64,000 bases of DNA, taken from Acinetobacter sp. WCHA55. Lineage in GTDB: Bacteria; Pseudomonadota; Gammaproteobacteria; Pseudomonadales; Moraxellaceae. Position 1 is the stretch's first letter. Each line of letters opens with the position of its first letter. Positions 1-64,000 of this stretch are shown here, one piece after another. Under the pieces are notes generated by a model. The model saw only the letters and a program-made list of their open reading frames with translations. It did no database searches and had not been told where the DNA came from. Made by a program: the position numbers and the translations under genes. Location: positions 2,604,001 through 2,668,000 of the forward strand of contig NZ_CP032286.1 of assembly GCF_002165305.2 (NCBI RefSeq). Direction: 5' to 3'.

Positions 1-104
1 TCTGCATTATTATGTAATATAAATTATAGTAATCAACGCTATATTTCCCTATATTAGTCACATAACTATTGATAATCATTGTAGTCTCGTGGAGACAGTA
101 CACC

Positions 105-575
105 ATGAAACTTTTCAAATATTCTTTCGCAATTCTCGCCGTCATTTCTGTTTCAGCGTATACCATGAGTGATCGTCAATCCTCACAATTTCAAGTTAAA
201 ATGCAAGTTACAGAAATTTGCGATATTGGAACAGGCAGTACTTCGGATATTGATTTTGGAACAGTGACTCGTAATGCACAGAATGTGCAAGCGACAGGAA
301 GTTTAAATGTTTATTGTACCAATGGAACACCCTATAACATTGCGTTAAACAGCAATGGCAGTTTAACGCATAGTAATGATATTTCTATACAAATTCCTTA
401 TCAGCTATACCAAGATGCTGCCATGAGTAAAGAATGGGGCAACATTGCAGACAATCGTTTGTCTCAACAAGGTACTGGGCAAACGCAAAATATTATCATT
501 TGGGGAAAAGTTCCCAATGCTAATGTCCCTGCAGGACAATATAGTGACAAAGTGACCGCAACCATTACCTATTAA
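105..575 (+). CDS. Csu-type pilin, spore coat U domain (lone, convergent copy)
   Basis: Secreted pilin-like protein of about 156 residues with one spore coat protein U (SCPU) domain, the subunit fold of archaic (Csu-type) chaperone-usher pili. I start it at the ATG at 105 because GGAGA lies 9 bases upstream and a signal peptide follows (MKLFKYSFAILAVISVSAYT). The mature part has the family pattern: an early Cys in the TEICDIG segment, DIDFGTV, a second Cys (VYCTNGTPY), and the C-terminal donor-strand ending with VTATITY. It resembles the pilin at 4737-5213 but lies on the opposite strand and runs tail-to-tail into the adhesin gene. It is probably an accessory or alternative pilin of the same pilus. 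DNA upstream of the window could hold related genes. Confidence 0.8.
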   Translation: MKLFKYSFAILAVISVSAYTMSDRQSSQFQVKMQVTEICDIGTGSTSDIDFGTVTRNAQNVQATGSLNVYCTNGTPYNIALNSNGSLTHSNDISIQIPYQLYQDAAMSKEWGNIADNRLSQQGTGQTQNIIIWGKVPNANVPAGQYSDKVTATITY

Positions 576-598
576 GCTTAAAAGGAATAATGAGCAAC

Positions 599-1576
599 TT
601 AGTAAGTTAAAGTGACTGTGATTGTGTCGGAGTATTGTCCAACACTTGTGATCGTTTGAGCTGGAACAGCTGCATACACAGGAACACTCTGGTTATCTAC
701 AGGATAAAAAACATTCGCCTGCCATATTTGTGAACGACTAACATCTTTATATAAATTGTACTGAATATAACTTCCCACTGCATTTCTCATTCGTCTTTGG
801 CTTCCTTGCGCATTTACGCCATTATCCAAACTAACTTGCATACTGGTTCCTGTTGGACAAGCCAAACGGATAAGTCCTGAACCAAATAATGGGGTGTTTA
901 ATTGCTCAACAGCTCCAAAGTCAATATCCGTAGCCGATTGGATTAAACAACTATTTTCATAATTGGAGTTAACGATGAGGTTATTATTTCCTGTATTTGA
1001 ATTTGCAAAAACCTCTTCATTGCTGGGTATTGCAGAACCATAACGAAAAGCAGAATAAAGTTTCAGATTTACACTATTTGTGGTGTAACTTCTCGCAGGA
1101 ACCACTTGCCCAGCGAGCACTTGTCCATATATTTTAATTTGAGTACTTGCATTCGCCTGCCCAGCCTCGACTTGAAAAGTCTGGCACTGCGCCTGACTTT
1201 TACGGTCTGAACCTGGAATTTTGTACGTTCGCGCAGCATCATAGTACAAATGATAATTGAGCAGTGTTTCAGGATTATAGCTAATCATACTACGAGGATC
1301 ATTCCCCGAAGGAGATGTACTATCAATTGCTAAACACATTTTATATGTGACCGGCTGACTCCAATTAGAGTTACAGCTAACCGTGACGTCCGTTGAAGCA
1401 GTAGAAGAACCTTGAGCATTTGTAGTACCTAAACTGAGAGTTGCCCCCCCAATCCAGCAGCTTTCTGCATGCGCAGGCGAATAGATCAACCCACAACTAA
1501 GGAGCAACAAGCCAATACAAGCCAAATACTGGCTAGAATAGTTCATTTTAAACCAGTGACTGTAGTTTACTGACAT
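599..1576 (-). CDS. Two-domain tip adhesin of an archaic chaperone-usher pilus (CsuE-like)
   Basis: Predicted pilus tip adhesin of 325 residues, last gene of the pilus operon. A signal peptide precedes two SCPU-type domains: an N-terminal one beginning after the AHAESCWIGGA region, and a C-terminal one starting near residue 210 (CLIQSATDIDFGAV) and ending in a pilin-like ITVTLTY strand. This matches CsuE, whose N-terminal domain binds surfaces and whose C-terminal domain docks to the next subunit. The start codon overlaps the end of the usher gene by 10 bases, which indicates translational coupling; an internal Met at residue 11 is an alternative start with an equally good signal peptide. In the csu system this protein drives attachment to hydrophobic surfaces by exposed hydrophobic loops; binding specificity here is unknown. 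Confidence 0.85.
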   Translation of the reverse strand: MSVNYSHWFKMNYSSQYLACIGLLLLSCGLIYSPAHAESCWIGGATLSLGTTNAQGSSTASTDVTVSCNSNWSQPVTYKMCLAIDSTSPSGNDPRSMISYNPETLLNYHLYYDAARTYKIPGSDRKSQAQCQTFQVEAGQANASTQIKIYGQVLAGQVVPARSYTTNSVNLKLYSAFRYGSAIPSNEEVFANSNTGNNNLIVNSNYENSCLIQSATDIDFGAVEQLNTPLFGSGLIRLACPTGTSMQVSLDNGVNAQGSQRRMRNAVGSYIQYNLYKDVSRSQIWQANVFYPVDNQSVPVYAAVPAQTITSVGQYSDTITVTLTY

Positions 1577-3936
1577 ACGATTTGCCCCAAATCACTATAA
1601 CCATTTAAAGTTTCAAGATCTGGCAACTTTACTCTGCACTGCTTGAGCTGATCACCTATATATAGGGTATTATTTTTTACATTATCCAAATACACCATAC
1701 CATCATGCGCCACAATAGTCGTCGGTTGAAGTTGCTCATTTGGTTTTTCTTGCCAGACAGAAGTTCCTACCGAAAGGTTATTTCCTTGCAAATCGACCAC
1801 TTGAAGTTGTACTGATTTGACCTGATACATCGGGAACCGAATAAATACCCCACTCGACTGCCGAGGAACTGCATCTTGCTGGGTCGTTTCAATTTTTAAA
1901 TTGATCGGTAAATCCAAAGTATCTACAGCCACACTGTTATGCTGATATGGATTTAAATAATCAAGCAGTAAATAACCTTTCCGATTTGTTTTACCAATTA
2001 AACGATTTTCTAAACGTACAGGTACATCTGCAACTTGATCTGTTGAAACAACTGCAAATGAACCATTGCCCAGACGTTTAGCTAATACTGTATCTTTTAA
2101 AATCACCAACCCACCACTCACAGAAGCATAAGCACTGGTATTATTTTGTTGATCAGATTCGGTATGTTGCACATTAAATTGTGCCAAACCATAACGTCCT
2201 AAATAATCCAACTGCCCCTGAAATTGTGAATATTGCTCAGTATGGTTGGCTAAAGCTTGCCAACCTAAACCACCTTGGTCTTGATCCACAGAATGTAAAA
2301 CATTCAGACTCATTTGGTTTTGGTCATTGCTACGCTGAGCGGTAAGTGTCGCAGAATTACGCTTTGCCCATGGTAAATTTAAAGATAGATAATAACTATT
2401 CTCTTTATTTAACAAGTCACGGCTATAACTCAAACTCAAGTTCATTCGTCGCGGTAAAATATAAGACCAGTTGAGCAAGACAAAACGATTACTCGCTTGA
2501 TCTATGTATTCCTGCTGAATATAGCTACCGCCAAATTGTCCAAATTTAGTATTTAGTCCCATATAAAATTGATCGGACTGGCTTGCAAATGTTGCATCGT
2601 TTAAGCTTGCAATATCATTAAACTGTCCGAACTGACGTAGGCCATTATAGTTTAGACTGAGCAATGCGGAGTTCCAGCTATAGCCAAAACCCAACAATTG
2701 ACCTTGTTGCTCGGATGTATGGCTATAAGCATAGGAAACATTGATTTGCCCTGCGCGCTTGCCTAATTGATAAACTGTTCCTAAACCTGCTTGTTGCAAT
2801 TGTTCTGTAAGCTCGGCATGCGTTTCAACTGTGAAAGTATTGCTTAGCCCATAACGATAATTTCCACTAAAAGCGGGATCATTCGCATAATCAAAAGAAG
2901 ATAGACCATAATTAAGCTTAGGATAACCCAAGTTCAAAGACCAATCATTTAGTCCCTGTGCCAATAAATGATTGGCACGATACAAAGAAAAACTTTGAAC
3001 TTGTTGCTGACCATTGATGTCGGTAATGACCATCTGGGCATTTCCAGCCCCCGTAATACTCGGGATGGTTTGGATATCAAATTGCCCCGGTACCACATTT
3101 TGTGAAGATTGCTTGATCCCATTAATAATCAGATCAATTTGAGAGGGCAAAGTCACCTGCCCCTTAAAACTCATTAAGGGCGTGGTTACCGTATAAGGCT
3201 GTAATGCAAAGTTTTTAGATATGCTCAAACCGCTCAAACGCGTTGAACGTGTCCATGTAAGCGCATCACTTTGAGCATCACCTAAACGCAATCGAAGTAA
3301 TTGATTTGGAAAATCTTTTTCCCAATACGTATCAAGTATTTGACCATCAGTCGCGACATGATCTCGATACTGATAATTTCCTGACAGACTTAAAACGCCA
3401 TTAAATAAGCCAAAATAGCGTAGCTCATTCCAACCATTAAATGAAAAAACATCATCATTTTGTTGGGCAAAGGCCGTGTAGTTAAGTAACAACCCCTTTT
3501 TTTCTTGTAATGGGTTAATACTGGCGGCAGGTAAAGCTTGATAACCATATTGGTTTTGTCCGCTTAACAACTCAACGGGTACTTGTATTGATATTTTCTG
3601 ATTCAAATCATCATACTGATAGCTCAACCCATTAATTTGATCAAGTGCAATATAAGTCGCTTGATCAATGAGCATTTGCGGAGCATCCGCATGAATGGCA
3701 AAACTATCTAAAGATGCACGGTCTATATAAAGCTGTTGACCTCGTTGCAGGAAATGACCAATTTGTGGCTGAACAGACTGATTAAGTTCGACATCCAAGT
3801 ATAAGTCTTGCTGGATTTCACTTGCTTGCTCTGGGGAGTCCGACTCTGCAAAAACGTGAGGAGCAATAACAATAATTAGCCCTGCACAGAGTAAACGACC
3901 GACTCGAACGTTAAATGAAGAAACTCCTAAAGACAT
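1567..3936 (-). CDS. Fimbrial outer-membrane usher (CsuD-like)
   Basis: Outer-membrane usher of 789 residues that accepts chaperone-subunit complexes and assembles and secretes the pilus. It has a signal peptide ending at VFA-ES, an N-terminal chaperone-binding region, a long beta-barrel rich in Tyr/Ser/Asn strands, a plug-like section around residues 240-330 (IDLIINGIKQSSQNVVPG, then IPSITGAGNAQMVITDINGQ, the usher signature), and C-terminal beta-sandwich domains (VPVRLENRLIGKTNRKGY). The length suits the PapC/CsuD family. It lies 6 bases after the chaperone gene and overlaps the adhesin gene, so the three are cotranscribed. The barrel sequence is of the archaic type, in keeping with SCPU subunits rather than classical fimbrillins. 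Confidence 0.92.
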   Translation of the reverse strand: MSLGVSSFNVRVGRLLCAGLIIVIAPHVFAESDSPEQASEIQQDLYLDVELNQSVQPQIGHFLQRGQQLYIDRASLDSFAIHADAPQMLIDQATYIALDQINGLSYQYDDLNQKISIQVPVELLSGQNQYGYQALPAASINPLQEKKGLLLNYTAFAQQNDDVFSFNGWNELRYFGLFNGVLSLSGNYQYRDHVATDGQILDTYWEKDFPNQLLRLRLGDAQSDALTWTRSTRLSGLSISKNFALQPYTVTTPLMSFKGQVTLPSQIDLIINGIKQSSQNVVPGQFDIQTIPSITGAGNAQMVITDINGQQQVQSFSLYRANHLLAQGLNDWSLNLGYPKLNYGLSSFDYANDPAFSGNYRYGLSNTFTVETHAELTEQLQQAGLGTVYQLGKRAGQINVSYAYSHTSEQQGQLLGFGYSWNSALLSLNYNGLRQFGQFNDIASLNDATFASQSDQFYMGLNTKFGQFGGSYIQQEYIDQASNRFVLLNWSYILPRRMNLSLSYSRDLLNKENSYYLSLNLPWAKRNSATLTAQRSNDQNQMSLNVLHSVDQDQGGLGWQALANHTEQYSQFQGQLDYLGRYGLAQFNVQHTESDQQNNTSAYASVSGGLVILKDTVLAKRLGNGSFAVVSTDQVADVPVRLENRLIGKTNRKGYLLLDYLNPYQHNSVAVDTLDLPINLKIETTQQDAVPRQSSGVFIRFPMYQVKSVQLQVVDLQGNNLSVGTSVWQEKPNEQLQPTTIVAHDGMVYLDNVKNNTLYIGDQLKQCRVKLPDLETLNGYSDLGQIVCQ

Positions 3937-3942
3937 ACAATA

Positions 3943-4692
3943 TCAAGGAGATATAGGAAGTTCTTGTTCCCGAACATCCATATTTACAACTGCTACAAAT
4001 TTTCCATTAGGTTTGACATTTATCGTAGCAGGAATAGGCCATTGCATACTTTGACCACTCAGCACATAACCCATGAGTCCTTTTTGGATGGGTGTTTTTT
4101 GCCCCTGCGCATCAACATAGGCAAACTGGCTAAAACGTTTATAGTGCGGAGACAGATTAGTAACCGTTAATTTGTTCGCATTGTATTTAAATGTCATGCC
4201 ATTGAGCGAGGTTACACCTTGTTGAATGACATCAGCGCTTGAGGCCTTAAAAAATACAGGAATTGAATATTTCAGCAACAACTGAAGACCACTTTGCTTT
4301 TCTGCTTGAGGGTTCGGTAGCTCATCAACAATCAAACGATAAGCTTGCTCAGATGAGTTATTGCTTGCAGTACTACGAATAAGACGAACCAACTGTCTTT
4401 GGCCTGCGGGAATCGTCAATACCATTGGGCTTGCGATCAGATCTTTAGACGGGGTTAAAATATCTTGATTATTGGTTTGCGTCCAAGCATTTACCCGAAC
4501 TTGACCTTGGATGGCTTCATCCCCAGTATTGGTTAACCAAAGTTCTTTGACTTTTTCTTGAGGCGAAAATTCCAATAAAATAGGCGCAACCTGCAAACTG
4601 GCAGCATGCGCCTGTGTCATAAAAATACTCGTTGCCAATATACCTAAGCTACACTTACGCAGTACATTTGACCAACGCGACGTATTTTTCAT
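3943..4692 (-). CDS. Periplasmic pilus chaperone (CsuC-like)
   Basis: Periplasmic chaperone of 249 residues with a signal peptide (cleavage near AHA-ASL) followed by a two-Ig-domain PapD-like fold. Family features visible are the N-terminal LQVAPILLEFSPQEKVKELWLTN strand region, the GQRQLVRLIRS motif of the F1/G1 donor strand area, and the LLLKYSIPVFFK segment. Archaic chaperones cap each subunit by donor-strand complementation and carry it to the usher. It sits between the major pilin and the usher, 44 bases after the pilin gene. The AT-rich 44-base gap could allow stronger expression of the pilin than of the assembly genes, but I see no clear terminator there. Confidence 0.9.
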   Translation of the reverse strand: MKNTSRWSNVLRKCSLGILATSIFMTQAHAASLQVAPILLEFSPQEKVKELWLTNTGDEAIQGQVRVNAWTQTNNQDILTPSKDLIASPMVLTIPAGQRQLVRLIRSTASNNSSEQAYRLIVDELPNPQAEKQSGLQLLLKYSIPVFFKASSADVIQQGVTSLNGMTFKYNANKLTVTNLSPHYKRFSQFAYVDAQGQKTPIQKGLMGYVLSGQSMQWPIPATINVKPNGKFVAVVNMDVREQELPISP

Positions 4693-4736
4693 GCCGATAC
4701 CCTTATTCGTGAAGAATATCCTTACGATAGCAAAAA

Positions 4737-5213
4737 TTAATACGTTACTGTAGCGGTTACCGTGTCGATATATTTACCTGCTCGAACATTTGTTGAACCA
4801 GATACTTTTGCAACAACAGGAATAGCCTGTACGCTACCTGAACCTACACCAGAGTATAGATTACTATTATTATCCCACTGGCTTTTGTCACTCGCATTTT
4901 GGAATAACTGATATGCGATGCTAGATGAAGTATCTGTCTCATGTGTCATTTTCCCACTGCCTGCTAAACCCACTTTGTATGGTGTTTGGCTTGTACAAGT
5001 AACATTTAATGTACCTGTTTTATCATTTGCAGCCACAGCACTGTTTACACTACCAAAATCAATATCAGTGGCATTGATTGCACAAGTAGAAAGCACTTCA
5101 ATTTTCACTTTAAAGTCAGCAGTTGCCGTTTTTGATGTGGTAGCCGCATTTGCCTGTCCAGCTAAAATTAAACCAGCGGAAGCCAATAATGCAGTAGTAA
5201 GAAAATTTTTCAT
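4737..5213 (-). CDS. Major pilin subunit, spore coat U domain (CsuA/B-like)
   Basis: Predicted major rod subunit, 158 residues, first gene of the pilus operon. Signal peptide ends at AGQANA-ATTSK. The mature protein has the SCPU pattern: VLSTCAINATDIDFGSV, a second Cys in LNVTCTSQTPY, and a C-terminal strand IDTVTATVTY. In Csu pili the N-terminal extension (here about residues 24-40, alternating hydrophobic) is donated into the preceding subunit. Compared with the six-gene csuA/BABCDE locus, no separate CsuA and CsuB subunits lie between this gene and the chaperone, so this is a reduced four-gene locus unless the lone pilin at 105-575 supplies another subunit. The long AT-rich region upstream probably carries its promoter. 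Confidence 0.88.
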   Translation of the reverse strand: MKNFLTTALLASAGLILAGQANAATTSKTATADFKVKIEVLSTCAINATDIDFGSVNSAVAANDKTGTLNVTCTSQTPYKVGLAGSGKMTHETDTSSSIAYQLFQNASDKSQWDNNSNLYSGVGSGSVQAIPVVAKVSGSTNVRAGKYIDTVTATVTY

Positions 5214-5799
5214 ATAACGACCTAAAACTATTAAATTAGATAATCAAAAAGCAATCGCCATGAATAACATTGCTTTTTATAGATACTTTTTTATATAGAG
5301 GTTCACACATATAAAAAGTAAGTGTGAAATATATCGCATTTTTTAAAATTTTCAATAATTTTATTTATTTTTTGGCATTTTTTGTTATTTTCATCTTTTT
5401 TTATTTATATAATAGTGAAACAATAAGCATAGTAGAAGATTATAGATTTTGAAGCACAATTTTGTTCTAAAATTCCATAAACGAGTGAGGTAATCGCTTA
5501 AAAATTAAAAATAAATGATGATATGTCGAATAAAAAAGTCAGCAACATACTGGGTTTTAAAACTCGATAAACATGATTGCTATCAATGATCGATTGCCCC
5601 TCTAAACCAACCATTCGTCGTAGATTCAAGCTAATTTAATCAGGATAAAAAGCGGATAAGGGAACACGGCTCTTCATGTGTCATTCCGTTTATCTACATA
5701 CTGAAGAAGTGATGTGGACATTGAGCGATCTTCAGTACGACTGAATGTGATTTAAAACGAAAAAGCACTGAATAAATTTCATCTCATATCGTATTCGTT
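5214..5799. other. Intergenic region upstream of the pilus operon
   Basis: No gene seen in 586 bases. The half next to the pilin gene is very AT-rich (T and A runs at 5330-5420) and should hold the pilus promoter, but I cannot pick it with certainty. The half next to mdcH has a perfect 9-base inverted repeat, TACTGAAGA at 5699-5707 and TCTTCAGTA at 5729-5737. It has no T-run after it, so it is not a clear intrinsic terminator; it could end the mdc transcript with help or bind a protein. Confidence 0.5.
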
Positions 5800-6723
5800 T
5801 CAGGATGATCCAATACTTTGTTTTTCTAACCATGCCTGTAACCCAGACCAAGTTTTAAAATCATCTACTGCTCTGACCGTACAACGTGGATGTCGTTCCA
5901 ATAACATTTTGCTTAATGCAGTACCTGGACCAATTTCTAAAACCAGATCCGGTTGATTTTCTTGAATGGCAGTTAAGCAGGAATCCCAATCTATGGCATG
6001 ATTCATTTGTTCAATCAGTGCTTCAACCGCTTCGCTGGATTGATAATATTTATGTCCACCAGAGCCGCTAATGATTGGAATACGTAAACGATTGAAGGTC
6101 TGTTGATGTAATACTTGCTGATACGGTGCTACAGCGTTATTCATTAAGCATGTGTGTGATGGAATGGTGACATTGAGTCGTTTGGCTGAACGTACGCCCA
6201 ACTGTTCAAGTTGTAATGCGAGTTGTTGCAAATTTTCATCATCACCGCCAACAATAAAACTACTGTCATTAATTTTGATTGAAAGTGAGGTAGCCGTTGA
6301 ATTTAGAACAGGTTCAAGTGTTTTCCAATTGATTCCCTGAACTGCCACTAACCCGCTTGGGACTTGTGTAGCACCTGACATCAACAGGGCACGCTGCTGT
6401 GCCAAATATAAGCCCTGCTCAAAACTAGTTTCACTAGAACAAATTAATGCACTGAGCTCACCAAGCGAATAACCCGAAAAACTGATAACTTCATCCAGCT
6501 TGTGTTTTAACTTTTGCCATCGACACCATTGCAGCGCAAAAATAAAAGGCTGAGCAAAGGCATTTGGATATAAATCTGCCTCAGCAAGATTGGGATCAAA
6601 TAATTTGGGTAAATGTTGTTGCAGGTGATCACGGACATTTAATTCGATAGCCAAGTCTTTTAATTGCTGAACATGGGATAAATTCTGTAAGCCCTGTCCA
6701 CTAAATACGATTGCGAAATTCAT
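5800..6723 (-). CDS. mdcH: Malonyl-CoA:ACP transacylase of malonate decarboxylase
   Basis: Epsilon subunit of the malonate decarboxylase system, 307 residues. It transfers a malonyl group to start the catalytic cycle on the holo-ACP subunit MdcC. It has the FabD-type acyltransferase fold: FSGQGLQNLSHVQQL at the N terminus, the nucleophile motif GYSLGELSAL near residue 87, and a C-terminal EIGPGTALSKML segment. It is the last gene of the operon and overlaps mdcB by 23 bases. Position, length and motifs fit MdcH rather than the general FabD, which would sit with other fatty-acid synthesis genes. Confidence 0.92.
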   Translation of the reverse strand: MNFAIVFSGQGLQNLSHVQQLKDLAIELNVRDHLQQHLPKLFDPNLAEADLYPNAFAQPFIFALQWCRWQKLKHKLDEVISFSGYSLGELSALICSSETSFEQGLYLAQQRALLMSGATQVPSGLVAVQGINWKTLEPVLNSTATSLSIKINDSSFIVGGDDENLQQLALQLEQLGVRSAKRLNVTIPSHTCLMNNAVAPYQQVLHQQTFNRLRIPIISGSGGHKYYQSSEAVEALIEQMNHAIDWDSCLTAIQENQPDLVLEIGPGTALSKMLLERHPRCTVRAVDDFKTWSGLQAWLEKQSIGSS

Positions 6724-7579
6724 GTTCCACCTTTAACAAAAACAAGGTCACGCCGAGTAAGTCTGCACTACCACCTGGACTAAGTCGGTGTTGGATAAAA
6801 TAATCATCGATTTTCTGTACATCTTCAACCCAGTTTGATTGCAATACGCCACCACGTGCCAGGAATTGCTTAGCCATATCCTGCACAATATATAAAGCGG
6901 ATAAACCACCACGCCAAACAATATTGGTATCTTGCAAATGAGCCATTAAAGCAAACAAGGTTTGAATCGTGGCTTGACTCTGATCGGCTGTTTTTTCATA
7001 AATGCTTAAATAATACGGAAGTGCAATATCCATGACCGTTCTAAACCCAGAAGCCACCTCTTCGATTGCCCCCGTAATGCCATATTGACTCCGCATACGC
7101 TGACCATGACTATTTGGATTACGTTCTAAATGGTGCAGCAAATCATCCTGCCAAGTGCGCTTTAACATTCTACTAACAGCATCAGCATGTATAGGTTCAT
7201 CTGCGGCTAAACATTTACCCACTGCGGCACTAGCAAAACCCAAATTGAAAATTGCGCCTTTATGGGTATTAATCTGATTTGTCGCAATCATCATGTCTTG
7301 TTCAGCTTGAATACCGCATTGTCGAATGCCTTCAAAACTGACTTCATGGTAACCATTTAAACATTGTTCTTGAAAATAATGAGTGAGTGACTGGATGCTG
7401 CGCTCAAACAAGCTAAAATCCATATCTTGATGGCTACCCTGTGAAGTTGGACAAACTAAGCCAGGTTTATGAGCCAAACTGACTTCTTCATACAGTGCAG
7501 TCCGTGCAAGTAAATCTAAGCGCATCGCATGTTGCGAAATATCTAATAATAAATGGTCATGCTTCTGTACAGTTTGCAT
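6701..7579 (-). CDS. mdcB: Triphosphoribosyl-dephospho-CoA synthase
   Basis: Makes 2'-(5''-triphosphoribosyl)-3'-dephospho-CoA from ATP and dephospho-CoA, the precursor of the MdcC prosthetic group. The 292-residue protein belongs to the CitG/MdcB family: ALYEEVSLAHKPGLVCP near residue 30, HKGAIFNLGFASAA around residue 105, and the C-terminal SPGGSADLLGVTLFLL segment are characteristic. It overlaps mdcG upstream and mdcH downstream by 23 bases each, so the three genes are tightly coupled. Confidence 0.93.
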   Translation of the reverse strand: MQTVQKHDHLLLDISQHAMRLDLLARTALYEEVSLAHKPGLVCPTSQGSHQDMDFSLFERSIQSLTHYFQEQCLNGYHEVSFEGIRQCGIQAEQDMMIATNQINTHKGAIFNLGFASAAVGKCLAADEPIHADAVSRMLKRTWQDDLLHHLERNPNSHGQRMRSQYGITGAIEEVASGFRTVMDIALPYYLSIYEKTADQSQATIQTLFALMAHLQDTNIVWRGGLSALYIVQDMAKQFLARGGVLQSNWVEDVQKIDDYFIQHRLSPGGSADLLGVTLFLLKVEHEFRNRI

Positions 7580-8237
7580 CTTCTAGATTCCATTCTAAGA
7601 GTTGTTCTAATTTCAGCATATCCACACGCTGAATTCCCTTAGCAATAATGCTCTGCTGAACATCAGGGTAAATCATCAGCAATTCATTAAATGACACATG
7701 CCATTCAGGATGGATTTGAATTTCTCCATCTAGAGGAATTTGGCTCAAAAGCCGCGTCTTCTGTATAAGTTGTAAAATGTCGGCAAGTCTTGAATTATCC
7801 TGTGGATATAAAACCAAATCCAGATCAGAACTCGCACGAATATAAGCTTCTTTGGTCAGATATTGATAGGCATAAGAGCCGTAGACATACACTTCACAGT
7901 TCAGTGCTAATAAAGCTTCCGCAAAACTGCTAAGCGAAGGTTCTTGATGGGTTTGCCCAGATTCTTTTAACAAGGTATGTAAAGACAGTGGTCGCGTGGT
8001 TAATTGAATTTCATCAGCATCCACCAAGCACGCCACACGATATTTAATACCCTCGACCAAGCAATTGATCGCCAGCTTAACTTGACTTGCATCTATACTG
8101 TCCTGCCGACAAATGGTCATCGGCACTGACTGTTGCAACAACTGATACACTTTCTGTTTAGCAGGTTCAGGTAAGGTACTATCCAAAAAATGTAGTTCTG
8201 CTGCGGGATGCAAATACGCTAAGTCATGACGATCCAT
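7557..8237 (-). CDS. mdcG: Phosphoribosyl-dephospho-CoA transferase (MdcC holo-ACP synthase)
   Basis: Attaches the phosphoribosyl-dephospho-CoA group to MdcC. I start it at the ATG at 8237 (MDRHDLAYLHP), which has AAGGAG seven bases upstream, rather than the TTG two codons earlier. The 226-residue product has a nucleotidyltransferase-like core with GSYAYQYLTKEAYI followed by SSDLDLVLYP, the metal-binding acidic motif. It is 11 bases downstream of mdcE and overlaps mdcB. Confidence 0.9.
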   Translation of the reverse strand: MDRHDLAYLHPAAELHFLDSTLPEPAKQKVYQLLQQSVPMTICRQDSIDASQVKLAINCLVEGIKYRVACLVDADEIQLTTRPLSLHTLLKESGQTHQEPSLSSFAEALLALNCEVYVYGSYAYQYLTKEAYIRASSDLDLVLYPQDNSRLADILQLIQKTRLLSQIPLDGEIQIHPEWHVSFNELLMIYPDVQQSIIAKGIQRVDMLKLEQLLEWNLEDANCTEA

Positions 8238-8248
8238 GTGCAATCTCC

Positions 8249-8965
8249 TTAACTGTGTGCAACTTTCTCGATTACTTGGTTACATAACTGACGACCTTGG
8301 CGTTGCTGGCCAACAACACGGCGCTGATCTGTAATGTAACTTTCGAGATGCTGTTGCTGATTTAAAAGGGCTTGGCTAATCCAGTCAGACTCTAAATCTG
8401 GCCAAATAGCATTGATGGCACCCATTTTGTAGAAATTTTCTACACCCGGAGCAAAGATAGCTGAACTTTGCGACAGGTCTTTCAATTTCTCTACAGGGAT
8501 TTTGGTCACACGTGCCATGGCATTTAAGTCCATCACTTTCACTTGTGAATCACTGAGTGCGTAAACTTCATTGGCCATCAGTCCATAAGACAAGAACCCA
8601 CCACTCACCGCTTGGCCAAAAATAATAGCTAAATTGGCATGACCACTACGGCGCAGCAAATCGACACAAGAGGCCAAATGCGCAAAAGTACGGTTTAAAC
8701 ACAACAGTTCATCTGCACGTGAAAGGTCTTGTCCTTGGGTATCAACAATAAACACCACAGGGGTTTTCTGCTGTTGCTGAATCAATTTCAGAATTTCGCC
8801 TGCAAGTTCAATCGCAATTTCCTGATTGATAGGGGCTGCATTGACCGTACCCAATATGCGCACTGGACCTGCTTCAGTTTCAGCATTGCCTTTAATCACA
8901 TAACCATTAATTTGGTAGTCCAATTGCTTGGGAAATAATTGTTTTAAAAGTAATTCTGTATTCAT
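8249..8965 (-). CDS. mdcE: Malonate decarboxylase, gamma subunit
   Basis: Gamma subunit, 238 residues, which pairs with MdcD to form the biotin-independent decarboxylase that converts malonyl-S-ACP into acetyl-S-ACP and CO2. It has the crotonase/carboxyltransferase fold: TPVVFIVDTQGQDLSRADE near residue 70, GHANLAIIFGQAVSGGFLSYG (oxyanion-type glycines) around residue 110. AAGGATAAGCAG precedes the ATG. It starts 4 bases after mdcD. Confidence 0.93.
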   Translation of the reverse strand: MNTELLLKQLFPKQLDYQINGYVIKGNAETEAGPVRILGTVNAAPINQEIAIELAGEILKLIQQQQKTPVVFIVDTQGQDLSRADELLCLNRTFAHLASCVDLLRRSGHANLAIIFGQAVSGGFLSYGLMANEVYALSDSQVKVMDLNAMARVTKIPVEKLKDLSQSSAIFAPGVENFYKMGAINAIWPDLESDWISQALLNQQQHLESYITDQRRVVGQQRQGRQLCNQVIEKVAHS

Positions 8966-8969
8966 CTGC

Positions 8970-9857
8970 TTATCCTTGCTTTAACAACGTGACTTCATGT
9001 GCAGAGAGCATTGGGATTTGTTCTGGCTGTGCAATACCCATTTCATGCCAGATCTGCAATCCATCATTTTTGCCAAACCAGCGCTGCTTTTGCTGCTCAA
9101 GTTGTTGTTGCTGTTGCAGTAACTGTTCCAAATCCAAACTGGCAGCAGCTTGATTCAATTGTGCTGAAATTGCATCACGAATATCAGTCACGTCATCCTC
9201 AACCAAGACTTGCACATGGTTGAGTAAATAACGATGCTTACCGCCAGTCACGCGCCAGACTAAAGCACGATCTTTAGAGTCAAACTCTTCCACACCTTTC
9301 ACTGTTTCAATAACTTCAGGACCTGACAAAGCTAAACGACCTTCTTCCGTCATAATGATGGTGCTGCTTAAGCAAGCACTAATACCCATACCACCAAACG
9401 CACCACAGGTTCCGCCAATGATGGTAATAATTGGAATACCCGCATTTCGGACTTGCAACATGGCACGCATAATTTCCGAAATGGCAATGAGACCTGCATT
9501 GGCTTCATGCAAGCGTACACCGCCAGAATCCACAAAAAATACCACTGCTTGTGATTGATCCTGAATGGCTTTCTGCAATAGACCGACAATCTTTGCTCCG
9601 TGGATTTCACCTACTGCACCACCCATGAATTGTCCTTCTTGGGCAATGATATGAATTGGCGTTTGACCGATAGATGCTGTACCAATGATCACACCGTCAT
9701 CAAAACTGCCCGGAATATCCAAAGCGGCTAAATGTGGACTGGCTTCAATTTCTGCTGGCTTTAATATTTCTTGAAAGCTGTTGTCGTCTACTACGGCCTG
9801 AATACGTGCACGTGCAGTTTTTTCATAAAAACTGTTTTTTAACATCACTAAATCCAT
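8970..9857 (-). CDS. mdcD: Malonate decarboxylase, beta subunit
   Basis: Beta subunit, 295 residues, of the MdcDE decarboxylase. It has a carboxyltransferase fold with VVFFVDSGGVRLHEANAG near residue 105 and the glycine-rich GGTCGAFGGMGISA around residue 145 that forms the oxyanion hole region. A Gln-rich stretch (LEQLLQQQQQLEQQKQRWF) near residue 250 is a short coiled-coil-like segment. AAGGGAG lies 8 bases before the ATG. No biotin subunit or membrane decarboxylase (MadB) is seen, so this is the soluble, biotin-independent type. Confidence 0.94.
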   Translation of the reverse strand: MDLVMLKNSFYEKTARARIQAVVDDNSFQEILKPAEIEASPHLAALDIPGSFDDGVIIGTASIGQTPIHIIAQEGQFMGGAVGEIHGAKIVGLLQKAIQDQSQAVVFFVDSGGVRLHEANAGLIAISEIMRAMLQVRNAGIPIITIIGGTCGAFGGMGISACLSSTIIMTEEGRLALSGPEVIETVKGVEEFDSKDRALVWRVTGGKHRYLLNHVQVLVEDDVTDIRDAISAQLNQAAASLDLEQLLQQQQQLEQQKQRWFGKNDGLQIWHEMGIAQPEQIPMLSAHEVTLLKQG

Positions 9858-9860
9858 GTT

Positions 9861-10169
9861 TTATTCTCCCTTAAACATAGAAATGGCTTGGCTCAGGCGC
9901 AAATTCACCACTGCTGGAGTCGCCCCCATATCATTCAATTGGAATTTTAACCCTGCCACAGCATGACGCTGTGCAAATTCATTCAAGACCGATTGCCAAA
10001 CATGTTGGAAACCCACTGCTGAAGTCGTGACTTCTACTTGGCATACATTGGCTTGATCATGCTGAGACACCAGCACTTCTAAATTTCCAGAACCGACCAC
10101 ACCACAAATGACTGGGGCTTTTTCTACAGTCAATGGTGCAGACTGTATTTCAAATTTTAACTTTTCCAT
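9861..10169 (-). CDS. mdcC: Malonate decarboxylase acyl carrier protein, delta subunit
   Basis: Small acyl carrier protein, 102 residues, bearing the phosphoribosyl-dephospho-CoA arm on which malonyl is decarboxylated. I choose the ATG at 10169 (MEKLKFEIQSAP), since the longer reading frame runs back into mdcA. The motif CGVVGSGNLEVLVS around residue 25 contains the Ser expected to carry the prosthetic group. It lies 5 bases after mdcA and 3 bases before mdcD. Confidence 0.93.
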   Translation of the reverse strand: MEKLKFEIQSAPLTVEKAPVICGVVGSGNLEVLVSQHDQANVCQVEVTTSAVGFQHVWQSVLNEFAQRHAVAGLKFQLNDMGATPAVVNLRLSQAISMFKGE

Positions 10170-10174
10170 GTAAA

Positions 10175-11830
10175 TCACCAATTTCTGAAGCGACTTGGAG
10201 GACTGTATAAACCGCCCGACCATTTAACTAAATCTTTGACTGATTTGGCTGCAAGCAAATCACGGCTGACCTGTGTCGGGTCAATGCCTAAATCTTCAGG
10301 ACGTTGAATAATGCCGCGTTGGCGTAATTCTTCAACCTTGGCAGCATCACGCTTCATACCCACTGGGGTATAACCTGCTACACCACGAATGGCTTGTTCG
10401 CGTTCTTCTGCTGTCCGGCAAAGCAGTAAATTGGCAATACCTTCTTCTGTGACAATATGAGTGACATCTTCACCATAGATCATGATGGGTGGAAGCTCAC
10501 TTTCCATTTTGTCTTGAAGTTGCCATGCATCTAGCTCTTCAACAAATACAGGATGCATATGTTCACGGTATGTTTCGACGGTTTGCACCACCAACTTACG
10601 TCCTTTAATCAGCTTGCCATCGGTCGCTTCACGACCTGCCTTGGTATAAGCATAACTGGCATGACGACGACCATGCGGATCGGAACCCATATTTGGTGCA
10701 CCACCAAAACCAGAGATACGATCGACCGTAGCTGTAGAACTGTTGCCTTGTAAATCAATCTGCAACGTCGAACCAATGAACAAGTCACAGGCATATAGAC
10801 CCGCAGTTTGGCTAAAGGCTCGGTTGGAACGCATGCTGCCATCACTGCCTGTAAAGAACACATCTGGACGTTCTTTAATGTAGTCTTCCATACCGACTTC
10901 TGAGCCGAAGCTATGGACAGAATCGACAAAGCCACTTTCAATTGCTGGAATCAGGGTCGGATGCGGATTCAATGCCCAGTTGGTACAAATCTGCCCCTTT
11001 AGCCCTAAAGATTCGCCATAGGTTGGTAATAACAATTCAATGGCTGCGGTATCAAAACCAATCCCGTGATTCAAACGCTTAATTTGATACGGCGCATAGA
11101 TCCCTTTAATGACCATCATCGCCATTAAAATTTGCACTTCAGTAATTTGTGCAGGGTCACGGGTAAAAAGTGGTTCTATATAGTTATGCTTGGGACTTTC
11201 GATATAGAAGTCTACCCAATCCGCAGGCACATCGACACGTGGTAACTTATCAACAATTTCATTGACCTGTGCAATGACAATCCCGCTCTTGAACGCAGTC
11301 GCTTCAACAATTGCAGGGGTATCTTCCGTATTTGCACCTGTATATAAGTTGCCTTCACGGTCTGCTGCATGTGCAGTAATCAAGCATACATTTGGTGTCA
11401 GGTCGATAAAGTAACGACCATACAACTCTAAATAGGTATGAATTGAACCAATACTGATTTTTTGCTGCTGAACCAACTGTGCTAAGCGCAAACTTTGTGG
11501 GCCTGCAAATGAAAAATCGACTTTAGAGGCAATGCCCTTTTCAAACACATCAATATGACTCGGCAAAGCCAAAACCGATTGCACGATGTGTAAGTCATGA
11601 ACCACGTCTGGATTACATTGACTTAAGCATTTTGAAAGGAAATCCGCTTGTTTCTGGTTATTCCCTTCTAAACAAACTCGGTCACCACTGGCAATAACAG
11701 TTTCTAAAAGTTCAATGACACGCGCATGTTCAACTTGTTTGCTAAAACCTTTTTGTTGTGCAAGATCTAGCTTTGCTTGTCTGCGTGTGCGCTGCTTATC
11801 CCATAAGCGCTTCTTAACCATTTGGTTCAT
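10175..11830 (-). CDS. mdcA: Malonate decarboxylase, alpha subunit (acetyl-S-ACP:malonate ACP transferase)
   Basis: Alpha subunit, 551 residues. It exchanges acetyl for malonate on MdcC, releasing acetate and regenerating malonyl-S-ACP. It belongs to the CoA-transferase superfamily and has the expected length. Family segments seen include the N-terminal KKRLWDKQRTRRQAKL, SGFVDSVHSFGSEVGMEDY, GFGGAPNMGSDPHGRRHAS near residue 375, and VTEEGIANLLLCRTAEER near residue 460. AAGGTG sits 6 bases before the ATG. It follows mdcM by 21 bases. Confidence 0.95.
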   Translation of the reverse strand: MNQMVKKRLWDKQRTRRQAKLDLAQQKGFSKQVEHARVIELLETVIASGDRVCLEGNNQKQADFLSKCLSQCNPDVVHDLHIVQSVLALPSHIDVFEKGIASKVDFSFAGPQSLRLAQLVQQQKISIGSIHTYLELYGRYFIDLTPNVCLITAHAADREGNLYTGANTEDTPAIVEATAFKSGIVIAQVNEIVDKLPRVDVPADWVDFYIESPKHNYIEPLFTRDPAQITEVQILMAMMVIKGIYAPYQIKRLNHGIGFDTAAIELLLPTYGESLGLKGQICTNWALNPHPTLIPAIESGFVDSVHSFGSEVGMEDYIKERPDVFFTGSDGSMRSNRAFSQTAGLYACDLFIGSTLQIDLQGNSSTATVDRISGFGGAPNMGSDPHGRRHASYAYTKAGREATDGKLIKGRKLVVQTVETYREHMHPVFVEELDAWQLQDKMESELPPIMIYGEDVTHIVTEEGIANLLLCRTAEEREQAIRGVAGYTPVGMKRDAAKVEELRQRGIIQRPEDLGIDPTQVSRDLLAAKSVKDLVKWSGGLYSPPSRFRNW

Positions 11831-11851
11831 GTTGACACCTTTATGCTTTGA

Positions 11852-12613
11852 TTAACCGAAAATGACATTGATCGTAAGGAAAAACACCGATGGTCCAAGT
11901 AAACAACCCAAACCTGTATAGAATGTTGCAACTAAGGCACCATAAGGCACTAGGCGTACATCTGTACCCGCCAAACCTGCTGCTGTGCCACTGGTCGTTC
12001 CTGCCATTCCACCAAAAACCATTGCAGAACGTGGACTTTTGAGATACATAAATTTTGCGAATAACGGTGTACCAACCATGAAAAACACCGCTTTAATCAG
12101 ACCAATTGCAATTGATAATGCAATCACTTCTGAGCTTGCACCGATGGCTGAACCCGTTACTGGGCCAACGATATAGGTCATCGCACCTGCGCCAATCGTG
12201 GTCATCGAAACGGGATCTTTATAGCCCATCAACCACGCCACCATGGCACCGATCAAAAATGGAATCACGCAGCCAAGTGCAAGTGCGATCAGACCCACCT
12301 TTCCTGCTTTTTTCACTTCTTTGACGTCGACTTCAAACGCCGTTGATGCAATGGCCAAGTCACGAATCATGGCACCACCGAGTAAAGCGAAACCTGAGAA
12401 AATGGCGATATCTGAAATGCCCTTTTCACCTTGAGTATAAATTCCTGCAAAATAAGCTAAGACCAGCCCCATAGTGATGGCGATAGCTGAGCTTTGTAAC
12501 TTCCCTTTGGTGAGATATTTCGACAAAAGATGCGACACATACATCATCAACCCAGTCACTGCGAGCGCCGCGACGAGGGCATTTTTGGTAAAAACCGTAA
12601 TTATTTCTTCCAT
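11852..12613 (-). CDS. mdcM: Malonate transporter, MadM family subunit
   Basis: Integral membrane protein of 253 residues, large subunit of the two-part malonate/sodium symporter MadLM family. Several hydrophobic helices are visible along the whole length, with conserved glycine-rich loops (MTTIGAGAMTYIVGPVTGSAIG near residue 140 and MAGTTSGTAAGLAGTDVR near residue 210). It lies 63 bases after mdcL and 21 before mdcA, between transport and enzyme genes as in A. calcoaceticus. Confidence 0.9.
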   Translation of the reverse strand: MEEIITVFTKNALVAALAVTGLMMYVSHLLSKYLTKGKLQSSAIAITMGLVLAYFAGIYTQGEKGISDIAIFSGFALLGGAMIRDLAIASTAFEVDVKEVKKAGKVGLIALALGCVIPFLIGAMVAWLMGYKDPVSMTTIGAGAMTYIVGPVTGSAIGASSEVIALSIAIGLIKAVFFMVGTPLFAKFMYLKSPRSAMVFGGMAGTTSGTAAGLAGTDVRLVPYGALVATFYTGLGCLLGPSVFFLTINVIFG

Positions 12614-12676
12614 TGCGTTTCTTCCTTGTAACCGTACAACTGATTGTTATTTCGTGTTATGACAACACCCTTGTCC

Positions 12677-13078
12677 TTAAACGGCTTTTTCAGTTGGCTC
12701 TACAGCCCATTCATAGCTGTCATAGTCGCCACTGGATTTATTCAACCAACGAATCACCAAGACAGTACCAATCAAAGAAGCAAGCGAAACAATTAGACCC
12801 AACATCCCGCCCGACATAGCAGCAACAACGTTTTGGCCTGCCGACATGGCAACCACGATTGGAATGTACATACCTGACCAGTACAACACACCAAATTGAG
12901 TCACTTGAGGTAAGTGCCCACGTTTAGCTAACAGTTCCTTCGATAGAATTAATAAAATCATGGCGATGGCCACACCACCTACATTGGCTTGCACACCCAG
13001 TGCAATCCCGAGGGCATTACCTAGATAAACACCAAGTAAATGGCAGACTGCCAATATGGCTGTTCCGTAAATAATCAT
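12677..13078 (-). CDS. mdcL: Malonate transporter, MadL family subunit
   Basis: Small membrane protein of 133 residues with about four hydrophobic helices, the MadL-type partner of MdcM in malonate uptake. Segments such as HLLGVYLGNALGIALGVQ and GGVAIAMILLILSKELL are typical. The first gene of the operon; GGGAGGA lies 8 bases before the ATG. It diverges from the GntR-type gene at 13216, with two inverted-repeat operators between them. Confidence 0.9.
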   Translation of the reverse strand: MIIYGTAILAVCHLLGVYLGNALGIALGVQANVGGVAIAMILLILSKELLAKRGHLPQVTQFGVLYWSGMYIPIVVAMSAGQNVVAAMSGGMLGLIVSLASLIGTVLVIRWLNKSSGDYDSYEWAVEPTEKAV

Positions 13079-13160
13079 TGCTGAATCCTCCCTGGATCAT
13101 GCAGCGCTTCTAATAATCTGACTTATAATTTGCTATAGTTATAGCTTATCTGTATCCAGT

Positions 13161-13202
13161 GTACAATGTTTTGTACTCAAATAAACATAAATTGTATACA
13201 AT
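13161..13202. promoter_or_regulatory. Two palindromic operators between mdcL and mdcY
   Basis: Two inverted repeats lie in the 137-base divergent region. GTACAATGTTTTGTAC at 13161-13176 is GTACAA-N4-TTGTAC, and ATTGTATACAAT at 13191-13202 is a perfect 12-base palindrome. From memory of the A. calcoaceticus literature, ATTGTATACAAT is the site reported for the MdcY repressor. The second site ends 13 bases before the mdcY start codon, so the regulator probably also controls itself. Confidence 0.85.
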
Positions 13203-13215
13203 TTTTTGGTGATGT

Positions 13216-13884
13216 ATGACTTCAATTGCGGAACTCCCTCTTTCTATTCAAATTAGTAAAAAATTAGAGGACGATATTATTTATGGCTTTTTCCTGCCTG
13301 GGACTAAGCTAGATGAACAAGAACTTTGCGAACGCTATGGTGCTTCACGTACCCCAATTCGTGAGGCATTAAAACTATTGGCTGCTGAAGGATTGGTTGA
13401 AATTCGCCCACGTCGTGGCGCAATTATTCCAGCCATTAATTCACTTACTCTATGTGAAATGTTTGAGGTGATGGCTGAGTTAGAAGCCATGTGTGGACGT
13501 TTAGCCGCACGGCGCATTCAACCTGAAGAAAAGCAAGAATTACAGCGCTTACATCAGTTATGTCAGGATTATTTAAATCAGAACGACTCAGAAAATTATT
13601 ATGAGGCCAACCGTCTATTTCACTTTGCCATTTATCAGGCCAGTCATAATGCTTTTTTAATTGAGCAAGCCTGTACTCTGCATAAACGTTTGCATCCCTA
13701 TCGTCGTTTGCAACTCCGTGTGAATAACCGTATGAACAATTCATTCTCTGAACATAATGAAATTCTGGAAGCAATTTTTGCGGGGAATGAACAGCAAGCC
13801 GAAGCTCTACTGAAAGCCCATGTTGTAATTCAAGGACAGAAATTTACCGACTTTATTTCAACGTTAGAACATTTAAATGCTTAA
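13216..13884 (+). CDS. mdcY: GntR-family repressor of the malonate operon
   Basis: Transcription regulator of 222 residues. Residues 10-75 form a GntR winged helix (DELCERYGASRTPIREAL-type recognition helix; here DEQELCERYGASRTPIREAL), and residues 85-215 form an all-helical FCD ligand domain with the metal-binding type residues (D/H spaced as EANRLFHFAIYQASHN). MdcY represses mdcLMACDEGBH until malonate is present. Its divergent position and the palindromes upstream support this role. The FCD ligand is likely malonate or malonyl-CoA, which is inference from the operon. Confidence 0.88.
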   Translation: MTSIAELPLSIQISKKLEDDIIYGFFLPGTKLDEQELCERYGASRTPIREALKLLAAEGLVEIRPRRGAIIPAINSLTLCEMFEVMAELEAMCGRLAARRIQPEEKQELQRLHQLCQDYLNQNDSENYYEANRLFHFAIYQASHNAFLIEQACTLHKRLHPYRRLQLRVNNRMNNSFSEHNEILEAIFAGNEQQAEALLKAHVVIQGQKFTDFISTLEHLNA

Positions 13885-13967
13885 CTAGAAACTGAACTTG
13901 TTTGAGCTGAGTTGTTCATGTTTTTGATGTTTAGCTTCATGTTTAAGACCATTCATGTAGCGAAGAT

Positions 13968-14007
13968 AAATACCAAGAAATACGTATCGATTTCTTGGTA
14001 TTTTTTT
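13968..14007 (+). terminator. Intrinsic terminator after mdcY
   Basis: A long hairpin AAATACCAAGAAAT (13968-13981) and ATTTCTTGGTATTT (13990-14003), 8-base loop, followed by a run of T. It ends the mdcY transcript. The rest of the 305-base gap to 14190 shows no gene. Confidence 0.85.
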
Positions 14008-14189
14008 CTTGATGAGCACCTTGATTAGAGCGATATCATGTGGCTTTTCTACCTATAAACCCACCGGATTGAAATCAAGAAGTGACGTGAACGATGCACA
14101 ACTGCTCTACGTATGATGATGCGATATAGAAATCAGCACTCACATGACATATGATGTCTTATATCTAGTTTTATGTTGAATACTTTCTT

Positions 14190-15146
14190 ATGTCGACTCT
14201 CAAAGTAACCTGTGCTGAAAAATATGTTTTGATTGATCAGCAGTTTCAATTTGACTTTCCAGTGCAATACACTGAGTTCCAACAGCTTGATCAAGCACAG
14301 TTTGAAACACAAGTTCACAACCAAGATATCATTATTATTAGTGACTTAAATGTGAATGAACAAGTTCTCGCTAATAATCCAAGCCTTAAACTGTTAGCCC
14401 TCTGCTCTACGGGGTTTAACCACGTGAACTTGACGTTGCTTAAACAACATGGTGTACAAGTCTGCAATATCCGAGGTTATGCAGGTGATGCTGTTGCAGA
14501 ACATGCATTTACTCTAATGATTAACCTCATTAAAAACTTTAACCAACAAGTTGATGGCGTGAAACAAGGGCTTTGGTCAACTGGTAACAGTTCATTTTAT
14601 CTTGCAGCCCCAATGGGTGAACTTAAAAACAAGACCCTAACCATCATGGGTAAAGGTGAAATTGGCTTATCGCTAGCGCAAAAAGCTGAAGCATTTGGCA
14701 TGAAGGTAATTTACAGTGAACGTAAAAATGCTGAGCAATGCCGTGATGGCTATGTGCCATTTGAGCAAGCTGTACAACAGGCTGATATTTTGTCTTTACA
14801 TTGCGAACTCAATACAGACACTCAACATATGATTGATGCTTCTGTATTCAAGCTTATGAAAGATAAGAGTATTCTGATTAATGTTGGACGTGGAGGCTTA
14901 GTGCATGATGCCGACTTGATTGCAGCCATTGAAAGCAAAAAAATTGCGGGCTTTGGTGCGGATGTTTTAGATCAAGAACCTCCTGCCGAGAATCACTCTT
15001 TACTGCAATTGCAACATCAACATGACAATGTGCTAATTACTGGTCATATTGCTTGGGGGACAGACGAAGCACAGCAACGTTTATTTGACATTTTACAAAG
15101 TAATATCAATCAAAATATGCAAGGTATAGAGCAAAATCTTGTTTAA
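14190..15146 (+). CDS. D-2-hydroxyacid dehydrogenase (hydroxypyruvate/glyoxylate reductase-like)
   Basis: NAD(P)-dependent reductase of 318 residues interconverting a 2-ketoacid and its D-2-hydroxyacid. The catalytic domain (residues 1-95 and 280-318) surrounds a Rossmann domain whose dinucleotide motif is TIMGKGEIGLSLAQKAEAFG (GxGxxG with a Lys in the second position). Catalytic residues appear in INVGRGGLVHDADL (Arg), VLDQEPP (Glu) and TGHIAWG (His). The substrate cannot be told from sequence; glycerate dehydrogenase (HprA)-like enzymes are closest in pattern. It stands alone between two terminators. No strong ribosome-binding site precedes the ATG at 14190. Confidence 0.8.
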   Translation: MSTLKVTCAEKYVLIDQQFQFDFPVQYTEFQQLDQAQFETQVHNQDIIIISDLNVNEQVLANNPSLKLLALCSTGFNHVNLTLLKQHGVQVCNIRGYAGDAVAEHAFTLMINLIKNFNQQVDGVKQGLWSTGNSSFYLAAPMGELKNKTLTIMGKGEIGLSLAQKAEAFGMKVIYSERKNAEQCRDGYVPFEQAVQQADILSLHCELNTDTQHMIDASVFKLMKDKSILINVGRGGLVHDADLIAAIESKKIAGFGADVLDQEPPAENHSLLQLQHQHDNVLITGHIAWGTDEAQQRLFDILQSNINQNMQGIEQNLV

Positions 15147-15178
15147 ATACATCATGCTTCAATAGACTCTGTATCAAT

Positions 15179-15219
15179 AAAAAAAGCAGCTGACTCGAAT
15201 TAAGTCATGCTGCTTTTTT
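15179..15219. terminator. Bidirectional intrinsic terminator
   Basis: AAAAAAGCAGC-TGACT pairs with AGTCATGCTGCTTTTTT, with one bulged base and a short loop. It has A-run and T-run flanks and lies between the convergent ends of the dehydrogenase (15146) and the GntR gene (15253), so it can stop both. Confidence 0.85.
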
Positions 15220-15252
15220 ATATCAGAACTTTAATCGTCGTTAGTCCTAAAA

Positions 15253-15966
15253 CTATTGCTTAAACTTTTTAATGCTTTTGGAGAGATGCGCGCGCATCAT
15301 TTGACGTGCCAAAAGTCCATCTTGATCTACAATCGCATTGAAAATATTGACATGGTCATGATGTACGTTTTTTAAATAATCTTCACGATTCACAGGGCTG
15401 TGTTCAATGGATTTTACTCGCGCGCGCGGAATAATTTTTTCACCTAAGTATTTCAGAAAATCAACAAAATATTGATTTTCAGATGCCTCGGCAATTGCAA
15501 TATGAAAGTCATAATCCGCTTTCACTGTACCGTCATTCACATCAGACGAAATATGCTTTTCAAAGTCATCCAATGCTACTTTCATTTTATCAATATGCAC
15601 TTGTTTACGACGTTCTGAAGCAAGAAATACTGCCTCTGACTCTAAACTTATCCGCAATTCCAGTAAGGCCACAATGTCATTGATGGTTTCTAGGCTGGCA
15701 TTTGAAAGTAAAAAATTTTGCTCTGTGGTTTGCTCTTTGACAAAAGTACCAATGCCATGACGGGTTTCGACATAACCCAAAGAGCGTAATTCGGTAATAG
15801 CCTCTCGAATAACCGAACGACTCACTTCAAACTGTTCAATCAGTTCAAGTTCTGTCGGAATTTTCTCTCCAACCGTAAAGTCTCCTGATTGAATTTTTTC
15901 AATCAATTGCGCGACGATGATTTGGCTTAATTTTTTTGTTGATCTAGATTTAATCGCACTAGACAT
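15253..15966 (-). CDS. GntR/FadR-subfamily regulator, probable regulator of aldarate genes
   Basis: Regulator of 237 residues with an N-terminal winged helix (EKIPTELELIEQFEVSRSVIREAI, residues 35-60) and a C-terminal FCD domain (LRISLESEAVFLASER near residue 100; DYDFHIAIAEASENQYF near residue 150, which carries the Asp/His metal-site pattern). FadR/FCD regulators of this type commonly sense sugar acids. Its position beside the semialdehyde dehydrogenase and kdgD genes suggests it controls galactarate/glucarate use. A 15-base palindrome in the kdgD-transporter gap (19300-19314) is a candidate operator. Confidence 0.75.
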   Translation of the reverse strand: MSSAIKSRSTKKLSQIIVAQLIEKIQSGDFTVGEKIPTELELIEQFEVSRSVIREAITELRSLGYVETRHGIGTFVKEQTTEQNFLLSNASLETINDIVALLELRISLESEAVFLASERRKQVHIDKMKVALDDFEKHISSDVNDGTVKADYDFHIAIAEASENQYFVDFLKYLGEKIIPRARVKSIEHSPVNREDYLKNVHHDHVNIFNAIVDQDGLLARQMMRAHLSKSIKKFKQ

Positions 15967-16009
15967 AATGAAAGAGACTCACCAAATATTGGAAAATTAG
16001 AGACTTAGT

Positions 16010-16042
16010 TTACTATAACCCGCCCCAATAGTCCTATAGTAA
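16010..16042. repeat. Inverted repeat upstream of the FadR-type regulator
   Basis: TTACTATA at 16010-16017 and TATAGTAA at 16035-16042 form perfect 8-base arms 17 bases apart. It lies 44-76 bases upstream of the regulator start and could be part of its promoter or an autoregulatory site. Function unproven. Confidence 0.35.
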
Positions 16043-16182
16043 GTTGTTTGGACTTCAGTTGTTATCGGGAGTAGGGATACATCATATCAGTCTGATCGTT
16101 TCATTCAAACTAACACTGTTTATTCAAAAAAGGAAATACAAGCCTGACATGCTCGGGCACTATATTTTGAAGCCCAAAGCCT

Positions 16183-16374
16183 TCAGTAAGATTCGGACTG
16201 TTTTGGAAATTTCGCCTCTAACTCTGCTTTTTTATAGGCTTCATAAGACGCTTTGCTAATGATGACCGCAGACTCTCGGCCTTTACGGGTAATTTCGACA
16301 GGATCACCCGCAACTGCTTTATCCATAATCATAGACAACAGCGCTTTGGCATTACTACAGTTAAAACTTTCCAT
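16183..16374 (-). CDS. Orphan Phd/YefM-family antitoxin
   Basis: Small protein of 63 residues starting at the ATG at 16374 (MESFNCSNAKALLSMI), with AGGAAAG upstream. The pattern ARALLSxIxDxAVAGxPVEITRKGR-SAVIISxxxYEAY is that of Phd/YefM antitoxins, which bind DNA through the N-terminal part and neutralise a toxin with the C-terminal helix. The 216 bases that follow on the same strand have no reading frame long enough for a RelE, Doc or YoeB toxin. It may be a solitary antitoxin used as a repressor, or a relic. An upstream extension of the frame runs into a terminator hairpin and is unlikely. Confidence 0.7.
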   Translation of the reverse strand: MESFNCSNAKALLSMIMDKAVAGDPVEITRKGRESAVIISKASYEAYKKAELEAKFPKQSESY

Positions 16375-16387
16375 AGAATTCTTTCCT

Positions 16388-16422
16388 AAAAAAGCCACGC
16401 CATGATTCATCATAGCGTGGCT
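16388..16422 (-). terminator. Intrinsic terminator after the semialdehyde dehydrogenase gene
   Basis: On the minus strand AGCCACGC (16422-16415) pairs with GCGTGGCT (16400-16393) and is followed by TTTTT. The loop itself contains ATGAT/ATCAT arms. It separates the kdgD-dehydrogenase transcript from the antitoxin gene. Confidence 0.85.
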
Positions 16423-16440
16423 CTTGTGCTCTTAAGTCAA

Positions 16441-18027
16441 TTACACTGCTGCTTTGGTTAGTGCACCATTAATCAAGCGATTAATCTGTAAAGGATTTTC
16501 ATCTTTTAACGCATCTGGTAATAACACCTGCGGGGTATTTTGGTAGCATACTGGACGCATGAAGCGTTCAATTGCTCCTGTACCGACCGATGTGCCACGC
16601 GCATCGCTGGTTGCAGGGAATGGACCGCCATGTACCATGGCATCACACACTTCTACCCCTGTCGGGAAGCCGTTAAACAACACACGACCTGCTTTACGAG
16701 TAAACAATGCCAATAATTGATGCGCTGTTGCAAGTTCAGCATCTTCACCAATAATGGTTGCAGTCAATTGACCTGCCAATTGTTCCAGACCTTGTAAAAG
16801 TGTTGCTTCATCATCTACAGCAATCACAATCGACATTGGGCCAAACACTTCATGTTGTAATTTAGCATTGCCCGACAACAACACACTTTGATCGGCTTGG
16901 AACAAATTCGCTGATGCTTGTGAAATTAGGGTTGCTTCCTGCCCTTGCGCAATCAATTCAAAACCTGCTTCGGTCTTTAATTCAGCCACGCCTTGTTGGT
17001 AGCTTTTTAAAGTTCCCGGATTCAACATCACTTGCGGAACTGCTTGCTGAGTATGTGCAATCAAACCTGCAACAAACTGGTCAAACTCAGGGCTTTTCAC
17101 CCCTAGAATAAGACCCGGTTTGGTACAGAATTGACCACACCCCATGTTAAATGAAGCCACAGTTTCTTGCGCAATTTGTACACCACGAGCTGCCAAGGCT
17201 TGTGGCATTACAACCACTGGGTTCACACTCGACATTTCAGCAAATACAGGAATTGGCTGTGGGCGGTTTTGCGCAATGTTATACAGCGCCATACCACCTT
17301 CCAACGAACCTGTAAAACCAACCGCTTGAATTAGGGGATGTGCCACCAAGTCTGCACCGATACGTCCACCAAAAATCATGTTGAAGGTACCAGCAGGCAT
17401 TCTGCAATTTACAACGGCTTTTTCGATGGCTTCACCCACCAGTTCAGCAGTTGCCATATGACCCGAATGTGCCTTAAATACCACAGGACATCCCGCAGCT
17501 AATGCAGCAACTATGTCACCACCCGCAGTCGAAAATGCCAATGGGAAGTTACTTGCACCAAACACAGCGACTGGACCTAAAGCCACTTTGTATTGACGAA
17601 TATCAACGCGAGGCATTGGTTTACGTTCAGGCAAAGCTGGATCAATACGCGCAGCATAAAAATCACCGCGACGTAACAATTGAGCAAATAAACGCAATTG
17701 ACCCGTTACACGACCCGTTTCACCTTGCAAACGAGCCAAAGGTAAACCTGTTTCTAAAGAAGCCACTTCTTGTAGCTTTGGACCCAAAGCTTCAATTTGT
17801 ACTGCAATTTCTTCTAAAAACTCAGCACGTTGACCTTGAGTCGTTTGGCTGTACACAGCAAATGCAGCATCTGCAGCTTTAGCAGCAGCATCCACTTCTT
17901 CAAGTGTTGCTTGGCTGTAGACATAGCCCGTTAACTGGTAGTCTGTTGCGTTAATACTTTCAATTGCAGGTGCATGCGTAGCAACACGCTGACCATTGAT
18001 AAATTGTTTACCATTATTAATTGCCAT
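16441..18027 (-). CDS. 2,5-dioxovalerate (alpha-ketoglutarate semialdehyde) dehydrogenase
   Basis: NAD(P)-dependent aldehyde dehydrogenase of 528 residues. It oxidises 2,5-dioxopentanoate to 2-oxoglutarate, the last step of the alternative aldarate pathway. Seen are the cofactor-binding FGASNFPLAFSTAGGDI segment near residue 155, the glycine motif VGFTGSLEGG near residue 235, the catalytic Glu in VFAEMSSVNP near 265, and the catalytic Cys in NMGCGQFCTKPG near 300. The insertion pattern and long C-terminal end fit the KGSADH type III family. It follows kdgD by 30 bases and shares its promoter. Confidence 0.9.
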   Translation of the reverse strand: MAINNGKQFINGQRVATHAPAIESINATDYQLTGYVYSQATLEEVDAAAKAADAAFAVYSQTTQGQRAEFLEEIAVQIEALGPKLQEVASLETGLPLARLQGETGRVTGQLRLFAQLLRRGDFYAARIDPALPERKPMPRVDIRQYKVALGPVAVFGASNFPLAFSTAGGDIVAALAAGCPVVFKAHSGHMATAELVGEAIEKAVVNCRMPAGTFNMIFGGRIGADLVAHPLIQAVGFTGSLEGGMALYNIAQNRPQPIPVFAEMSSVNPVVVMPQALAARGVQIAQETVASFNMGCGQFCTKPGLILGVKSPEFDQFVAGLIAHTQQAVPQVMLNPGTLKSYQQGVAELKTEAGFELIAQGQEATLISQASANLFQADQSVLLSGNAKLQHEVFGPMSIVIAVDDEATLLQGLEQLAGQLTATIIGEDAELATAHQLLALFTRKAGRVLFNGFPTGVEVCDAMVHGGPFPATSDARGTSVGTGAIERFMRPVCYQNTPQVLLPDALKDENPLQINRLINGALTKAAV

Positions 18028-18057
18028 GAATGAACTCCAATGCCTGTATCTATAAAC

Positions 18058-18969
18058 TTATTGCGGACCTAAAGTTGCAATTAATGCAGCTAAATCTTCG
18101 TAGTCTTTCGGAGTTAAATCACTTAATGGTGGACGTACAGGACCAGCATCATAACCACTAATTTTCGCGCCTGCTTTAATCATACTTACGCCATAACCTG
18201 CTTTACGATCACGGATTTGAATTAAAGGAAGGAAGAAATCTTTAATTAAGCGGTCAGTCGTTGCAGTGTCATTCGCACGAATTGCGTTATAGAACTCCAT
18301 TGCAGTTTTTGGAATAAAGTTAAATACTGCCGATGAATATACTGGGCAACCTAATGCTTTATACGGTGCAGCAAATACTTCCGCTGTTGGTAAACCACCT
18401 AAATAAGACAAACGGTCACCTACAGTTTGGGTAATACCGGTCATCATATCGATTTGACCAGAACTGTCTTTGAAACCAATCAGGTTAGGACATGCTTCTG
18501 TTAATTGTTGTAATGAATCAAGATTTAAAAGAGATACGCTACGGTTATAGAAAATGACACCGAAGTCTACAGAGTTACACACTTGTTTAACGTGTTCGAT
18601 CAAACCTTCTTGGCTTGCTTCTGTTAAGTAGTGCGGCATTAAAAGAATACCTTGCGCACCTAAACGTTCAGCTTCTTGTGCTTGTGCAATCGCTTGACGA
18701 GTTGGACCACCCGCACCTGCAATAATTGGCACACTGCCCTTACAAGTATCCACCGCAGTCTTGATGACTTCTGAATATTCATTGCCAGTTAATGAGAAAA
18801 ACTCGCCTGTACCACCCGCAGCAAAAAGTGCACTTGCACCGTAAGGTGCTAACCACTCTAAACGCTTTGCATAGGTTGCTTTGTTGAAATCACCATTTTT
18901 GTCAAAGTCAGTTACTGGGAAAGAAAGTAAACCGTCAGAAATAATACTCTTTAACTCAATTGCTTCCAT
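18058..18969 (-). CDS. kdgD: 5-dehydro-4-deoxyglucarate dehydratase
   Basis: Converts 5-keto-4-deoxy-glucarate to 2,5-dioxovalerate with loss of water and CO2. The 303-residue protein is a DapA-family TIM barrel: [14 protein letters not shown] near residue 50, GVIFYNRS with the conserved Tyr near 145, and the Schiff-base Lys in [10 protein letters not shown] near 170. GGAGAG precedes the ATG. With the dehydrogenase downstream it converts the GarD product to 2-oxoglutarate without aldolase cleavage, the alternative route described in A. baylyi. Confidence 0.92.
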
Positions 18970-19451
18970 TGTAACTCTCCATAGTCATCTATAAGTTGTC
19001 TGACATCCTACAACATAAATTTTGAATATCCAATCTTTTTTCTCAAAAATCCCAAAAAATTGCTCGATAGTTAAATAATAGGCAAAAAATCTTATACTTT
19101 TTCAACTAATTGCTGATTTAGTTCCTCTTTTAAAAAGAATAAAATATGATCTTTTATACCTATAAATAAGCGTCTCTTAGGCAAATAAAAAAGTCATCAT
19201 ATCTCTCATGTTTTTTAATTTGTTAGTATTCAATGGTTTAATAAAAATCACATTAAAATCCCAAAAAAACAAATTGCAAACAATTCAAAAATAATCATAA
19301 GATGTCATACATCTTTAAAGAATTGCTTAGAGCATTTGGGAAGAAATAGTGTATTTGCTCATGATGCTAGAGTACCTATTTCGTTAAATAGACATGAAGT
19401 CACTCTAATTTGAATGCGCACAAATTAGGTTACGGATAGAAGAGTTTGTGT
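18970..19451. promoter_or_regulatory. Divergent promoter region of the aldarate genes with a palindrome at 19300-19314
   Basis: 482 bases without a gene, between kdgD and the transporter. It holds AGATGTCATACATCT at 19300-19314, a perfect palindrome with a 3-base centre that contains the GT-N3-AC core favoured by FadR-type regulators. The rest is AT-rich; promoters for both directions must lie here, but I cannot assign them firmly. Confidence 0.5.
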
Positions 19452-20810
19452 ATGGAAAACTTACAAACGCAAAGCGCCGCTACAGTTGCAACGGCCAAAC
19501 ATACCAAGACCCGCTACTTCATTTTAGCGATGATCTTTATTGTCACCTCACTCAATTATGGTGATCGTGCCACCCTTTCTATGGCTGCTTCACCAATGAC
19601 ACAAGAGTTGGGAATTGACTCTGTGACCATGGGCTATATTTTTTCTGCATTCGCATGGGCCTATGTGATTGGTCAGATTCCTGGAGGTTGGCTACTCGAT
19701 AAATACGGTGCGCGAAAAGTTTATTTTGCCAGTATTTTTTTATGGTCATTCTTCACAGTTTTAATTGGTTTTTCGGATATTTTCGGCAGTACTGGCGCTG
19801 TTATTAGTGTCCTGTTTTTATTACGCTTCCTTGTTGGCTTATCTGAAAGCCCTGCTTTTCCAGGCAATAGCCAGATTGTGGCAGCATGGTTCCCCACCAA
19901 AGAACGCGGTACAGCAGCCGCCATCTTTAACTCTGCACAGTATTTTGCAACCGTGATCTTTGCTCCATTTATGGGCTGGTTAGTTGCTCAAGTTCATTGG
20001 CAATCCATTTTCTGGATTATGGGTGGCCTTGGTATTGTTGTATCGTTTATTTGGCTAAAAGTGATTTATAGCCCAGTCAACCATCCGAGCTTAAATCCTG
20101 CTGAATTTGATTACATCAAACAAGGTGGTGGTTTAGTGAACATGGGTGAAGATAAGCAAAATAGCGAAAAGAAAAAGACCTCTTTTGCCGATATTAAGCA
20201 ATTGGTTTCTTCGCGTATGTTATTGGGTATTTTTATCGCTCAATATTGTATTAACTGTTTGACCTACTTCTTCTTAACTTGGTTCCCTGTGTACCTCGTT
20301 AAAGAACGTCATATGACGATCTTACAAGCAGGTTTTGCAGCTGTTGCACCAGCACTCTGTGGTTTTATCGGCGGTATTTTGGGTGGTTTAGTTTCAGACA
20401 AATTAATCAAAATGAATCGTTCTGTAACTTTCGCTCGTAAATTACCAATTATTCTGGGTCTATTCTTATCTACCAGCATCGTAATTTGTAACTATGTTGA
20501 ATCACACACAGCCATTATTTTCTTCATGTCTTTAGCCTTCTTTGGTAAAGGATTTGGTTCACTTGGTTGGGCGGTCATGTCTGACGTTGCACCTAAGGAA
20601 ATGATTGGTTTATCTGGTGGTTTATTCAATACCTTTGGTAACACTGCGGGTATCGTAATTCCAATCGTGATTGGTTACATCATTAGTTCAACAGGATCAT
20701 TCAACAATGCCTTGGTATTCGTGGGTATTCACGCTGTGATTGCACTACTTTGCTACTTACTGATGGTAGGCAAGATCGAACGTTTCCAATTGAAAACCAC
20801 TACAAACTAA
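19452..20810 (+). CDS. MFS transporter for glucarate/galactarate (GudP/GarP-like)
   Basis: Twelve-helix major facilitator of 452 residues (anion:cation symporter group) that takes up aldarates. I start at the ATG at 19452 (MENLQTQSAATV), preferring it to a TTG two codons earlier. Marks include FIVTSLNYGDRATLSMA in the first helix, GGWLLDKYGARKVY in the loop between helices 2 and 3, and RFLVGLSESPAFPGNSQI near residue 125. It is the first gene of the rightward unit followed by garD. Whether galactarate, glucarate or both are carried cannot be read from the sequence. Confidence 0.87.
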   Translation: MENLQTQSAATVATAKHTKTRYFILAMIFIVTSLNYGDRATLSMAASPMTQELGIDSVTMGYIFSAFAWAYVIGQIPGGWLLDKYGARKVYFASIFLWSFFTVLIGFSDIFGSTGAVISVLFLLRFLVGLSESPAFPGNSQIVAAWFPTKERGTAAAIFNSAQYFATVIFAPFMGWLVAQVHWQSIFWIMGGLGIVVSFIWLKVIYSPVNHPSLNPAEFDYIKQGGGLVNMGEDKQNSEKKKTSFADIKQLVSSRMLLGIFIAQYCINCLTYFFLTWFPVYLVKERHMTILQAGFAAVAPALCGFIGGILGGLVSDKLIKMNRSVTFARKLPIILGLFLSTSIVICNYVESHTAIIFFMSLAFFGKGFGSLGWAVMSDVAPKEMIGLSGGLFNTFGNTAGIVIPIVIGYIISSTGSFNNALVFVGIHAVIALLCYLLMVGKIERFQLKTTTN

Positions 20811-20884
20811 TCCCCACATTTAACAACTTAGAGCTGGTTCATTTCTCTTGCTGGCTCTAATCTCCAAATTTACAAGGAACGATC

Positions 20885-22435
20885 ATGCAACAAAGACCAC
20901 TACTCATCAAAATTAATCCGCTCGACAACGTCGCTATCGTGGTGAACGATGGTGGTCTTGCGCAAGGTACGTATGTGGAAGCTCAAGACATTACGCTGAC
21001 TGAAGCCGTTCCTCAAGGACACAAAGTTTTATTAACAGAATTAAAAGAACATGACCCAATTGTTCGCTACGGCGAAATTATTGGCTATGCCAATAAAGAT
21101 TTAAATGCAGGTTCATGGGTGAATGAAGCTGTAACGCGCATGCCTGAAGCACCGACTCTAGATTCATTAGACATGGCAACACGCCCTGCCCCAACGTTGG
21201 AACCACTCACTGGATATACTTTTAAAGGCTATAAAAACAAAGATGGCTCTGTTGGTACGAAAAACCTTTTAGCCATTACCACCAGTGTGAACTGCGTTGA
21301 AGGAATTGTAGATCACGTCGTAAAAGTTGTTGAACGTGAACTTCTGCATAAATATCCAAATGTAGATGGCATTGTCGGCTTAAACCATCTTTACGGCTGT
21401 GGTGTGGCAATTGATGCCCCTGCTGCAATTGTACCTATTCGTACTATTCACAATTTGGCATTAAATCCAAATTTTGGTGGTGAAGTCATGGTGGTCAGCT
21501 TAGGTTGTGAAAAAATGCAACCAGAGCGCCTACTTAACATTCCAGCAGAAAACAAACGTATTCCAGTTGAAGATCAAGACATTATTCAATTGCAAGATGA
21601 ACGTCATAATGGCTTCCAAAGCATGATTGACCATATTTTGGCAGTAGCTGAACATCATTTAAAAAAGTTAAATCAACGCCAACGTGAAGATGTCTGTGCC
21701 TCAAATCTCGTCGTGGGTATGCAGTGTGGTGGCAGTGATGCATTTTCGGGGGTAACCTCTAACCCAGCTGTTGGTTTCGCATCTGACCTAATTGTTCGTT
21801 GTGGCGGAACAGTGATGTTCTCTGAAGTGACTGAAGTCCGTGATGGGATTCATTTACTCACCCCTCGTGCAGCAGACGAACAAGTCGCAAAAGACCTCAT
21901 TCGTGAAATGCAATGGTATGATGACTACCTTGCAGCAGGTAAAGTTGACCGTAGTGCCAACACCACTCCGGGCAACAAAAAAGGTGGCTTGAACAACATT
22001 GTTGAAAAAGCCATGGGGTCAATTGCCAAATCTGGTAGTTCTTCTATTGTCGAAGTGTTAGCACCAGGGCAAAAGCCGACCAAAAAAGGGCTGATTTTTG
22101 CGGCGACACCATCAAGTGACTTTATCTGCGGTACCCAGCAAATGGCTTCAGGTATTACCGTACAAGTCTTTACAACAGGTCGTGGTACACCGTATGGTTT
22201 AGCCGCTGTTCCAGTCATTAAAATGGCAAGCCGTAATACTATTGCCAACCGTTGGTATGACTTAATTGATATTAGTGCTGGTGATATTGCGATTGGTAAG
22301 CGTAGTATTGAGCAAGTCGGTTGGGAACTATTTGAACTCATCCTTCAAGTTGCCAGTGGCGAAAAGAAAACTTGGTCAGACCACTGGGGAATTCATAACT
22401 CCCTTGCTGTTTTCAACCCTGCACCTGTGACCTAA
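20885..22435 (+). CDS. garD: Galactarate dehydratase
   Basis: Dehydrates galactarate to 5-keto-4-deoxy-glucarate, the KdgD substrate. The 516-residue protein has an N-terminal SAF domain (about residues 12-85, [13 protein letters not shown]) and a large UxaA/GarD catalytic domain (from [18 protein letters not shown]) with conserved [24 protein letters not shown] and [18 protein letters not shown] motifs. AAGGAACG precedes the ATG. No glucarate dehydratase (GudD) gene lies in the window, so glucarate use would need one elsewhere. Confidence 0.92.
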
Positions 22436-22442
22436 ATTTTGC

Positions 22443-22478
22443 TGGGTTAAAGGGATCAGCGTTACTACCTTTAACCCA
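22443..22478 (+). terminator. Hairpin between garD and the EamA gene
   Basis: TGGGTTAAAGG (22443-22453) pairs perfectly with CCTTTAACCCA (22468-22478). There is no T-run behind it, so it may be a weak terminator or an mRNA-stabilising structure that separates expression of garD from the gene downstream. Confidence 0.45.
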
Positions 22479-22507
22479 TTCAACTCAGTAATAGGATCAA
22501 CCTTTTT

Positions 22508-23401
22508 ATGTCGCAAAACACGCTCGCACCCTCAAATAACGTGGGTAAAGCATTGCTCTGTCTTATGACATCTGCTTTTCTGTTTTCCATTATGGGCGTT
22601 TGCATTCGTTTTGCTTCAGAAACCGTAGATAATCCAACCGTGGTTTTCTTTAGAAATGCAGTTGGTCTAATTATCTTTATACCCATGCTGTTAAAGCATG
22701 GGTTTAGTTTTATTAAAACTGAAAAATTGTGGATGCATACTTGGCGGAGCATCGTCGGCTTAGCAGCCATGTATGGATTTTTCTACGCCATTGCGCATCT
22801 TAAGTTGTCCAATGCCATGGTGTTTAGCTACTCTTCTCCAATCTTCATTCCACTGATTGCTTATTTCTTTCTCAAGGAAAAAATTAGTCGAGGCATGATT
22901 ATTGCAGCTTTTGTTGGTTTAATTGGTGTGTTGTTGGTGGCTAAACCCGATCAAGGGTTATTGAATAGCTTATCTTTTATTGGTTTAGGCGCATGTTTTT
23001 TATCTGCAATGGCGTTTGTCACTGTACGTGCATTGACCAATACTGAACCACCAGAACGCATTGTATTTTACTTCTGTATTTTCGGCACACTCATTTCCTC
23101 AATTCCCATGTATTGGCACTGGCGTATTTTTAGTTTGAAAGAGTTAGCATTACTCATTACTGCGGGTCTGCTCGCCAACATCAGCCAGCTGTTTATGTCC
23201 TATGCCTACAGTCTCGCTCCCGCAGGACAAATTGGACCAATGAATTATATTGCCATCGTATTTGCAGGAATCTGGGGCTTCATTTTCTGGCATGAAATTC
23301 CCGATATGTTCAGTATCCTCGGTATCTCTATTATCTTAATCGCAATTTTGGCTTGTAATCCTATGATTACGAATAAAATTAGGCATCTTTTCAAACTCTA
23401 A
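22508..23401 (+). CDS. EamA/DMT-superfamily transporter
   Basis: Inner-membrane protein of 297 residues with about ten helices formed by two EamA repeats (residues 15-145 and 155-290; GKALLCLMTSAFLFSIMGVC opens the first). Members export or import small metabolites. It follows garD on the same strand 72 bases downstream, so a link to aldarate metabolism is possible, but the substrate cannot be inferred. No terminator with a T-run separates it from garD. Confidence 0.75.
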   Translation: MSQNTLAPSNNVGKALLCLMTSAFLFSIMGVCIRFASETVDNPTVVFFRNAVGLIIFIPMLLKHGFSFIKTEKLWMHTWRSIVGLAAMYGFFYAIAHLKLSNAMVFSYSSPIFIPLIAYFFLKEKISRGMIIAAFVGLIGVLLVAKPDQGLLNSLSFIGLGACFLSAMAFVTVRALTNTEPPERIVFYFCIFGTLISSIPMYWHWRIFSLKELALLITAGLLANISQLFMSYAYSLAPAGQIGPMNYIAIVFAGIWGFIFWHEIPDMFSILGISIILIAILACNPMITNKIRHLFKL

Positions 23402-23439
23402 GTTAGTCAAAATCATTTATTAAAAAGTTTAGCTTTTCC

Positions 23440-24150
23440 CTAAGTGCAGTATGCTGTGTCAAAACGCAAACCTACCCCCGCAATGGTAAAAATATATTTT
23501 GGAGTGACCGCAGAATCTCCAATTTTAGTACGTAGTTTTTTCACCAAGATTCGAAGATAATGGGTATCTTCTTCATGACTAATGCCCCATAACTCGGTCA
23601 TAATTTGCTTTTGCGTAACAATCTTCCCCTGATGGCGAATCAATAGTGCTAACAGTTGAAATTCCTTTTTTGTGAGAACAATTTGTTCATTCGCGAACGT
23701 CACTACATGTTCAGCCACATCCACAGATAATTGACCATCATCAAATACAATATTCTGTTCAGACTGTTGTGGTTTATTGCGAAACATCACGCGAATACGG
23801 GCACATAATTCCTGAATGCTAAACGGTTTGGTGACATAGTCGTTTGCACCTGCATCAAGCAATTTAATTTTTTGATTTTCATCAGGACGGGCAGATAGCA
23901 CAATCACAGGAATATCTGACCATTGCCTCATCTCGGTCAACACCTGCTGCCCTTCTATATCAGGCAAACCCAAATCTAAAATCAGTAAATCCGCACCTCG
24001 TGTTGCCAAAATTTCTAAGCCTTTCATGCCATTTTCAGCAACATGCACCTGATAACCTTGCGCACGTAAAGCAATGTCTAAAAATTTTCGAATTTGAGGT
24101 TCATCATCAATAATTAAAATTGATGCATTCGGATGAGTTGTTTGCGGCAT
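23440..24150 (-). CDS. kdpE: KdpE response regulator
   Basis: OmpR-type regulator of 236 residues that activates kdpABC under potassium limitation. The receiver domain carries ILIIDDEPQIRKFL (acidic pair), LLILDLGLPDIEG (phosphoacceptor Asp), VLSARP and NDYVTKPF (Lys); the C-terminal winged helix spans residues 130-230 (EDTHYLRILVKKLRTKIG). It is the last gene of the five-gene kdp operon, 11 bases after kdpD. A candidate binding site of 11-base period lies upstream of kdpA. Confidence 0.94.
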   Translation of the reverse strand: MPQTTHPNASILIIDDEPQIRKFLDIALRAQGYQVHVAENGMKGLEILATRGADLLILDLGLPDIEGQQVLTEMRQWSDIPVIVLSARPDENQKIKLLDAGANDYVTKPFSIQELCARIRVMFRNKPQQSEQNIVFDDGQLSVDVAEHVVTFANEQIVLTKKEFQLLALLIRHQGKIVTQKQIMTELWGISHEEDTHYLRILVKKLRTKIGDSAVTPKYIFTIAGVGLRFDTAYCT

Positions 24151-24161
24151 AAATAATAATT

Positions 24162-26810
24162 TTAATCCTGATGTAACGGTAATCGTATGCGAATTAAGGT
24201 ACCTTGACCATCTGTTCCAGTAAAAGCTTCAATACTGCCCATATGTGCACCAATAATGGCTTTGACAATAGCCAGTCCTAAACCTGTTCCCGTTTTACCA
24301 CGATCACCACGCTGCATGGTGTAGAACATATCAAAGATTTGCTCGCGTTCATCTTCGGGAATGCCAATTCCCTGATCGATAATGTCAATTTGCAGAAATT
24401 CTTCTTGTTGCTGAATCTTTATTTCAATTGGAACATTCTCTGGTGAGAATTTGGCAGCATTTTCCAAGACATTAAAAATGGCTTGTTCAATCAAAGCAGG
24501 ATGCACATACAATTGCGGAAGTTCTTCCGCCAAAGCAACTTCGATTTTCACCTCAGGCTGATAGCGTTTAAGCCGTTGAGTTGCAGAGCCAATCAGCTCA
24601 TCTGCACCAATCCAAGCACGACTTAAAGTCAAACCCTGATGACCTAGTCGCGTCATGTCCAACAGGTTTTGAATATAACGATCCAGTCGTTCGCCTTCAA
24701 TGTGAATAGTGTCTAATAATTCATGCCGATCGCTTTCAGGCATCTGTTCGCCATAGTATTTGAGCGTATCTGCTGAACCAATCATCGCAGCTAAGGGTGA
24801 CCGTAAATCATGCGATACCGAAGAAAGCAAAGCTGAACGTAGCTTTTCCGTTTCAGCCACTACTCTAGAATTCTCTAACTGTAAAGACAGTTGTACCCGA
24901 GCAACAGTTTGTGCAATATCTTCAATCATCAACTCAGTTAAACGTTGCAATTCAAAACTGATGGTCTGAGCATTTTGATGAAAGCGAATCGCAATCACCC
25001 CATATTCTTTCACTAAATTCAGTGGAATAAACCACCATTCAGAATTGGTCAGTGTATTGGTAAAGCGTCCACAAGGTTTCGCATTCTTTTGTGTCCAATC
25101 TGCGGCAATTTGATCTTTTTCATTTAAAGCAGAAACATCACCTAAAGACTGATTTTCAACTTTTAACCAAACCGTGGCATTTAATGAGGCTTCTAAATGT
25201 TGTTTGGCGACATTTAACACCTGTTCAATATCCACACAGGTCGATAGTTTTCTTTCCAATTCTTGCAACTGTAACGAGACTGAATTTGCAGCACGTAAAC
25301 TCAAGACCTGCGCACGTAATTGGTTGGCTAAACGCCCGACCAGTAAGGCTGAAACGATAAATGTGATAATTGTAATCACGCCTCGTTCAGCACTAATCAT
25401 AAAGGTAAATCGAGGTTCGATAAAAAAATAGTTGTAGAGTAAAAAACAGATGAATACGCTGATAATCGTGATCAACATGCGGGCGCGTATCGCAACCAGT
25501 AATACGGTCACAATAAAAATTAAGGCTAAATCACTATATCCAATAAAATGATCACTGATTACTGCCACAATCAGTCCCAGTAATACAATGATAATACTTT
25601 CGACTACTTCACGTTGATTAAACGCCAAACCTTGTTCCAGCCAAGATGAATGAGCCACATCTTTCTGCAAACGCTTTTCATTATTTTGGGCTTTTAAAGG
25701 CTGAACAAAGGTGATTTCAAAAGGATGCTGTTTCTCTAACAGTTGATCGGCAATATGATCTGAAAATAGACGCTGCCATAGCGATTTTTGAGGGCTCTTG
25801 CCAAGCAAAATATTCGATGCACCATAATCATAAGCTGCCTGTAAAATGGTCGATGCAATATGATTGCTATAGAGTAAATAAGTGTCTGCACCGAGCTTAC
25901 GTGCTAGATTAAAAGCCTTCGTCACTGCAAAGGCTTGAGTCGTTTCAACCTTACTTTTTTGAATCGAAATGACGCTCCACGTTGCATTGCGCCTTTCAGC
26001 AATCCGATGGGCACGGCGTACCAAATCTTCAGAGAATTCAGAACCATCTATGGCCAACATGACATGATTTTGAATCGGAATAATCTGCCCTTGCGCAACA
26101 AATTTTTCTCGATAATCAATATCGACCCGCCCTGCAACAGTTTGAATTGCCAAATCGCGTAACGCTGTCAAATTTGCAGCTTTAAAAAAACCTTGCAATG
26201 CATGGGGGGCAACATCGGCGAAATAAATCTTGCCATGATTCATCCGTTCTAATAATTCAGGAACAGGTAAATCAACCAATCGAATATCTTTCAAACGTTT
26301 CAGTAATGCATCGGGGACAGTTTCAGTTACCCGAATCCCCGTAATTTGAAAAACCACATCATTCAAACTTTCCAAATGCTGAATATTTAAGGTGCTATAG
26401 ACATCAATGCCTGCATCCAACAACTCATTGACATCTTGCCAACGATATTCATGCCGACTATTGGGTACATTCCGATGGGCAAGTTCATCAACAAGCACAA
26501 TTTGAGGCTTTAATTTAAGAATTTGGTCGAGATCCATCTCGTCCAACATTCGGCCCTGATATTCCACAGACTTTCTTGGAATAACATTGAGCCCTTGAAT
26601 CAAAGCTTCGGTGTCAGATCGACCGTGAGTTTCCACCACACCGACCACCACATACTGCCCTTGTTGCATCAGTTCATGCGCTCGGGTCAGCATGGCATAG
26701 GTTTTCCCGACTCCAGGTGCTGCACCCAAGAAAATGGTCAAACGTCCAGATTGTTCACGTTGACTATGTGCCAACCATGCATCTGCTTTGTTATTACGGT
26801 CGATCTGCAT
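24162..26810 (-). CDS. kdpD: KdpD osmosensitive potassium sensor kinase
   Basis: Sensor kinase of 882 residues. Residues 20-235 form the KdpD N-terminal domain with a Walker A motif (LGAAPGVGKTYAML); residues 250-370 form a universal-stress-protein domain (LAIDGSEFSEDLVRRAHR); four membrane helices lie around residues 400-500; a GAF-like region follows; the kinase core starts near residue 660 with the His box SSVSHDLRSPLAAMIG, then NVLENAAKFSP, DIIDQGIGIPEDE and KTGTGLGLAIVK. It senses K+ and ionic conditions and phosphorylates KdpE. It follows kdpC by 13 bases. Confidence 0.95.
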   Translation of the reverse strand: MQIDRNNKADAWLAHSQREQSGRLTIFLGAAPGVGKTYAMLTRAHELMQQGQYVVVGVVETHGRSDTEALIQGLNVIPRKSVEYQGRMLDEMDLDQILKLKPQIVLVDELAHRNVPNSRHEYRWQDVNELLDAGIDVYSTLNIQHLESLNDVVFQITGIRVTETVPDALLKRLKDIRLVDLPVPELLERMNHGKIYFADVAPHALQGFFKAANLTALRDLAIQTVAGRVDIDYREKFVAQGQIIPIQNHVMLAIDGSEFSEDLVRRAHRIAERRNATWSVISIQKSKVETTQAFAVTKAFNLARKLGADTYLLYSNHIASTILQAAYDYGASNILLGKSPQKSLWQRLFSDHIADQLLEKQHPFEITFVQPLKAQNNEKRLQKDVAHSSWLEQGLAFNQREVVESIIIVLLGLIVAVISDHFIGYSDLALIFIVTVLLVAIRARMLITIISVFICFLLYNYFFIEPRFTFMISAERGVITIITFIVSALLVGRLANQLRAQVLSLRAANSVSLQLQELERKLSTCVDIEQVLNVAKQHLEASLNATVWLKVENQSLGDVSALNEKDQIAADWTQKNAKPCGRFTNTLTNSEWWFIPLNLVKEYGVIAIRFHQNAQTISFELQRLTELMIEDIAQTVARVQLSLQLENSRVVAETEKLRSALLSSVSHDLRSPLAAMIGSADTLKYYGEQMPESDRHELLDTIHIEGERLDRYIQNLLDMTRLGHQGLTLSRAWIGADELIGSATQRLKRYQPEVKIEVALAEELPQLYVHPALIEQAIFNVLENAAKFSPENVPIEIKIQQQEEFLQIDIIDQGIGIPEDEREQIFDMFYTMQRGDRGKTGTGLGLAIVKAIIGAHMGSIEAFTGTDGQGTLIRIRLPLHQD

Positions 26811-26823
26811 AAGGTCTGCTCTA

Positions 26824-27459
26824 TCAACGTGTAGTCGATGACAATTGATCTAAGGCTAAATTTAACTGCAACACATTCACTCGCGCTTGCCCATAGATAC
26901 CGAATTGTGCAGGCTGAATTTGTTGTTGTACCAAATCACGAACTTGCTGCTCAGGCAAATGATGTTGCTGTGCTACACGTTTCACCTGTAATAAAGCACT
27001 TTCAGGTGAAATATCTGGGTCAATCCCGCTTCCTGAAGCCGTCACCATCTCATTTGGCACTTGTTGCTCTGAAATCTGATTATTCTGGGCGAATTGCACT
27101 GTTCTTTCCTTAATTTGTTTTTGTAAATCAGGATTGGAAACCGCCAAATTACTGCCCGCCATGCCATCTACACTGTAACTTACCGCACTCGGTCGTCCAT
27201 GGAAATATTGTTCACTAACAAAGTTTTGTCCTACCAAACTTGAACCAATAATTTTACCATTCAGTTCAATGACACTACCATTGGCTTGTTTGGGAAAGAT
27301 CAACTGTGCAATCGAGACACTTGCTGTAGCGTACAACATGCCTGCAATGAAAAAACCAACCACGATCAAACCAAAACTCGGACGTAGGACTGAATGTCCT
27401 TGATTAGATAATGCCAAGTCCTGTTGATTCAATTGCTCATGATTCAATAAAGTATTCAT
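26824..27459 (-). CDS. kdpC: KdpC subunit of the potassium-transporting ATPase
   Basis: Single-helix periplasmic subunit of 211 residues that increases nucleotide and K+ affinity of the Kdp pump. One membrane helix lies near residues 30-52 (FGLIVVGFFIAGMLYATAS). Conserved segments are GSSLVGQNFVSEQYFHGRPS and ASGSGIDPDISPESALLQ. It is 9 bases after kdpB. The N-terminal extension before the helix is slightly long for the family. Confidence 0.93.
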   Translation of the reverse strand: MNTLLNHEQLNQQDLALSNQGHSVLRPSFGLIVVGFFIAGMLYATASVSIAQLIFPKQANGSVIELNGKIIGSSLVGQNFVSEQYFHGRPSAVSYSVDGMAGSNLAVSNPDLQKQIKERTVQFAQNNQISEQQVPNEMVTASGSGIDPDISPESALLQVKRVAQQHHLPEQQVRDLVQQQIQPAQFGIYGQARVNVLQLNLALDQLSSTTR

Positions 27460-27468
27460 TTCTCACTC

Positions 27469-29481
27469 CTAAATCCATATTGACACAACAAGGTCAATCA
27501 GCTTGATCACAATAAACGGAAAGATCACACCACCTACACCGTAAATCAGCATATTACGGCGTAACAATTGCAGCGCACTGGCAGGTTTGAATTGAACGCC
27601 TTTGAGTGCCAATGGAATCAACATTGGAATAATCAAAGCATTAAAGATCAAAGCGGAAATCACGGCACTGCTTGAACTACTAAGCTGTAAAATATTCAGT
27701 ACCCCAAGTTGTGGAATCGCCACGGCAAACAAGGCAGGTAAAATCACAAAATACTTAGATACGTCATTTGCCAACGAAAAAGTAGTTAATGCTCCACGAG
27801 TAATCAATTGCTGCTTACCAATTTCAACCACATCTAGCAATTTGGTTGGATCAGAATCCAAATCCACCATATTGCCAGCTTCTTTGGCAGCTTGCGTGCC
27901 CGAATTCATGGCTAAACCAATATCCGCCTGCGCTAAGGCTGGTGCATCGTTAGTGCCATCACCCACCATTGCGACTAATTTTCCTGCTGCCTGCTCGTTA
28001 CGAATACAAGCTAATTTGTCCTCAGGTTTGGCTTCTGCAATATAATCATCCACCCCTGCTTCAGCCGCAATTGCAGCCGCAGTCAATGGATTGTCTCCCG
28101 TGACCATAATGGTTTTAATGCCCATCTCACGTAATAGTGCAAAGCGTTCTTTAATCCCTTGTTTAATTACATCCGAGAGTTCAATCACGCCTAAAATATT
28201 ATGATTCGAAGCCACCACAAGCGGTGTCGCACCTTTAGAAGCGACTTGCTCTACACGAGTTTTAAGTTCAATGTTGTCTTTGATTTCTTGATGGGTAAAG
28301 TTAAGAATCGCGTCCACAGCACCTTTACGAATCGTTTGTCCAGTTGCTAGATTTACTCCTGAAAGACGAGTTGAGGCACTAAATTGAATGAACTCAGCAT
28401 CTTTCGGCTCTTGGATACTTTCACCTAATTCTTTCCCAAGGCTGATGACCGACTTACCTTCAGGGGTTGGATCAGCAAAAGAAGTGAGCATTGCTGCTTG
28501 ACGTAATTCGGTTGGGGTTACACCTGCCAATGGATAAAAAGCGGTGGCTTGGCGGTCTCCATAGGTGATCGTGCCAGTTTTGTCCAACAGCAATACATCA
28601 ATATCACCTGCAACTTCAACGGCTTTACCTGATTTGGCTAAGACATTGGCTTTTAAAGCACGGTTCATCCCTGCAATCCCAATGGCAGGCAGCAAGCCCC
28701 CAATTGTGGTTGGAATCAAACACACCAACAGTGCAATCAATAAGACCATAGTGACTTTGATCCCGACCATTGAACCAATAACAGGTAAGGTCAGCACAAC
28801 CACAATAAAAGTGATAGTCATAATATTGAGTAGAATACTCAATGCGATCTCATTCGGTGTCTTTTGACGGTTAGCACCTTCCACCAAGGCAATCATACGA
28901 TCTAAAAAGCTATGCCCTGCCTCATTACTGACCCGAATAATAATTTCATCTGACAAGACCTTAGTACCACCAATCACACCTGAACGGTCAGTATTGGCTT
29001 CACGTAGTACGGGTGCAGACTCACCTGTAACAGCTGATTCATTGATGGTTGCAAAACCCTGAATAATCTCGCCATCCGCAGGAACAATTTCACCTGCTTT
29101 TACGATGATGAGATCATCCTTTTTAAGTAGATTTGCAGAAATCGTATTCGGTACAGCATTTAAATCGAGAATCCGATTTGCGGTTAAATTTTCACGTGCC
29201 TGACGTAATGATGCTGCTTGTCCACGTCCTTTGGCTTCTGCAACCGCCTCAGCATAATTGGCAAATAAGACCGTGACCAATAAAATCAAGCTCAGGACTA
29301 AACCAAAACCTAAACTCGCATTTCCCATTAAAGTGGCAACAAGGGTTAAAACGGTTCCCACCCAGACACATGCCATCACTGGATTTTTAAACGCGTGTTG
29401 AGGGAGCAATTTATGGAAAGTTTGCTGAATAATTTCTTTATTCAAGATATCCATCTGTTGTGTCGCATTTGAATGTTTCAT
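27469..29481 (-). CDS. kdpB: KdpB ATP-hydrolysing subunit of the potassium pump
   Basis: P-type ATPase of 670 residues, the energy-coupling subunit of KdpFABC. It shows the actuator motif INESAVTGESAPVL near residue 150, the phosphorylated Asp in LLLDKTGTITYGD near residue 300, the nucleotide site KGATPLVVA and the hinge AMVGDGTNDAPALAQAD near residue 510. Membrane helices fit the short type I family. It is 16 bases after kdpA. Confidence 0.96.
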   Translation of the reverse strand: MKHSNATQQMDILNKEIIQQTFHKLLPQHAFKNPVMACVWVGTVLTLVATLMGNASLGFGLVLSLILLVTVLFANYAEAVAEAKGRGQAASLRQARENLTANRILDLNAVPNTISANLLKKDDLIIVKAGEIVPADGEIIQGFATINESAVTGESAPVLREANTDRSGVIGGTKVLSDEIIIRVSNEAGHSFLDRMIALVEGANRQKTPNEIALSILLNIMTITFIVVVLTLPVIGSMVGIKVTMVLLIALLVCLIPTTIGGLLPAIGIAGMNRALKANVLAKSGKAVEVAGDIDVLLLDKTGTITYGDRQATAFYPLAGVTPTELRQAAMLTSFADPTPEGKSVISLGKELGESIQEPKDAEFIQFSASTRLSGVNLATGQTIRKGAVDAILNFTHQEIKDNIELKTRVEQVASKGATPLVVASNHNILGVIELSDVIKQGIKERFALLREMGIKTIMVTGDNPLTAAAIAAEAGVDDYIAEAKPEDKLACIRNEQAAGKLVAMVGDGTNDAPALAQADIGLAMNSGTQAAKEAGNMVDLDSDPTKLLDVVEIGKQQLITRGALTTFSLANDVSKYFVILPALFAVAIPQLGVLNILQLSSSSSAVISALIFNALIIPMLIPLALKGVQFKPASALQLLRRNMLIYGVGGVIFPFIVIKLIDLVVSIWI

Positions 29482-29497
29482 TGTGCTTGCTCCACGC

Positions 29498-31207
29498 TTA
29501 AACTTTTATCGACAAATAGTCAGCAATTGGCCCAATCACCAACACTGGCATGAATTGCAACAAGGTCAGAATCAGTACAATCCCGATTAAAGTCAGGGCA
29601 AAGGTTAGAGATTCGATCTGTAAAGAACCTTTGCTTTCGGCTGCTTGGGGTTTGGTTGCTAAACTCACTGCGATCAAAACTGGAATAATCAACACGCTAT
29701 AACGCCCTGCCAATAAAGCCATACTGGCACTCAGATTCCACCATAAAGTGTTATCGCCTAAGCCTTCAAAACCAGAGCCATTATTGGCGTAGGCAGAGAC
29801 ATACTCATAAAACACTTGGCTAATACCATGAAACGCTGGATTGGAATTCCCTGTAATGGATGGAAATGCTATGGCAATCGCCGTCAGACCAAGAATTACC
29901 ACGGGTTGTAATAAAATCACGAAGGCCAATAACTTAATTTCAGTCACTTCAACTTTTCGCCCAAATAATTCAGGGGTACGCCCTGTCATCAAACCTGCGA
30001 TAAATACTGCTAAAAATAGATAAATAAAAAACTGTAATAGCCCACAGCCTATGCCGCCCCAAATGGCATTAATCAGCATATTGCACAGTTCAACCAATCC
30101 CGTTAGTGGTGAAGCTGAGTCATGCATCATGTTGACTGAACCATTGTTCACTTGTGTGGTGAGACTTGCCCAAAGTGTCGATGTATCCGCACCAAAACGT
30201 ACTTCTTTGCCTTCCATCAAAGCGATATTAGGAACCAAAGATGATTTTTCAGCCCAGAAAGCCAAAGAGGTGGAAATCAATGACATCAACAACATACTGC
30301 CAAAAATCATCCACATCAGTTTTTTGCGTTGGATAAAGCGTCCAACCATGAACACCGCAGAAAGTGGAATCAGTAAAATCGCAATCATCTCAATCACATT
30401 CGACAATGGTGTTGGATTCTCTAAGGGCACAGTACTGTTTGGGCCATACCAACCACCACCATTACTCCCCAGTTGTTTAATTGCCACCATCGGTGCAACT
30501 GGACCCAGTGGAATATGTTGAGTTTTGACTTCTGTGCTTTGCTCTAAAACTTGCGCTGTTGGACCGGCTGATAATGTTGCAGGAACACCTTGAAAAGTGA
30601 GCAGTAAAGAAAAAAGTAAACCAAGTGGAATAAAGAATCTAAATAAGGGTCGGATGATATCCATCCAGTAATTACCTAGATTAATATGGTTCCAATTCTT
30701 TTGATCTGAATCTTCCGCTTGACGTGATTGCAGGAATAAAGCCCTTAACATGGCGACTAATAAAGCAAGTCCCATAATTGGCGACAAATATTGCAAGCCA
30801 ACGATCACCGTCATTTGCGATAGATAAGACAGTTGCGCTTGCCCTGAATAATGCTGTTGATTGGTATTGGTCAGAAATGAAATAGTGGTATGTAAAGCCA
30901 AATCCCAATTCATATTTGGAATATGATCAGGATTCAATGGTAGCCATGCCTGTGTCATTAAAATAGTGACACTCGCTACTAACAACAAGATATTACTGAG
31001 TACAAAAGCACCTAGATATTGCCGCCAGTTCATCCCACTGCGCTTGACACCGAGCACAACGTAGATGGGTTGTTCAATCCACTTAAAAAAGCGGTCACTC
31101 TTCATTGGTTTGGCTTGCATCACATCCGCAAGATAAGTACCTAGCGGATAAGCCAACAGCAATGAAAAGACAAATATAGTAATAAATTCCCACATAGCAA
31201 AAGCCAT
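29498..31207 (-). CDS. kdpA: KdpA potassium-binding subunit
   Basis: Channel-like subunit of 569 residues that binds and translocates K+ (superfamily of K+ transporters). Selectivity-filter-like loops are visible: SFLTNTNQQHYSGQ near residue 110, KQLGSNGGGWYGPNSTVPL near 235, and AYANNGSGFEGLGDN near 475. About ten membrane helices. No good ribosome-binding site precedes the ATG at 31207, and the next ATG is four codons in. I see no convincing kdpF gene upstream. Confidence 0.94.
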   Translation of the reverse strand: MAFAMWEFITIFVFSLLLAYPLGTYLADVMQAKPMKSDRFFKWIEQPIYVVLGVKRSGMNWRQYLGAFVLSNILLLVASVTILMTQAWLPLNPDHIPNMNWDLALHTTISFLTNTNQQHYSGQAQLSYLSQMTVIVGLQYLSPIMGLALLVAMLRALFLQSRQAEDSDQKNWNHINLGNYWMDIIRPLFRFFIPLGLLFSLLLTFQGVPATLSAGPTAQVLEQSTEVKTQHIPLGPVAPMVAIKQLGSNGGGWYGPNSTVPLENPTPLSNVIEMIAILLIPLSAVFMVGRFIQRKKLMWMIFGSMLLMSLISTSLAFWAEKSSLVPNIALMEGKEVRFGADTSTLWASLTTQVNNGSVNMMHDSASPLTGLVELCNMLINAIWGGIGCGLLQFFIYLFLAVFIAGLMTGRTPELFGRKVEVTEIKLLAFVILLQPVVILGLTAIAIAFPSITGNSNPAFHGISQVFYEYVSAYANNGSGFEGLGDNTLWWNLSASMALLAGRYSVLIIPVLIAVSLATKPQAAESKGSLQIESLTFALTLIGIVLILTLLQFMPVLVIGPIADYLSIKV

Positions 31208-31242
31208 TTAAAATAGGTCAGCATTAGTATGGAAATTGAAGG

Positions 31243-31294
31243 CGTAAATTCTCTATATTCAAAAATGCGGATGGCGTAAATTTTGCGTAAATTA
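31243..31294 (-). promoter_or_regulatory. Candidate KdpE binding site: repeated ATTTACGC
   Basis: Read on the minus strand, ATTTACGC occurs at 31293-31286, 31282-31275 and 31250-31243. The first two are in tandem with an 11-base period, the geometry of OmpR-family response regulator sites; the third is 32 bases further on, about three helical turns. The repeats lie 36-87 bases before kdpA, where an activator site is expected. The rest of the 400-base gap up to 31607 shows no gene. Confidence 0.5.
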
Positions 31295-31607
31295 TTTTAT
31301 TTCAAATTTAATGAGCATCTTTTTCTTATCATTCTTTCAACGTCTTTAGTTTCGATGACAACTCAGCCACAAGCGAAGCTATAATTTTAGGATATTTGTC
31401 TTTGGACATATCATTCAACGGTCTTCATCATTTTCTTCATTCAGAAAACATCCGCCACGACCGTAAATACGCATACAACACATGAATACTCTATCCATCC
31501 CAAGAGCGATGACATAAAAAAACTAAATAACTTACTCCTCCCCATTTCAAAGTTGCACGAAATGCCTTAAAACAGATTTCAATTTTTAATTATTAACTTT
31601 TTTATTT

Positions 31608-32408
31608 ATGCACAACTTGGAATTAATTAAAGCCTTATTCTTAGGGCTGATCGAAGGATTAACAGAATTTCTACCGATTTCCAGTACTGGGCATTTGATA
31701 CTTTTTGGTCATCTCATTGATTTCCAATCCGATGCGGGACGTGCATTTGAAGTCGTAATTCAGCTTGGTGCGATTTTAGCTGTTTGCTGGCTGTATCGAC
31801 ACAAAATTATTGAACTGGTTCGAGGCTTTTTTTCTGGTGACCAACACGCGCGACGTTTTGCCATCAATGTCATCTTGGCCTTCATTCCTGCAGTGGTCAT
31901 TGGTGTTCTAGCGGTTGATTTTATTAAACAAGTGCTATTTAGCCCCATTGTAGTCGCATGTGCGCTGATTATCGGAGGACTAATTATTTTTGCAGTAGAA
32001 GCTCGAAAAATTGAACCTAAAACCATCGAAGCAACGGATATTACCATCAAACAGGCCATTATCGTTGGCTTTGCACAATGCGTCGCAATGATTCCTGGCA
32101 CTTCGCGTTCAGGTGCAACCATCATTGGTGGTATGTTATCAGGGCTTTCTCGTAAAGCAGCCACGGAGTTTTCTTTCTTTTTAGCCATGCCGACTATGCT
32201 CGGTGCAGCAACCTATGACCTCATTCGTAATGCGAGTGTTCTGACCTCCGATAATTTACTGAATATTTCTGTTGGCTTTATCGCAGCCTTTATTGCGGCG
32301 TTGCTCGTTGTAAAATCTTTAGTTAAATTTGTAGAAAAACACACGTTAAGAGTGTTTGCTTGGTATCGCGTCGTTTTAGGTGTGATTTTATTAATTGTAT
32401 TTTTATAA
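31608..32408 (+). CDS. uppP: Undecaprenyl-diphosphate phosphatase
   Basis: Membrane phosphatase of 266 residues (BacA/UppP family) that recycles undecaprenyl diphosphate to the monophosphate carrier for peptidoglycan and surface glycans. Signature motifs are both present: [15 protein letters not shown] at residues 16-30 and [12 protein letters not shown] near residue 160. About seven to eight helices. The ribosome-binding site is weak (T-rich leader). It stands alone; the 353 bases downstream to the insertion sequence are AT-rich with no gene. Confidence 0.95.
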
Positions 32409-32761
32409 TTGAAATGTTCAAAATAGCGTCATAGTTAGAAGTCATTTTCTTAGTCTTTTAAGATTTTTTACTTCAAACTATGATAGGCACTATATTATAA
32501 TTTTTAATATAACATCCTCCATCATCACTGTTTCTATAATTATTAGGATTTTGGAGCAGATATTTACTGATGCTATTTATCTCCCGCCTTATTCAATACA
32601 TTTATCTATTAAGTATCTTAGACTGAATTAAAAACCAATTTGTAGCGATTAAAATTCCAGTTAAATCAATACCCAGCATACATCACTAGAAGGAGACTTA
32701 ATAAATTGCTTAAAATTCAATTAATTTTTATTTTATAAATAAAAGTCAATAGCTTTCAAAC

Positions 32762-33800
32762 GGCTTTGTTGCACAAAGCTGTTCTTAAGGGCTTCTTCAG
32801 CAATATAATTTCCAAATGAAGAAGCCTACACACAAAATCTACCGCACAACCAATTGGCCCGCATATAACCGAGCTCTCATTAATCGTGGGAATATTGCCA
32901 TTTGGTTCGATCCAAAAACACAATGGTATGCAGAACCTCAAGGCAAACAAGGTCGAAGTCAAACCTACTCCGACATAGCGATTCAATGCTGTTTGATGAT
33001 CAAATCTCTATTTAGACTTACTTTACGCATGGTCACTGGCTTTGTTCAAAGCTTAATTAAACTTTGTGGATTAGATTGGACAGCACCAGATTACAGTACG
33101 CTTTGTAGAAGACAAAAGCATATTGATATTGCAATTAGTTATCAGAAAAACAGTGATGGGCTTCATCTACTCGTAGACTCTACTGGCTTAAAGTTTTTGG
33201 GCGAAGGTGAATGGAAACGTAAAAAGCATCAGTCTGAATATCGTCGCCAATGGTGTAAACTTCATATTGGTATAGATGCTAGAACCCTGCAAATACGAGC
33301 CGTTCAGCTCACGACCAACAATGTAAGTGATTCACAGGTGCTTGGGGATTTACTCAATCAGATTCCATTGGATGAGCAGATTGACTCCGTATATACCGAT
33401 GGCGCTTATGACACCAAGCAATGCCGACAGGTCATTGCAGATCGGCAAGCACATGCAGTGATTCCACCTAGAAAAAATGCCAAGCCTTGGAAAGATAAAA
33501 AAGTTCATTCGCTAGAGCGAAATGAATTACTTCGCACTGTTAAACGTTTAGGCAGGACACTATGGAAAAAATGGTCGGGCTACCATCAGCGAAGTCTGGT
33601 TGAAACCAAGATGCACTGCATCAAATTATTAGGCGATAAACTCAGTGCTAGGAACTTTCAAAGCCAAGTCAACGAGGTACATGCTCGTATAGCCATTTTA
33701 AATAGATTTACAGAATTAGGCCGACCTCATACCCAAGTTGTCACTTAAATTTGAGCAACTTAGGAAAGCTCTATCTTTAAGGGCTTTATGCAACAAAGCC
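32762..33800 (+). mobile_element. IS5-family insertion sequence (IS903 group), copy 1
   Basis: Complete 1039-base element. The left end GGCTTTGTTGCACAAAGC and the right end (reading inward GGCTTTGTTGCATAAAGC) are imperfect terminal inverted repeats. It is flanked by a perfect 9-base direct repeat CTTTCAAAC at 32753-32761 and 33801-33809, the target duplication length of the IS903 group. Size and ends resemble the Acinetobacter element IS17, an identification I could not check. The matched duplication shows that it arrived as a simple insertion. Confidence 0.95.
32816..33748 (+). CDS. IS5-family transposase (copy 1)
   Basis: DDE transposase of 310 residues. The catalytic acids fit LLVDSTGLKFLG (first Asp near residue 122), SVYTDGAYDTKQCR (second Asp near 194) and RSLVETKMHCIKLLG (Glu near 261). 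It fills the element and is identical at protein level to the copy at 44117-45049. It is intact and may still be active. Confidence 0.95.
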   Translation: MKKPTHKIYRTTNWPAYNRALINRGNIAIWFDPKTQWYAEPQGKQGRSQTYSDIAIQCCLMIKSLFRLTLRMVTGFVQSLIKLCGLDWTAPDYSTLCRRQKHIDIAISYQKNSDGLHLLVDSTGLKFLGEGEWKRKKHQSEYRRQWCKLHIGIDARTLQIRAVQLTTNNVSDSQVLGDLLNQIPLDEQIDSVYTDGAYDTKQCRQVIADRQAHAVIPPRKNAKPWKDKKVHSLERNELLRTVKRLGRTLWKKWSGYHQRSLVETKMHCIKLLGDKLSARNFQSQVNEVHARIAILNRFTELGRPHTQVVT

Positions 33801-33821
33801 CTTTCAAACTAATATAATAAT

Positions 33822-33895
33822 TTTACATCCTTTTTACACAATTTATTTACAATGCTTTATGTAATAATTTAAATGAAAATTAACAGTTATTTACA
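33822..33895 (+). promoter_or_regulatory. Four TTTACA repeats upstream of the exopolysaccharide operon
   Basis: TTTACA occurs at 33822-33827, 33833-33838, 33846-33851 and 33890-33895. The first two are 11 bases apart, as in OmpR-type sites. They lie in the 122 bases between the insertion sequence and the operon. The DNA is very AT-rich, so chance is a real alternative. Confidence 0.3.
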
Positions 33896-33922
33896 TCATT
33901 ACACTTCTTAAAAGTAATTTTA

Positions 33923-34684
33923 ATGCAAAAGAATTGGCTCGTAAGAACAAATCAAACCATCACCTTCATTCCTATGCTGATTGCCCTTTTTATAGGAATC
34001 GTTGGATATGAATGGTTACGTACTGAGCTTGTAGGGAGCTGGGTACTTTTGATTGCTTTTATTTTACTGGGTCGATTTTTGAATTTAATTCAAGCAATGA
34101 TTCTGAGTGTTTTTATTTTTATAGTCTTCTTTATTTATATTTTGTTTGATATTCAAGTCAATACCATCGACACCAATACAAAGTTATTGCAGCTTTTCGT
34201 TTTCCCTGTAGCACCTATGCTATTGAGTATTTATTATGAAATGATGTCGACCAATCGACAGACCAATAACTTACTTGATACGTACCGTAAGAATTTAACA
34301 TATAGAACCCTTCCTATTAGTACCTATCAATATACGCATGATCAAGTGCAGCTCATGTTAAATCAAGGTCTTATTCCTCATTACAATGAAATTCATATAG
34401 AAATTACAAACCATAATCTATTAAGAGATATGTTGCAGGTTGATGAGCTGAAACACCTACAGCAGAAAATTATCAATGTGTTAGAGAGTAATTTTGAAGC
34501 TCCACATTTTTCTTTTACAGATACGCGACTTTCAATTCTCCATGTCATTATGATTGCCGATCAAAACTCTGTGACATCTAAGCAGTTGATTGAAAGAATC
34601 AAGCAGATTGAACTCATCAAAACGAAAATCACCCATCATTCACATCTCAAAGGGCAAACTTCTTTTTCAGAGGAAAGCCTATGA
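33923..34684 (+). CDS. Multi-helix membrane protein, possible degenerate GGDEF (PelD-like) domain
   Basis: Not recognised with certainty. The 253-residue protein has four to five membrane helices in residues 13-120, then a cytoplasmic part of about 130 residues. That part shows a pattern loosely like a degenerate GGDEF domain: VDELKHLQQKIINVLE, then TDTRLSILHVIMIAD in the position of the GGDEF loop, then LIERIKQIELIKTK like the final helix. There is no GGDEF signature and no RxxD c-di-GMP site. PelD in the Pel system has a comparable layout, but this is only an analogy. First gene of a five-gene unit; its stop overlaps the next start by four bases (ATGA). Confidence 0.55.
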   Translation: MQKNWLVRTNQTITFIPMLIALFIGIVGYEWLRTELVGSWVLLIAFILLGRFLNLIQAMILSVFIFIVFFIYILFDIQVNTIDTNTKLLQLFVFPVAPMLLSIYYEMMSTNRQTNNLLDTYRKNLTYRTLPISTYQYTHDQVQLMLNQGLIPHYNEIHIEITNHNLLRDMLQVDELKHLQQKIINVLESNFEAPHFSFTDTRLSILHVIMIADQNSVTSKQLIERIKQIELIKTKITHHSHLKGQTSFSEESL

Positions 34685-35574
34685 GTAGTATGATTTTCGC
34701 CTGCGGATTATTGATTTCAGTCCATACGCAGCCCGATCTAATCCTTTCTTCTTTTTATCAGAAGTATTACCACTGCCGTTTGGAAAAGGTCTCTTCAACC
34801 CAGCAAAAGGCAATCTCTGATTATCATCAAATTCCTGAACATTTTTCAGCCACTAAAAAATTATGGCCTGTTTTTACAGTTGATCAGCTTAATTCTGAAA
34901 GCTATAAAAACATGAAGAGCCAAGGAATTAAATCTGGTTTACTTATTCCTCAAGATTTTATGAGACCCGCCATTTATTTTCAGGTCAAACAGGAGGTTTC
35001 TGAAGGAGCAATCCCTCTACTCGATCTGAGTAATATTGAACCGCAGCACTTCCCAGGTCTAGCAACATTGGCAACCAGTGCAGGCTTGCGTCCTATGGGG
35101 GCCTATATTCAAGAAGGCTGGAACCCGAACTTGAAAGTCTTACCGCGTGGTTTATATGTTGTTCAGGCGAATCCTGATCAACTCCCCTTACCTGCACGGC
35201 GTATCCAATCAGGTCAACAGCTATTTTATACCGCTTACGCTCACTCACCTTTTAATGGGACTGGAATTGTTTTAAACCCGCAGCTCAGCCTTGCAGAAAG
35301 TGATATTGCATATCCTGACTTGGGAATTTCTTGGGATTTTTTAAATTTGCATTTTAGTAGCCAGCAAGACCAGATCCACACCAGTCGAATTGGATATGTA
35401 TTACTTTCAGCTGGTTTAGTGATTTTACCTTTTCATCTTGTGCTCTCTACTCATTACCCAGGATTACTAAGTTTTTGGGGTACGTCTACCTCTTGGGTAT
35501 CTGTATTTATAATCATTATTTTAATGCTCATTCTTCTCTCTACTATGCTATGGAGGAGGTTTAAAAAATCATGA
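34681..35574 (+). CDS. Unknown protein with C-terminal membrane helices, exopolysaccharide operon
   Basis: I do not recognise this 297-residue protein. It has a weak hydrophobic N terminus (MIFACGLLISV), a soluble middle of about 220 residues with alternating short strands and helices, and two hydrophobic segments near residues 237-255 and 268-290, followed by a basic tail (WRRFKKS). It is joined by four-base ATGA overlaps to the genes on both sides, which implies a product needed in step with the synthase. It could be an inner-membrane partner of the synthase. Confidence 0.6.
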   Translation: MSSMIFACGLLISVHTQPDLILSSFYQKYYHCRLEKVSSTQQKAISDYHQIPEHFSATKKLWPVFTVDQLNSESYKNMKSQGIKSGLLIPQDFMRPAIYFQVKQEVSEGAIPLLDLSNIEPQHFPGLATLATSAGLRPMGAYIQEGWNPNLKVLPRGLYVVQANPDQLPLPARRIQSGQQLFYTAYAHSPFNGTGIVLNPQLSLAESDIAYPDLGISWDFLNLHFSSQQDQIHTSRIGYVLLSAGLVILPFHLVLSTHYPGLLSFWGTSTSWVSVFIIIILMLILLSTMLWRRFKKS

Positions 35575-36824
35575 GCACTATCGATATTCTTTTTATTATC
35601 GGATTTATTGGGATCTGGATTCCTCAAGCTTTTTGGGCTTGGCTTAGCTTTTCTGCTTGGCGCTACTCTATTCGAGCCAGCAAAGAACTGGCCAACCTCC
35701 CAGTACCTCCGCGCTGGCCTATGCTGAGCGTTTTGATTCCTGCTTATAATGAGGGACTGGTTATTGAGGATACCTTACGTGCATTAGCCACACAGGACTA
35801 TCCTGCTGAAAGCTATGAGGTACTCCTAATTAATGATGCATCCAAAGATGATACACAGGAAATTGCGGATCGCATGGCTGCCGAGTTTCCTGTCATTCGT
35901 GTAGTTAATGTCCCTAAAGGCCAAGGTGGTAAGGGAAAATCTAGAACATTAAATAACGGCCTCAAGTATGCTCAAGGCGAGCTGATTGCTGTTTATGATG
36001 CAGATAGTACACCTGAGCCCGATTGTGTGCGTTTGATTGCGCAAACCCTATTGGCAGATGCCAGCCTTGTCGCTGTGAATGGAAAAGTACGCACTCGTAA
36101 CTGGAAAGACAGTCCTCTCAGCACCTTTATTGCAATTGAATTTATTTATTTTCAATGGATTTTTCAGGGCGGACGCTGGTTACGCTTCCGACTATCTACT
36201 TTAATGGGTACCAATTATGTCATCTGGCGAGACGCATTGGATATTTTAGGTGGCTTTGATGAGAAATCTCTAGTTGATGATACAGAAATGAGTTACCGAA
36301 TTTTTTTAGGTCACAAGCGAATTAAATGGGTACCTTATGCCGTGGGTTGGCAGCAAGATCCTGGGGACCTAGGTATTTTCATCAAACAACGCTCTAGATG
36401 GACTCAAGGTAACTTCTATGTAACACGGAAATATTTAAGAACAGCTATTCGACACCCTTTTCCAATTGGGATGGAAATCGGGAATAATATTATGTGCTAC
36501 ATCATGTTTGTTCCAGCCCTGTTCTTAAGTCACTTAACCATGATCATTGGCTTATTGGGTATTGATGGTACTACCATTCCAGGCCCATTCACCCTACTGT
36601 TCATTCTGGCCTTTATCCTTTATTTAATACAAATTTGGTTCACACTTAGCCTTGAAAAAGAAGTACCGAAAAGATTTTATTTCTATGCTTTTATTGCCTA
36701 TTTCACTTATTCACAAGTCTTTCTGCTGATTGTTTTCAAAGCCGCTTGGGATATGCTGAAAGGAAAAATTAAAGGTGAAGGAATTACTTGGTACAAGACA
36801 GAACGGAAGAAGGAAAAAAAATGA
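35571..36824 (+). CDS. Processive family 2 glycosyltransferase (polysaccharide synthase)
   Basis: Membrane synthase of 417 residues that polymerises a sugar nucleotide and probably moves the chain across the inner membrane. One N-terminal helix, then a GT-A domain from residue 45 with VLIPAYNEGLVIEDTL, LINDASKDDT, VYDADSTPEP (DxD), the acceptor region VDDTEMSYRIF (ED-type) and the QRSRW motif (QxxRW) near residue 275; three or four helices follow. The pattern is that of PgaC/BcsA/HasA enzymes. There is no PilZ domain. The UDP-GlcNAc 2-epimerase at 39518 suggests that UDP-ManNAc may be a substrate, which is inference. Confidence 0.88.
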   Translation: MSTIDILFIIGFIGIWIPQAFWAWLSFSAWRYSIRASKELANLPVPPRWPMLSVLIPAYNEGLVIEDTLRALATQDYPAESYEVLLINDASKDDTQEIADRMAAEFPVIRVVNVPKGQGGKGKSRTLNNGLKYAQGELIAVYDADSTPEPDCVRLIAQTLLADASLVAVNGKVRTRNWKDSPLSTFIAIEFIYFQWIFQGGRWLRFRLSTLMGTNYVIWRDALDILGGFDEKSLVDDTEMSYRIFLGHKRIKWVPYAVGWQQDPGDLGIFIKQRSRWTQGNFYVTRKYLRTAIRHPFPIGMEIGNNIMCYIMFVPALFLSHLTMIIGLLGIDGTTIPGPFTLLFILAFILYLIQIWFTLSLEKEVPKRFYFYAFIAYFTYSQVFLLIVFKAAWDMLKGKIKGEGITWYKTERKKEKK

Positions 36825-38644
36825 CCTTGCAGATAAAAACAGCTCCTTTTACATTAATGTCATCACTCCTATTTCTTGCATGTAGCACACATGTCCATGC
36901 AGATACATGGAAGCTAGATGATTTAATCTCACAGAATATTGAGCAAAGTACCCCTTATTTCTTTTATGTAGCCAAAGGGGAAAGCTGGCAAAATGTCCTG
37001 TTCAATAGCCAGTTTAATGTACAGGGTAACAGTACAGTGATTGTGCGCTATGACAATCAGCTCATCCATCAGCAGAACTTAAGTGGTAAAGGTACATTAA
37101 GTTTCAATCTTCAACCCTCCCAAAGTGGCTTCCATCGGCTCGATATTAGTATTTTACAAAAGCCCTCTACTGAAGGACAAAGCACTGAAAATATGTGCTT
37201 AGAATCTAGTAATCTCTATACAGCACTCACCCAGGCAAGTCTGAGCTATCAACCACAACGTGAAACCCTACAGCTCAATCAACTACCAGATGCATTGTTT
37301 AATAGCCAGCTCAACCGCGCAGAACCTATACAGGCATTACTGCGCTTTGATACTACAAATTTCATGGAAGCTAGCATGATTGGCCGACTCACCACGGCTT
37401 GGAACTTTGCTACACCCATACAATGGAAACTGACTGAAAATACAGAAGCCGAACCCGACTTCATTATCAGCATTCAGCGTTCAACCAAATCCCTACAGAA
37501 TGCACAAATTAGTTTGAGTCAGGCAAGCCAAACACCCACTTTAAATATTGAATATGAGACAGAACCACAGTTGCTGATGGCTATCAATGCTCTGCTCAAC
37601 CGCCAATATCTAGAACAGCTCAATACCCCAACAGCATCATTAAATGGCCCCGTTGCAAGACCTACATGGGCCAGTTTACGTAAATTCGAAAGCTTAGCTG
37701 ATTTAGGTATTTCAGATTTTAAGCTCGATAATTCTCCTAAAAATTTTTCAGTAATCTTTCCAGCTGTTTGGGAAGCAACAGATATTTTAAATGGGCAACT
37801 TAGCTTTCGTTCTCAAAGTGGACTATTACAAGGATCTACTTTACAAGTCTGGCTAAATGATAGCTTAGCGGGGAGTACCAGCCTAGCTAAGCTAGATTCA
37901 AGTCCAGTAGAACGTCAGTTTGACTTTATAAGTGCTGACTATCCTTACACCAACAGCTTCAACATGATGGTTAGCAATACCCAGTTAAATAACAATTACT
38001 GCCTACCAAATGCAGGAAATGCCTTATGGATAGATACGAAAAAATCAAAGCTGAATCTCCCGCATCAGATGAAAAAAGGTGTAATCACGCTTTCTAGCAC
38101 GTTTAGCAGTACCCCTGAAATTGCGGTCAATACTCCAGCAGCAACTCCAATCGCTATTAGCTTGGCGCAAGTTGCCAAGAAAATGCTACTGAGTAATGAC
38201 CCCATCGGTTTAAATATCACGCCACTCAGTTTAAATGCACCGAAAGCCATTAATATCCAGCTTGATGCTCAACGTTATCAATCCGAATTGCAAAAATATG
38301 GCCAAACGCTCTATTTACCAACCACAGAAAATGGTGGCCTGATTACAGTCAAAAATGGAAACTTCTGGATCTATAGTGATAATAACTTGGGAGCAGAAAA
38401 TTTTGCACGATTCTGGCCCGAAATTCAGCAGAAAATACCCAACAATACCACGGCATTATTTATTTCTGCACAAGGGCAAATCACTGTTTTGAATCAAAAC
38501 ATAGTTGAAAAAGCCAAACCGCCGATTATTGAGCAGATTTCTTTACAGACTATTGCTATTATCTTAGGTGTTCTGATTGTTTTAATTATCAGCCTACTCA
38601 TCTGGCGCAGAAACCGTAAAGCGCAGAAGTCTAAAGAAGAATAA
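36821..38644 (+). CDS. BcsB-like periplasmic membrane-anchored polysaccharide export protein
   Basis: Protein of 607 residues starting at the ATG at 36821 (MTLQIKTAPFTLMSS), with AAGGA upstream; the start overlaps the synthase stop (ATGA). It has a signal peptide ending near VHA-DTWK, a long periplasmic beta-rich region with jelly-roll-like segments (SGFHRLDISILQ; GSTLQVWLNDSLAG), and one C-terminal helix near residues 568-590 followed by a basic tail. This layout matches BcsB, which guides cellulose out of BcsA. Overall similarity to BcsB is by pattern only. It presumably works next to the synthase. Confidence 0.7.
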   Translation: MTLQIKTAPFTLMSSLLFLACSTHVHADTWKLDDLISQNIEQSTPYFFYVAKGESWQNVLFNSQFNVQGNSTVIVRYDNQLIHQQNLSGKGTLSFNLQPSQSGFHRLDISILQKPSTEGQSTENMCLESSNLYTALTQASLSYQPQRETLQLNQLPDALFNSQLNRAEPIQALLRFDTTNFMEASMIGRLTTAWNFATPIQWKLTENTEAEPDFIISIQRSTKSLQNAQISLSQASQTPTLNIEYETEPQLLMAINALLNRQYLEQLNTPTASLNGPVARPTWASLRKFESLADLGISDFKLDNSPKNFSVIFPAVWEATDILNGQLSFRSQSGLLQGSTLQVWLNDSLAGSTSLAKLDSSPVERQFDFISADYPYTNSFNMMVSNTQLNNNYCLPNAGNALWIDTKKSKLNLPHQMKKGVITLSSTFSSTPEIAVNTPAATPIAISLAQVAKKMLLSNDPIGLNITPLSLNAPKAINIQLDAQRYQSELQKYGQTLYLPTTENGGLITVKNGNFWIYSDNNLGAENFARFWPEIQQKIPNNTTALFISAQGQITVLNQNIVEKAKPPIIEQISLQTIAIILGVLIVLIISLLIWRRNRKAQKSKEE

Positions 38645-38646
38645 AG

Positions 38647-39516
38647 ATGAAAAAATACCTCCTTTTAGGTTTGTGTGTGGTCTTAGCTATTCCAGCTTTA
38701 GCTCTGACTGGCTCATTATTCTTCATGACTCGAGCAGATGCACAATCTATTCCTCCTAAAATTGAAGGTATATTCTGGCAAGTCGATCAAATCAGTCACC
38801 CATCTGGAAACTGGCATCTCTTGGGTATCGACACATTGGTGACTCAATGGAGTATTGTTGATGGACGTTCATTTTTTAAAGAAATTCCCACACAACAATG
38901 GGAGCATCAACCTAAATGGAGCTCAATTGCTGAACAACCTTGGGCAGATAAGGTTATTTTAGGTTTAGCTGGGAATTATCAGGAACCAGTAGCTCGTGAA
39001 CATATAGACCAGCTTTTTTTACAATCCCAGCAAATAATCCATACTAAGCTGCCTGTACAACCTGCTGGTTATTATTTCCCAGTAGAAGCAGATCCAAGCT
39101 GGCATGGGGTTACCAATCTAGCACATCACATTTCTGCGCTTAAACGCCCAGTCTGGATTAGTATTTATAGTGCTGATCGTAAATCACCATTTTTACATTA
39201 TTGGTTAGAAAGCTGGCTACCAGACAATGCTCAGGTTTTCTTTCAAGATGGTGTAGGAGTAGGAACGCGCAGTCCTGAAGAGGCGGCTCTCATTTATAAA
39301 AACCTTAAAAATGAGTTTGGTGAAAACCGCGTAGTAATTATTTTAGAGGCTTTTCGACCTAACCCCGATGGGAGTTTTCGTGCAGCTTATCCTTGGGAAA
39401 TTGCAAAGCAACTGCAAGCTTATGCAGGACAACGAATATATATTTTTGATGGACCTCATTATTTAGATAAAGCCAGTGTATTCTGGCTTTATCTATGGAT
39501 GAAGATCAACTACTAA
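38647..39516 (+). CDS. Secreted glycoside hydrolase-like protein (DUF4434-like)
   Basis: Protein of 289 residues with an N-terminal signal or anchor segment (LLLGLCVVLAIPALALTGSLF). The rest looks like a TIM-barrel hydrolase of the DUF4434 type: IEGIFWQVDQ at the first strand, LLGIDTLVTQW, ILGLAGNYQ, PAGYYFPVEAD, VWISIYSAD, VFFQDGVGVG and VVIILEAF as successive strands. Acidic residues at strand ends (EAD, QDG, EAF) are candidate catalytic groups. Polysaccharide secretion loci often contain a hydrolase that trims the polymer. It starts two bases after the BcsB-like gene and ends one base from the convergent epimerase gene. Confidence 0.65.
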   Translation: MKKYLLLGLCVVLAIPALALTGSLFFMTRADAQSIPPKIEGIFWQVDQISHPSGNWHLLGIDTLVTQWSIVDGRSFFKEIPTQQWEHQPKWSSIAEQPWADKVILGLAGNYQEPVAREHIDQLFLQSQQIIHTKLPVQPAGYYFPVEADPSWHGVTNLAHHISALKRPVWISIYSADRKSPFLHYWLESWLPDNAQVFFQDGVGVGTRSPEEAALIYKNLKNEFGENRVVIILEAFRPNPDGSFRAAYPWEIAKQLQAYAGQRIYIFDGPHYLDKASVFWLYLWMKINY

Positions 39517-39517
39517 T

Positions 39518-40663
39518 TTATTCAGTTACTTTTAAGTCTTGTACTATTTGCTCAAGGATACGTTCTGAAGCGTGCCCATCACCAAAAGGATTTTCTACTT
39601 CTGCATGTTGTTGGTAATAGGCAGAGTCATCCATCAATTGAGAAAATGCTTTGATAATTTTGGCTTTATCTGTACCGACCAGTATCCCACAACCAGCTTC
39701 AACAACTTCAGGCCGTTCAGTTACGTCCCGTAGAATAAGTACAGGCTTCTGATAAGTTGGACTTTCTTCTTGGATGCCGCCCGAATCCGTCATAATAAAA
39801 TGAGCTGCCTGCAATATTGCTAGTAAGTCTGGATAGTCCAAAGGTTTTAATAAATGGACTTGCGGGTGCTTCGCAAACTCTTTGTAGGCAATGTCATAAA
39901 CCTGAGGATTAAGATGCACAGGCCAAGCGAAATGTAGCTCTGGGTAGCGTTGACATAATTCATTAATCACTGCACAGATATTCTGAATCCCCTCACCAAA
40001 GTTCTCTCGCCGATGTGCTGTCAACAAAACCAATTGATGCTGTCCTCTCAAATTCAGCCCTAATCTTTCTAATCTTTGTTGGGACTGCTGTGAAGAAGAC
40101 TCTATCAAGTCACGCGCATCATAAATCGCATCAACGACCGTATTTCCTGTAATAAAAATGTGCTGTTTGGAAATATTCTCTTGGTATAAATTTTCTGCAG
40201 AAAGTTGAGTTGGTGCAAAATGCCAGCGCGCCAAACGTGAAACCAACTGCCGATTCCCTTCTTCTGGAAAAGGATGCATCAAGTCAAAAGAACGCAATCC
40301 CGCTTCAACATGTGCCAAATGAATATTTAGATTAAAAGCCACCAGAGCACCAGCCAATACGGTTGTCGTATCGCCTTGAACCACAATCACATCACATTTC
40401 GGCATTTCACTAAAGACCTGATCGAGCTCGTTCAGCGCCTTACTTAATAAAATATTTAAACTTTTTCCAGGTTGCATAATTTGCAAATGATGATCAATTT
40501 CAATCTGAAAAAACTCAATTGCATCTTGTACCAACTCCAAATGCTGGCCTGTGAATACAACATTTACCTCAAAACGTGAATCTTGCCTAGCTTTTAAAAT
40601 TACAGGAGCCAACTTAATCAGCTCAGGGCGTGTACCAAAAATAAAAGAAAGATAAATCGGCAT
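39518..40663 (-). CDS. wecB: UDP-N-acetylglucosamine 2-epimerase (non-hydrolysing)
   Basis: Interconverts UDP-GlcNAc and UDP-ManNAc. The 381-residue GT-B-fold protein has FGTRPELIKLAPVI at the N terminus, VVQGDTTTVLAGAL, HVEAGLRSFDL near residue 100, VLLTAHRRENFGEG near 215 and DSGGIQEESP near 285, all typical of WecB/MnaA. It is the second gene of a two-gene unit with the outer-membrane protein and runs convergently into the synthase operon with only one base between stop codons. Its presence suggests a ManNAc-based polymer, as in the E. coli NfrAB glycan pathway, which needs WecB. Confidence 0.92.
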   Translation of the reverse strand: MPIYLSFIFGTRPELIKLAPVILKARQDSRFEVNVVFTGQHLELVQDAIEFFQIEIDHHLQIMQPGKSLNILLSKALNELDQVFSEMPKCDVIVVQGDTTTVLAGALVAFNLNIHLAHVEAGLRSFDLMHPFPEEGNRQLVSRLARWHFAPTQLSAENLYQENISKQHIFITGNTVVDAIYDARDLIESSSQQSQQRLERLGLNLRGQHQLVLLTAHRRENFGEGIQNICAVINELCQRYPELHFAWPVHLNPQVYDIAYKEFAKHPQVHLLKPLDYPDLLAILQAAHFIMTDSGGIQEESPTYQKPVLILRDVTERPEVVEAGCGILVGTDKAKIIKAFSQLMDDSAYYQQHAEVENPFGDGHASERILEQIVQDLKVTE

Positions 40664-40665
40664 CG

Positions 40666-41844
40666 TTAAAAGCTCCAGTAATAGGTCAGTTCAACTCGTG
40701 TGTTATCAAAAGTTCTTTTCCCTGACACAGGTGCCCCATTGATATATTTGCCATACATCTGCTCGACACGTAATTTGATAGGAAAATTTTCAGGTTGCCA
40801 TGCAATTCCTGGCCCAAGCTCGGCCAAATTGTTATAAAACTCATTATTAGAGTCATTAATAGTGTGAAATTTTAAATAGGCCTGCACATTACCGAAATGA
40901 TCACGATTCATATTCCAACCTGTGCGTAAGCGAAAATCACCAATTACGTTGTAATCTTCACGGGAATAGCTCGCAGCATTACCATATAGTTCAGCAAAAT
41001 ATTGATTTTGATTCTGCTTTGGTGTGTGCGTGGTTTCCGTATTGTGCCAATACCATTCCTGATAGCCCGCTAGACCAAAGTTAATGCTTTCTCTGAATTT
41101 ATCCCGATTTAAATCAATCAGGTCATAACTTCCCCCTACTTCCAAATATAAATAAATTGGCCATTCCCAAGGACGATAATTCGCTCCAACACCTAAAATC
41201 GCGGCATTCTGATCAATGATTTCAGGACGGGCTCCACCTGTTGAACGTGTATCACGGTTGACATTAGCAAAACCATAAACCTGCCCACGGTTTTCTTCTC
41301 CCCAATAGCGCCCATACCGTAGTTTTAGAGGCAAGATAGCGGTGTCGTAACGACCTTCAAAAGAAGGCGAAAAGTAAATATCTGAGAAACTTGTTTTAGG
41401 TGAACTGCTTTCAGTTCCACTCAAATTCTTTACTGCTTGCTGAGCTTTCTCAACAGTTTCTGGATTTGAAGACTGTTGTAACCTTTTAAATATTTCTAAA
41501 GCTTCTGGATTACGCTGTGCAGCATTTAACAAATAAGCTTTTTGTAGTAATAATTCTTCATCTTCTGGGTTAAGCGCCAAAGCACGATCTATGTAAGTTA
41601 AAGCTTGGATATTATTTTTTTTTCGCAATTCTAAATATGCCCATGTTTTCCAAACTTTCGGATCTTGAGGGGTTTTCATGCTTAATTTTTGTAAAATCTC
41701 ATTCGCTTGTTCTAAGTCATTATTTTCTATTAGATAATATTCACTCCATAAAGCATATACTTCAGGCATAACTTCTACTTGAGCATGTAGAGAGGCACTC
41801 ACAACCAACACACAAGCACTTGAAACTATATGTAAATTCTTCAT
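40666..41844 (-). CDS. TPR and beta-barrel outer-membrane exopolysaccharide protein (NfrA C-terminal-like)
   Basis: Protein of 392 residues with a signal peptide (cleaved near LHA-QVEV). Residues 30-135 carry about three tetratricopeptide repeats (DPKVWKTWAYLELRKKNNIQ; ALTYIDRALALNPEDEELL). Residues 155-392 are a beta-barrel ending in an aromatic residue (ELTYYWSF), with strands such as VYGFANVNRDTRS and WPIYLYLEVGGSYDL. The barrel resembles the C-terminal domain of NfrA, the outer-membrane port of the N4-receptor glycan; PgaA and PelB have the same TPR-plus-barrel plan. It precedes wecB by two bases and is much shorter than NfrA or PgaA, with few TPRs. Confidence 0.75.
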   Translation of the reverse strand: MKNLHIVSSACVLVVSASLHAQVEVMPEVYALWSEYYLIENNDLEQANEILQKLSMKTPQDPKVWKTWAYLELRKKNNIQALTYIDRALALNPEDEELLLQKAYLLNAAQRNPEALEIFKRLQQSSNPETVEKAQQAVKNLSGTESSSPKTSFSDIYFSPSFEGRYDTAILPLKLRYGRYWGEENRGQVYGFANVNRDTRSTGGARPEIIDQNAAILGVGANYRPWEWPIYLYLEVGGSYDLIDLNRDKFRESINFGLAGYQEWYWHNTETTHTPKQNQNQYFAELYGNAASYSREDYNVIGDFRLRTGWNMNRDHFGNVQAYLKFHTINDSNNEFYNNLAELGPGIAWQPENFPIKLRVEQMYGKYINGAPVSGKRTFDNTRVELTYYWSF

Positions 41845-42169
41845 TCTAAATAGTAAATTAGCAGTCTTTAGAGTAATATATCAGCAATTTTTTTTTAAGT
41901 TCGAGATAGTTAATATTGGTTACCAAACTACATATATTCTTTATAAAAAAGAACTTCAAAAATCATAAAATTTCAACTAAACAAACAACCATCATTCACA
42001 TATTATCTTTAAATGATACAAAGAAATTAAAAAATATCTACCATTATTAAATAAAAAATATTTTATTCTATTTTTAAATTATATTAACCCTGTATTACAT
42101 ATAGATTAGAAGTTCAATTATACTTTTATTTACCCATCCTAATGATTAAATTAAAATTAATTTTAAATA
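41845..42169. other. AT-rich intergenic DNA upstream of the outer-membrane protein gene
   Basis: 325 bases of very AT-rich DNA with no gene seen. It should carry the leftward promoter of the NfrA-like gene and wecB. I find no clear repeat or terminator. Confidence 0.4.
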
Positions 42170-43231
42170 GCTTTGTTGCACAAACTTATCATTACAGGTT
42201 TATACAGCAATATAATTCCCAAACGAATAAATCTACACCTAAAATCTACCAGATAACGAATTGGTCTTCTGATATAGCAGTATACTGCGCAAGATTAATA
42301 AATCGAGGAAATATATCGATTTGGTTTGATCCAAAGACTCGATGGTATGCACAATCACAAGGCAAACCAAGTTGAAATCAAATCTACTCCGATACAGCAA
42401 TTCAATGTTGCTTAATGATTAAATCTCTCTTTCGACTCTCTCTAAGGATGGTTACAGGCTTTGTCCAAAGTCTGATTAAACTTTGCGGATTAGACTGAAT
42501 GGCCCCGAATATCAGTGATATTCGTTCTCGATGCTTTGCAGAAGACAAAAGCAGATTGATATTGCGATCAGCTATCAAAAAAGTAGTGATGGGCTTCACC
42601 TATTAGAGGACTCGACTGGTTTGAAGCTTTTTAGGTGAAGGTGAATGGAAACGTAAGAAACGACATCCTGAATATCGTTGGCAATGGCGTAAATACATAT
42701 TGGTATAGATGCTAGAACTCTAGAAATACGAGTTGTTCAGCTCAGAACGAATCATGTGAGTGATTCGCCAGACCCTGTTGATTTACTTGATCAAATCCCG
42801 TTGGATGAACAGATTGATTCAGCTTATACAGACGGGGCTATGACATCAAAACAATGCCGTCAGGTCATTGCATATCTGCAAGCACATGCAGTGATTCCAC
42901 CTAGAAAAAATGCAAAGCCTCGGAAAGACAAGCAAGCGAGATCTATAGAAATGAATTACTAAAAACGGTCAAACGTTTAGGGAGAACGAATTGGAAAAAA
43001 TGGTCTGGCTATCATCGCCGAATTTTGGTCGAAACCAAGATGCATTGCATTAAATTATTGAGCGATAAACTCTGCTCAAGAAACTTTGGGAGCCAAGTCA
43101 ATGAAATTCATACACGTGTAGCAGTCCTCAACAGATTTACGCCATTAGGCCGACCTCACACCTAAGTTATAACTTAAATCTTAGCAACTTAGGAAAACTT
43201 TAACTTTAATGACTTTATGCAACAAAGCCGT
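42170..43231 (+). mobile_element. Decayed IS5-family element (copy 3)
   Basis: Degenerate relative of the two intact elements. It begins GCTTTGTTGCACAAA and ends GCAACAAAGCCGT; the interior follows the intact element closely but with many substitutions and small indels. A probable 9-base duplication TTTTAAATA is at 42161-42169 and 43232-43240, though the DNA there is AT-rich. The divergence shows repeated invasions by this IS group over time. Confidence 0.85.
42220..43165 (+). pseudogene. IS5-family transposase pseudogene
   Basis: Broken transposase reading frame. The first part reads KIYQITNWSSDIAVYCARLINRGN and stops after WYAQSQGKPS near 42375. A middle part from about 42756 reads DLLDQIPLDEQIDSAYTDGAM and then shifts frame; the C-terminal end matches RFTPLGRPHT near 43160. 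In-frame stops and frameshifts make it inactive. The second catalytic Asp survives (YTDGA). Confidence 0.85.
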
Positions 43232-43305
43232 TTTTAAATATTAAATAAGAGATTTTATGTTTAATCTTAGGCTGATGGGAGTATCGAAAAATATTTAGCG
43301 AAAAC

Positions 43306-43334
43306 AAAAAGCCTGACTTAATTTCAGGCTTTTT
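43306..43334 (-). terminator. Intrinsic terminator after the truncated outer-membrane protein gene
   Basis: AAAAAGCCTGA (43306-43316) pairs with TCAGGCTTTTT (43324-43334) around a 7-base loop. It has A/T flanks on both sides and follows the stop codon of the minus-strand gene at 43369. Confidence 0.85.
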
Positions 43335-43368
43335 ATCGTAATTAGTTTAAAGCAACTTGAATACTTAT

Positions 43369-44064
43369 CTATTTAGGAAAAACAAAAGATGCGATTAAAC
43401 GTGCTCCCCACCCTTTAGGGCTTGAGTCAGTATCTTCAATCCAATATCTAGCACTACCACCAACACTGATTATTTGACCATTAAGATTGATCATTTTCGT
43501 TAGCGTTAAATTGACTGGGACAGTAGCATCTTCTGTATTCCAATCGTAGGTTGATTCTGAGTTTAACCCTACTGTTAGACTGCTTGGATAGGTGTAGCTT
43601 AAAAATGGTTGTACATAGGTACTATTGGCATCTTCTACATGACCCTTATTCTCTACGCCCCAGATATGATTGGCTAAAGCCCCAAATGTCCAACCATGCA
43701 TTTGCTTTAATACAACAAATGTTGGACCTGCACCATATTGATCTGCCCCGAGAGATTTCTCGGAAGCAGTTGGGAATAAAAGTACTGGACCGATTCCCCA
43801 AGTTAAACCAGTCGATTGGGAAGGAGAGAAGAATAAACTTTGTGTGATATCTCCGACTCCCCAATCATCATCTCGGTTTGATTCACCATAGATCTGATAA
43901 TTCACGGGTACAATTGTTCTAGAGATTAAGTTCCAATCTTCATTTAATTTAATTGGAATTACGGGTTGGATATTTAGTTGATAACGTTCAGTTTCTTCAT
44001 CTGCACCAATATTTTGATCATAGTTAAATTGGAAAGGTACACTGACTAAGTCAGCCACTGGATT
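43369..44064 (-). pseudogene. Outer-membrane beta-barrel protein, 5' end lost to an insertion sequence
   Basis: The remaining 231 codons start at NPVADLVSVPFQFNYDQN, which is normally just after the signal peptide of a family often annotated as transporter or 'neuromedin U' proteins. Beta strands alternate through the protein and it ends in Phe-Pro-Lys (ASFVFPK). Copy 2 of the insertion sequence abuts the Asn codon. The DNA on the far side of the element does not continue the frame into a convincing signal peptide, so the 5' end seems deleted. The frame continues into the insertion sequence and could give a hybrid protein, but without a signal peptide it could not reach the outer membrane. 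Confidence 0.8.
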
Positions 44065-45103
44065 GGCTTTGTTGCATAAAGCCCTTAAAGATAGAGCTTT
44101 CCTAAGTTGCTCAAATTTAAGTGACAACTTGGGTATGAGGTCGGCCTAATTCTGTAAATCTATTTAAAATGGCTATACGAGCATGTACCTCGTTGACTTG
44201 GCTTTGAAAGTTCCTAGCACTGAGTTTATCGCCTAATAATTTGATGCAGTGCATCTTGGTTTCAACCAGACTTCGCTGATGGTAGCCCGACCATTTTTTC
44301 CATAGTGTCCTGCCTAAACGTTTAACAGTGCGAAGTAATTCATTTCGCTCTAGCGAATGAACTTTTTTATCTTTCCAAGGCTTGGCATTTTTTCTAGGTG
44401 GAATCACTGCATGTGCTTGCCGATCTGCAATGACCTGTCGGCATTGCTTGGTGTCATAAGCGCCATCGGTATATACGGAGTCAATCTGCTCATCCAATGG
44501 AATCTGATTGAGTAAATCCCCAAGCACCTGTGAATCACTTACATTGTTGGTCGTGAGCTGAACGGCTCGTATTTGCAGGGTTCTAGCATCTATACCAATA
44601 TGAAGTTTACACCATTGGCGACGATATTCAGACTGATGCTTTTTACGTTTCCATTCACCTTCGCCCAAAAACTTTAAGCCAGTAGAGTCTACGAGTAGAT
44701 GAAGCCCATCACTGTTTTTCTGATAACTAATTGCAATATCAATATGCTTTTGTCTTCTACAAAGCGTACTGTAATCTGGTGCTGTCCAATCTAATCCACA
44801 AAGTTTAATTAAGCTTTGAACAAAGCCAGTGACCATGCGTAAAGTAAGTCTAAATAGAGATTTGATCATCAAACAGCATTGAATCGCTATGTCGGAGTAG
44901 GTTTGACTTCGACCTTGTTTGCCTTGAGGTTCTGCATACCATTGTGTTTTTGGATCGAACCAAATGGCAATATTCCCACGATTAATGAGAGCTCGGTTAT
45001 ATGCGGGCCAATTGGTTGTGCGGTAGATTTTGTGTGTAGGCTTCTTCATTTGGAAATTATATTGCTGAAGAAGCCCTTAAGAACAGCTTTGTGCAACAAA
45101 GCC
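44065..45103 (-). mobile_element. IS5-family insertion sequence (IS903 group), copy 2, inverted
   Basis: 1039 bases, same length and ends as copy 1 but in the opposite orientation. The 9 bases on each side (CACTGGATT at 44056-44064 and TAACAGCAT at 45104-45112) do not match, so there is no target duplication. This suggests an adjacent deletion or rearrangement after insertion, consistent with loss of the 5' end of the gene next to it. Confidence 0.93.
44117..45049 (-). CDS. IS5-family transposase (copy 2)
   Basis: 310-residue DDE transposase with the same sequence as copy 1, including the catalytic segments LLVDSTGLK, SVYTDGAYD and RSLVETKMH. Intact. The identity of the two copies points to recent transposition or gene conversion, and as inverted repeats 10 kb apart they could support inversion of the exopolysaccharide locus. 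Confidence 0.95.
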   Translation of the reverse strand: MKKPTHKIYRTTNWPAYNRALINRGNIAIWFDPKTQWYAEPQGKQGRSQTYSDIAIQCCLMIKSLFRLTLRMVTGFVQSLIKLCGLDWTAPDYSTLCRRQKHIDIAISYQKNSDGLHLLVDSTGLKFLGEGEWKRKKHQSEYRRQWCKLHIGIDARTLQIRAVQLTTNNVSDSQVLGDLLNQIPLDEQIDSVYTDGAYDTKQCRQVIADRQAHAVIPPRKNAKPWKDKKVHSLERNELLRTVKRLGRTLWKKWSGYHQRSLVETKMHCIKLLGDKLSARNFQSQVNEVHARIAILNRFTELGRPHTQVVT

Positions 45104-45206
45104 TAACAGCATTAAGAGCACCACAAAATATTACAATATAACATATCACTTCTTGGATATTCTTTTTTGATGTATCATTCTTTTAGACACATTCAGGGAT
45201 AAGGTA

Positions 45207-45938
45207 ATGTTTGAAATTATTGATGATTTAAAAAATAAGTTAGATCAGCATCGCCCCCTATCACCTACAATGGTAAAAAATTTACAAGAAGACCTTATTG
45301 TACGATGGACGTATCATTCCAATGCTATTGAAGGGAATACACTTACTCTATTAGAAACCAAAGTTGTGCTAGAAGGTATAACTGTCGGAGGAAAGGCATT
45401 AAGAGAGCACTTCGAGGCAATTAACCATAGAAATGCCATTTATTACGTTAAGGACATTATTAGAAAAGAAGAACCATTTTCTGAATGGCAAATTCGTAAT
45501 ATCCATCAACTTATTTTAAAAAATATTGATGATGACAATGCAGGGCGATATCGCCAACAAAATGTATTGATTTCTGGTGCTACAACCACCCCTCCTGACT
45601 ATACATTTCTAAATGACAAAATGGCTCAGCTAGTTGATTGGTATAATAGCGAAAGCCATACATTACACCCAATTGAACGTGCAGCCAAAGTACATGCTGA
45701 TTTCGTTGGTATTCATCCCTTTATTGATGGTAATGGCCGTACATCACGTCTACTAATGAACTTAGAACTAATGAAAGCTGGTTATCCACCATGCGTGATT
45801 ACTGTAGAGAATCGTTTGGCTTACTATGAAGCATTGGATAAATGGATGGCTTATGGAAAGACTGAGCCTTTTATTCAATTGGTAGCTGATGCTGTATTGG
45901 ATGGGTTTAAGCCATATCAAATGGTTTTAGGAATTTAG
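45207..45938 (+). CDS. Fic-family protein (AMP-transferase-like)
   Basis: Protein of 243 residues. The active-site motif is intact: HPFIDGNGRTSRLL near residue 170 (HPFx[D/E]GNG[R/K]), which in Fic enzymes transfers AMP or another nucleotide group to a protein side chain. An inhibitory helix motif of the S/TxxxE(G/N) kind is seen near the N terminus (HSNAIEGNTL, residues 35-45), which marks a self-inhibited class II Fic. The flap region precedes the motif. AAGG lies close before the ATG. Target unknown. It sits alone between an insertion sequence and an IS remnant. Confidence 0.88.
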   Translation: MFEIIDDLKNKLDQHRPLSPTMVKNLQEDLIVRWTYHSNAIEGNTLTLLETKVVLEGITVGGKALREHFEAINHRNAIYYVKDIIRKEEPFSEWQIRNIHQLILKNIDDDNAGRYRQQNVLISGATTTPPDYTFLNDKMAQLVDWYNSESHTLHPIERAAKVHADFVGIHPFIDGNGRTSRLLMNLELMKAGYPPCVITVENRLAYYEALDKWMAYGKTEPFIQLVADAVLDGFKPYQMVLGI

Positions 45939-46000
45939 AGTTACTCCAATTTACATGTTTCTTTATTTGTACTGCTGCTAAGGACATTTTAGTTTATTAG

Positions 46001-46278
46001 AGCCTTGTTGCCTAAAGATGTTCTCAAAAAATTGTTCAGCAATATAATTTCAGAATGAAGAAGCCTACACATAGAACCGATCATACAAAGAATTGACCTT
46101 ACCACAACCCTACCTTTATTAACTTATTCAATAAATTCAATAAATTCAATAAATTCAATAAATTCAATAAATTCAATAAATTCAATAAATTCAATGAACT
46201 ATACAAAAAACCCAACTTATCTTAAATATTGATGGTTTAGGCAAGCCTCAGCTTTTGAGTATTTTTTGCAACAAAGCA
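46001..46278 (+). mobile_element. Internally deleted IS5-family remnant (MITE-like)
   Basis: About 278 bases with ends like those of the intact IS: AGCCTTGTTGCCTAAAG at the left and GCAACAAAGC at the right. Next to the left end the line AGCAATATAATTTCAGAATGAAGAAGCCTACACA matches the IS leader and transposase start, shown here only by its positions 46037-46070. The centre is lost and partly replaced by a 9-base tandem repeat. It cannot encode a transposase but might be moved by one supplied elsewhere. Confidence 0.7.
46131..46193 (+). repeat. Tandem repeat ATAAATTCA, seven perfect copies
   Basis: Seven perfect head-to-tail copies of the 9-mer ATAAATTCA, preceded by a partial copy (TTATTCA). 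It lies inside the IS remnant. No spacer-repeat alternation, so not a CRISPR array. Such a repeat can change copy number by slippage and may be useful as a strain marker. Confidence 0.95.
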
Positions 46279-46452
46279 GAACGCTAATAAAAATATTCTA
46301 AATAACATTTCACATAAAATTCACTATCAGATACATACTCTTTAATTGGAAGTAGAACGCTGAAATTTATAACTGCAAAAAATTCAGCCGATGCTTTTAA
46401 GATAGGTTAAGTAAATTGTATCAAATATAAATTTATATAGGTGTATTCTTCC

Positions 46453-47055
46453 GTGGCTATAGAATTTGTTTCCAAATCAAAATTACCTACTGCGTTTGGC
46501 GATTTTGAAATTATAGCATTTCAAGATAAACGTAGTGGAGAAGAACATATCGCTCTTGCTAAAGGGATGAATACTATTTCTAATCAACCCATACTCCTTA
46601 GAATTCATTCAGAATGCTTAACAGGAGATGCTTTTGGATCACTCAAATGTGATTGTGGTCCACAATTACACTCAACCATGAAAATGATTAATGACGCAGG
46701 TCAAGGAGTCATTTTATACTTACGCCAAGAAGGCCGTGGCATAGGACTAACCAATAAAATTCGAGCCTATGCACTTCAAGACCAAGGACATGATACCCTT
46801 GATGCTAATTTATTATTAAATCTGCCAGCAGATGCTCGCAAGTATGATATGTGTACCATTATGCTCGATTATTTAAAAATAAAGAATGTAAAACTCATTA
46901 CAAACAATCCATTTAAAATCAAATCCTTGACCGATTTAGGAATTAATGTTGTTGAACGTATTTCTTTAAAAGTTGGCTTAAATAGCTTTAACAAAGCTTA
47001 TCTAGAGACAAAGCAAAAACGTATGTCACATCTGTATGATAATAGTGATTTTTAA
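46453..47055 (+). CDS. ribA: GTP cyclohydrolase II
   Basis: Catalyses the first step of riboflavin synthesis, opening GTP to 2,5-diamino-6-ribosylamino-pyrimidinone phosphate. About 200 residues. I favour the GTG at 46453 ([16 protein letters not shown]), with AGGTG nine bases upstream, over the GTG at 46441. The zinc site is present ([18 protein letters not shown], three Cys), as are [11 protein letters not shown] and DTLDANLLL. It is a stand-alone RibA, not fused to RibB. Acinetobacter should have a ribA in its core genome; this one lies in an IS-rich island with trpBA and may be a second copy, which is inference. No FMN riboswitch is seen upstream. Confidence 0.9.
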
Positions 47056-47180
47056 AAAGTGATCACTTTCAGTAAAAATCCACATAAAAAGTTCCATCTC
47101 CCCCACGGGAGAAGGCCAAGATAAAAAATTGTTTTATATTCAATTATGGTTTTAAAAGAAGATTTATGAAAGGTGCCTGA

Positions 47181-47969
47181 CTATTCTTTATTTTGTCTCA
47201 GTATCTGTGCAAAAACCGTCACTTTTTCTAAAGTCGCATTCATTCCCTTATTAAAAAAATTATTGACAAGCGCTGAGCCAATGATAATAAGATCTACTTT
47301 ATTGGCTAATGCTTTAACGTTGTTTTCATTTTTGATCCCAAAGCCAATTGCAACAGGAATATTAAAAATAGGCTTAATTTCAGCAATCTTTTTCTCAAGA
47401 TTAGACAGATTGAAGTCTCCTCCTGTTAAACCATTTTCTGCAACATGATATAAAAAACCTGTCGCGCGCGCTGAGATTTGCTCTAACTTTTCAACTGGGG
47501 TCGTCGGCGCGGTCATTGCAATTAAATGCATATTTTTTTCATTTAACTGCACTTCGAATTTTTCTCGATATCCATATGGAGCATCTAAAATCAATATTCC
47601 ATCTATAAGATTTTCTGTTTCGGCGACAAGTGTCCCGAAACCATATTGCATAATCGGATTTAAATAAGTCATAAAAATTATTGGTGTCTGATCATCATGT
47701 AGCCTGATTGCTTTTACCAACTCAATGGTCTGTTTTACCGTTTGGCCGGAACTTAGTGCTCTAAGATGTGCTGCCTGAATGATCTCTCCATCTGCCACTG
47801 GATCTGAAAATGGAATGCCGACTTCAATAATGTCAGCTCCAGCTTGCCCCAATTGACTTAACAAACGACAACTTTCTGCAAAATTAGGATCCCCAGCAGT
47901 AAAATAACAGACCAGACCACTTCGATTTTCCAGTTTCAATTGCTCTAATTTTTGATCTAGACGGTTCAT
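47181..47969 (-). CDS. trpA: Tryptophan synthase, alpha chain
   Basis: TIM-barrel subunit of 262 residues that cleaves indole-3-glycerol phosphate to indole and glyceraldehyde 3-phosphate. The catalytic Glu and Asp are present in [18 protein letters not shown] near residue 50. The phosphate site [10 protein letters not shown] and IGSALVN is also kept. The mobile loop reads [11 protein letters not shown] where the E. coli type has SRxGVTG, a divergent form that keeps the Thr. The start overlaps the trpB stop by four bases (ATGA). Confidence 0.92.
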
Positions 47970-49177
47970 GCTGTAGCTCCTGCAAGATATTTTTTGACCG
48001 TGTTTAAGTCTTTGTCACCTCTGCCGCTTAAATTGACAATAATGCTCTGTTCTGGCAGCATTTCTTGAGCAAGTTGAATCGCATACGCAAGCGCATGAGA
48101 ACTCTCAAGAGCAGGAATAATGCCCTCCTGTTGGCTTAAAAGCTGAAATGCATTTACAGCGTCTTGATCGGTTATAGCCGTATATGTCACACGTCCTGTT
48201 TCAAACAGAAGGCCATGTTCAGGGCCGACACCAGGATAATCTAAGCCAGCTGATATAGAGTGCCCCTCTAAAATCTGTCCATCTAAATCTTGTAATAAAT
48301 AGGTTAAATTACCATGTAGCACACCGACTTGACCTTTGCAAATAGAGGCCGCATGTTCACCGCTATTGGTTCCTTTTCCACCTGCCTCAACGCCAAACAT
48401 TTTGACATTCAGGTCTTCTAGAAAAGGATGCATCACCCCTAATGCGTTTGATCCACCACCAACGCAAGCAACTAAAGCATCAGGCAGTTTATTTTCTTTG
48501 AGGAGTATTTGGTTTCTGGCTTCTAGACCAATAATTTTTTGAAATTCTCTGACCATGATGGGATATGGATGAGGACCTGCACCAGTACCCAACAGATAAT
48601 AGGTTGTATCAATATGACTAATCCAGTCACGTAATGCTTCGTTCATCGCATCTTTTAAAGTCCTACGACCTTTTTGAACACTTCTGACTTCAGCACCGAG
48701 TAATTTCATGCGTTCAACATTCACTTGTTGGCGCTGAATGTCTGTTTCTCCCATAAAAATGGTACATTTCATCTTAAACAGTGCACAAACAGTTGCTGTT
48801 GCAACACCATGTTGTCCAGCACCAGTTTCTGCAATGACTCTAGTTTTCCCCATAAATTTGGCTAATAAGATTTGCCCAACACAATTATTGATTTTATGCG
48901 CACCCGTATGGTTCAAATCTTCTCGCTTGAGATATATTCGAGCCCCTCCCGCATAAGCTGTTAGGTTTTTTGCATAAAAAAGAGGACTAGGACGACCAAC
49001 AAAGTCCGTTAAAATCTGCTGATATTCAGCCCAAAATTCAGGTTTGTGCCGAACAGTATTAAAGGCTTGCTCTAATTCTCGAAGTGCTGGCATTAAGCTC
49101 TCTGGCATGTAAGATCCGCCAAATTTGCCAAAAAATCCCAAGTCATCAGGACCATTACCTGTATAAGGGGTTGTCAT
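47966..49177 (-). CDS. trpB: Tryptophan synthase, beta chain
   Basis: PLP-dependent subunit of 403 residues that joins indole and serine to make tryptophan. The PLP Lys lies in [14 protein letters not shown] near residue 90, the phosphate loop in [11 protein letters not shown] near 235 and the C-terminal site in [12 protein letters not shown] near 385. [10 protein letters not shown] and the E in GVEAGGKG are conserved. All residues for function are present. It lies directly opposite a LysR-type gene, as trpBA and trpI do in Pseudomonas. Confidence 0.94.
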
Positions 49178-49194
49178 CTCATATCTCTTTTACT

Positions 49195-49211
49195 ATCAAA
49201 ACTTGTTTGAT
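49195..49211. promoter_or_regulatory. Inverted repeat in the trpB-lysR gap
   Basis: ATCAAA (49195-49200) and TTTGAT (49206-49211) form perfect arms about a 5-base centre, 18-34 bases before trpB. It is a plausible site for the divergent LysR-type regulator in the 102-base gap, though LysR boxes usually have a T-N11-A core and this one is a base or two wider. Confidence 0.4.
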
Positions 49212-49279
49212 CTTAAAATATTTTCATTTTTCTGATAATTGATATATTTTGGGCTTATGGTGTTAGAAAATTTTACAAC

Positions 49280-50161
49280 ATGAAACACAGAACATTACCT
49301 CCCCTTAATGCTTTAAAAGCATTCGAGGCAGTCGCCAGAAATAAAAGTTTCAGCTTAGCTGCGGAAGAATTGTGTGTCACCCATAGCGCGATTAGCCACC
49401 AAATAAAGCAGTTAGAAGAATGGTTGGATAAAAAATTGTTTATTCGACATTCCTCTACCATCTCTCTGACAAAGGATGCAGAAGAATTATCTCTAGTTTG
49501 TACGCATCTTTTTAATCGTTTAGAACAATGTGTCTTTGAGTTAACAAATAAAACGTCAGAGGTAGAGGTGGTAATAGGTGCTTCTCATAGTTTTATGGCA
49601 AATTGGCTGATTCCTCGATTAGAAAAGCTCGAAGTCATTTATCCCAATATCCATATCAAATTAATGACATGTAATGACTTAAAATTGTTAGAAAAAGAGA
49701 AAGTTGACATATTTATCAATAGCATCAGTGAGCATCATCTACTTCCCAACTTTTTGAATAAATATCTGTTATTTCCCGATAACATGGGTCCTATTTGTAA
49801 TCGTGAAATAAATCTTCCTCATTCCGTAAATGATCTTTTAAACTATCCATTACTTCATACCCACTCAAATAAAAGTGCATGGCATACATGGTTTAATCAG
49901 TCCAAAATTAATTTTTCCCCAAAAGCGAATGATCGTTATTTTGATAGACTCAATTTAATGATAGAAGCGGCTGTATCTGGGTTAGGAATTGCCATAGCCC
50001 CTCAAATTCTAATAGAAAAAGAAATATTAAATGGAAGAGTGATTGCACCTTTTGGTTTTATCTATTGTGACTATAATTTTTATGCAATGGTCAGAAAAAA
50101 TAATGAAAATCGTGATGTCATGAATATCATTCATTGGTTAATGGCTGGAGAAAAAGGTTAA
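49280..50161 (+). CDS. LysR-family regulator, TrpI-like
   Basis: Regulator of 293 residues. The N-terminal helix-turn-helix is clear (PPLNALKAFEAVARNKSFSL, then HSAISHQIKQLEEWL), and the effector domain starts near residue 90 (VEVVIGASHSFMANWLIPRL). The opening PPLNALKAFEA is typical of the GcvA/TrpI branch. By analogy to Pseudomonas TrpI it would activate trpBA in response to indoleglycerol phosphate. The divergent arrangement supports this; the effector itself is inference. Confidence 0.8.
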   Translation: MKHRTLPPLNALKAFEAVARNKSFSLAAEELCVTHSAISHQIKQLEEWLDKKLFIRHSSTISLTKDAEELSLVCTHLFNRLEQCVFELTNKTSEVEVVIGASHSFMANWLIPRLEKLEVIYPNIHIKLMTCNDLKLLEKEKVDIFINSISEHHLLPNFLNKYLLFPDNMGPICNREINLPHSVNDLLNYPLLHTHSNKSAWHTWFNQSKINFSPKANDRYFDRLNLMIEAAVSGLGIAIAPQILIEKEILNGRVIAPFGFIYCDYNFYAMVRKNNENRDVMNIIHWLMAGEKG

Positions 50162-50215
50162 AAATTATTTTTTGTTTTAAAAATTCGATTCAATGTACTG
50201 TCTTTAGCATCTATC

Positions 50216-50231
50216 TTCACATTCTATTCAC
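50216..50231 (+). promoter_or_regulatory. TTCAC-N6-TTCAC direct repeat, box 1 (lipoprotein-regulator unit)
   Basis: TTCACATTCTATTCAC: two exact TTCAC half-sites with an 11-base period, 50-65 bases before the lipoprotein start at 50281. The layout is that of OmpR-family activator sites. Related boxes occur at 59590-59605, 60259-60274 and 61300-61315. Confidence 0.6.
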
Positions 50232-50280
50232 TTCAGCTTATCTAAAGTGAGAGGATAAACTGTGAAGATGGACAGTGAAC

Positions 50281-50853
50281 ATGAATCAAGTCAAAACGTT
50301 AATGGCAATTGCCTTATCCTTACCAGTGCTTTTCCTATCAGGATGTACAAGTGTTCCTCGTTATTCCTCTGATTACGCAAATGCCAGAGCGAGTATTCAG
50401 GGAATACCCTTAGATGATGCAAAAGCACTAGAAATCGGGACCCGCTTCACTTCGGCATTTAATACCTTGGGCACACCTAAATTCGTTGAAAATGCTGGAG
50501 CACTTTATGCAGATCAGCTTTTTATTAACGATACTCTGTCGCAATTTTCATCGCGTAAAAAACTGCTTGAACATTTTCAGGGTATGAACCAGCGGGTGAG
50601 TAATGTAACTGTCAGTCTATTAAATACTTCATATTATCAAGACTCAGCCTATGTACATTGGCATATGGTTTATGATTTTAAAATGTTCGGGAAGACACGA
50701 ACAATGGATTCTTTTGGAATCAGTGAAATAAAAGTCAACCCAAACCATCAGATTATTTTCCAACAAGACTTCTGGGATCCGGCCAATGGTTTGTATCGTT
50801 CTTTGCCTTATGTAGGAGGAATCTATTCATGGGTACTGCCTTTCAAAAAGTAG
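50281..50853 (+). CDS. NTF2/SnoaL-like lipoprotein
   Basis: Lipoprotein of 190 residues. I start at the ATG at 50281 (MNQVKTLMAIALS); the signal peptide ends in a lipobox FLSGC. The mature part fits a SnoaL/NTF2-like cone fold (GTRFTSAFNTLG, then YADQLFINDTLSQFSSRKKLLEHFQ, VHWHMVYDF and IIFQQDFWDPANGLY). No enzymatic residues can be assigned. Proteins of this fold recur with DUF1365, CFA-type and FAD genes in other gammaproteobacteria. It overlaps the next gene by 25 bases. Confidence 0.75.
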   Translation: MNQVKTLMAIALSLPVLFLSGCTSVPRYSSDYANARASIQGIPLDDAKALEIGTRFTSAFNTLGTPKFVENAGALYADQLFINDTLSQFSSRKKLLEHFQGMNQRVSNVTVSLLNTSYYQDSAYVHWHMVYDFKMFGKTRTMDSFGISEIKVNPNHQIIFQQDFWDPANGLYRSLPYVGGIYSWVLPFKK

Positions 50854-51326
50854 CCATAACCACTGTACTGATGCTTGGGAGTTTCGATTCGTGGGCGAAT
50901 GCACAGACCTTAAATAAATGTGGTAATGGCCCACTAATGGTGGGACAAAAACAGGTCGGTGTGGCCAGTTACTTTGCGCAAAACTGTAATCAGCCTTGGC
51001 AAGGCCAAAACATGCAGATGGATTTTACCTATACGCAGAATATTCCAGAATGGGCATTCAAACGCGCAGCCACACATCTACTTCAACGTAATATCAAAGA
51101 TCAAAAGATTCAGGCGGTTTTCAATCCAATCACCGATCTGTATCGTCCAGTGAACTCCGGAGATCTATACCAACTAAAGTATATTCACGCCACACACACA
51201 TTAAGCCTATACTTAAACCAGAAAATGCAGGGACAACTCCAGAACCCATTAGCCCAGCAATATTTTAATATATGGCTAGGTCCTCAGCCATTTAGTGCTA
51301 AATTAAAACAGCAATTAATAAAGTAG
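50829..51326 (+). CDS. Chalcone isomerase-like periplasmic protein
   Basis: Secreted protein of 165 residues with a signal peptide (cleavage near ANA-QTLN). The segment MQMDFTYTQNIPEWAFKRAA and the end YFNIWLGPQPFSAKLKQQL match the chalcone-isomerase-like family, a fold that in distant relatives binds fatty acids. A lipid-binding role would fit its neighbours, but is inference. It is followed 11 bases later by the response regulator gene. Confidence 0.7.
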   Translation: MGTAFQKVAITTVLMLGSFDSWANAQTLNKCGNGPLMVGQKQVGVASYFAQNCNQPWQGQNMQMDFTYTQNIPEWAFKRAATHLLQRNIKDQKIQAVFNPITDLYRPVNSGDLYQLKYIHATHTLSLYLNQKMQGQLQNPLAQQYFNIWLGPQPFSAKLKQQLIK

Positions 51327-51337
51327 TCTCTACAGTT

Positions 51338-52045
51338 ATGTCTAAACATTTTATTTTGATGGTTGAAGATCATTATGAACTGGCATCTACCTTAGGCGAG
51401 TTTCTAGAAGAGCATGGTTTTGTGGTCGATCATGCTCGAAACTTAAATGCTGCGCGCCAATTGCTCAAGCAGCAACGCTATCATATTTTACTTTTAGATA
51501 TTAACTTACCTGATGGTTCGGGTTATGAACTATGCGAATGGCTACGAAATAAAGAAGGTATGGACCTCCCTGTTCTGATGCTCACCGCACGCGATACGTT
51601 GAATGACAAACTCAAAGGTTTCAATTCAGGCACGGATGATTATCTAGTCAAGCCCTTTGACTTTAATGAGCTGGTGGTTCGAGTCAAAGCTTTGATCAAG
51701 CGCTCACTGGGTGAAGTCTCCTCTGGCCGTCTTCAAATTCATGATCTGATTCTGGATCCGGCAACACAGCAACTGACTCGTGCAGGACAACCCATTGATC
51801 TACCTCCCATTCAGTTCAAACTGCTCAAACTACTGATGCGTCATTCGCCTAAAGTTCTAACTAAACAGGAAATTATGATAGAGCTTTGGGGGGATGAAGA
51901 GCCTGAAAGCGATGCCCTACGTAGTCATATTTATAATTTGCGTAAAATGGTCGATAAGCCTTTTGAGAAAAAGCTAATTCATACCATATCTGGTGTAGGG
52001 TTAAAGATCACTTTAGAAGCTGAAGCTTTCGAATCCCAATCTTAA
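51338..52045 (+). CDS. OmpR-family response regulator
   Basis: Regulator of 235 residues. The receiver domain has ILMVEDHYELASTL (acidic pair), LLLDINLPDGSG (phosphoacceptor Asp), MLTARD and DDYLVKPFD (Lys). The C-terminal winged helix spans residues 125-225 (ESDALRSHIYNLRKMVD). It is the third gene of a unit with the lipoprotein and chalcone-isomerase-like genes, and overlaps the convergent sensor kinase gene by four bases. It is the natural candidate to bind the TTCAC-N6-TTCAC boxes of the cluster, including the one before its own operon. Confidence 0.9.
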   Translation: MSKHFILMVEDHYELASTLGEFLEEHGFVVDHARNLNAARQLLKQQRYHILLLDINLPDGSGYELCEWLRNKEGMDLPVLMLTARDTLNDKLKGFNSGTDDYLVKPFDFNELVVRVKALIKRSLGEVSSGRLQIHDLILDPATQQLTRAGQPIDLPPIQFKLLKLLMRHSPKVLTKQEIMIELWGDEEPESDALRSHIYNLRKMVDKPFEKKLIHTISGVGLKITLEAEAFESQS

Positions 52046-53364
52046 TTTAAATACACGACGACAATCAGTCCAGTCGTCATTGCCAGATCAACATCCTGAT
52101 GGGTATTGAGATAATACTGCCGATCAAACAATTCCACCCGCCAGCCAAGCTGCTTGCACAACTTCTGTACCAATTGCAGTCCAATGCCATGACCTTTGAT
52201 TTCTAATTTCAATTGCTGCCCCGACAGTTCTTGCACCTTTGAGTTATTCGGTAAAGGAATGCCGACACCATTATCTGCAATCAATACTGTATTTTTTTGC
52301 AGAATCACATCAATTTCTGTGCCTTGTGAATAATTCAGTGCATTCCGCAAAATATTGCCAAATACCATTTTGGTCATCGACGGGTAAAGTTTACGTGGCT
52401 GTTCGTTTAGATCTTTTTGAAAATTTATCCGCATGCCTTTGTTATAGCTAACACTATCCAGATCCTGAACTAGATTTTCCAGACATTTTGAAAGAATAGT
52501 CGATTCATCGGTTAAAGTATTGGTGGCATTGCGGGCGATAGCCAGTAGTGTGTCCACTAATAGTTGCATGTCTTCAATGGTGTTGTTCAAGCGAGTAAAT
52601 GATTTATTGTCCCCATAGCGTGCCTGACACAACTGCACATTGCCTTTTAATATGGTAAGTGGTGTGCGAAGCTCATGACTGACATCACCAGTAAATTCAC
52701 GTTCACGCTGAATAAACTCGCTTAATACCTGATGATATTTTTCTAATGCCTGCTTCAGATATTCCGCTTCCAGATTTGAATCAGTCCTGATGTCATGAAA
52801 CGGTGAAGCCTGATTTTTATAATCTTCCCAATCAATATGTTCCAGTGCATTGGCAAGCCTGGTAATGGGAGAAAAATAGCGCCGGGCACGACGGTTCCAC
52901 CACCATAACATACTATAAAGTACAAACAAGCTGACCATCAGTGGTGCCAGACCAAACAGCCAGACCAGTTTATTGACATTGCTTTCGCCAAAGACCAACA
53001 GGACATGCTGCCCATATTTTTCGCCATAAACGGTCATGCGTTCCTTACCATCGACAAAATGCCGATTCACCCCTTGCTCAAGTGACATATTCTTAAATTG
53101 GGAGGGTGGCACAGTGTTCCAGCGGTAACCATACAGGTTTTTGGTATCAGGCAATTCTGCGGCAGGATTACGTTCTAATCGCAGCCAGTAGTGTGACATT
53201 TCCTGTTCTAGCGCCGTTCTGAGCAAAGAACCTTTAATCACCCAAGCACTGAAGCCAATACCAATTACCACAGACAGGGCAATGAATCCGATTTGCAGCC
53301 AGTAGTAGCGGTTAAACACCTCACCCAAAGGATGATCACGTTTGTCCCTAAACAGCTTTAACAT
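52042..53364 (-). CDS. Sensor histidine kinase
   Basis: Membrane kinase of 440 residues. I start at the ATG at 53364 (MLKLFRDKRDH), with GGGGA eight bases upstream; the longer frame would overlap the methyltransferase gene. Two membrane helices (about residues 22-42 and 130-152) enclose a periplasmic region of about 90 residues. A HAMP-like linker follows, then the His box TGDVSHELRTPLTILKG near residue 230, NILRNALNYSQG, VLIADNGVGIP and KGHGIGLQLV. It is the last gene of the leftward lipid operon while its partner regulator is on the opposite strand, an uncommon split for a two-component pair. Confidence 0.85.
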   Translation of the reverse strand: MLKLFRDKRDHPLGEVFNRYYWLQIGFIALSVVIGIGFSAWVIKGSLLRTALEQEMSHYWLRLERNPAAELPDTKNLYGYRWNTVPPSQFKNMSLEQGVNRHFVDGKERMTVYGEKYGQHVLLVFGESNVNKLVWLFGLAPLMVSLFVLYSMLWWWNRRARRYFSPITRLANALEHIDWEDYKNQASPFHDIRTDSNLEAEYLKQALEKYHQVLSEFIQREREFTGDVSHELRTPLTILKGNVQLCQARYGDNKSFTRLNNTIEDMQLLVDTLLAIARNATNTLTDESTILSKCLENLVQDLDSVSYNKGMRINFQKDLNEQPRKLYPSMTKMVFGNILRNALNYSQGTEIDVILQKNTVLIADNGVGIPLPNNSKVQELSGQQLKLEIKGHGIGLQLVQKLCKQLGWRVELFDRQYYLNTHQDVDLAMTTGLIVVVYLN

Positions 53365-53399
53365 TGATGCATTCCCCGCTAGCCCATCCCACTGTTCAA

Positions 53400-54449
53400 T
53401 TATACGGCTTTCTTCTTTAACAGAAAGTGGCCAATGACCCACTCGCGTCCATGGTCATAACCAAATAGCTCGGCACAAGCCATAAAGAAAATCCGCCAGC
53501 GCTGCCACCAGATTGCGGCATCCGCGCCATAAGTTTTTTCAAATAAGGGCTTTAGCTCGGACTGTTTACCATCCATATTTTCTAGCCAAGCGTTTGCCGT
53601 ACGTTCATATTGCGTACCCGCCCATTGCCAATGCTGTTCTAATTGCAAATGCTGCTGAAAATGTAGGAAAGTTGAGGCTGCTGGCATCAAACCACCACTG
53701 AAGAAATATTGCGACATCCAATCAAACTCATTTTTGACTTCAAACGGGTAATGCAAGAAACGATGACAGAAAATATGACACCACAATAAGCCATCTGGTT
53801 TGAGCCAAATACTGATATTTTCAAACAGTTTCTGGTAGTTGCGTACATGCTCAAACATCTCCACCGAAACCACACGAGCGAATGACGCAGGTTCAAGTTG
53901 CAACACATTGACATCACAAGTGATCACATTAAGGTTGTCCAGTTTTTTTAAATGGGCTTGTTCCTGGATATACTCGCGCTGTGTTGAAGAATTTGACACG
54001 ACTGTAATACGGGCCGTTGGATAATGCTCGGCCATATATAGACTTAAAGAACCCCAACCGCAGCCAATTTCCAAAATATCCTGCCCGTCTTTCAGTTGTG
54101 CTCGCTGGCAATAGCATGCAAGGGCAGCTTCTTCGGCTTGATCTAGCGTCGTATCGGCATGTTCAAAGAGACTCGCACTATATTTCAAATGCTTACCGAG
54201 TACTGCCTGAAAAAATGCGGTCGGCAGTTCATAATGCTGCTCATTGGCTTTGTCTGTCTCAATGGCAATTTCGCTGTTTTTCAGCATGGTCAGCACATCC
54301 ATATAGCGCTGCGCTGCCAATGCAGGGTCAAACCGACCTTCTTGTGCCAAACGTTTTTTGCTCAAGATTTTAATACCAGCACGAATCACTGGGTCTGGCA
54401 CCTTGCCATTTTCGATCAGTTCTAAGGTTTTTTGAATCATAAAGTCCAT
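53400..54449 (-). CDS. SAM-dependent methyltransferase, CFA-synthase family
   Basis: Methyltransferase of 349 residues, started at the ATG at 54449 (MDFMIQKTLELIENG), with TAGGT upstream. It has the pre-domain HYELPTAFFQAVLGKHLKYSAS, the SAM motif ILEIGCGWGSLSLYMAE near residue 130 and VVSVEMFEHVRNYQKLF. It is related to cyclopropane synthases but differs from the second enzyme at 55262. Family members methylate unsaturated acyl chains or amines. With the desaturase and FAD oxidoreductase alongside, a methylated or further modified fatty acid is possible. It starts after DUF1295 with a 9-base overlap-free gap. Confidence 0.8.
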   Translation of the reverse strand: MDFMIQKTLELIENGKVPDPVIRAGIKILSKKRLAQEGRFDPALAAQRYMDVLTMLKNSEIAIETDKANEQHYELPTAFFQAVLGKHLKYSASLFEHADTTLDQAEEAALACYCQRAQLKDGQDILEIGCGWGSLSLYMAEHYPTARITVVSNSSTQREYIQEQAHLKKLDNLNVITCDVNVLQLEPASFARVVSVEMFEHVRNYQKLFENISIWLKPDGLLWCHIFCHRFLHYPFEVKNEFDWMSQYFFSGGLMPAASTFLHFQQHLQLEQHWQWAGTQYERTANAWLENMDGKQSELKPLFEKTYGADAAIWWQRWRIFFMACAELFGYDHGREWVIGHFLLKKKAV

Positions 54450-54457
54450 GTATTTAC

Positions 54458-55237
54458 CTACTCTTTGGGTGGCCACGGAATAAACATTGAAGTTCGTCGT
54501 TGATAGTCTTTATAGTTGTCACCACGGTGGGCGAGCGCTTGTATTTCACTAAATGGAATACCTGTAAAGTAGTACAGGAATAGCCACATCAGCAGTGGAT
54601 AAATCCATAATTCATAGCATCCTACGGCCAGACCGAGCACTGGATAGGCAAACCAATGTAGCCATTCAAAAAAATAATTCGGATGGCGCGAATATTTCCA
54701 CAAGCCCTGATCCAGGGTTTTACCTTGATTCTGTGGATCTAGCTTAAAATGGTAAAGTTGCTGATCTGCAGTGCTTTCACCTATCAAAGCCGAGAGCATG
54801 ATCATACCCCCCACAATAACAGTGACCAAAGTCCAGTCATTCCATTGCTCGGTCGAGATACTTAACAACTTCAGCATTGGGTAAGAAAACAGTAGAGCCA
54901 AACCTGCCTGAAATATAAAAAACACCAGAAAACCGAAATGCTGATAACCTCCCATCGCTCGGCGCATGTTGGCATAACGCGTGTCTTCTTGAGTTTCGTT
55001 GGCATAGCGCCGTAACAGATGCCAAGTCAGCCGGGAAAACCAGATTCCACTCGCCAGTCCCAGAAATAACCGAACCAACAGCGGCGCACTGTCAATCGCC
55101 CAAGCTGCAATAATCACATTGAGGGCAATACTGAAACTCCAAGCCACATCGACCAGCCCTGCTCTGCGGTTATAGGTCACCAACACCCAGCCACAGAGCA
55201 TGATGAAGACATTGAGCAAAAATAAATCTAGCAGCAT
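54458..55237 (-). CDS. DUF1295 membrane protein (steroid 5-alpha-reductase fold)
   Basis: Inner-membrane protein of 259 residues with about seven helices. The C-terminal part carries the DUF1295 / isoprenylcysteine-methyltransferase-like signature: LDQGLWKYSRHPNYFFEWLHW near residue 190, then IPFSEIQALAHRGDNYKDYQ. Related enzymes use NADPH to reduce double bonds in lipids. It lies between two CFA-type methyltransferase genes, which supports action on acyl chains. Substrate unknown. Confidence 0.82.
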   Translation of the reverse strand: MLLDLFLLNVFIMLCGWVLVTYNRRAGLVDVAWSFSIALNVIIAAWAIDSAPLLVRLFLGLASGIWFSRLTWHLLRRYANETQEDTRYANMRRAMGGYQHFGFLVFFIFQAGLALLFSYPMLKLLSISTEQWNDWTLVTVIVGGMIMLSALIGESTADQQLYHFKLDPQNQGKTLDQGLWKYSRHPNYFFEWLHWFAYPVLGLAVGCYELWIYPLLMWLFLYYFTGIPFSEIQALAHRGDNYKDYQRRTSMFIPWPPKE

Positions 55238-55261
55238 GTCGCCCTCCTGTTTTATGTCTGC

Positions 55262-56467
55262 TTAGTAAGCACTGGCTTCAAACAGCAAATGAACATCACT
55301 GATCACACCTTCCCTAAAACCACCTTCGCAATAACACAGATAAAAATCCCACATGCGGATAAAGCGCTCATCAAAACCAAGTTGCAGTACTTGATCACGC
55401 TGCTCCAGAAAACGCTGGCGCCAACACTTCAGGGTTTGTGCATAGCTTTGACCAATATCTTCCAGATGTTTGAGACGAAGTTTTTGCTCAGAAGCCGTTT
55501 GCGTCATCACACTGATACATGGAATAAAACTACCGGGGAAAATATAACGCTTAATGTAATCTACCGTATTTAAAGCTTTAACATAGCGTGCATCTTCAAT
55601 CGTAATCGCCTGTATCAAGGCTAGACCATTCGGCTTGAGGAGTTCGCGGCATTTTCGGAAATAAGTTGGTAAATATTGCTCACCGACTGCTTCAATCATT
55701 TCAATAGACACCAATTTGTCGTATTTACCCTCGAGTAAACGGTAGTCCTGAAGCTGTACAGACACCCGATGACACAGCCCTGCTTCAGCAACTCGGGCGA
55801 GTGCTTCATCGTACTGAGCTTTGGAAATGGTAATGGTGGTCACCTTACAGCCATAATGCTGAGCCGCATAAATGGCAAAGCCTCCCCAGCCGCTGCCAAT
55901 TTCAACCAAATGGTCCATCGGTTGCAATTGAAGTTTTTGGCAGATCAGTTCTTTTTTATAATCTGAAGCTTGTTCCAAGCTCATACAGGGTTCTTTAAAC
56001 ACCGCACTGGAATACATCATGCTGGAATCTAAGAACAATTTAAAAAAATCATTGCTCAAGTCATAATGCTCAGCAATATTCTGACGACTACCATCAATCG
56101 AATTCTTGCGGGATTTATACCAAGCCTTGAGTACCAACTGGCTAGCTTTTGCCACTACATTTTGATTCATCCGATCAAGCACATCTCGATTACGTGCTAG
56201 AATACGAATTACGTTGACCAGATCTTCACTGCTCCAGTAACCACGAATAAAGCCTTCTGCTGCCCCCAGTACACCATTACGGAACAGCAAATCGATAAGG
56301 CGTTCGTCGTGAACTTGAATTACTGCATGCAAATCACTATAGTTTTCCCCAACCAGACCGTTCCAGATACCTTTAAATATCAACTGACCATGACGCAATT
56401 TCAGCATATGGCGTAGGACTATCGGCAGTTCGGTATGCTCTCCCATTAACAATGTTTTCATAGTCAT
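55262..56467 (-). CDS. cfa: Cyclopropane-fatty-acyl-phospholipid synthase
   Basis: Uses S-adenosylmethionine to add a methylene across the double bond of membrane phospholipid acyl chains. The 401-residue protein has the domain for lipid binding at the N terminus and a methyltransferase domain from residue 130: EHYDLSNDFFKLFLDSSMMYS, VEIGSGWGGFAIYAA, VSIEMIEAVGEQY and YIFPGSFIPC, the last with the conserved Cys. The start overlaps the DUF1365 stop by four bases. It is the canonical Cfa of the two family members here. Confidence 0.88.
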   Translation of the reverse strand: MTMKTLLMGEHTELPIVLRHMLKLRHGQLIFKGIWNGLVGENYSDLHAVIQVHDERLIDLLFRNGVLGAAEGFIRGYWSSEDLVNVIRILARNRDVLDRMNQNVVAKASQLVLKAWYKSRKNSIDGSRQNIAEHYDLSNDFFKLFLDSSMMYSSAVFKEPCMSLEQASDYKKELICQKLQLQPMDHLVEIGSGWGGFAIYAAQHYGCKVTTITISKAQYDEALARVAEAGLCHRVSVQLQDYRLLEGKYDKLVSIEMIEAVGEQYLPTYFRKCRELLKPNGLALIQAITIEDARYVKALNTVDYIKRYIFPGSFIPCISVMTQTASEQKLRLKHLEDIGQSYAQTLKCWRQRFLEQRDQVLQLGFDERFIRMWDFYLCYCEGGFREGVISDVHLLFEASAY

Positions 56468-57252
56468 GTCTTTCCTTTTTCTTTTTTAGGATGCCGATAA
56501 AACGGAATTTTCTTTTTCCATAAGCGCAAAGCATGTAGATAAATCCCGCTCACCATCCTAAAGGGCTCAAGAACTTTTAATACAGCATATCGATGTTGCT
56601 GTGAAGGAAGTGTGATGGCTTGCAGCTTAAATTTCATGGTGGCATCAAATTGCAATATTTCTTGTTCAAACAACTGCATATGAATCACATTTTGCTGTTC
56701 TGAAAAGCTAAAACGCCAACGGTAATCCAGTGACATCGGCATGAATGGTGACACATGAAAGGCCTTTTTAAAGTCAAACTGGTGGCTCTGGTAAGGCGCA
56801 TGTTCAGTTACATTGTGCCGACAATCGTGAATGTACACCTGACGTTCATTCCACGGTGTATTGGTGATTTCACTCAGTATAAAAATCAGTTGATCGGTCG
56901 TATCAAAGATCAAATAAAACACCACAGAATTAAAACGAAAACCCAGTGTGCGTGGTAAAGCCAGTACACGAATAGATGCAGCATGTGGTAAATAATAGTT
57001 TTCGTGCTTGATCAGTAACCGTGCAACTTTCTGCCGAATCGAGCCATATTCCATGTTCAGAAAATCCCGCTCATCCAAGGTCAGGAAATTCCAGCGGCTA
57101 GAGGACCAGAACCAAGATTTTTGGGTAAACGTTGCCAGTTGATCCGGATCAAAGCATAAATAGCTAAGCTTCAACTCAAAAGCATGCGATTTGGGCAAAT
57201 AGCGACGATGACGAATTTCGGTAGAAGCGATAGCCAGTGGATACATTTGCAT
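56464..57252 (-). CDS. DUF1365 family protein
   Basis: Protein of 262 residues of unknown function. DUF1365 marks are RHRRYLPKSHAFELKLSYLCFD at the N terminus, FNSVVFYLIFD near residue 110, and SPFMPMSLDYRWRFSF near residue 170. In many proteobacteria it lies between an FAD-dependent oxidoreductase and a CFA synthase, exactly as here. A role in modifying fatty acids or lipids is a reasonable inference; no catalytic residues are known to me. Confidence 0.88.
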   Translation of the reverse strand: MQMYPLAIASTEIRHRRYLPKSHAFELKLSYLCFDPDQLATFTQKSWFWSSSRWNFLTLDERDFLNMEYGSIRQKVARLLIKHENYYLPHAASIRVLALPRTLGFRFNSVVFYLIFDTTDQLIFILSEITNTPWNERQVYIHDCRHNVTEHAPYQSHQFDFKKAFHVSPFMPMSLDYRWRFSFSEQQNVIHMQLFEQEILQFDATMKFKLQAITLPSQQHRYAVLKVLEPFRMVSGIYLHALRLWKKKIPFYRHPKKEKGKT

Positions 57253-57261
57253 TCTGTACTC

Positions 57262-58545
57262 CTAAGCCGCTTGCTCAGTATGTTGCAGCAACTGATTTAC
57301 AACCCATGAAGCACTACGCGCTCCATCTTCATGAAAGCCCCAGCCCCAGTAGGCACCACAGTATGACGTCCGGTTCTGACCATTAACCTCAGCCCAACGT
57401 TGTTGTGCTTCAATTGCAGGGGCATCAAACACTGGATGACGGTAATATCGTTCCACCCAGACTTTTTTCGGATCGAGGTTAAAGTTAGGATTGAGTGTGG
57501 CAAATATTTGAGTTTTACAGCTCAAATTTTGTAACTGGTTCATCCAGTAACTGAAGCTATAATGCATGCCACTATGATGGAATGGCGTTAATTCAGACGC
57601 AGGACTGGGTGTTACATGCACATGCCAACTGGCCCACTGGCGTCTGGATTTAGGCATGATATGAGTATCGGAATGCACCACCATACGGTTATCTTGATAA
57701 CTAAACTTACTAAGTACGTCCAACTCTTGCGCTGACGGGTCTCTGAGTAAATTCAAGCTATCATCAGCATGGCTGGCAAAAATGACCCAGTCAAAACGTT
57801 CACTGCCCTGTTCAGTTTCAATTACTACTTCGTTTGCATTACGCGAGACTTGGACAACGGCCACCTTGCGGAAAGTAACATTCGCTTGGGACTGAATGGC
57901 ATGCACGTATTGAGCTGATCCACCTTTAACGGTAAGCCACGAAGGGCGATCTTTGAGCTGCAACATACGATGGTGCTGAAAAAAGCTCACTACAAATTTA
58001 TACGGAATCTGTCCGGCTTGCTCTACTGGACAGGACCATAGCGCCCCGCACATCGGATAGAGATGTTCCTGACGAAAGGCTTCGGAAAAGTCATGTTGAT
58101 TGAGATATGTATCAATACTGAGCTGTGCATCGACCTCTTCAACATCAATATCTTTATTCGCCGCATAGAAACGAAACAGATCCGACAACATCATGCGAAA
58201 ATCAGCGTTAAAGAAATTTTGTGGTCTAAACAAGAGCGAGAATTTTTTTGAAGGATTGTACTGCAAGCCAGTGACCTGATTGTTCACCGAAAAGCCCATG
58301 TCACTGCTTTGTGATTGAATCCCGAGTTCTTTGAGCATTGCACAGAACAGTGGATAGTTATGCTCATTAAATACAATAAAGCCACTGTCCACCGCGACCT
58401 GTTCGCCATCTATATTCAAGTGATGGGTATCGGTATGGCCGCCAAAGTAATTATTTTTTTCAAAGACCGTGACCTCATGTGCTTTGCTTAATTTCCAGGC
58501 CGCATACAAACCAGAAATACCTGAACCAATAATCGCAATTTTCAT
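57262..58545 (-). CDS. FAD-dependent oxidoreductase (amine-oxidase/desaturase-like)
   Basis: Flavoprotein of 427 residues. The Rossmann motif is at the very start (IAIIGSGISGLYAAWKL) and is followed by the FEKNNYFGGHTDTHHL GG motif; the C-terminal FAD-contact segment is CGAYWGWGFHEDGARSA. It resembles the amine oxidase/phytoene desaturase group rather than monooxygenases. The gene is always a neighbour of DUF1365 and CFA genes in the cluster type known from Shewanella and Rhodobacter relatives. It overlaps nothing downstream (10-base gap) and overlaps the desaturase by four bases upstream. Confidence 0.85.
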   Translation of the reverse strand: MKIAIIGSGISGLYAAWKLSKAHEVTVFEKNNYFGGHTDTHHLNIDGEQVAVDSGFIVFNEHNYPLFCAMLKELGIQSQSSDMGFSVNNQVTGLQYNPSKKFSLLFRPQNFFNADFRMMLSDLFRFYAANKDIDVEEVDAQLSIDTYLNQHDFSEAFRQEHLYPMCGALWSCPVEQAGQIPYKFVVSFFQHHRMLQLKDRPSWLTVKGGSAQYVHAIQSQANVTFRKVAVVQVSRNANEVVIETEQGSERFDWVIFASHADDSLNLLRDPSAQELDVLSKFSYQDNRMVVHSDTHIMPKSRRQWASWHVHVTPSPASELTPFHHSGMHYSFSYWMNQLQNLSCKTQIFATLNPNFNLDPKKVWVERYYRHPVFDAPAIEAQQRWAEVNGQNRTSYCGAYWGWGFHEDGARSASWVVNQLLQHTEQAA

Positions 58546-59528
58546 AGTGATTCCTTAGAATGAATAGTAGGAGCGCCTGCTTTGGCTACTTTTCTCTGTT
58601 TTCGAGCCTGTGCAATTTTACTGACGTCATAGACCCTCGCTGGAATTGGCTTTAAACCCCAGACTATCCCGAGCCAAGACATAATTTTTAGGAGGTAATA
58701 GGTCACATCAATCTGCCACCAGTAAAAGCCCTGTCGGGTACTGCCTGCATAATAATGGTGATTGTTGTGCCAGCCTTCGCCCAAAGTAATGATAGACAAG
58801 AATAAATTGTTGCGGCTTTGATCATCAGTGTCAAAATCACGGCTACCGTAATGATGCGCCAGTGAATTGATACATAAGGTCGCATGGATCAGCAACACGG
58901 TGGACACCACAAATCCCCAGACTAGTAATTGCAAGCCGGAAGTCCCCAGTTGCGGCCAAGCTATTGCCAGCCATTCTCCTAGCACATAAATTCCACCCGC
59001 GGTCAACAGCACCACAATTAGACTAAACCGGTCTAGCCAGATTAATTCCGGATATTTCAGCCAGTCTTTGATGACTTCTTTACGCGTGGCAAAGTTATAT
59101 TCATTCAGAAACCAACCCACATGGCTATACCAAAAACCGTGGGTAGATGAATGCGGATCTTGCGACGAATCTGTATAGCGGTGGTGATAACGATGATGGG
59201 CTGCCCACCACAAGGGGCCACGCTGTGCACTCATGGTGCCTAGTAATACAAATAGGAACTGCACTGGACGCGAGGTCTGAAAGGTTTTATGCGATAAATA
59301 GCGATGAAAAAAAGCCGTAATAGAAAACATCCGAATCAGGTAGAACAGCAGCATAAAGCCAAGTGCAAACCACGACACTCCCACCCAGAACACGGCTAGA
59401 CAAGCCAGATGCAAAAGAATAAAGGGTAAAATCCGCTGCCACTGAATCTTGCTGTTTTCAGCCGTCAGTGTTTCGGGTGCTGTGGCTGTAGACCAGCTGT
59501 CTATCCATCGCATCAGACTTTTCAACAT
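58542..59528 (-). CDS. Acyl-CoA/acyl-lipid delta-9 type fatty acid desaturase
   Basis: Di-iron membrane desaturase of 328 residues that introduces a double bond into a fatty acyl chain. All three histidine boxes are present: HRYLSHKTF (HX4H) near residue 75, HRYHHRYTD (HXXHH) near residue 112, and HNNHHYY (HXXHH) near residue 255. Four membrane helices. First gene of the leftward operon that runs through the FAD enzyme, DUF1365, cfa, DUF1295, methyltransferase and kinase. A TTCAC-type box lies 62-77 bases upstream. Confidence 0.9.
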   Translation of the reverse strand: MLKSLMRWIDSWSTATAPETLTAENSKIQWQRILPFILLHLACLAVFWVGVSWFALGFMLLFYLIRMFSITAFFHRYLSHKTFQTSRPVQFLFVLLGTMSAQRGPLWWAAHHRYHHRYTDSSQDPHSSTHGFWYSHVGWFLNEYNFATRKEVIKDWLKYPELIWLDRFSLIVVLLTAGGIYVLGEWLAIAWPQLGTSGLQLLVWGFVVSTVLLIHATLCINSLAHHYGSRDFDTDDQSRNNLFLSIITLGEGWHNNHHYYAGSTRQGFYWWQIDVTYYLLKIMSWLGIVWGLKPIPARVYDVSKIAQARKQRKVAKAGAPTIHSKESL

Positions 59529-59589
59529 GGACTCATCCTACTTTCGAGCGTTTGTATTTATTCTATTTGATGAGTGTAATCAGTCAGGT

Positions 59590-59605
59590 ATGAATTTTAT
59601 GTGAA
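59590..59605 (-). promoter_or_regulatory. TTCAC-N6-TTCAT direct repeat, box 2 (desaturase operon)
   Basis: On the minus strand TTCACATAAAATTCAT: half-sites 11 bases apart, one mismatch in the second. It sits 62-77 bases before the desaturase start, in the same orientation relative to the gene as box 1. Confidence 0.5.
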
Positions 59606-59611
59606 GTAAGG

Positions 59612-59650
59612 AAAAAAAAACCGAACTGTAGAGAGATTTATCAGTTCGGT
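59612..59650 (-). terminator. Intrinsic terminator after the lipocalin gene
   Basis: On the minus strand ACCGAACTG (59650-59642) pairs with CAGTTCGGT (59628-59620) and is followed by eight T. It separates the lipocalin transcript from the desaturase operon, so the latter needs its own promoter. Confidence 0.9.
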
Positions 59651-59664
59651 AAAAGGTTAGCAGA

Positions 59665-60213
59665 TTAATGAGGCAATTTGATAAGTTTTGTCACGTCATA
59701 GCCATAATCTTTCGCAGTGTCTATATATGACTGATAAGTTGCTTCATCTAGTTGCGGTTCACGTGACAAAATCCATAGATATTTATTACTTGGTCCCCCC
59801 ACAAGCGCCACTTTATATTCTGGATCTACTCGCAATACCCAGTAATCACCTTTGCTAAATGGTATCCATCTTAAACCTGTAGGCAAAAAGCTGACCTTCA
59901 GTTTGCTGTTCACCTGATTTTGCGAATACGCAACACCTTCAGAGCTAATTATTTCGCCATTGGCAATTCGGCAGCTATTCAATACCCCGATAGTTTGATC
60001 GGCATTGACGCTATATTGTGCCGTGATATTAGCTATACATTTACGCTGAAAATACATCGGTAAATGCGCAATTTCATACCATTTACCGGCATACTTCTGG
60101 ATATCTACCCGATCAACTGCCTGAGGCGCAGCAGTTTCTGCTTGAGTCGTTGTACTTAAGCTGATGATAGACAGTGCTATCGCTGCAAAAGCAGACTTAA
60201 ATCGCATCTTCAT
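59665..60213 (-). CDS. Bacterial lipocalin (Blc-like), secreted
   Basis: Protein of 182 residues with a signal peptide (cleaved near TQA-ETAA) and a lipocalin beta-barrel. Signature YAGKWYEIAHLPMYFQRKC near residue 40 is the GxW strand motif; the C-terminal region DYWVLRVDPEYKVALVGGP and YLWILSREPQLDE are also typical of Blc. There is no lipobox Cys at the cleavage site, so it is likely periplasmic rather than anchored. Blc proteins bind fatty acids or lysophospholipids, which fits membrane-lipid repair. A TTCAC box lies 46 bases upstream. Confidence 0.88.
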   Translation of the reverse strand: MKMRFKSAFAAIALSIISLSTTTQAETAAPQAVDRVDIQKYAGKWYEIAHLPMYFQRKCIANITAQYSVNADQTIGVLNSCRIANGEIISSEGVAYSQNQVNSKLKVSFLPTGLRWIPFSKGDYWVLRVDPEYKVALVGGPSNKYLWILSREPQLDEATYQSYIDTAKDYGYDVTKLIKLPH

Positions 60214-60258
60214 TTTTTAGCCTTGTTGGGTCTCAGGATTAAGATAACCCAGTTAGAT

Positions 60259-60274
60259 GTGAACAAAGCGTGAA
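60259..60274 (-). promoter_or_regulatory. TTCAC-N6-TTCAC direct repeat, box 3 (lipocalin)
   Basis: On the minus strand TTCACGCTTTGTTCAC: two exact half-sites with an 11-base period, 46-61 bases before the lipocalin start codon and in the same orientation as the gene. Confidence 0.6.
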
Positions 60275-60382
60275 GATCAAATGATACTATTCAGTTTCTC
60301 CAGATCAGGAAATACCATCTGAATATTCACTACCTAGGGCGTTATTGCAGTATATTTGAGAGACCCAAACAGAATTACTTTT

Positions 60383-61156
60383 TCAAAGCCATTCTTTACT
60401 GTCATCTGCAACAGGCGTTCCATATATCACATGCTGAATCATGGCATAGGCGATACTGCCCTTGAACGGAATCTCGGGTAACTGATCAAATTTAAAAAAT
60501 TGCGCATCGCTGAGTTCATTTTCTTGAATCTGAATTTCCCCTCCCTGATATTCTGCCTTGAAGGCCATCATCAGATTGCTGGGAAACGGCCACGGCTGAC
60601 TGGCTAGATATTGAATATTTTTGATTTGTAGCCCCACTTCTTCCAGCGTTTCACGGCTTACTGCCTCTTCTAGGGTTTCTCCAACTTCAACAAAGCCTGC
60701 AATCAGGCTGTACATCTGGGTTTTGTTGCGAGCATTTTTTGCCAACAGAATTTCATCTGTACCTCGGGTAATGATGGTAATCACACAGGGATTCACCCGC
60801 GGATACTGGTTATAGCCACAGGATGGACAGATCATGGCATACTGGCTGACATGCTGCTGGGTGGCGTGACCGCAATTACTGCAAAAGCGGTGGTTACGGC
60901 GCCATTCCAGTAACTGTACCGCACGGCTGGCCTGTTCAAACTGCGGTCTGCTCCAGACTTGCACCAGTTGCCGGATTGGAACCAGCTGATAACCTTCCGG
61001 CACCGGTTCGTCTTCTTTCAGGTCACGAGCAATGATCTCGCAATTTTCCGACAGGTTTAGGTCGTGCTGCAGTCTTTCTACCTGCGGCAACTGAAAATGC
61101 TCATCCACTAGTAATTGCTGCTGTCTAAAAATATACGCTTTTGAATGCATGCTCAT
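60383..61156 (-). CDS. nudC: NADH pyrophosphatase
   Basis: Nudix hydrolase of 257 residues that splits NAD(H) and also removes NAD caps from RNA. A zinc ribbon is present (CSNCG near residue 93 and CPSCGYNQYPRVNP near 113), and the Nudix box GFVEVGETLEEAVSRETLEEVGLQ fits GX5EX7REUXEEXGU near residue 155. The NudC-specific SQPWPFPSNLMMAF follows. An intrinsic terminator lies only 15 bases upstream of the start codon, see that entry. Confidence 0.95.
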   Translation of the reverse strand: MSMHSKAYIFRQQQLLVDEHFQLPQVERLQHDLNLSENCEIIARDLKEDEPVPEGYQLVPIRQLVQVWSRPQFEQASRAVQLLEWRRNHRFCSNCGHATQQHVSQYAMICPSCGYNQYPRVNPCVITIITRGTDEILLAKNARNKTQMYSLIAGFVEVGETLEEAVSRETLEEVGLQIKNIQYLASQPWPFPSNLMMAFKAEYQGGEIQIQENELSDAQFFKFDQLPEIPFKGSIAYAMIQHVIYGTPVADDSKEWL

Positions 61157-61171
61157 GACAATTCCCTGATT

Positions 61172-61202
61172 AAAAAAATCCCATACAGAGGGGTGTATGG
61201 GA
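61172..61202 (-). terminator. Intrinsic terminator in front of nudC
   Basis: On the minus strand TCCCATACA (61202-61194) pairs with TGTATGGGA (61187-61179) and is followed by seven T (61178-61172). It lies 15 bases before nudC and points towards it, so transcripts from further upstream would stop unless they read through. It could be a leader attenuator or the end of a small RNA. Confidence 0.85.
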
Positions 61203-61300
61203 CAAAACTAAGGAAGCTCACATGGAGTAACTTCAAGCCAGATACTAGGCGTGAGCTACTTGAATTACAACCATAATAATTTGTATCTTTTTGATTAAAA
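61172..61300 (-). ncRNA. Candidate small RNA or nudC leader RNA
   Basis: The minus-strand DNA before the terminator has a second hairpin, AGCTCAC (61257-61251) with GTGAGCT (61221-61215), enclosing about 29 bases. A transcript starting near 61300 would be about 100-130 bases with two hairpins and a T-run end, the shape of a bacterial small RNA or attenuated leader. No known RNA family was recognised, and the promoter is not fixed. The upstream limit given is a guess. Confidence 0.35.
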
Positions 61301-61315
61301 TCACATAATTTTCAC
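61300..61315 (+). promoter_or_regulatory. ATCAC-N6-TTCAC direct repeat, box 4 (photolyase), weak
   Basis: ATCACATAATTTTCAC: the 11-base spacing is kept, the first half-site has one mismatch. It is in the right orientation for the photolyase gene but 220 bases from its start, which is far. It also lies next to the possible small RNA start on the other strand. Confidence 0.35.
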
Positions 61316-61534
61316 ACTACTCATGTATTAAGAAATCATGTAAAGCGAGTTTCATCAACTGGCTTTAGCATTGTAGGGATGAATATTTTGTTATAGCAGT
61401 ACTCATCATTTCTGTGCGATGTCTGCGGGCCATCTGGTCGAGTTGGATTGATTCAACATGCAGGATGATCTTTATTTTCACAAAAAAATTGAACTGTCTT
61501 GACTTACACTGCGCTATCTTTCATAGGGTCTGGA

Positions 61535-63064
61535 ATGGCTATGCGTTTCGGTTTAATTCTGGGTGACCAGCTTCATCATCAGCTTGCTACGCTCAAAGCG
61601 CTGGATCGTATCAGGGATGTGATCCTGATGGCCGAAGTTGTTGAGGAAGCCACTTATGTCGCCCATCATCCGCAGAAAATTGCCCTGATTTTTAGCGCCA
61701 TGCGTCATTTTGCCAAAGAACTCAAAGCAGAAGGCTGGCGTGTACGTTACCATGCTTTTAAATCTGATAGTCCGATTCGTAGCCTGCTGGATTTCGTAGA
61801 GTCACAGCAGCAACTCTTACCAGTCACAGAACTGGTCATTACGCACTGCGGGGAATATCGTTTACAGCAGCAGATTGAACAGTATTGGAGCCAGCAGCTG
61901 CAATTGCCAGTACAATGCCTGAATGATGAACGTTTTTTCTGTAGTCCGGAGCAGTTCCGGCACTGGGCCAGTCGCTACCAGACACTGCGTATGGAATATT
62001 TTTACCGGGAAATGCGCAAGCAGACCGGTTACTTGATGCAAGGACAGCAGCCGTTTGGAGAACAGTGGAACTATGACAGCGCCAATCGTAAGGCCTGGGC
62101 TGGCAATCCCCCTTTGCCTGCACCACTTCACTTTGAACACGATCAGATTGATCTGGATGTGCTTGAATTGGTTGAACGTGAATTTTCCCGCCACTCAGGC
62201 AGCCTTGACAACTTCCGCTGGGGCACCACACGTAGCAATGCTCTGCATGCACTGGAGCATTTCATTACCCACAGTTTGCCACATTTTGGCGATTATCAAG
62301 ATGCCATGGTTCAAGACTCAGACATGCTGTTTCACAGCCTGCTCTCACCTTATCTGAACTGTGGTCTGCTACTACCTAAAGAAGTCTGTGATGCGGCAGA
62401 AGCTGCATACCATGCCGGTCATGCACCACTGAATGCCGTGGAAGGTTTTATCCGACAGATTCTAGGCTGGCGCGAATATGTTCGCGGAATTTACTGGCTG
62501 TACATGCCAGAATATGCCAGTCGCAATGTACTGCAGCACTCAGCACCATTACCACAATTTTACTGGACTGGCCGTACTCGGATGAACTGTATGGCTGAGT
62601 GTTTCCGTAATACTTTTCAGCATGCCTATGCACATCATATCCAGCGTTTGATGGTGACTGGAAATTTTGCCTTATTAACTGGTGTAGACCCGCAGCAGAT
62701 CAGCGAGTGGTATCTGGCAGTCTATGCCGATGCCTATGAATGGGTAGAACTACCGAATACGCTGGGTATGGTGATGCATGCCGATAGTGGCTTGATGGCC
62801 AGCAAACCCTATGCGGCCTCGGGCAATTATATCCATAAAATGTCCGATTACTGTAAGCACTGTAGCTACAATGTCAAAACTCGCACCGAGCTAGATAGCT
62901 GTCCGTTCAATAGCCTGTACTGGTATTTCATGATCCAGAATGAGGCGAAATTTCGTACTCATCCACGTATGGGCATGATCTATCGACAGCTAGATAAACT
63001 TAAAGATCGGCATCAAATTATCAGCCATGCCCAGCAACTTCTTAGCCAGATCAATGAGTTATAA
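61535..63064 (+). CDS. FeS-containing bacterial cryptochrome/photolyase (PhrB/CryPro type)
   Basis: Flavoprotein of 509 residues related to the deoxyribodipyrimidine photolyase family with a [4Fe-4S] cluster. I use the ATG at 61535 (MAMRFGLILGDQLHHQL), with AGGG seven bases upstream, rather than the TTG at 61499. The cluster Cys region is near the C terminus (MSDYCKHCSYNVKTR, then ELDSCPFNSLYWYF); the FAD region includes VEGFIRQILGWREYVRG and NFALLTGVDPQQISEWY. Members repair (6-4) photoproducts using light or act as receptors. DUF2256 and TIGR03643 genes follow, a known grouping. Confidence 0.9.
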   Translation: MAMRFGLILGDQLHHQLATLKALDRIRDVILMAEVVEEATYVAHHPQKIALIFSAMRHFAKELKAEGWRVRYHAFKSDSPIRSLLDFVESQQQLLPVTELVITHCGEYRLQQQIEQYWSQQLQLPVQCLNDERFFCSPEQFRHWASRYQTLRMEYFYREMRKQTGYLMQGQQPFGEQWNYDSANRKAWAGNPPLPAPLHFEHDQIDLDVLELVEREFSRHSGSLDNFRWGTTRSNALHALEHFITHSLPHFGDYQDAMVQDSDMLFHSLLSPYLNCGLLLPKEVCDAAEAAYHAGHAPLNAVEGFIRQILGWREYVRGIYWLYMPEYASRNVLQHSAPLPQFYWTGRTRMNCMAECFRNTFQHAYAHHIQRLMVTGNFALLTGVDPQQISEWYLAVYADAYEWVELPNTLGMVMHADSGLMASKPYAASGNYIHKMSDYCKHCSYNVKTRTELDSCPFNSLYWYFMIQNEAKFRTHPRMGMIYRQLDKLKDRHQIISHAQQLLSQINEL

Positions 63065-63067
63065 ACG

Positions 63068-63220
63068 ATGAAAAAACAGCATCTCCCTGAAAAAATCTGT
63101 ATCCACTGTTTACGCCCTTTTACTTGGCGCAAAAAATGGCACCGCTGCTGGGAGGAAGTACGATATTGTTCTGAACGATGTAAACGTGAGTCCAGACGGT
63201 TATCAAAACCAAACACTTAG
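63068..63220 (+). CDS. DUF2256 small zinc-ribbon-like protein
   Basis: Protein of 50 residues beginning [17 protein letters not shown] three bases after the photolyase stop. Four Cys (CIHC and YCSERC) plus Trp/Arg-rich stretches match DUF2256, a family found next to photolyase genes. Probably binds a metal. Function unknown. It ends within the last four bases of the convergent TIGR03643 gene. Confidence 0.85.
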
Positions 63221-63471
63221 AAACGCTTGTATTGCCGCGAACAATAGGCCCGTATCACATCAGGTGAACGCAGTTGCAGATGTTTGGTTTTTCGGCTAGT
63301 CACGCGTGCACGCCACATTTTAAAGCTACTGGGTTTCATATTTTGCCGCATCAAGCGGATCACCGCCGCTTCATTCAAACCAAACTCACATTGGATGGCT
63401 TCAAATGGGGTTCGATCCTCCCAGGCCATTTCGATAATTCTGGATAAGTCTTCTTCAGAAAATTGATTCAT
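63217..63471 (-). CDS. TIGR03643/DUF2805 family small protein
   Basis: Protein of 84 residues: [20 protein letters not shown], then [21 protein letters not shown] and [17 protein letters not shown]. The helix-turn-helix-like arrangement matches the TIGR03643 family, which co-occurs with this photolyase group. It may bind nucleic acid. Its stop overlaps the DUF2256 stop (four bases). Confidence 0.85.
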
Positions 63472-63620
63472 GCCATTCTCATTTTTAATTACTATGAAGC
63501 TTCAATAAGCTCTATCAACTCATTTACATAACTTGAGTCAACTTTAATTCAACTAAAAGCATAATAATACGATCATGAATTTTTTGTGATTTTTCTCTAG
63601 TTTACGGACTCAGCACAAAT

Positions 63621-63647
63621 AAAAGGGCTAGTTAAACTAGCCCTTTT
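63621..63647. terminator. Bidirectional intrinsic terminator
   Basis: AAAAGGGCTAGTT (63621-63633) and AACTAGCCCTTTT (63635-63647) form a 13-base stem with a 1-base centre, flanked by A and T runs on both strands. It stops the leftward hydroxyisourate hydrolase gene and can stop rightward transcripts. The 149 bases between 63472 and 63620 hold no gene. Confidence 0.9.
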
Positions 63648-63652
63648 AAATC

Positions 63653-64000
63653 TTAGTTACCTCTATAAGTTGAATATCCATAAGGGCTTAACAGTAGAGG
63701 AATATGATAATGGCTGACACTTCCATCTACCTTAAAAATTACAGGAACTTCAGGAAAGAAAGTATCTTGCTTATTTTTTTTAAACCAGTCCTCGGTTTTA
63801 AAGGTAACTTTATAAATACCGGCTTCAAGCTTCTGATTTTTAGGAAACAATGCAGTAATACGGCCATTAGGGCCAGTATATTGCTGATTTAACTTCACCC
63901 ATTCATTCCCAGTACTTTTTTCGAGTACCACCTCGACTTGAGCGGAAGGCAGACCATTTTCCAAATTCAACACATGCACACTTAAGGGGTTAGTTTGTGC
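63653..64000 (-). CDS. 5-hydroxyisourate hydrolase (transthyretin-like), 5' end outside window
   Basis: Partial gene, 115 codons seen. It hydrolyses 5-hydroxyisourate in the uricase pathway. Conserved parts are VHVLNLENGLPSAQ, the YKVTFKTEDWF segment, FFPEVPVIF, HYHIPLLLSPYGYSTYRGN with the C-terminal YRG(S/N) motif. The codons before VHVLNL read AQTNPLS and look like the end of a signal peptide with its cleavage site, suggesting a periplasmic form. The start lies beyond position 64000. Confidence 0.88.
   Translation of the reverse strand, partial: AQTNPLSVHVLNLENGLPSAQVEVVLEKSTGNEWVKLNQQYTGPNGRITALFPKNQKLEAGIYKVTFKTEDWFKKNKQDTFFPEVPVIFKVDGSVSHYHIPLLLSPYGYSTYRGN

Follow-up and report, generated by a model that had tools for sequence, protein, structure and literature searches.

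Gene content and layout of the locus

The window (the whole analyzed stretch of 64,000 nucleotides from the 3.97-Mb genome of Acinetobacter sp. WCHA55) contains at 33923-41844 seven open reading frames, all of which were found in the ORF list where an earlier note on this DNA had placed them (Table 1). Five of them lie on the forward strand (33923-39516) and two on the reverse strand (41844-39518); the two groups converge tail to tail at 39516/39518, and a single base separates their stops. Four-base ATGA overlaps, on which that note based its proposal of translational coupling, were read directly in the sequence at the first three junctions (34681, 35571, and 36821). For pgrD, the ORF list gives a TTG start at 36788; the ATG at 36821 is preferred, because its overlap with the pgrC stop is of the same kind as at the other junctions. 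The products of pgrA, pgrB, and pgrD have no family match above the curated score in Pfam or NCBIfam. Promoter-like sites numbered 28 (25.8 expected) and terminator-like sites 14 (6.2 expected), none of the latter between the stops of the two convergent operons. Scanning the window for tRNA genes and Rfam families gave no matches.

Table 1. Coordinates and assignments of the genes and insertion sequences at the locus
Feature	Position	Strand	Description
IS element, left copy	32762..33800	+	DDE transposase at 32816-33748; perfect 9-bp target duplication; 122 bp before pgrA
pgrA	33923..34684	+	About 4 N-terminal TM helices (by eye, sequence and model); GGDEF-fold domain without GGDEF or RxxD I-site
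pgrB	34681..35574	+	CE4-deacetylase-like barrel, metal ligands not conserved; hydrophobic C-terminal helices (by eye); probable pseudoenzyme
pgrC	35571..36824	+	Processive GT2 synthase with QxxRW; no PilZ and no MshEN match
pgrD	36821..38644	+	Signal peptide, periplasmic region, C-terminal TM (by eye); BcsB homologue according to PMC12507263
pgrE	38647..39516	+	DUF4434-type; relative of E. coli YbcH
pgrF	39518..40663	-	WecB, non-hydrolysing UDP-GlcNAc 2-epimerase; TIGR00236, 434 bits
pgrG	40666..41844	-	TPR domain; conserved family; C-terminal part taken as outer-membrane barrel (earlier note and PMC12507263)
Decayed relative of the same IS	42160..43240	+	After pgrG
IS element, right copy	44065..45103	-	Intact; identical to the left copy, inverted; flanks do not match

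Correspondence to the published PGR locus

By the kinds and order of its genes, we assign the locus to the Acinetobacter PGR system (pgrABCDEFG), the match being judged against the published description rather than by alignment to the MC47.2 sequence used there. A report of September 2025 (PLoS Pathogens; PMC12507263) presented PGR as the StAb3 phage receptor locus, occurring in A. baumannii and in further Acinetobacter species. In the available part of that paper, PgrA is described as a diguanylate-cyclase-like fold without GGDEF, PgrC as an NfrB/BcsA/PgaC-like protein, PgrD as a BcsB homologue, PgrE as resembling the PgaB C-terminus by structure, PgrF as WecB, and PgrG as a putative porin; the product is proposed to be a ManNAc-containing polymer. 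In A. baumannii, StAb3 infection requires both pgrD and pgrF: resistance results from pgrD insertions or deletion or from a pgrF SNP, complementation restores sensitivity, and deletion of pgrD abolishes adsorption. Of 994 complete A. baumannii genomes, 958 are reported to carry at least part of the PGR locus, as are other Acinetobacter species (PMC12507263).

The window locus shares with the A. baumannii system the genus, the seven genes in the same letter order, and the WecB, the GGDEF-less cyclase fold, the synthase, and the putative exporter. It differs in belonging to a divergent branch, its PgrD and PgrC being 35-42% and 74-77% identical, respectively, to those of the A. baumannii-like group. 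Thus the locus is a real, conserved, and already described system, and the window copy is a new divergent member of it. The earlier note had proposed a new exopolysaccharide system. The labeling of five of the seven genes as hypothetical in plasmid records and the lack of matches to the BcsB and NfrA_C family models agree with such a reading; nevertheless, the gene names, mutants, and distribution were published in 2025 (PMC12507263, as far as available), with the same seven gene kinds in the same order, which refutes it, barring a polymer of another kind in the divergent clade. We therefore regard an undescribed system as hardly tenable.

Distribution and divergence

PgrD was matched in 54 of the 175 Acinetobacter genomes; leaving out G077, which has a weak match elsewhere and no locus, we retained 53 loci including the window. 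In every one of them (the window and 52 fetched loci), the order is A-B-C-D-E on one strand and (F)-G on the other, so the gene assembly that the earlier note found unfamiliar recurs and is not due to chance. The loci form two deep tree branches, one with the window and four others and one with the remaining 48. Apart from its distance to the large A. baumannii-like group, the window PgrD is 61-75% identical to a small group that includes plasmid copies. Broken genes were observed in four loci: pgrF in G113, pgrC in G014, and pgrD in G166 and G086. All seven genes are present in A. baylyi DSM 14961 (L114), and the environmental species A. venetianus (strain RAG-1, L109) lacks pgrF and carries A-B-C-D-E-G.

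Outside the genus, the PgrD profile found nothing: it matched only the window's own genome in the order sample (390 genomes, among them a few Acinetobacter) and in the class sample (369 genomes), and the 39 loci obtained by its search of genome contigs are all from Acinetobacter. Three records of mobilizable Acinetobacter plasmids carry PGR amid (L003, L129) or adjoining (L004) plasmid-borne biotin-synthesis genes. In L004, a transposase annotated as IS5-family lies between pgrE and wecB (13624-14370).

The synthase and its periplasmic and outer-membrane partners

PgrC (417 aa) was matched by Pfam PF13641 (E 1.5e-29), and its QxxRW motif is kept in all 53 loci. At E <= 1, its only Pfam matches are GT2-type families and a weak chitin-synthase match, with neither PilZ nor MshEN, as the earlier note had read it for GT2, QxxRW, and PilZ. 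PgrC is nearer to PgaC (1e-29) than to NfrB (6e-8), the two E. coli synthases with which it was compared, and therefore the substrate cannot be read from the synthase. The best NCBIfam match, TIGR03937 (PgaC_IcaA), reaches 140 bits, far under the equivalog cut-off of 422.

The earlier designation of PgrD as BcsB-like stands as the assignment made in the available part of PMC12507263 and found no support in our sequence comparisons. BcsB is absent among the Pfam matches at E <= 1 of 15 PgrD members, hhalign with E. coli BcsB gave a probability of 1%, and PDB sequence searches with PgrD, as well as with PgrE, gave nothing. Using the PgrD alignment to look for proteins that might connect PgrD with BcsB, we obtained 35 proteins at E <= 10 among the 7994 best word-sharing candidates scored; none of them has Pfam domains, and the seven with names are from Acinetobacter.

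PgrE had been called a DUF4434-like hydrolase. The relationship to DUF4434 is upheld by the family, whereas the window protein itself is below the Pfam cut-off (E 7e-6, 26.2 bits versus 30) and the hydrolase function is a prediction. DUF4434 was matched at E <= 1 by 12 of 16 PgrE family members, and hhalign of the 16 proteins with E. coli YbcH, the third gene product of the nfr operon, gave a probability of 77% (E 2e-5, 214 columns). With PgaB, hhalign gave no significant alignment, so our sequence comparison did not recover the published structural likeness to the C-terminal part of PgaB. By analogy, PgrE may be auxiliary, since YbcH is reported to be dispensable for N4 infection (PMC8669469, available part).

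For PgrG, Pfam confirmed the TPR protein seen earlier; its likeness to the NfrA C-terminal domain was not reproduced by Pfam or hhalign. NfrA_C was not matched by the window protein at E <= 10 and was not among the best 25 of the 32 families listed for 15 PgrG members; hhalign with NfrA gave a probability of 1.5% (E 0.03, 285 columns). The TPR part of PgrG weakly matches the PgaA model.

PgrA and PgrB as candidate pseudoenzymes

The two operon-first membrane proteins had been noted as having no known role. For the first, this no longer holds in full: PgrA has a cyclase fold without GGDEF, both as published and as found independently here. The GGDEF motif occurs in none of the 53 PgrA proteins despite their GGDEF fold. 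PelD has a degenerate GGDEF domain with an RxxD site for c-di-GMP; among the PgrA proteins, RxxD beyond residue 150 was found in one of 53, which distinguishes them from the Pel type. Control by c-di-GMP via PilZ, MshEN, or an I-site was also considered and rejected, PilZ and MshEN being unmatched in PgrC and the I-site motif being limited to one of the 53 PgrA proteins.

The predicted structure of PgrB gives moderate support to a CE4-deacetylase-like (NodB-like) barrel lacking conserved metal ligands, and hence PgrB is probably a pseudoenzyme. CE4 deacetylases carry an Asp-His-His metal triad. This triad is not kept in PgrB: T-x-D-Q replaces TFDD, with Q in 52 of 53 loci, and no His near strand 3 is conserved among the 53, both positions being placed by strand order and not by residue-level superposition. 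Comparison of PgrB with PgaB by hhalign gave nothing, and the protein search with PgrB gave 18 proteins, the only named one being from Acinetobacter. The name PgrB is absent from the available main text of PMC12507263, and the protein would gain a testable fold by this model.

Linked and unlinked WecB and the probable supply of UDP-ManNAc

The identification of PgrF as a WecB epimerase was borne out by a TIGR00236 score above the cut-off of 210 bits. PgrF retains the catalytic residues K15, D95, E117, E131, and H213 of E. coli WecB. The pgrF gene is missing in 15 of the 53 PGR loci. We searched the 175 Acinetobacter genomes for WecB and counted unlinked homologs only if they were strong (E 6.6e-89 or better). 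A strong unlinked WecB was present in 15/15 pgrF-less genomes, in 7/38 genomes with pgrF, and in 27/122 genomes without PGR (Fisher p = 2.7e-8 for pgrF-less versus pgrF-bearing and 2.5e-9 for pgrF-less versus PGR-less). G113, which has a broken pgrF and a strong unlinked WecB, is counted among the 38; scored as pgrF-less, it gives p = 5.0e-9. Hence, every one of the 53 genomes with PGR encodes a WecB; it is linked to the locus in 38, among them G113 with its broken gene, and unlinked in the other 15. One of the pgrF-less loci, G166, combines its broken pgrD with a 35-aa remnant of pgrF.

Because the species are related, a quick tree of the joined PgrB, PgrC, PgrD, and PgrG was used. Its supported branches force eight changes in pgrF presence or absence, a count to which losses and gains contribute indistinguishably. 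In 200 random pairings of eight independent pairs, unlinked WecB went in the same direction in 7.5 pairs on average and never in the opposite one (sign test, median p = 0.008, range 0.008-0.031).

Against TIGR00236, the six unlinked WecBs examined out of the 15 scored 517-531 bits. The downstream neighbors, in both cases tested, are UDP-ManNAc dehydrogenases, and one of the unlinked loci has Wzc-like and polysaccharide-export genes nearby; by these neighbors, at least some unlinked WecBs are in capsule-type clusters. Part of the co-occurrence could thus follow capsule type, the unlinked WecB belonging to other glycan loci. For NfrB, Junkermeier and Hengge had published the same rule of a linked or unlinked wecB (PMC8669469, available part); for PGR, we found it in print neither by literature searches nor in the available part of PMC12507263.

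That pgrF is repeatedly missing, and only from genomes with another WecB, gives genus-wide support to UDP-ManNAc as the probable PGR precursor, in agreement with the earlier note and with the proposal in the available part of PMC12507263. Alternatively, the polymer could be of GlcNAc type (PNAG-like) or mixed, with PgrF only adjusting sugar pools or adding a minor residue. The nearness of PgrC to PgaC and its best match to the PgaC_IcaA family point this way, whereas the far sub-cut-off score of that match, the encoding of WecB in every PGR genome, and the A. baumannii strain Up280, whose pgrF SNP makes it resistant to StAb3 and which becomes sensitive again on complementation (PMC12507263, available part), argue against it. 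We consider a GlcNAc-type or mixed polymer unlikely.

Proposed reconstruction of the PGR pathway and comparison with known systems

Taken together, we infer with good confidence that PGR makes a ManNAc-containing surface polymer used as a receptor by StAb3-like phages; the chemistry of this polymer, the roles of PgrA, PgrB, PgrD, PgrE, and PgrG, and activity in this strain are parts of the inference. The pathway would include the following steps: (i) PgrF converts UDP-GlcNAc to UDP-ManNAc, (ii) PgrC, with the help of PgrD, polymerizes UDP-ManNAc and passes the chain across the inner membrane, (iii) the chain is guided or trimmed in the periplasm by PgrE, a part that YbcH may play in E. coli, and (iv) PgrG exports it across the outer membrane. 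PgrA, with its dead cyclase fold, and the deacetylase-like PgrB, which lacks metal ligands, would serve in the inner membrane as non-catalytic subunits, gating or holding the synthase and the polymer, and regulation would proceed without the usual c-di-GMP sites (PilZ, MshEN, I-site).

More tentatively, and with somewhat less than even confidence, we suggest that the two predicted pseudoenzymes jointly gate the PgaC-like synthase and that WecBs belonging to other glycan loci, for example capsule clusters, have repeatedly taken over the supply of the precursor. If so, any change of such a glycan locus in a pgrF-less species would at the same time turn off the receptor for the phage. The PGR polymer is the proposed receptor of broad-host-range Acinetobacter phages, and the WecB rule leads one to expect a testable connection of phage sensitivity with other glycan loci.

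The earlier view of a synthase-dependent exopolysaccharide system parallel to E. coli Nfr is supported: PGR appears to work like Nfr with a PgaC-like synthase, and by the features tested it belongs to none of Nfr, Pga, Bcs, and Pel. With E. coli NfrBA-YbcH and WecB, the N4 glycan receptor system (PMC8669469 and PMC8669472, available parts), it shares the UDP-ManNAc supply, a DUF4434/YbcH protein (the window PgrE scoring below the curated Pfam cut-off), a TPR protein, the phage-receptor role, and the wecB rule. It differs from it in the absence of the C-terminal MshEN domain of NfrB from PgrC, in the closeness of PgrC to PgaC, and in the additional PgrA, PgrB, and PgrD. The Achromobacter nfrA/nfrB/wecB cluster, compared by its description in the available part of PMC8669472 and not by alignment, shares a synthase, WecB, and a BcsB-like protein, and differs by its O-acetyltransferase homologs. 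E. coli PgaABCD (PNAG) has the closer of the two synthases compared and a PgaA model weakly matching the PgrG TPR part, whereas none of the seven proteins matches the PgaD family (Pfam, NCBIfam) and PgrE has no hhalign alignment to PgaB. The cellulose (Bcs) system differs in having PilZ on the synthase and a BcsB partner by sequence family, although homology of PgrD to BcsB is reported in PMC12507263 (available part). To the published account, our analysis adds the gene order in 53/53 loci, the WecB rule, the PgrE-YbcH alignment, the absence of GGDEF (0/53), and the CE4-like model of PgrB.

Insertion sequences and surroundings

Two intact IS copies of 1039 nt each flank the locus. The left one may affect expression of pgrA, and its position 122 bp before this gene makes PGR expression in the window strain uncertain. 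The identity and inverted orientation of the two copies, together with the occurrence of related PGR loci on plasmids, would fit a composite transposon carrying the unit as cargo. However, a 9-bp duplication surrounds the left copy by itself, the flanks of the right copy do not match, and no copy of this transposase was found by tblastn upstream of pgrA in two plasmid records. Since only the left IS shows a target duplication, the composite transposon was rejected as very improbable.

A stretch 77% identical to the decayed IS follows pgrG in the plasmid records L003 and L129; a search of five further loci of the close branch (L004, L035-L038) did not detect it. Given this distribution, the decayed IS may be ancestral with subsequent losses, or it may have been inserted twice. 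The ORF at 43369-44127, whose first codons overlap the right IS end, has no Pfam match at E <= 1 and is probably a gene cut by this IS. A Fic/DOC family protein is encoded at 45207-45938, adjoining the right IS.
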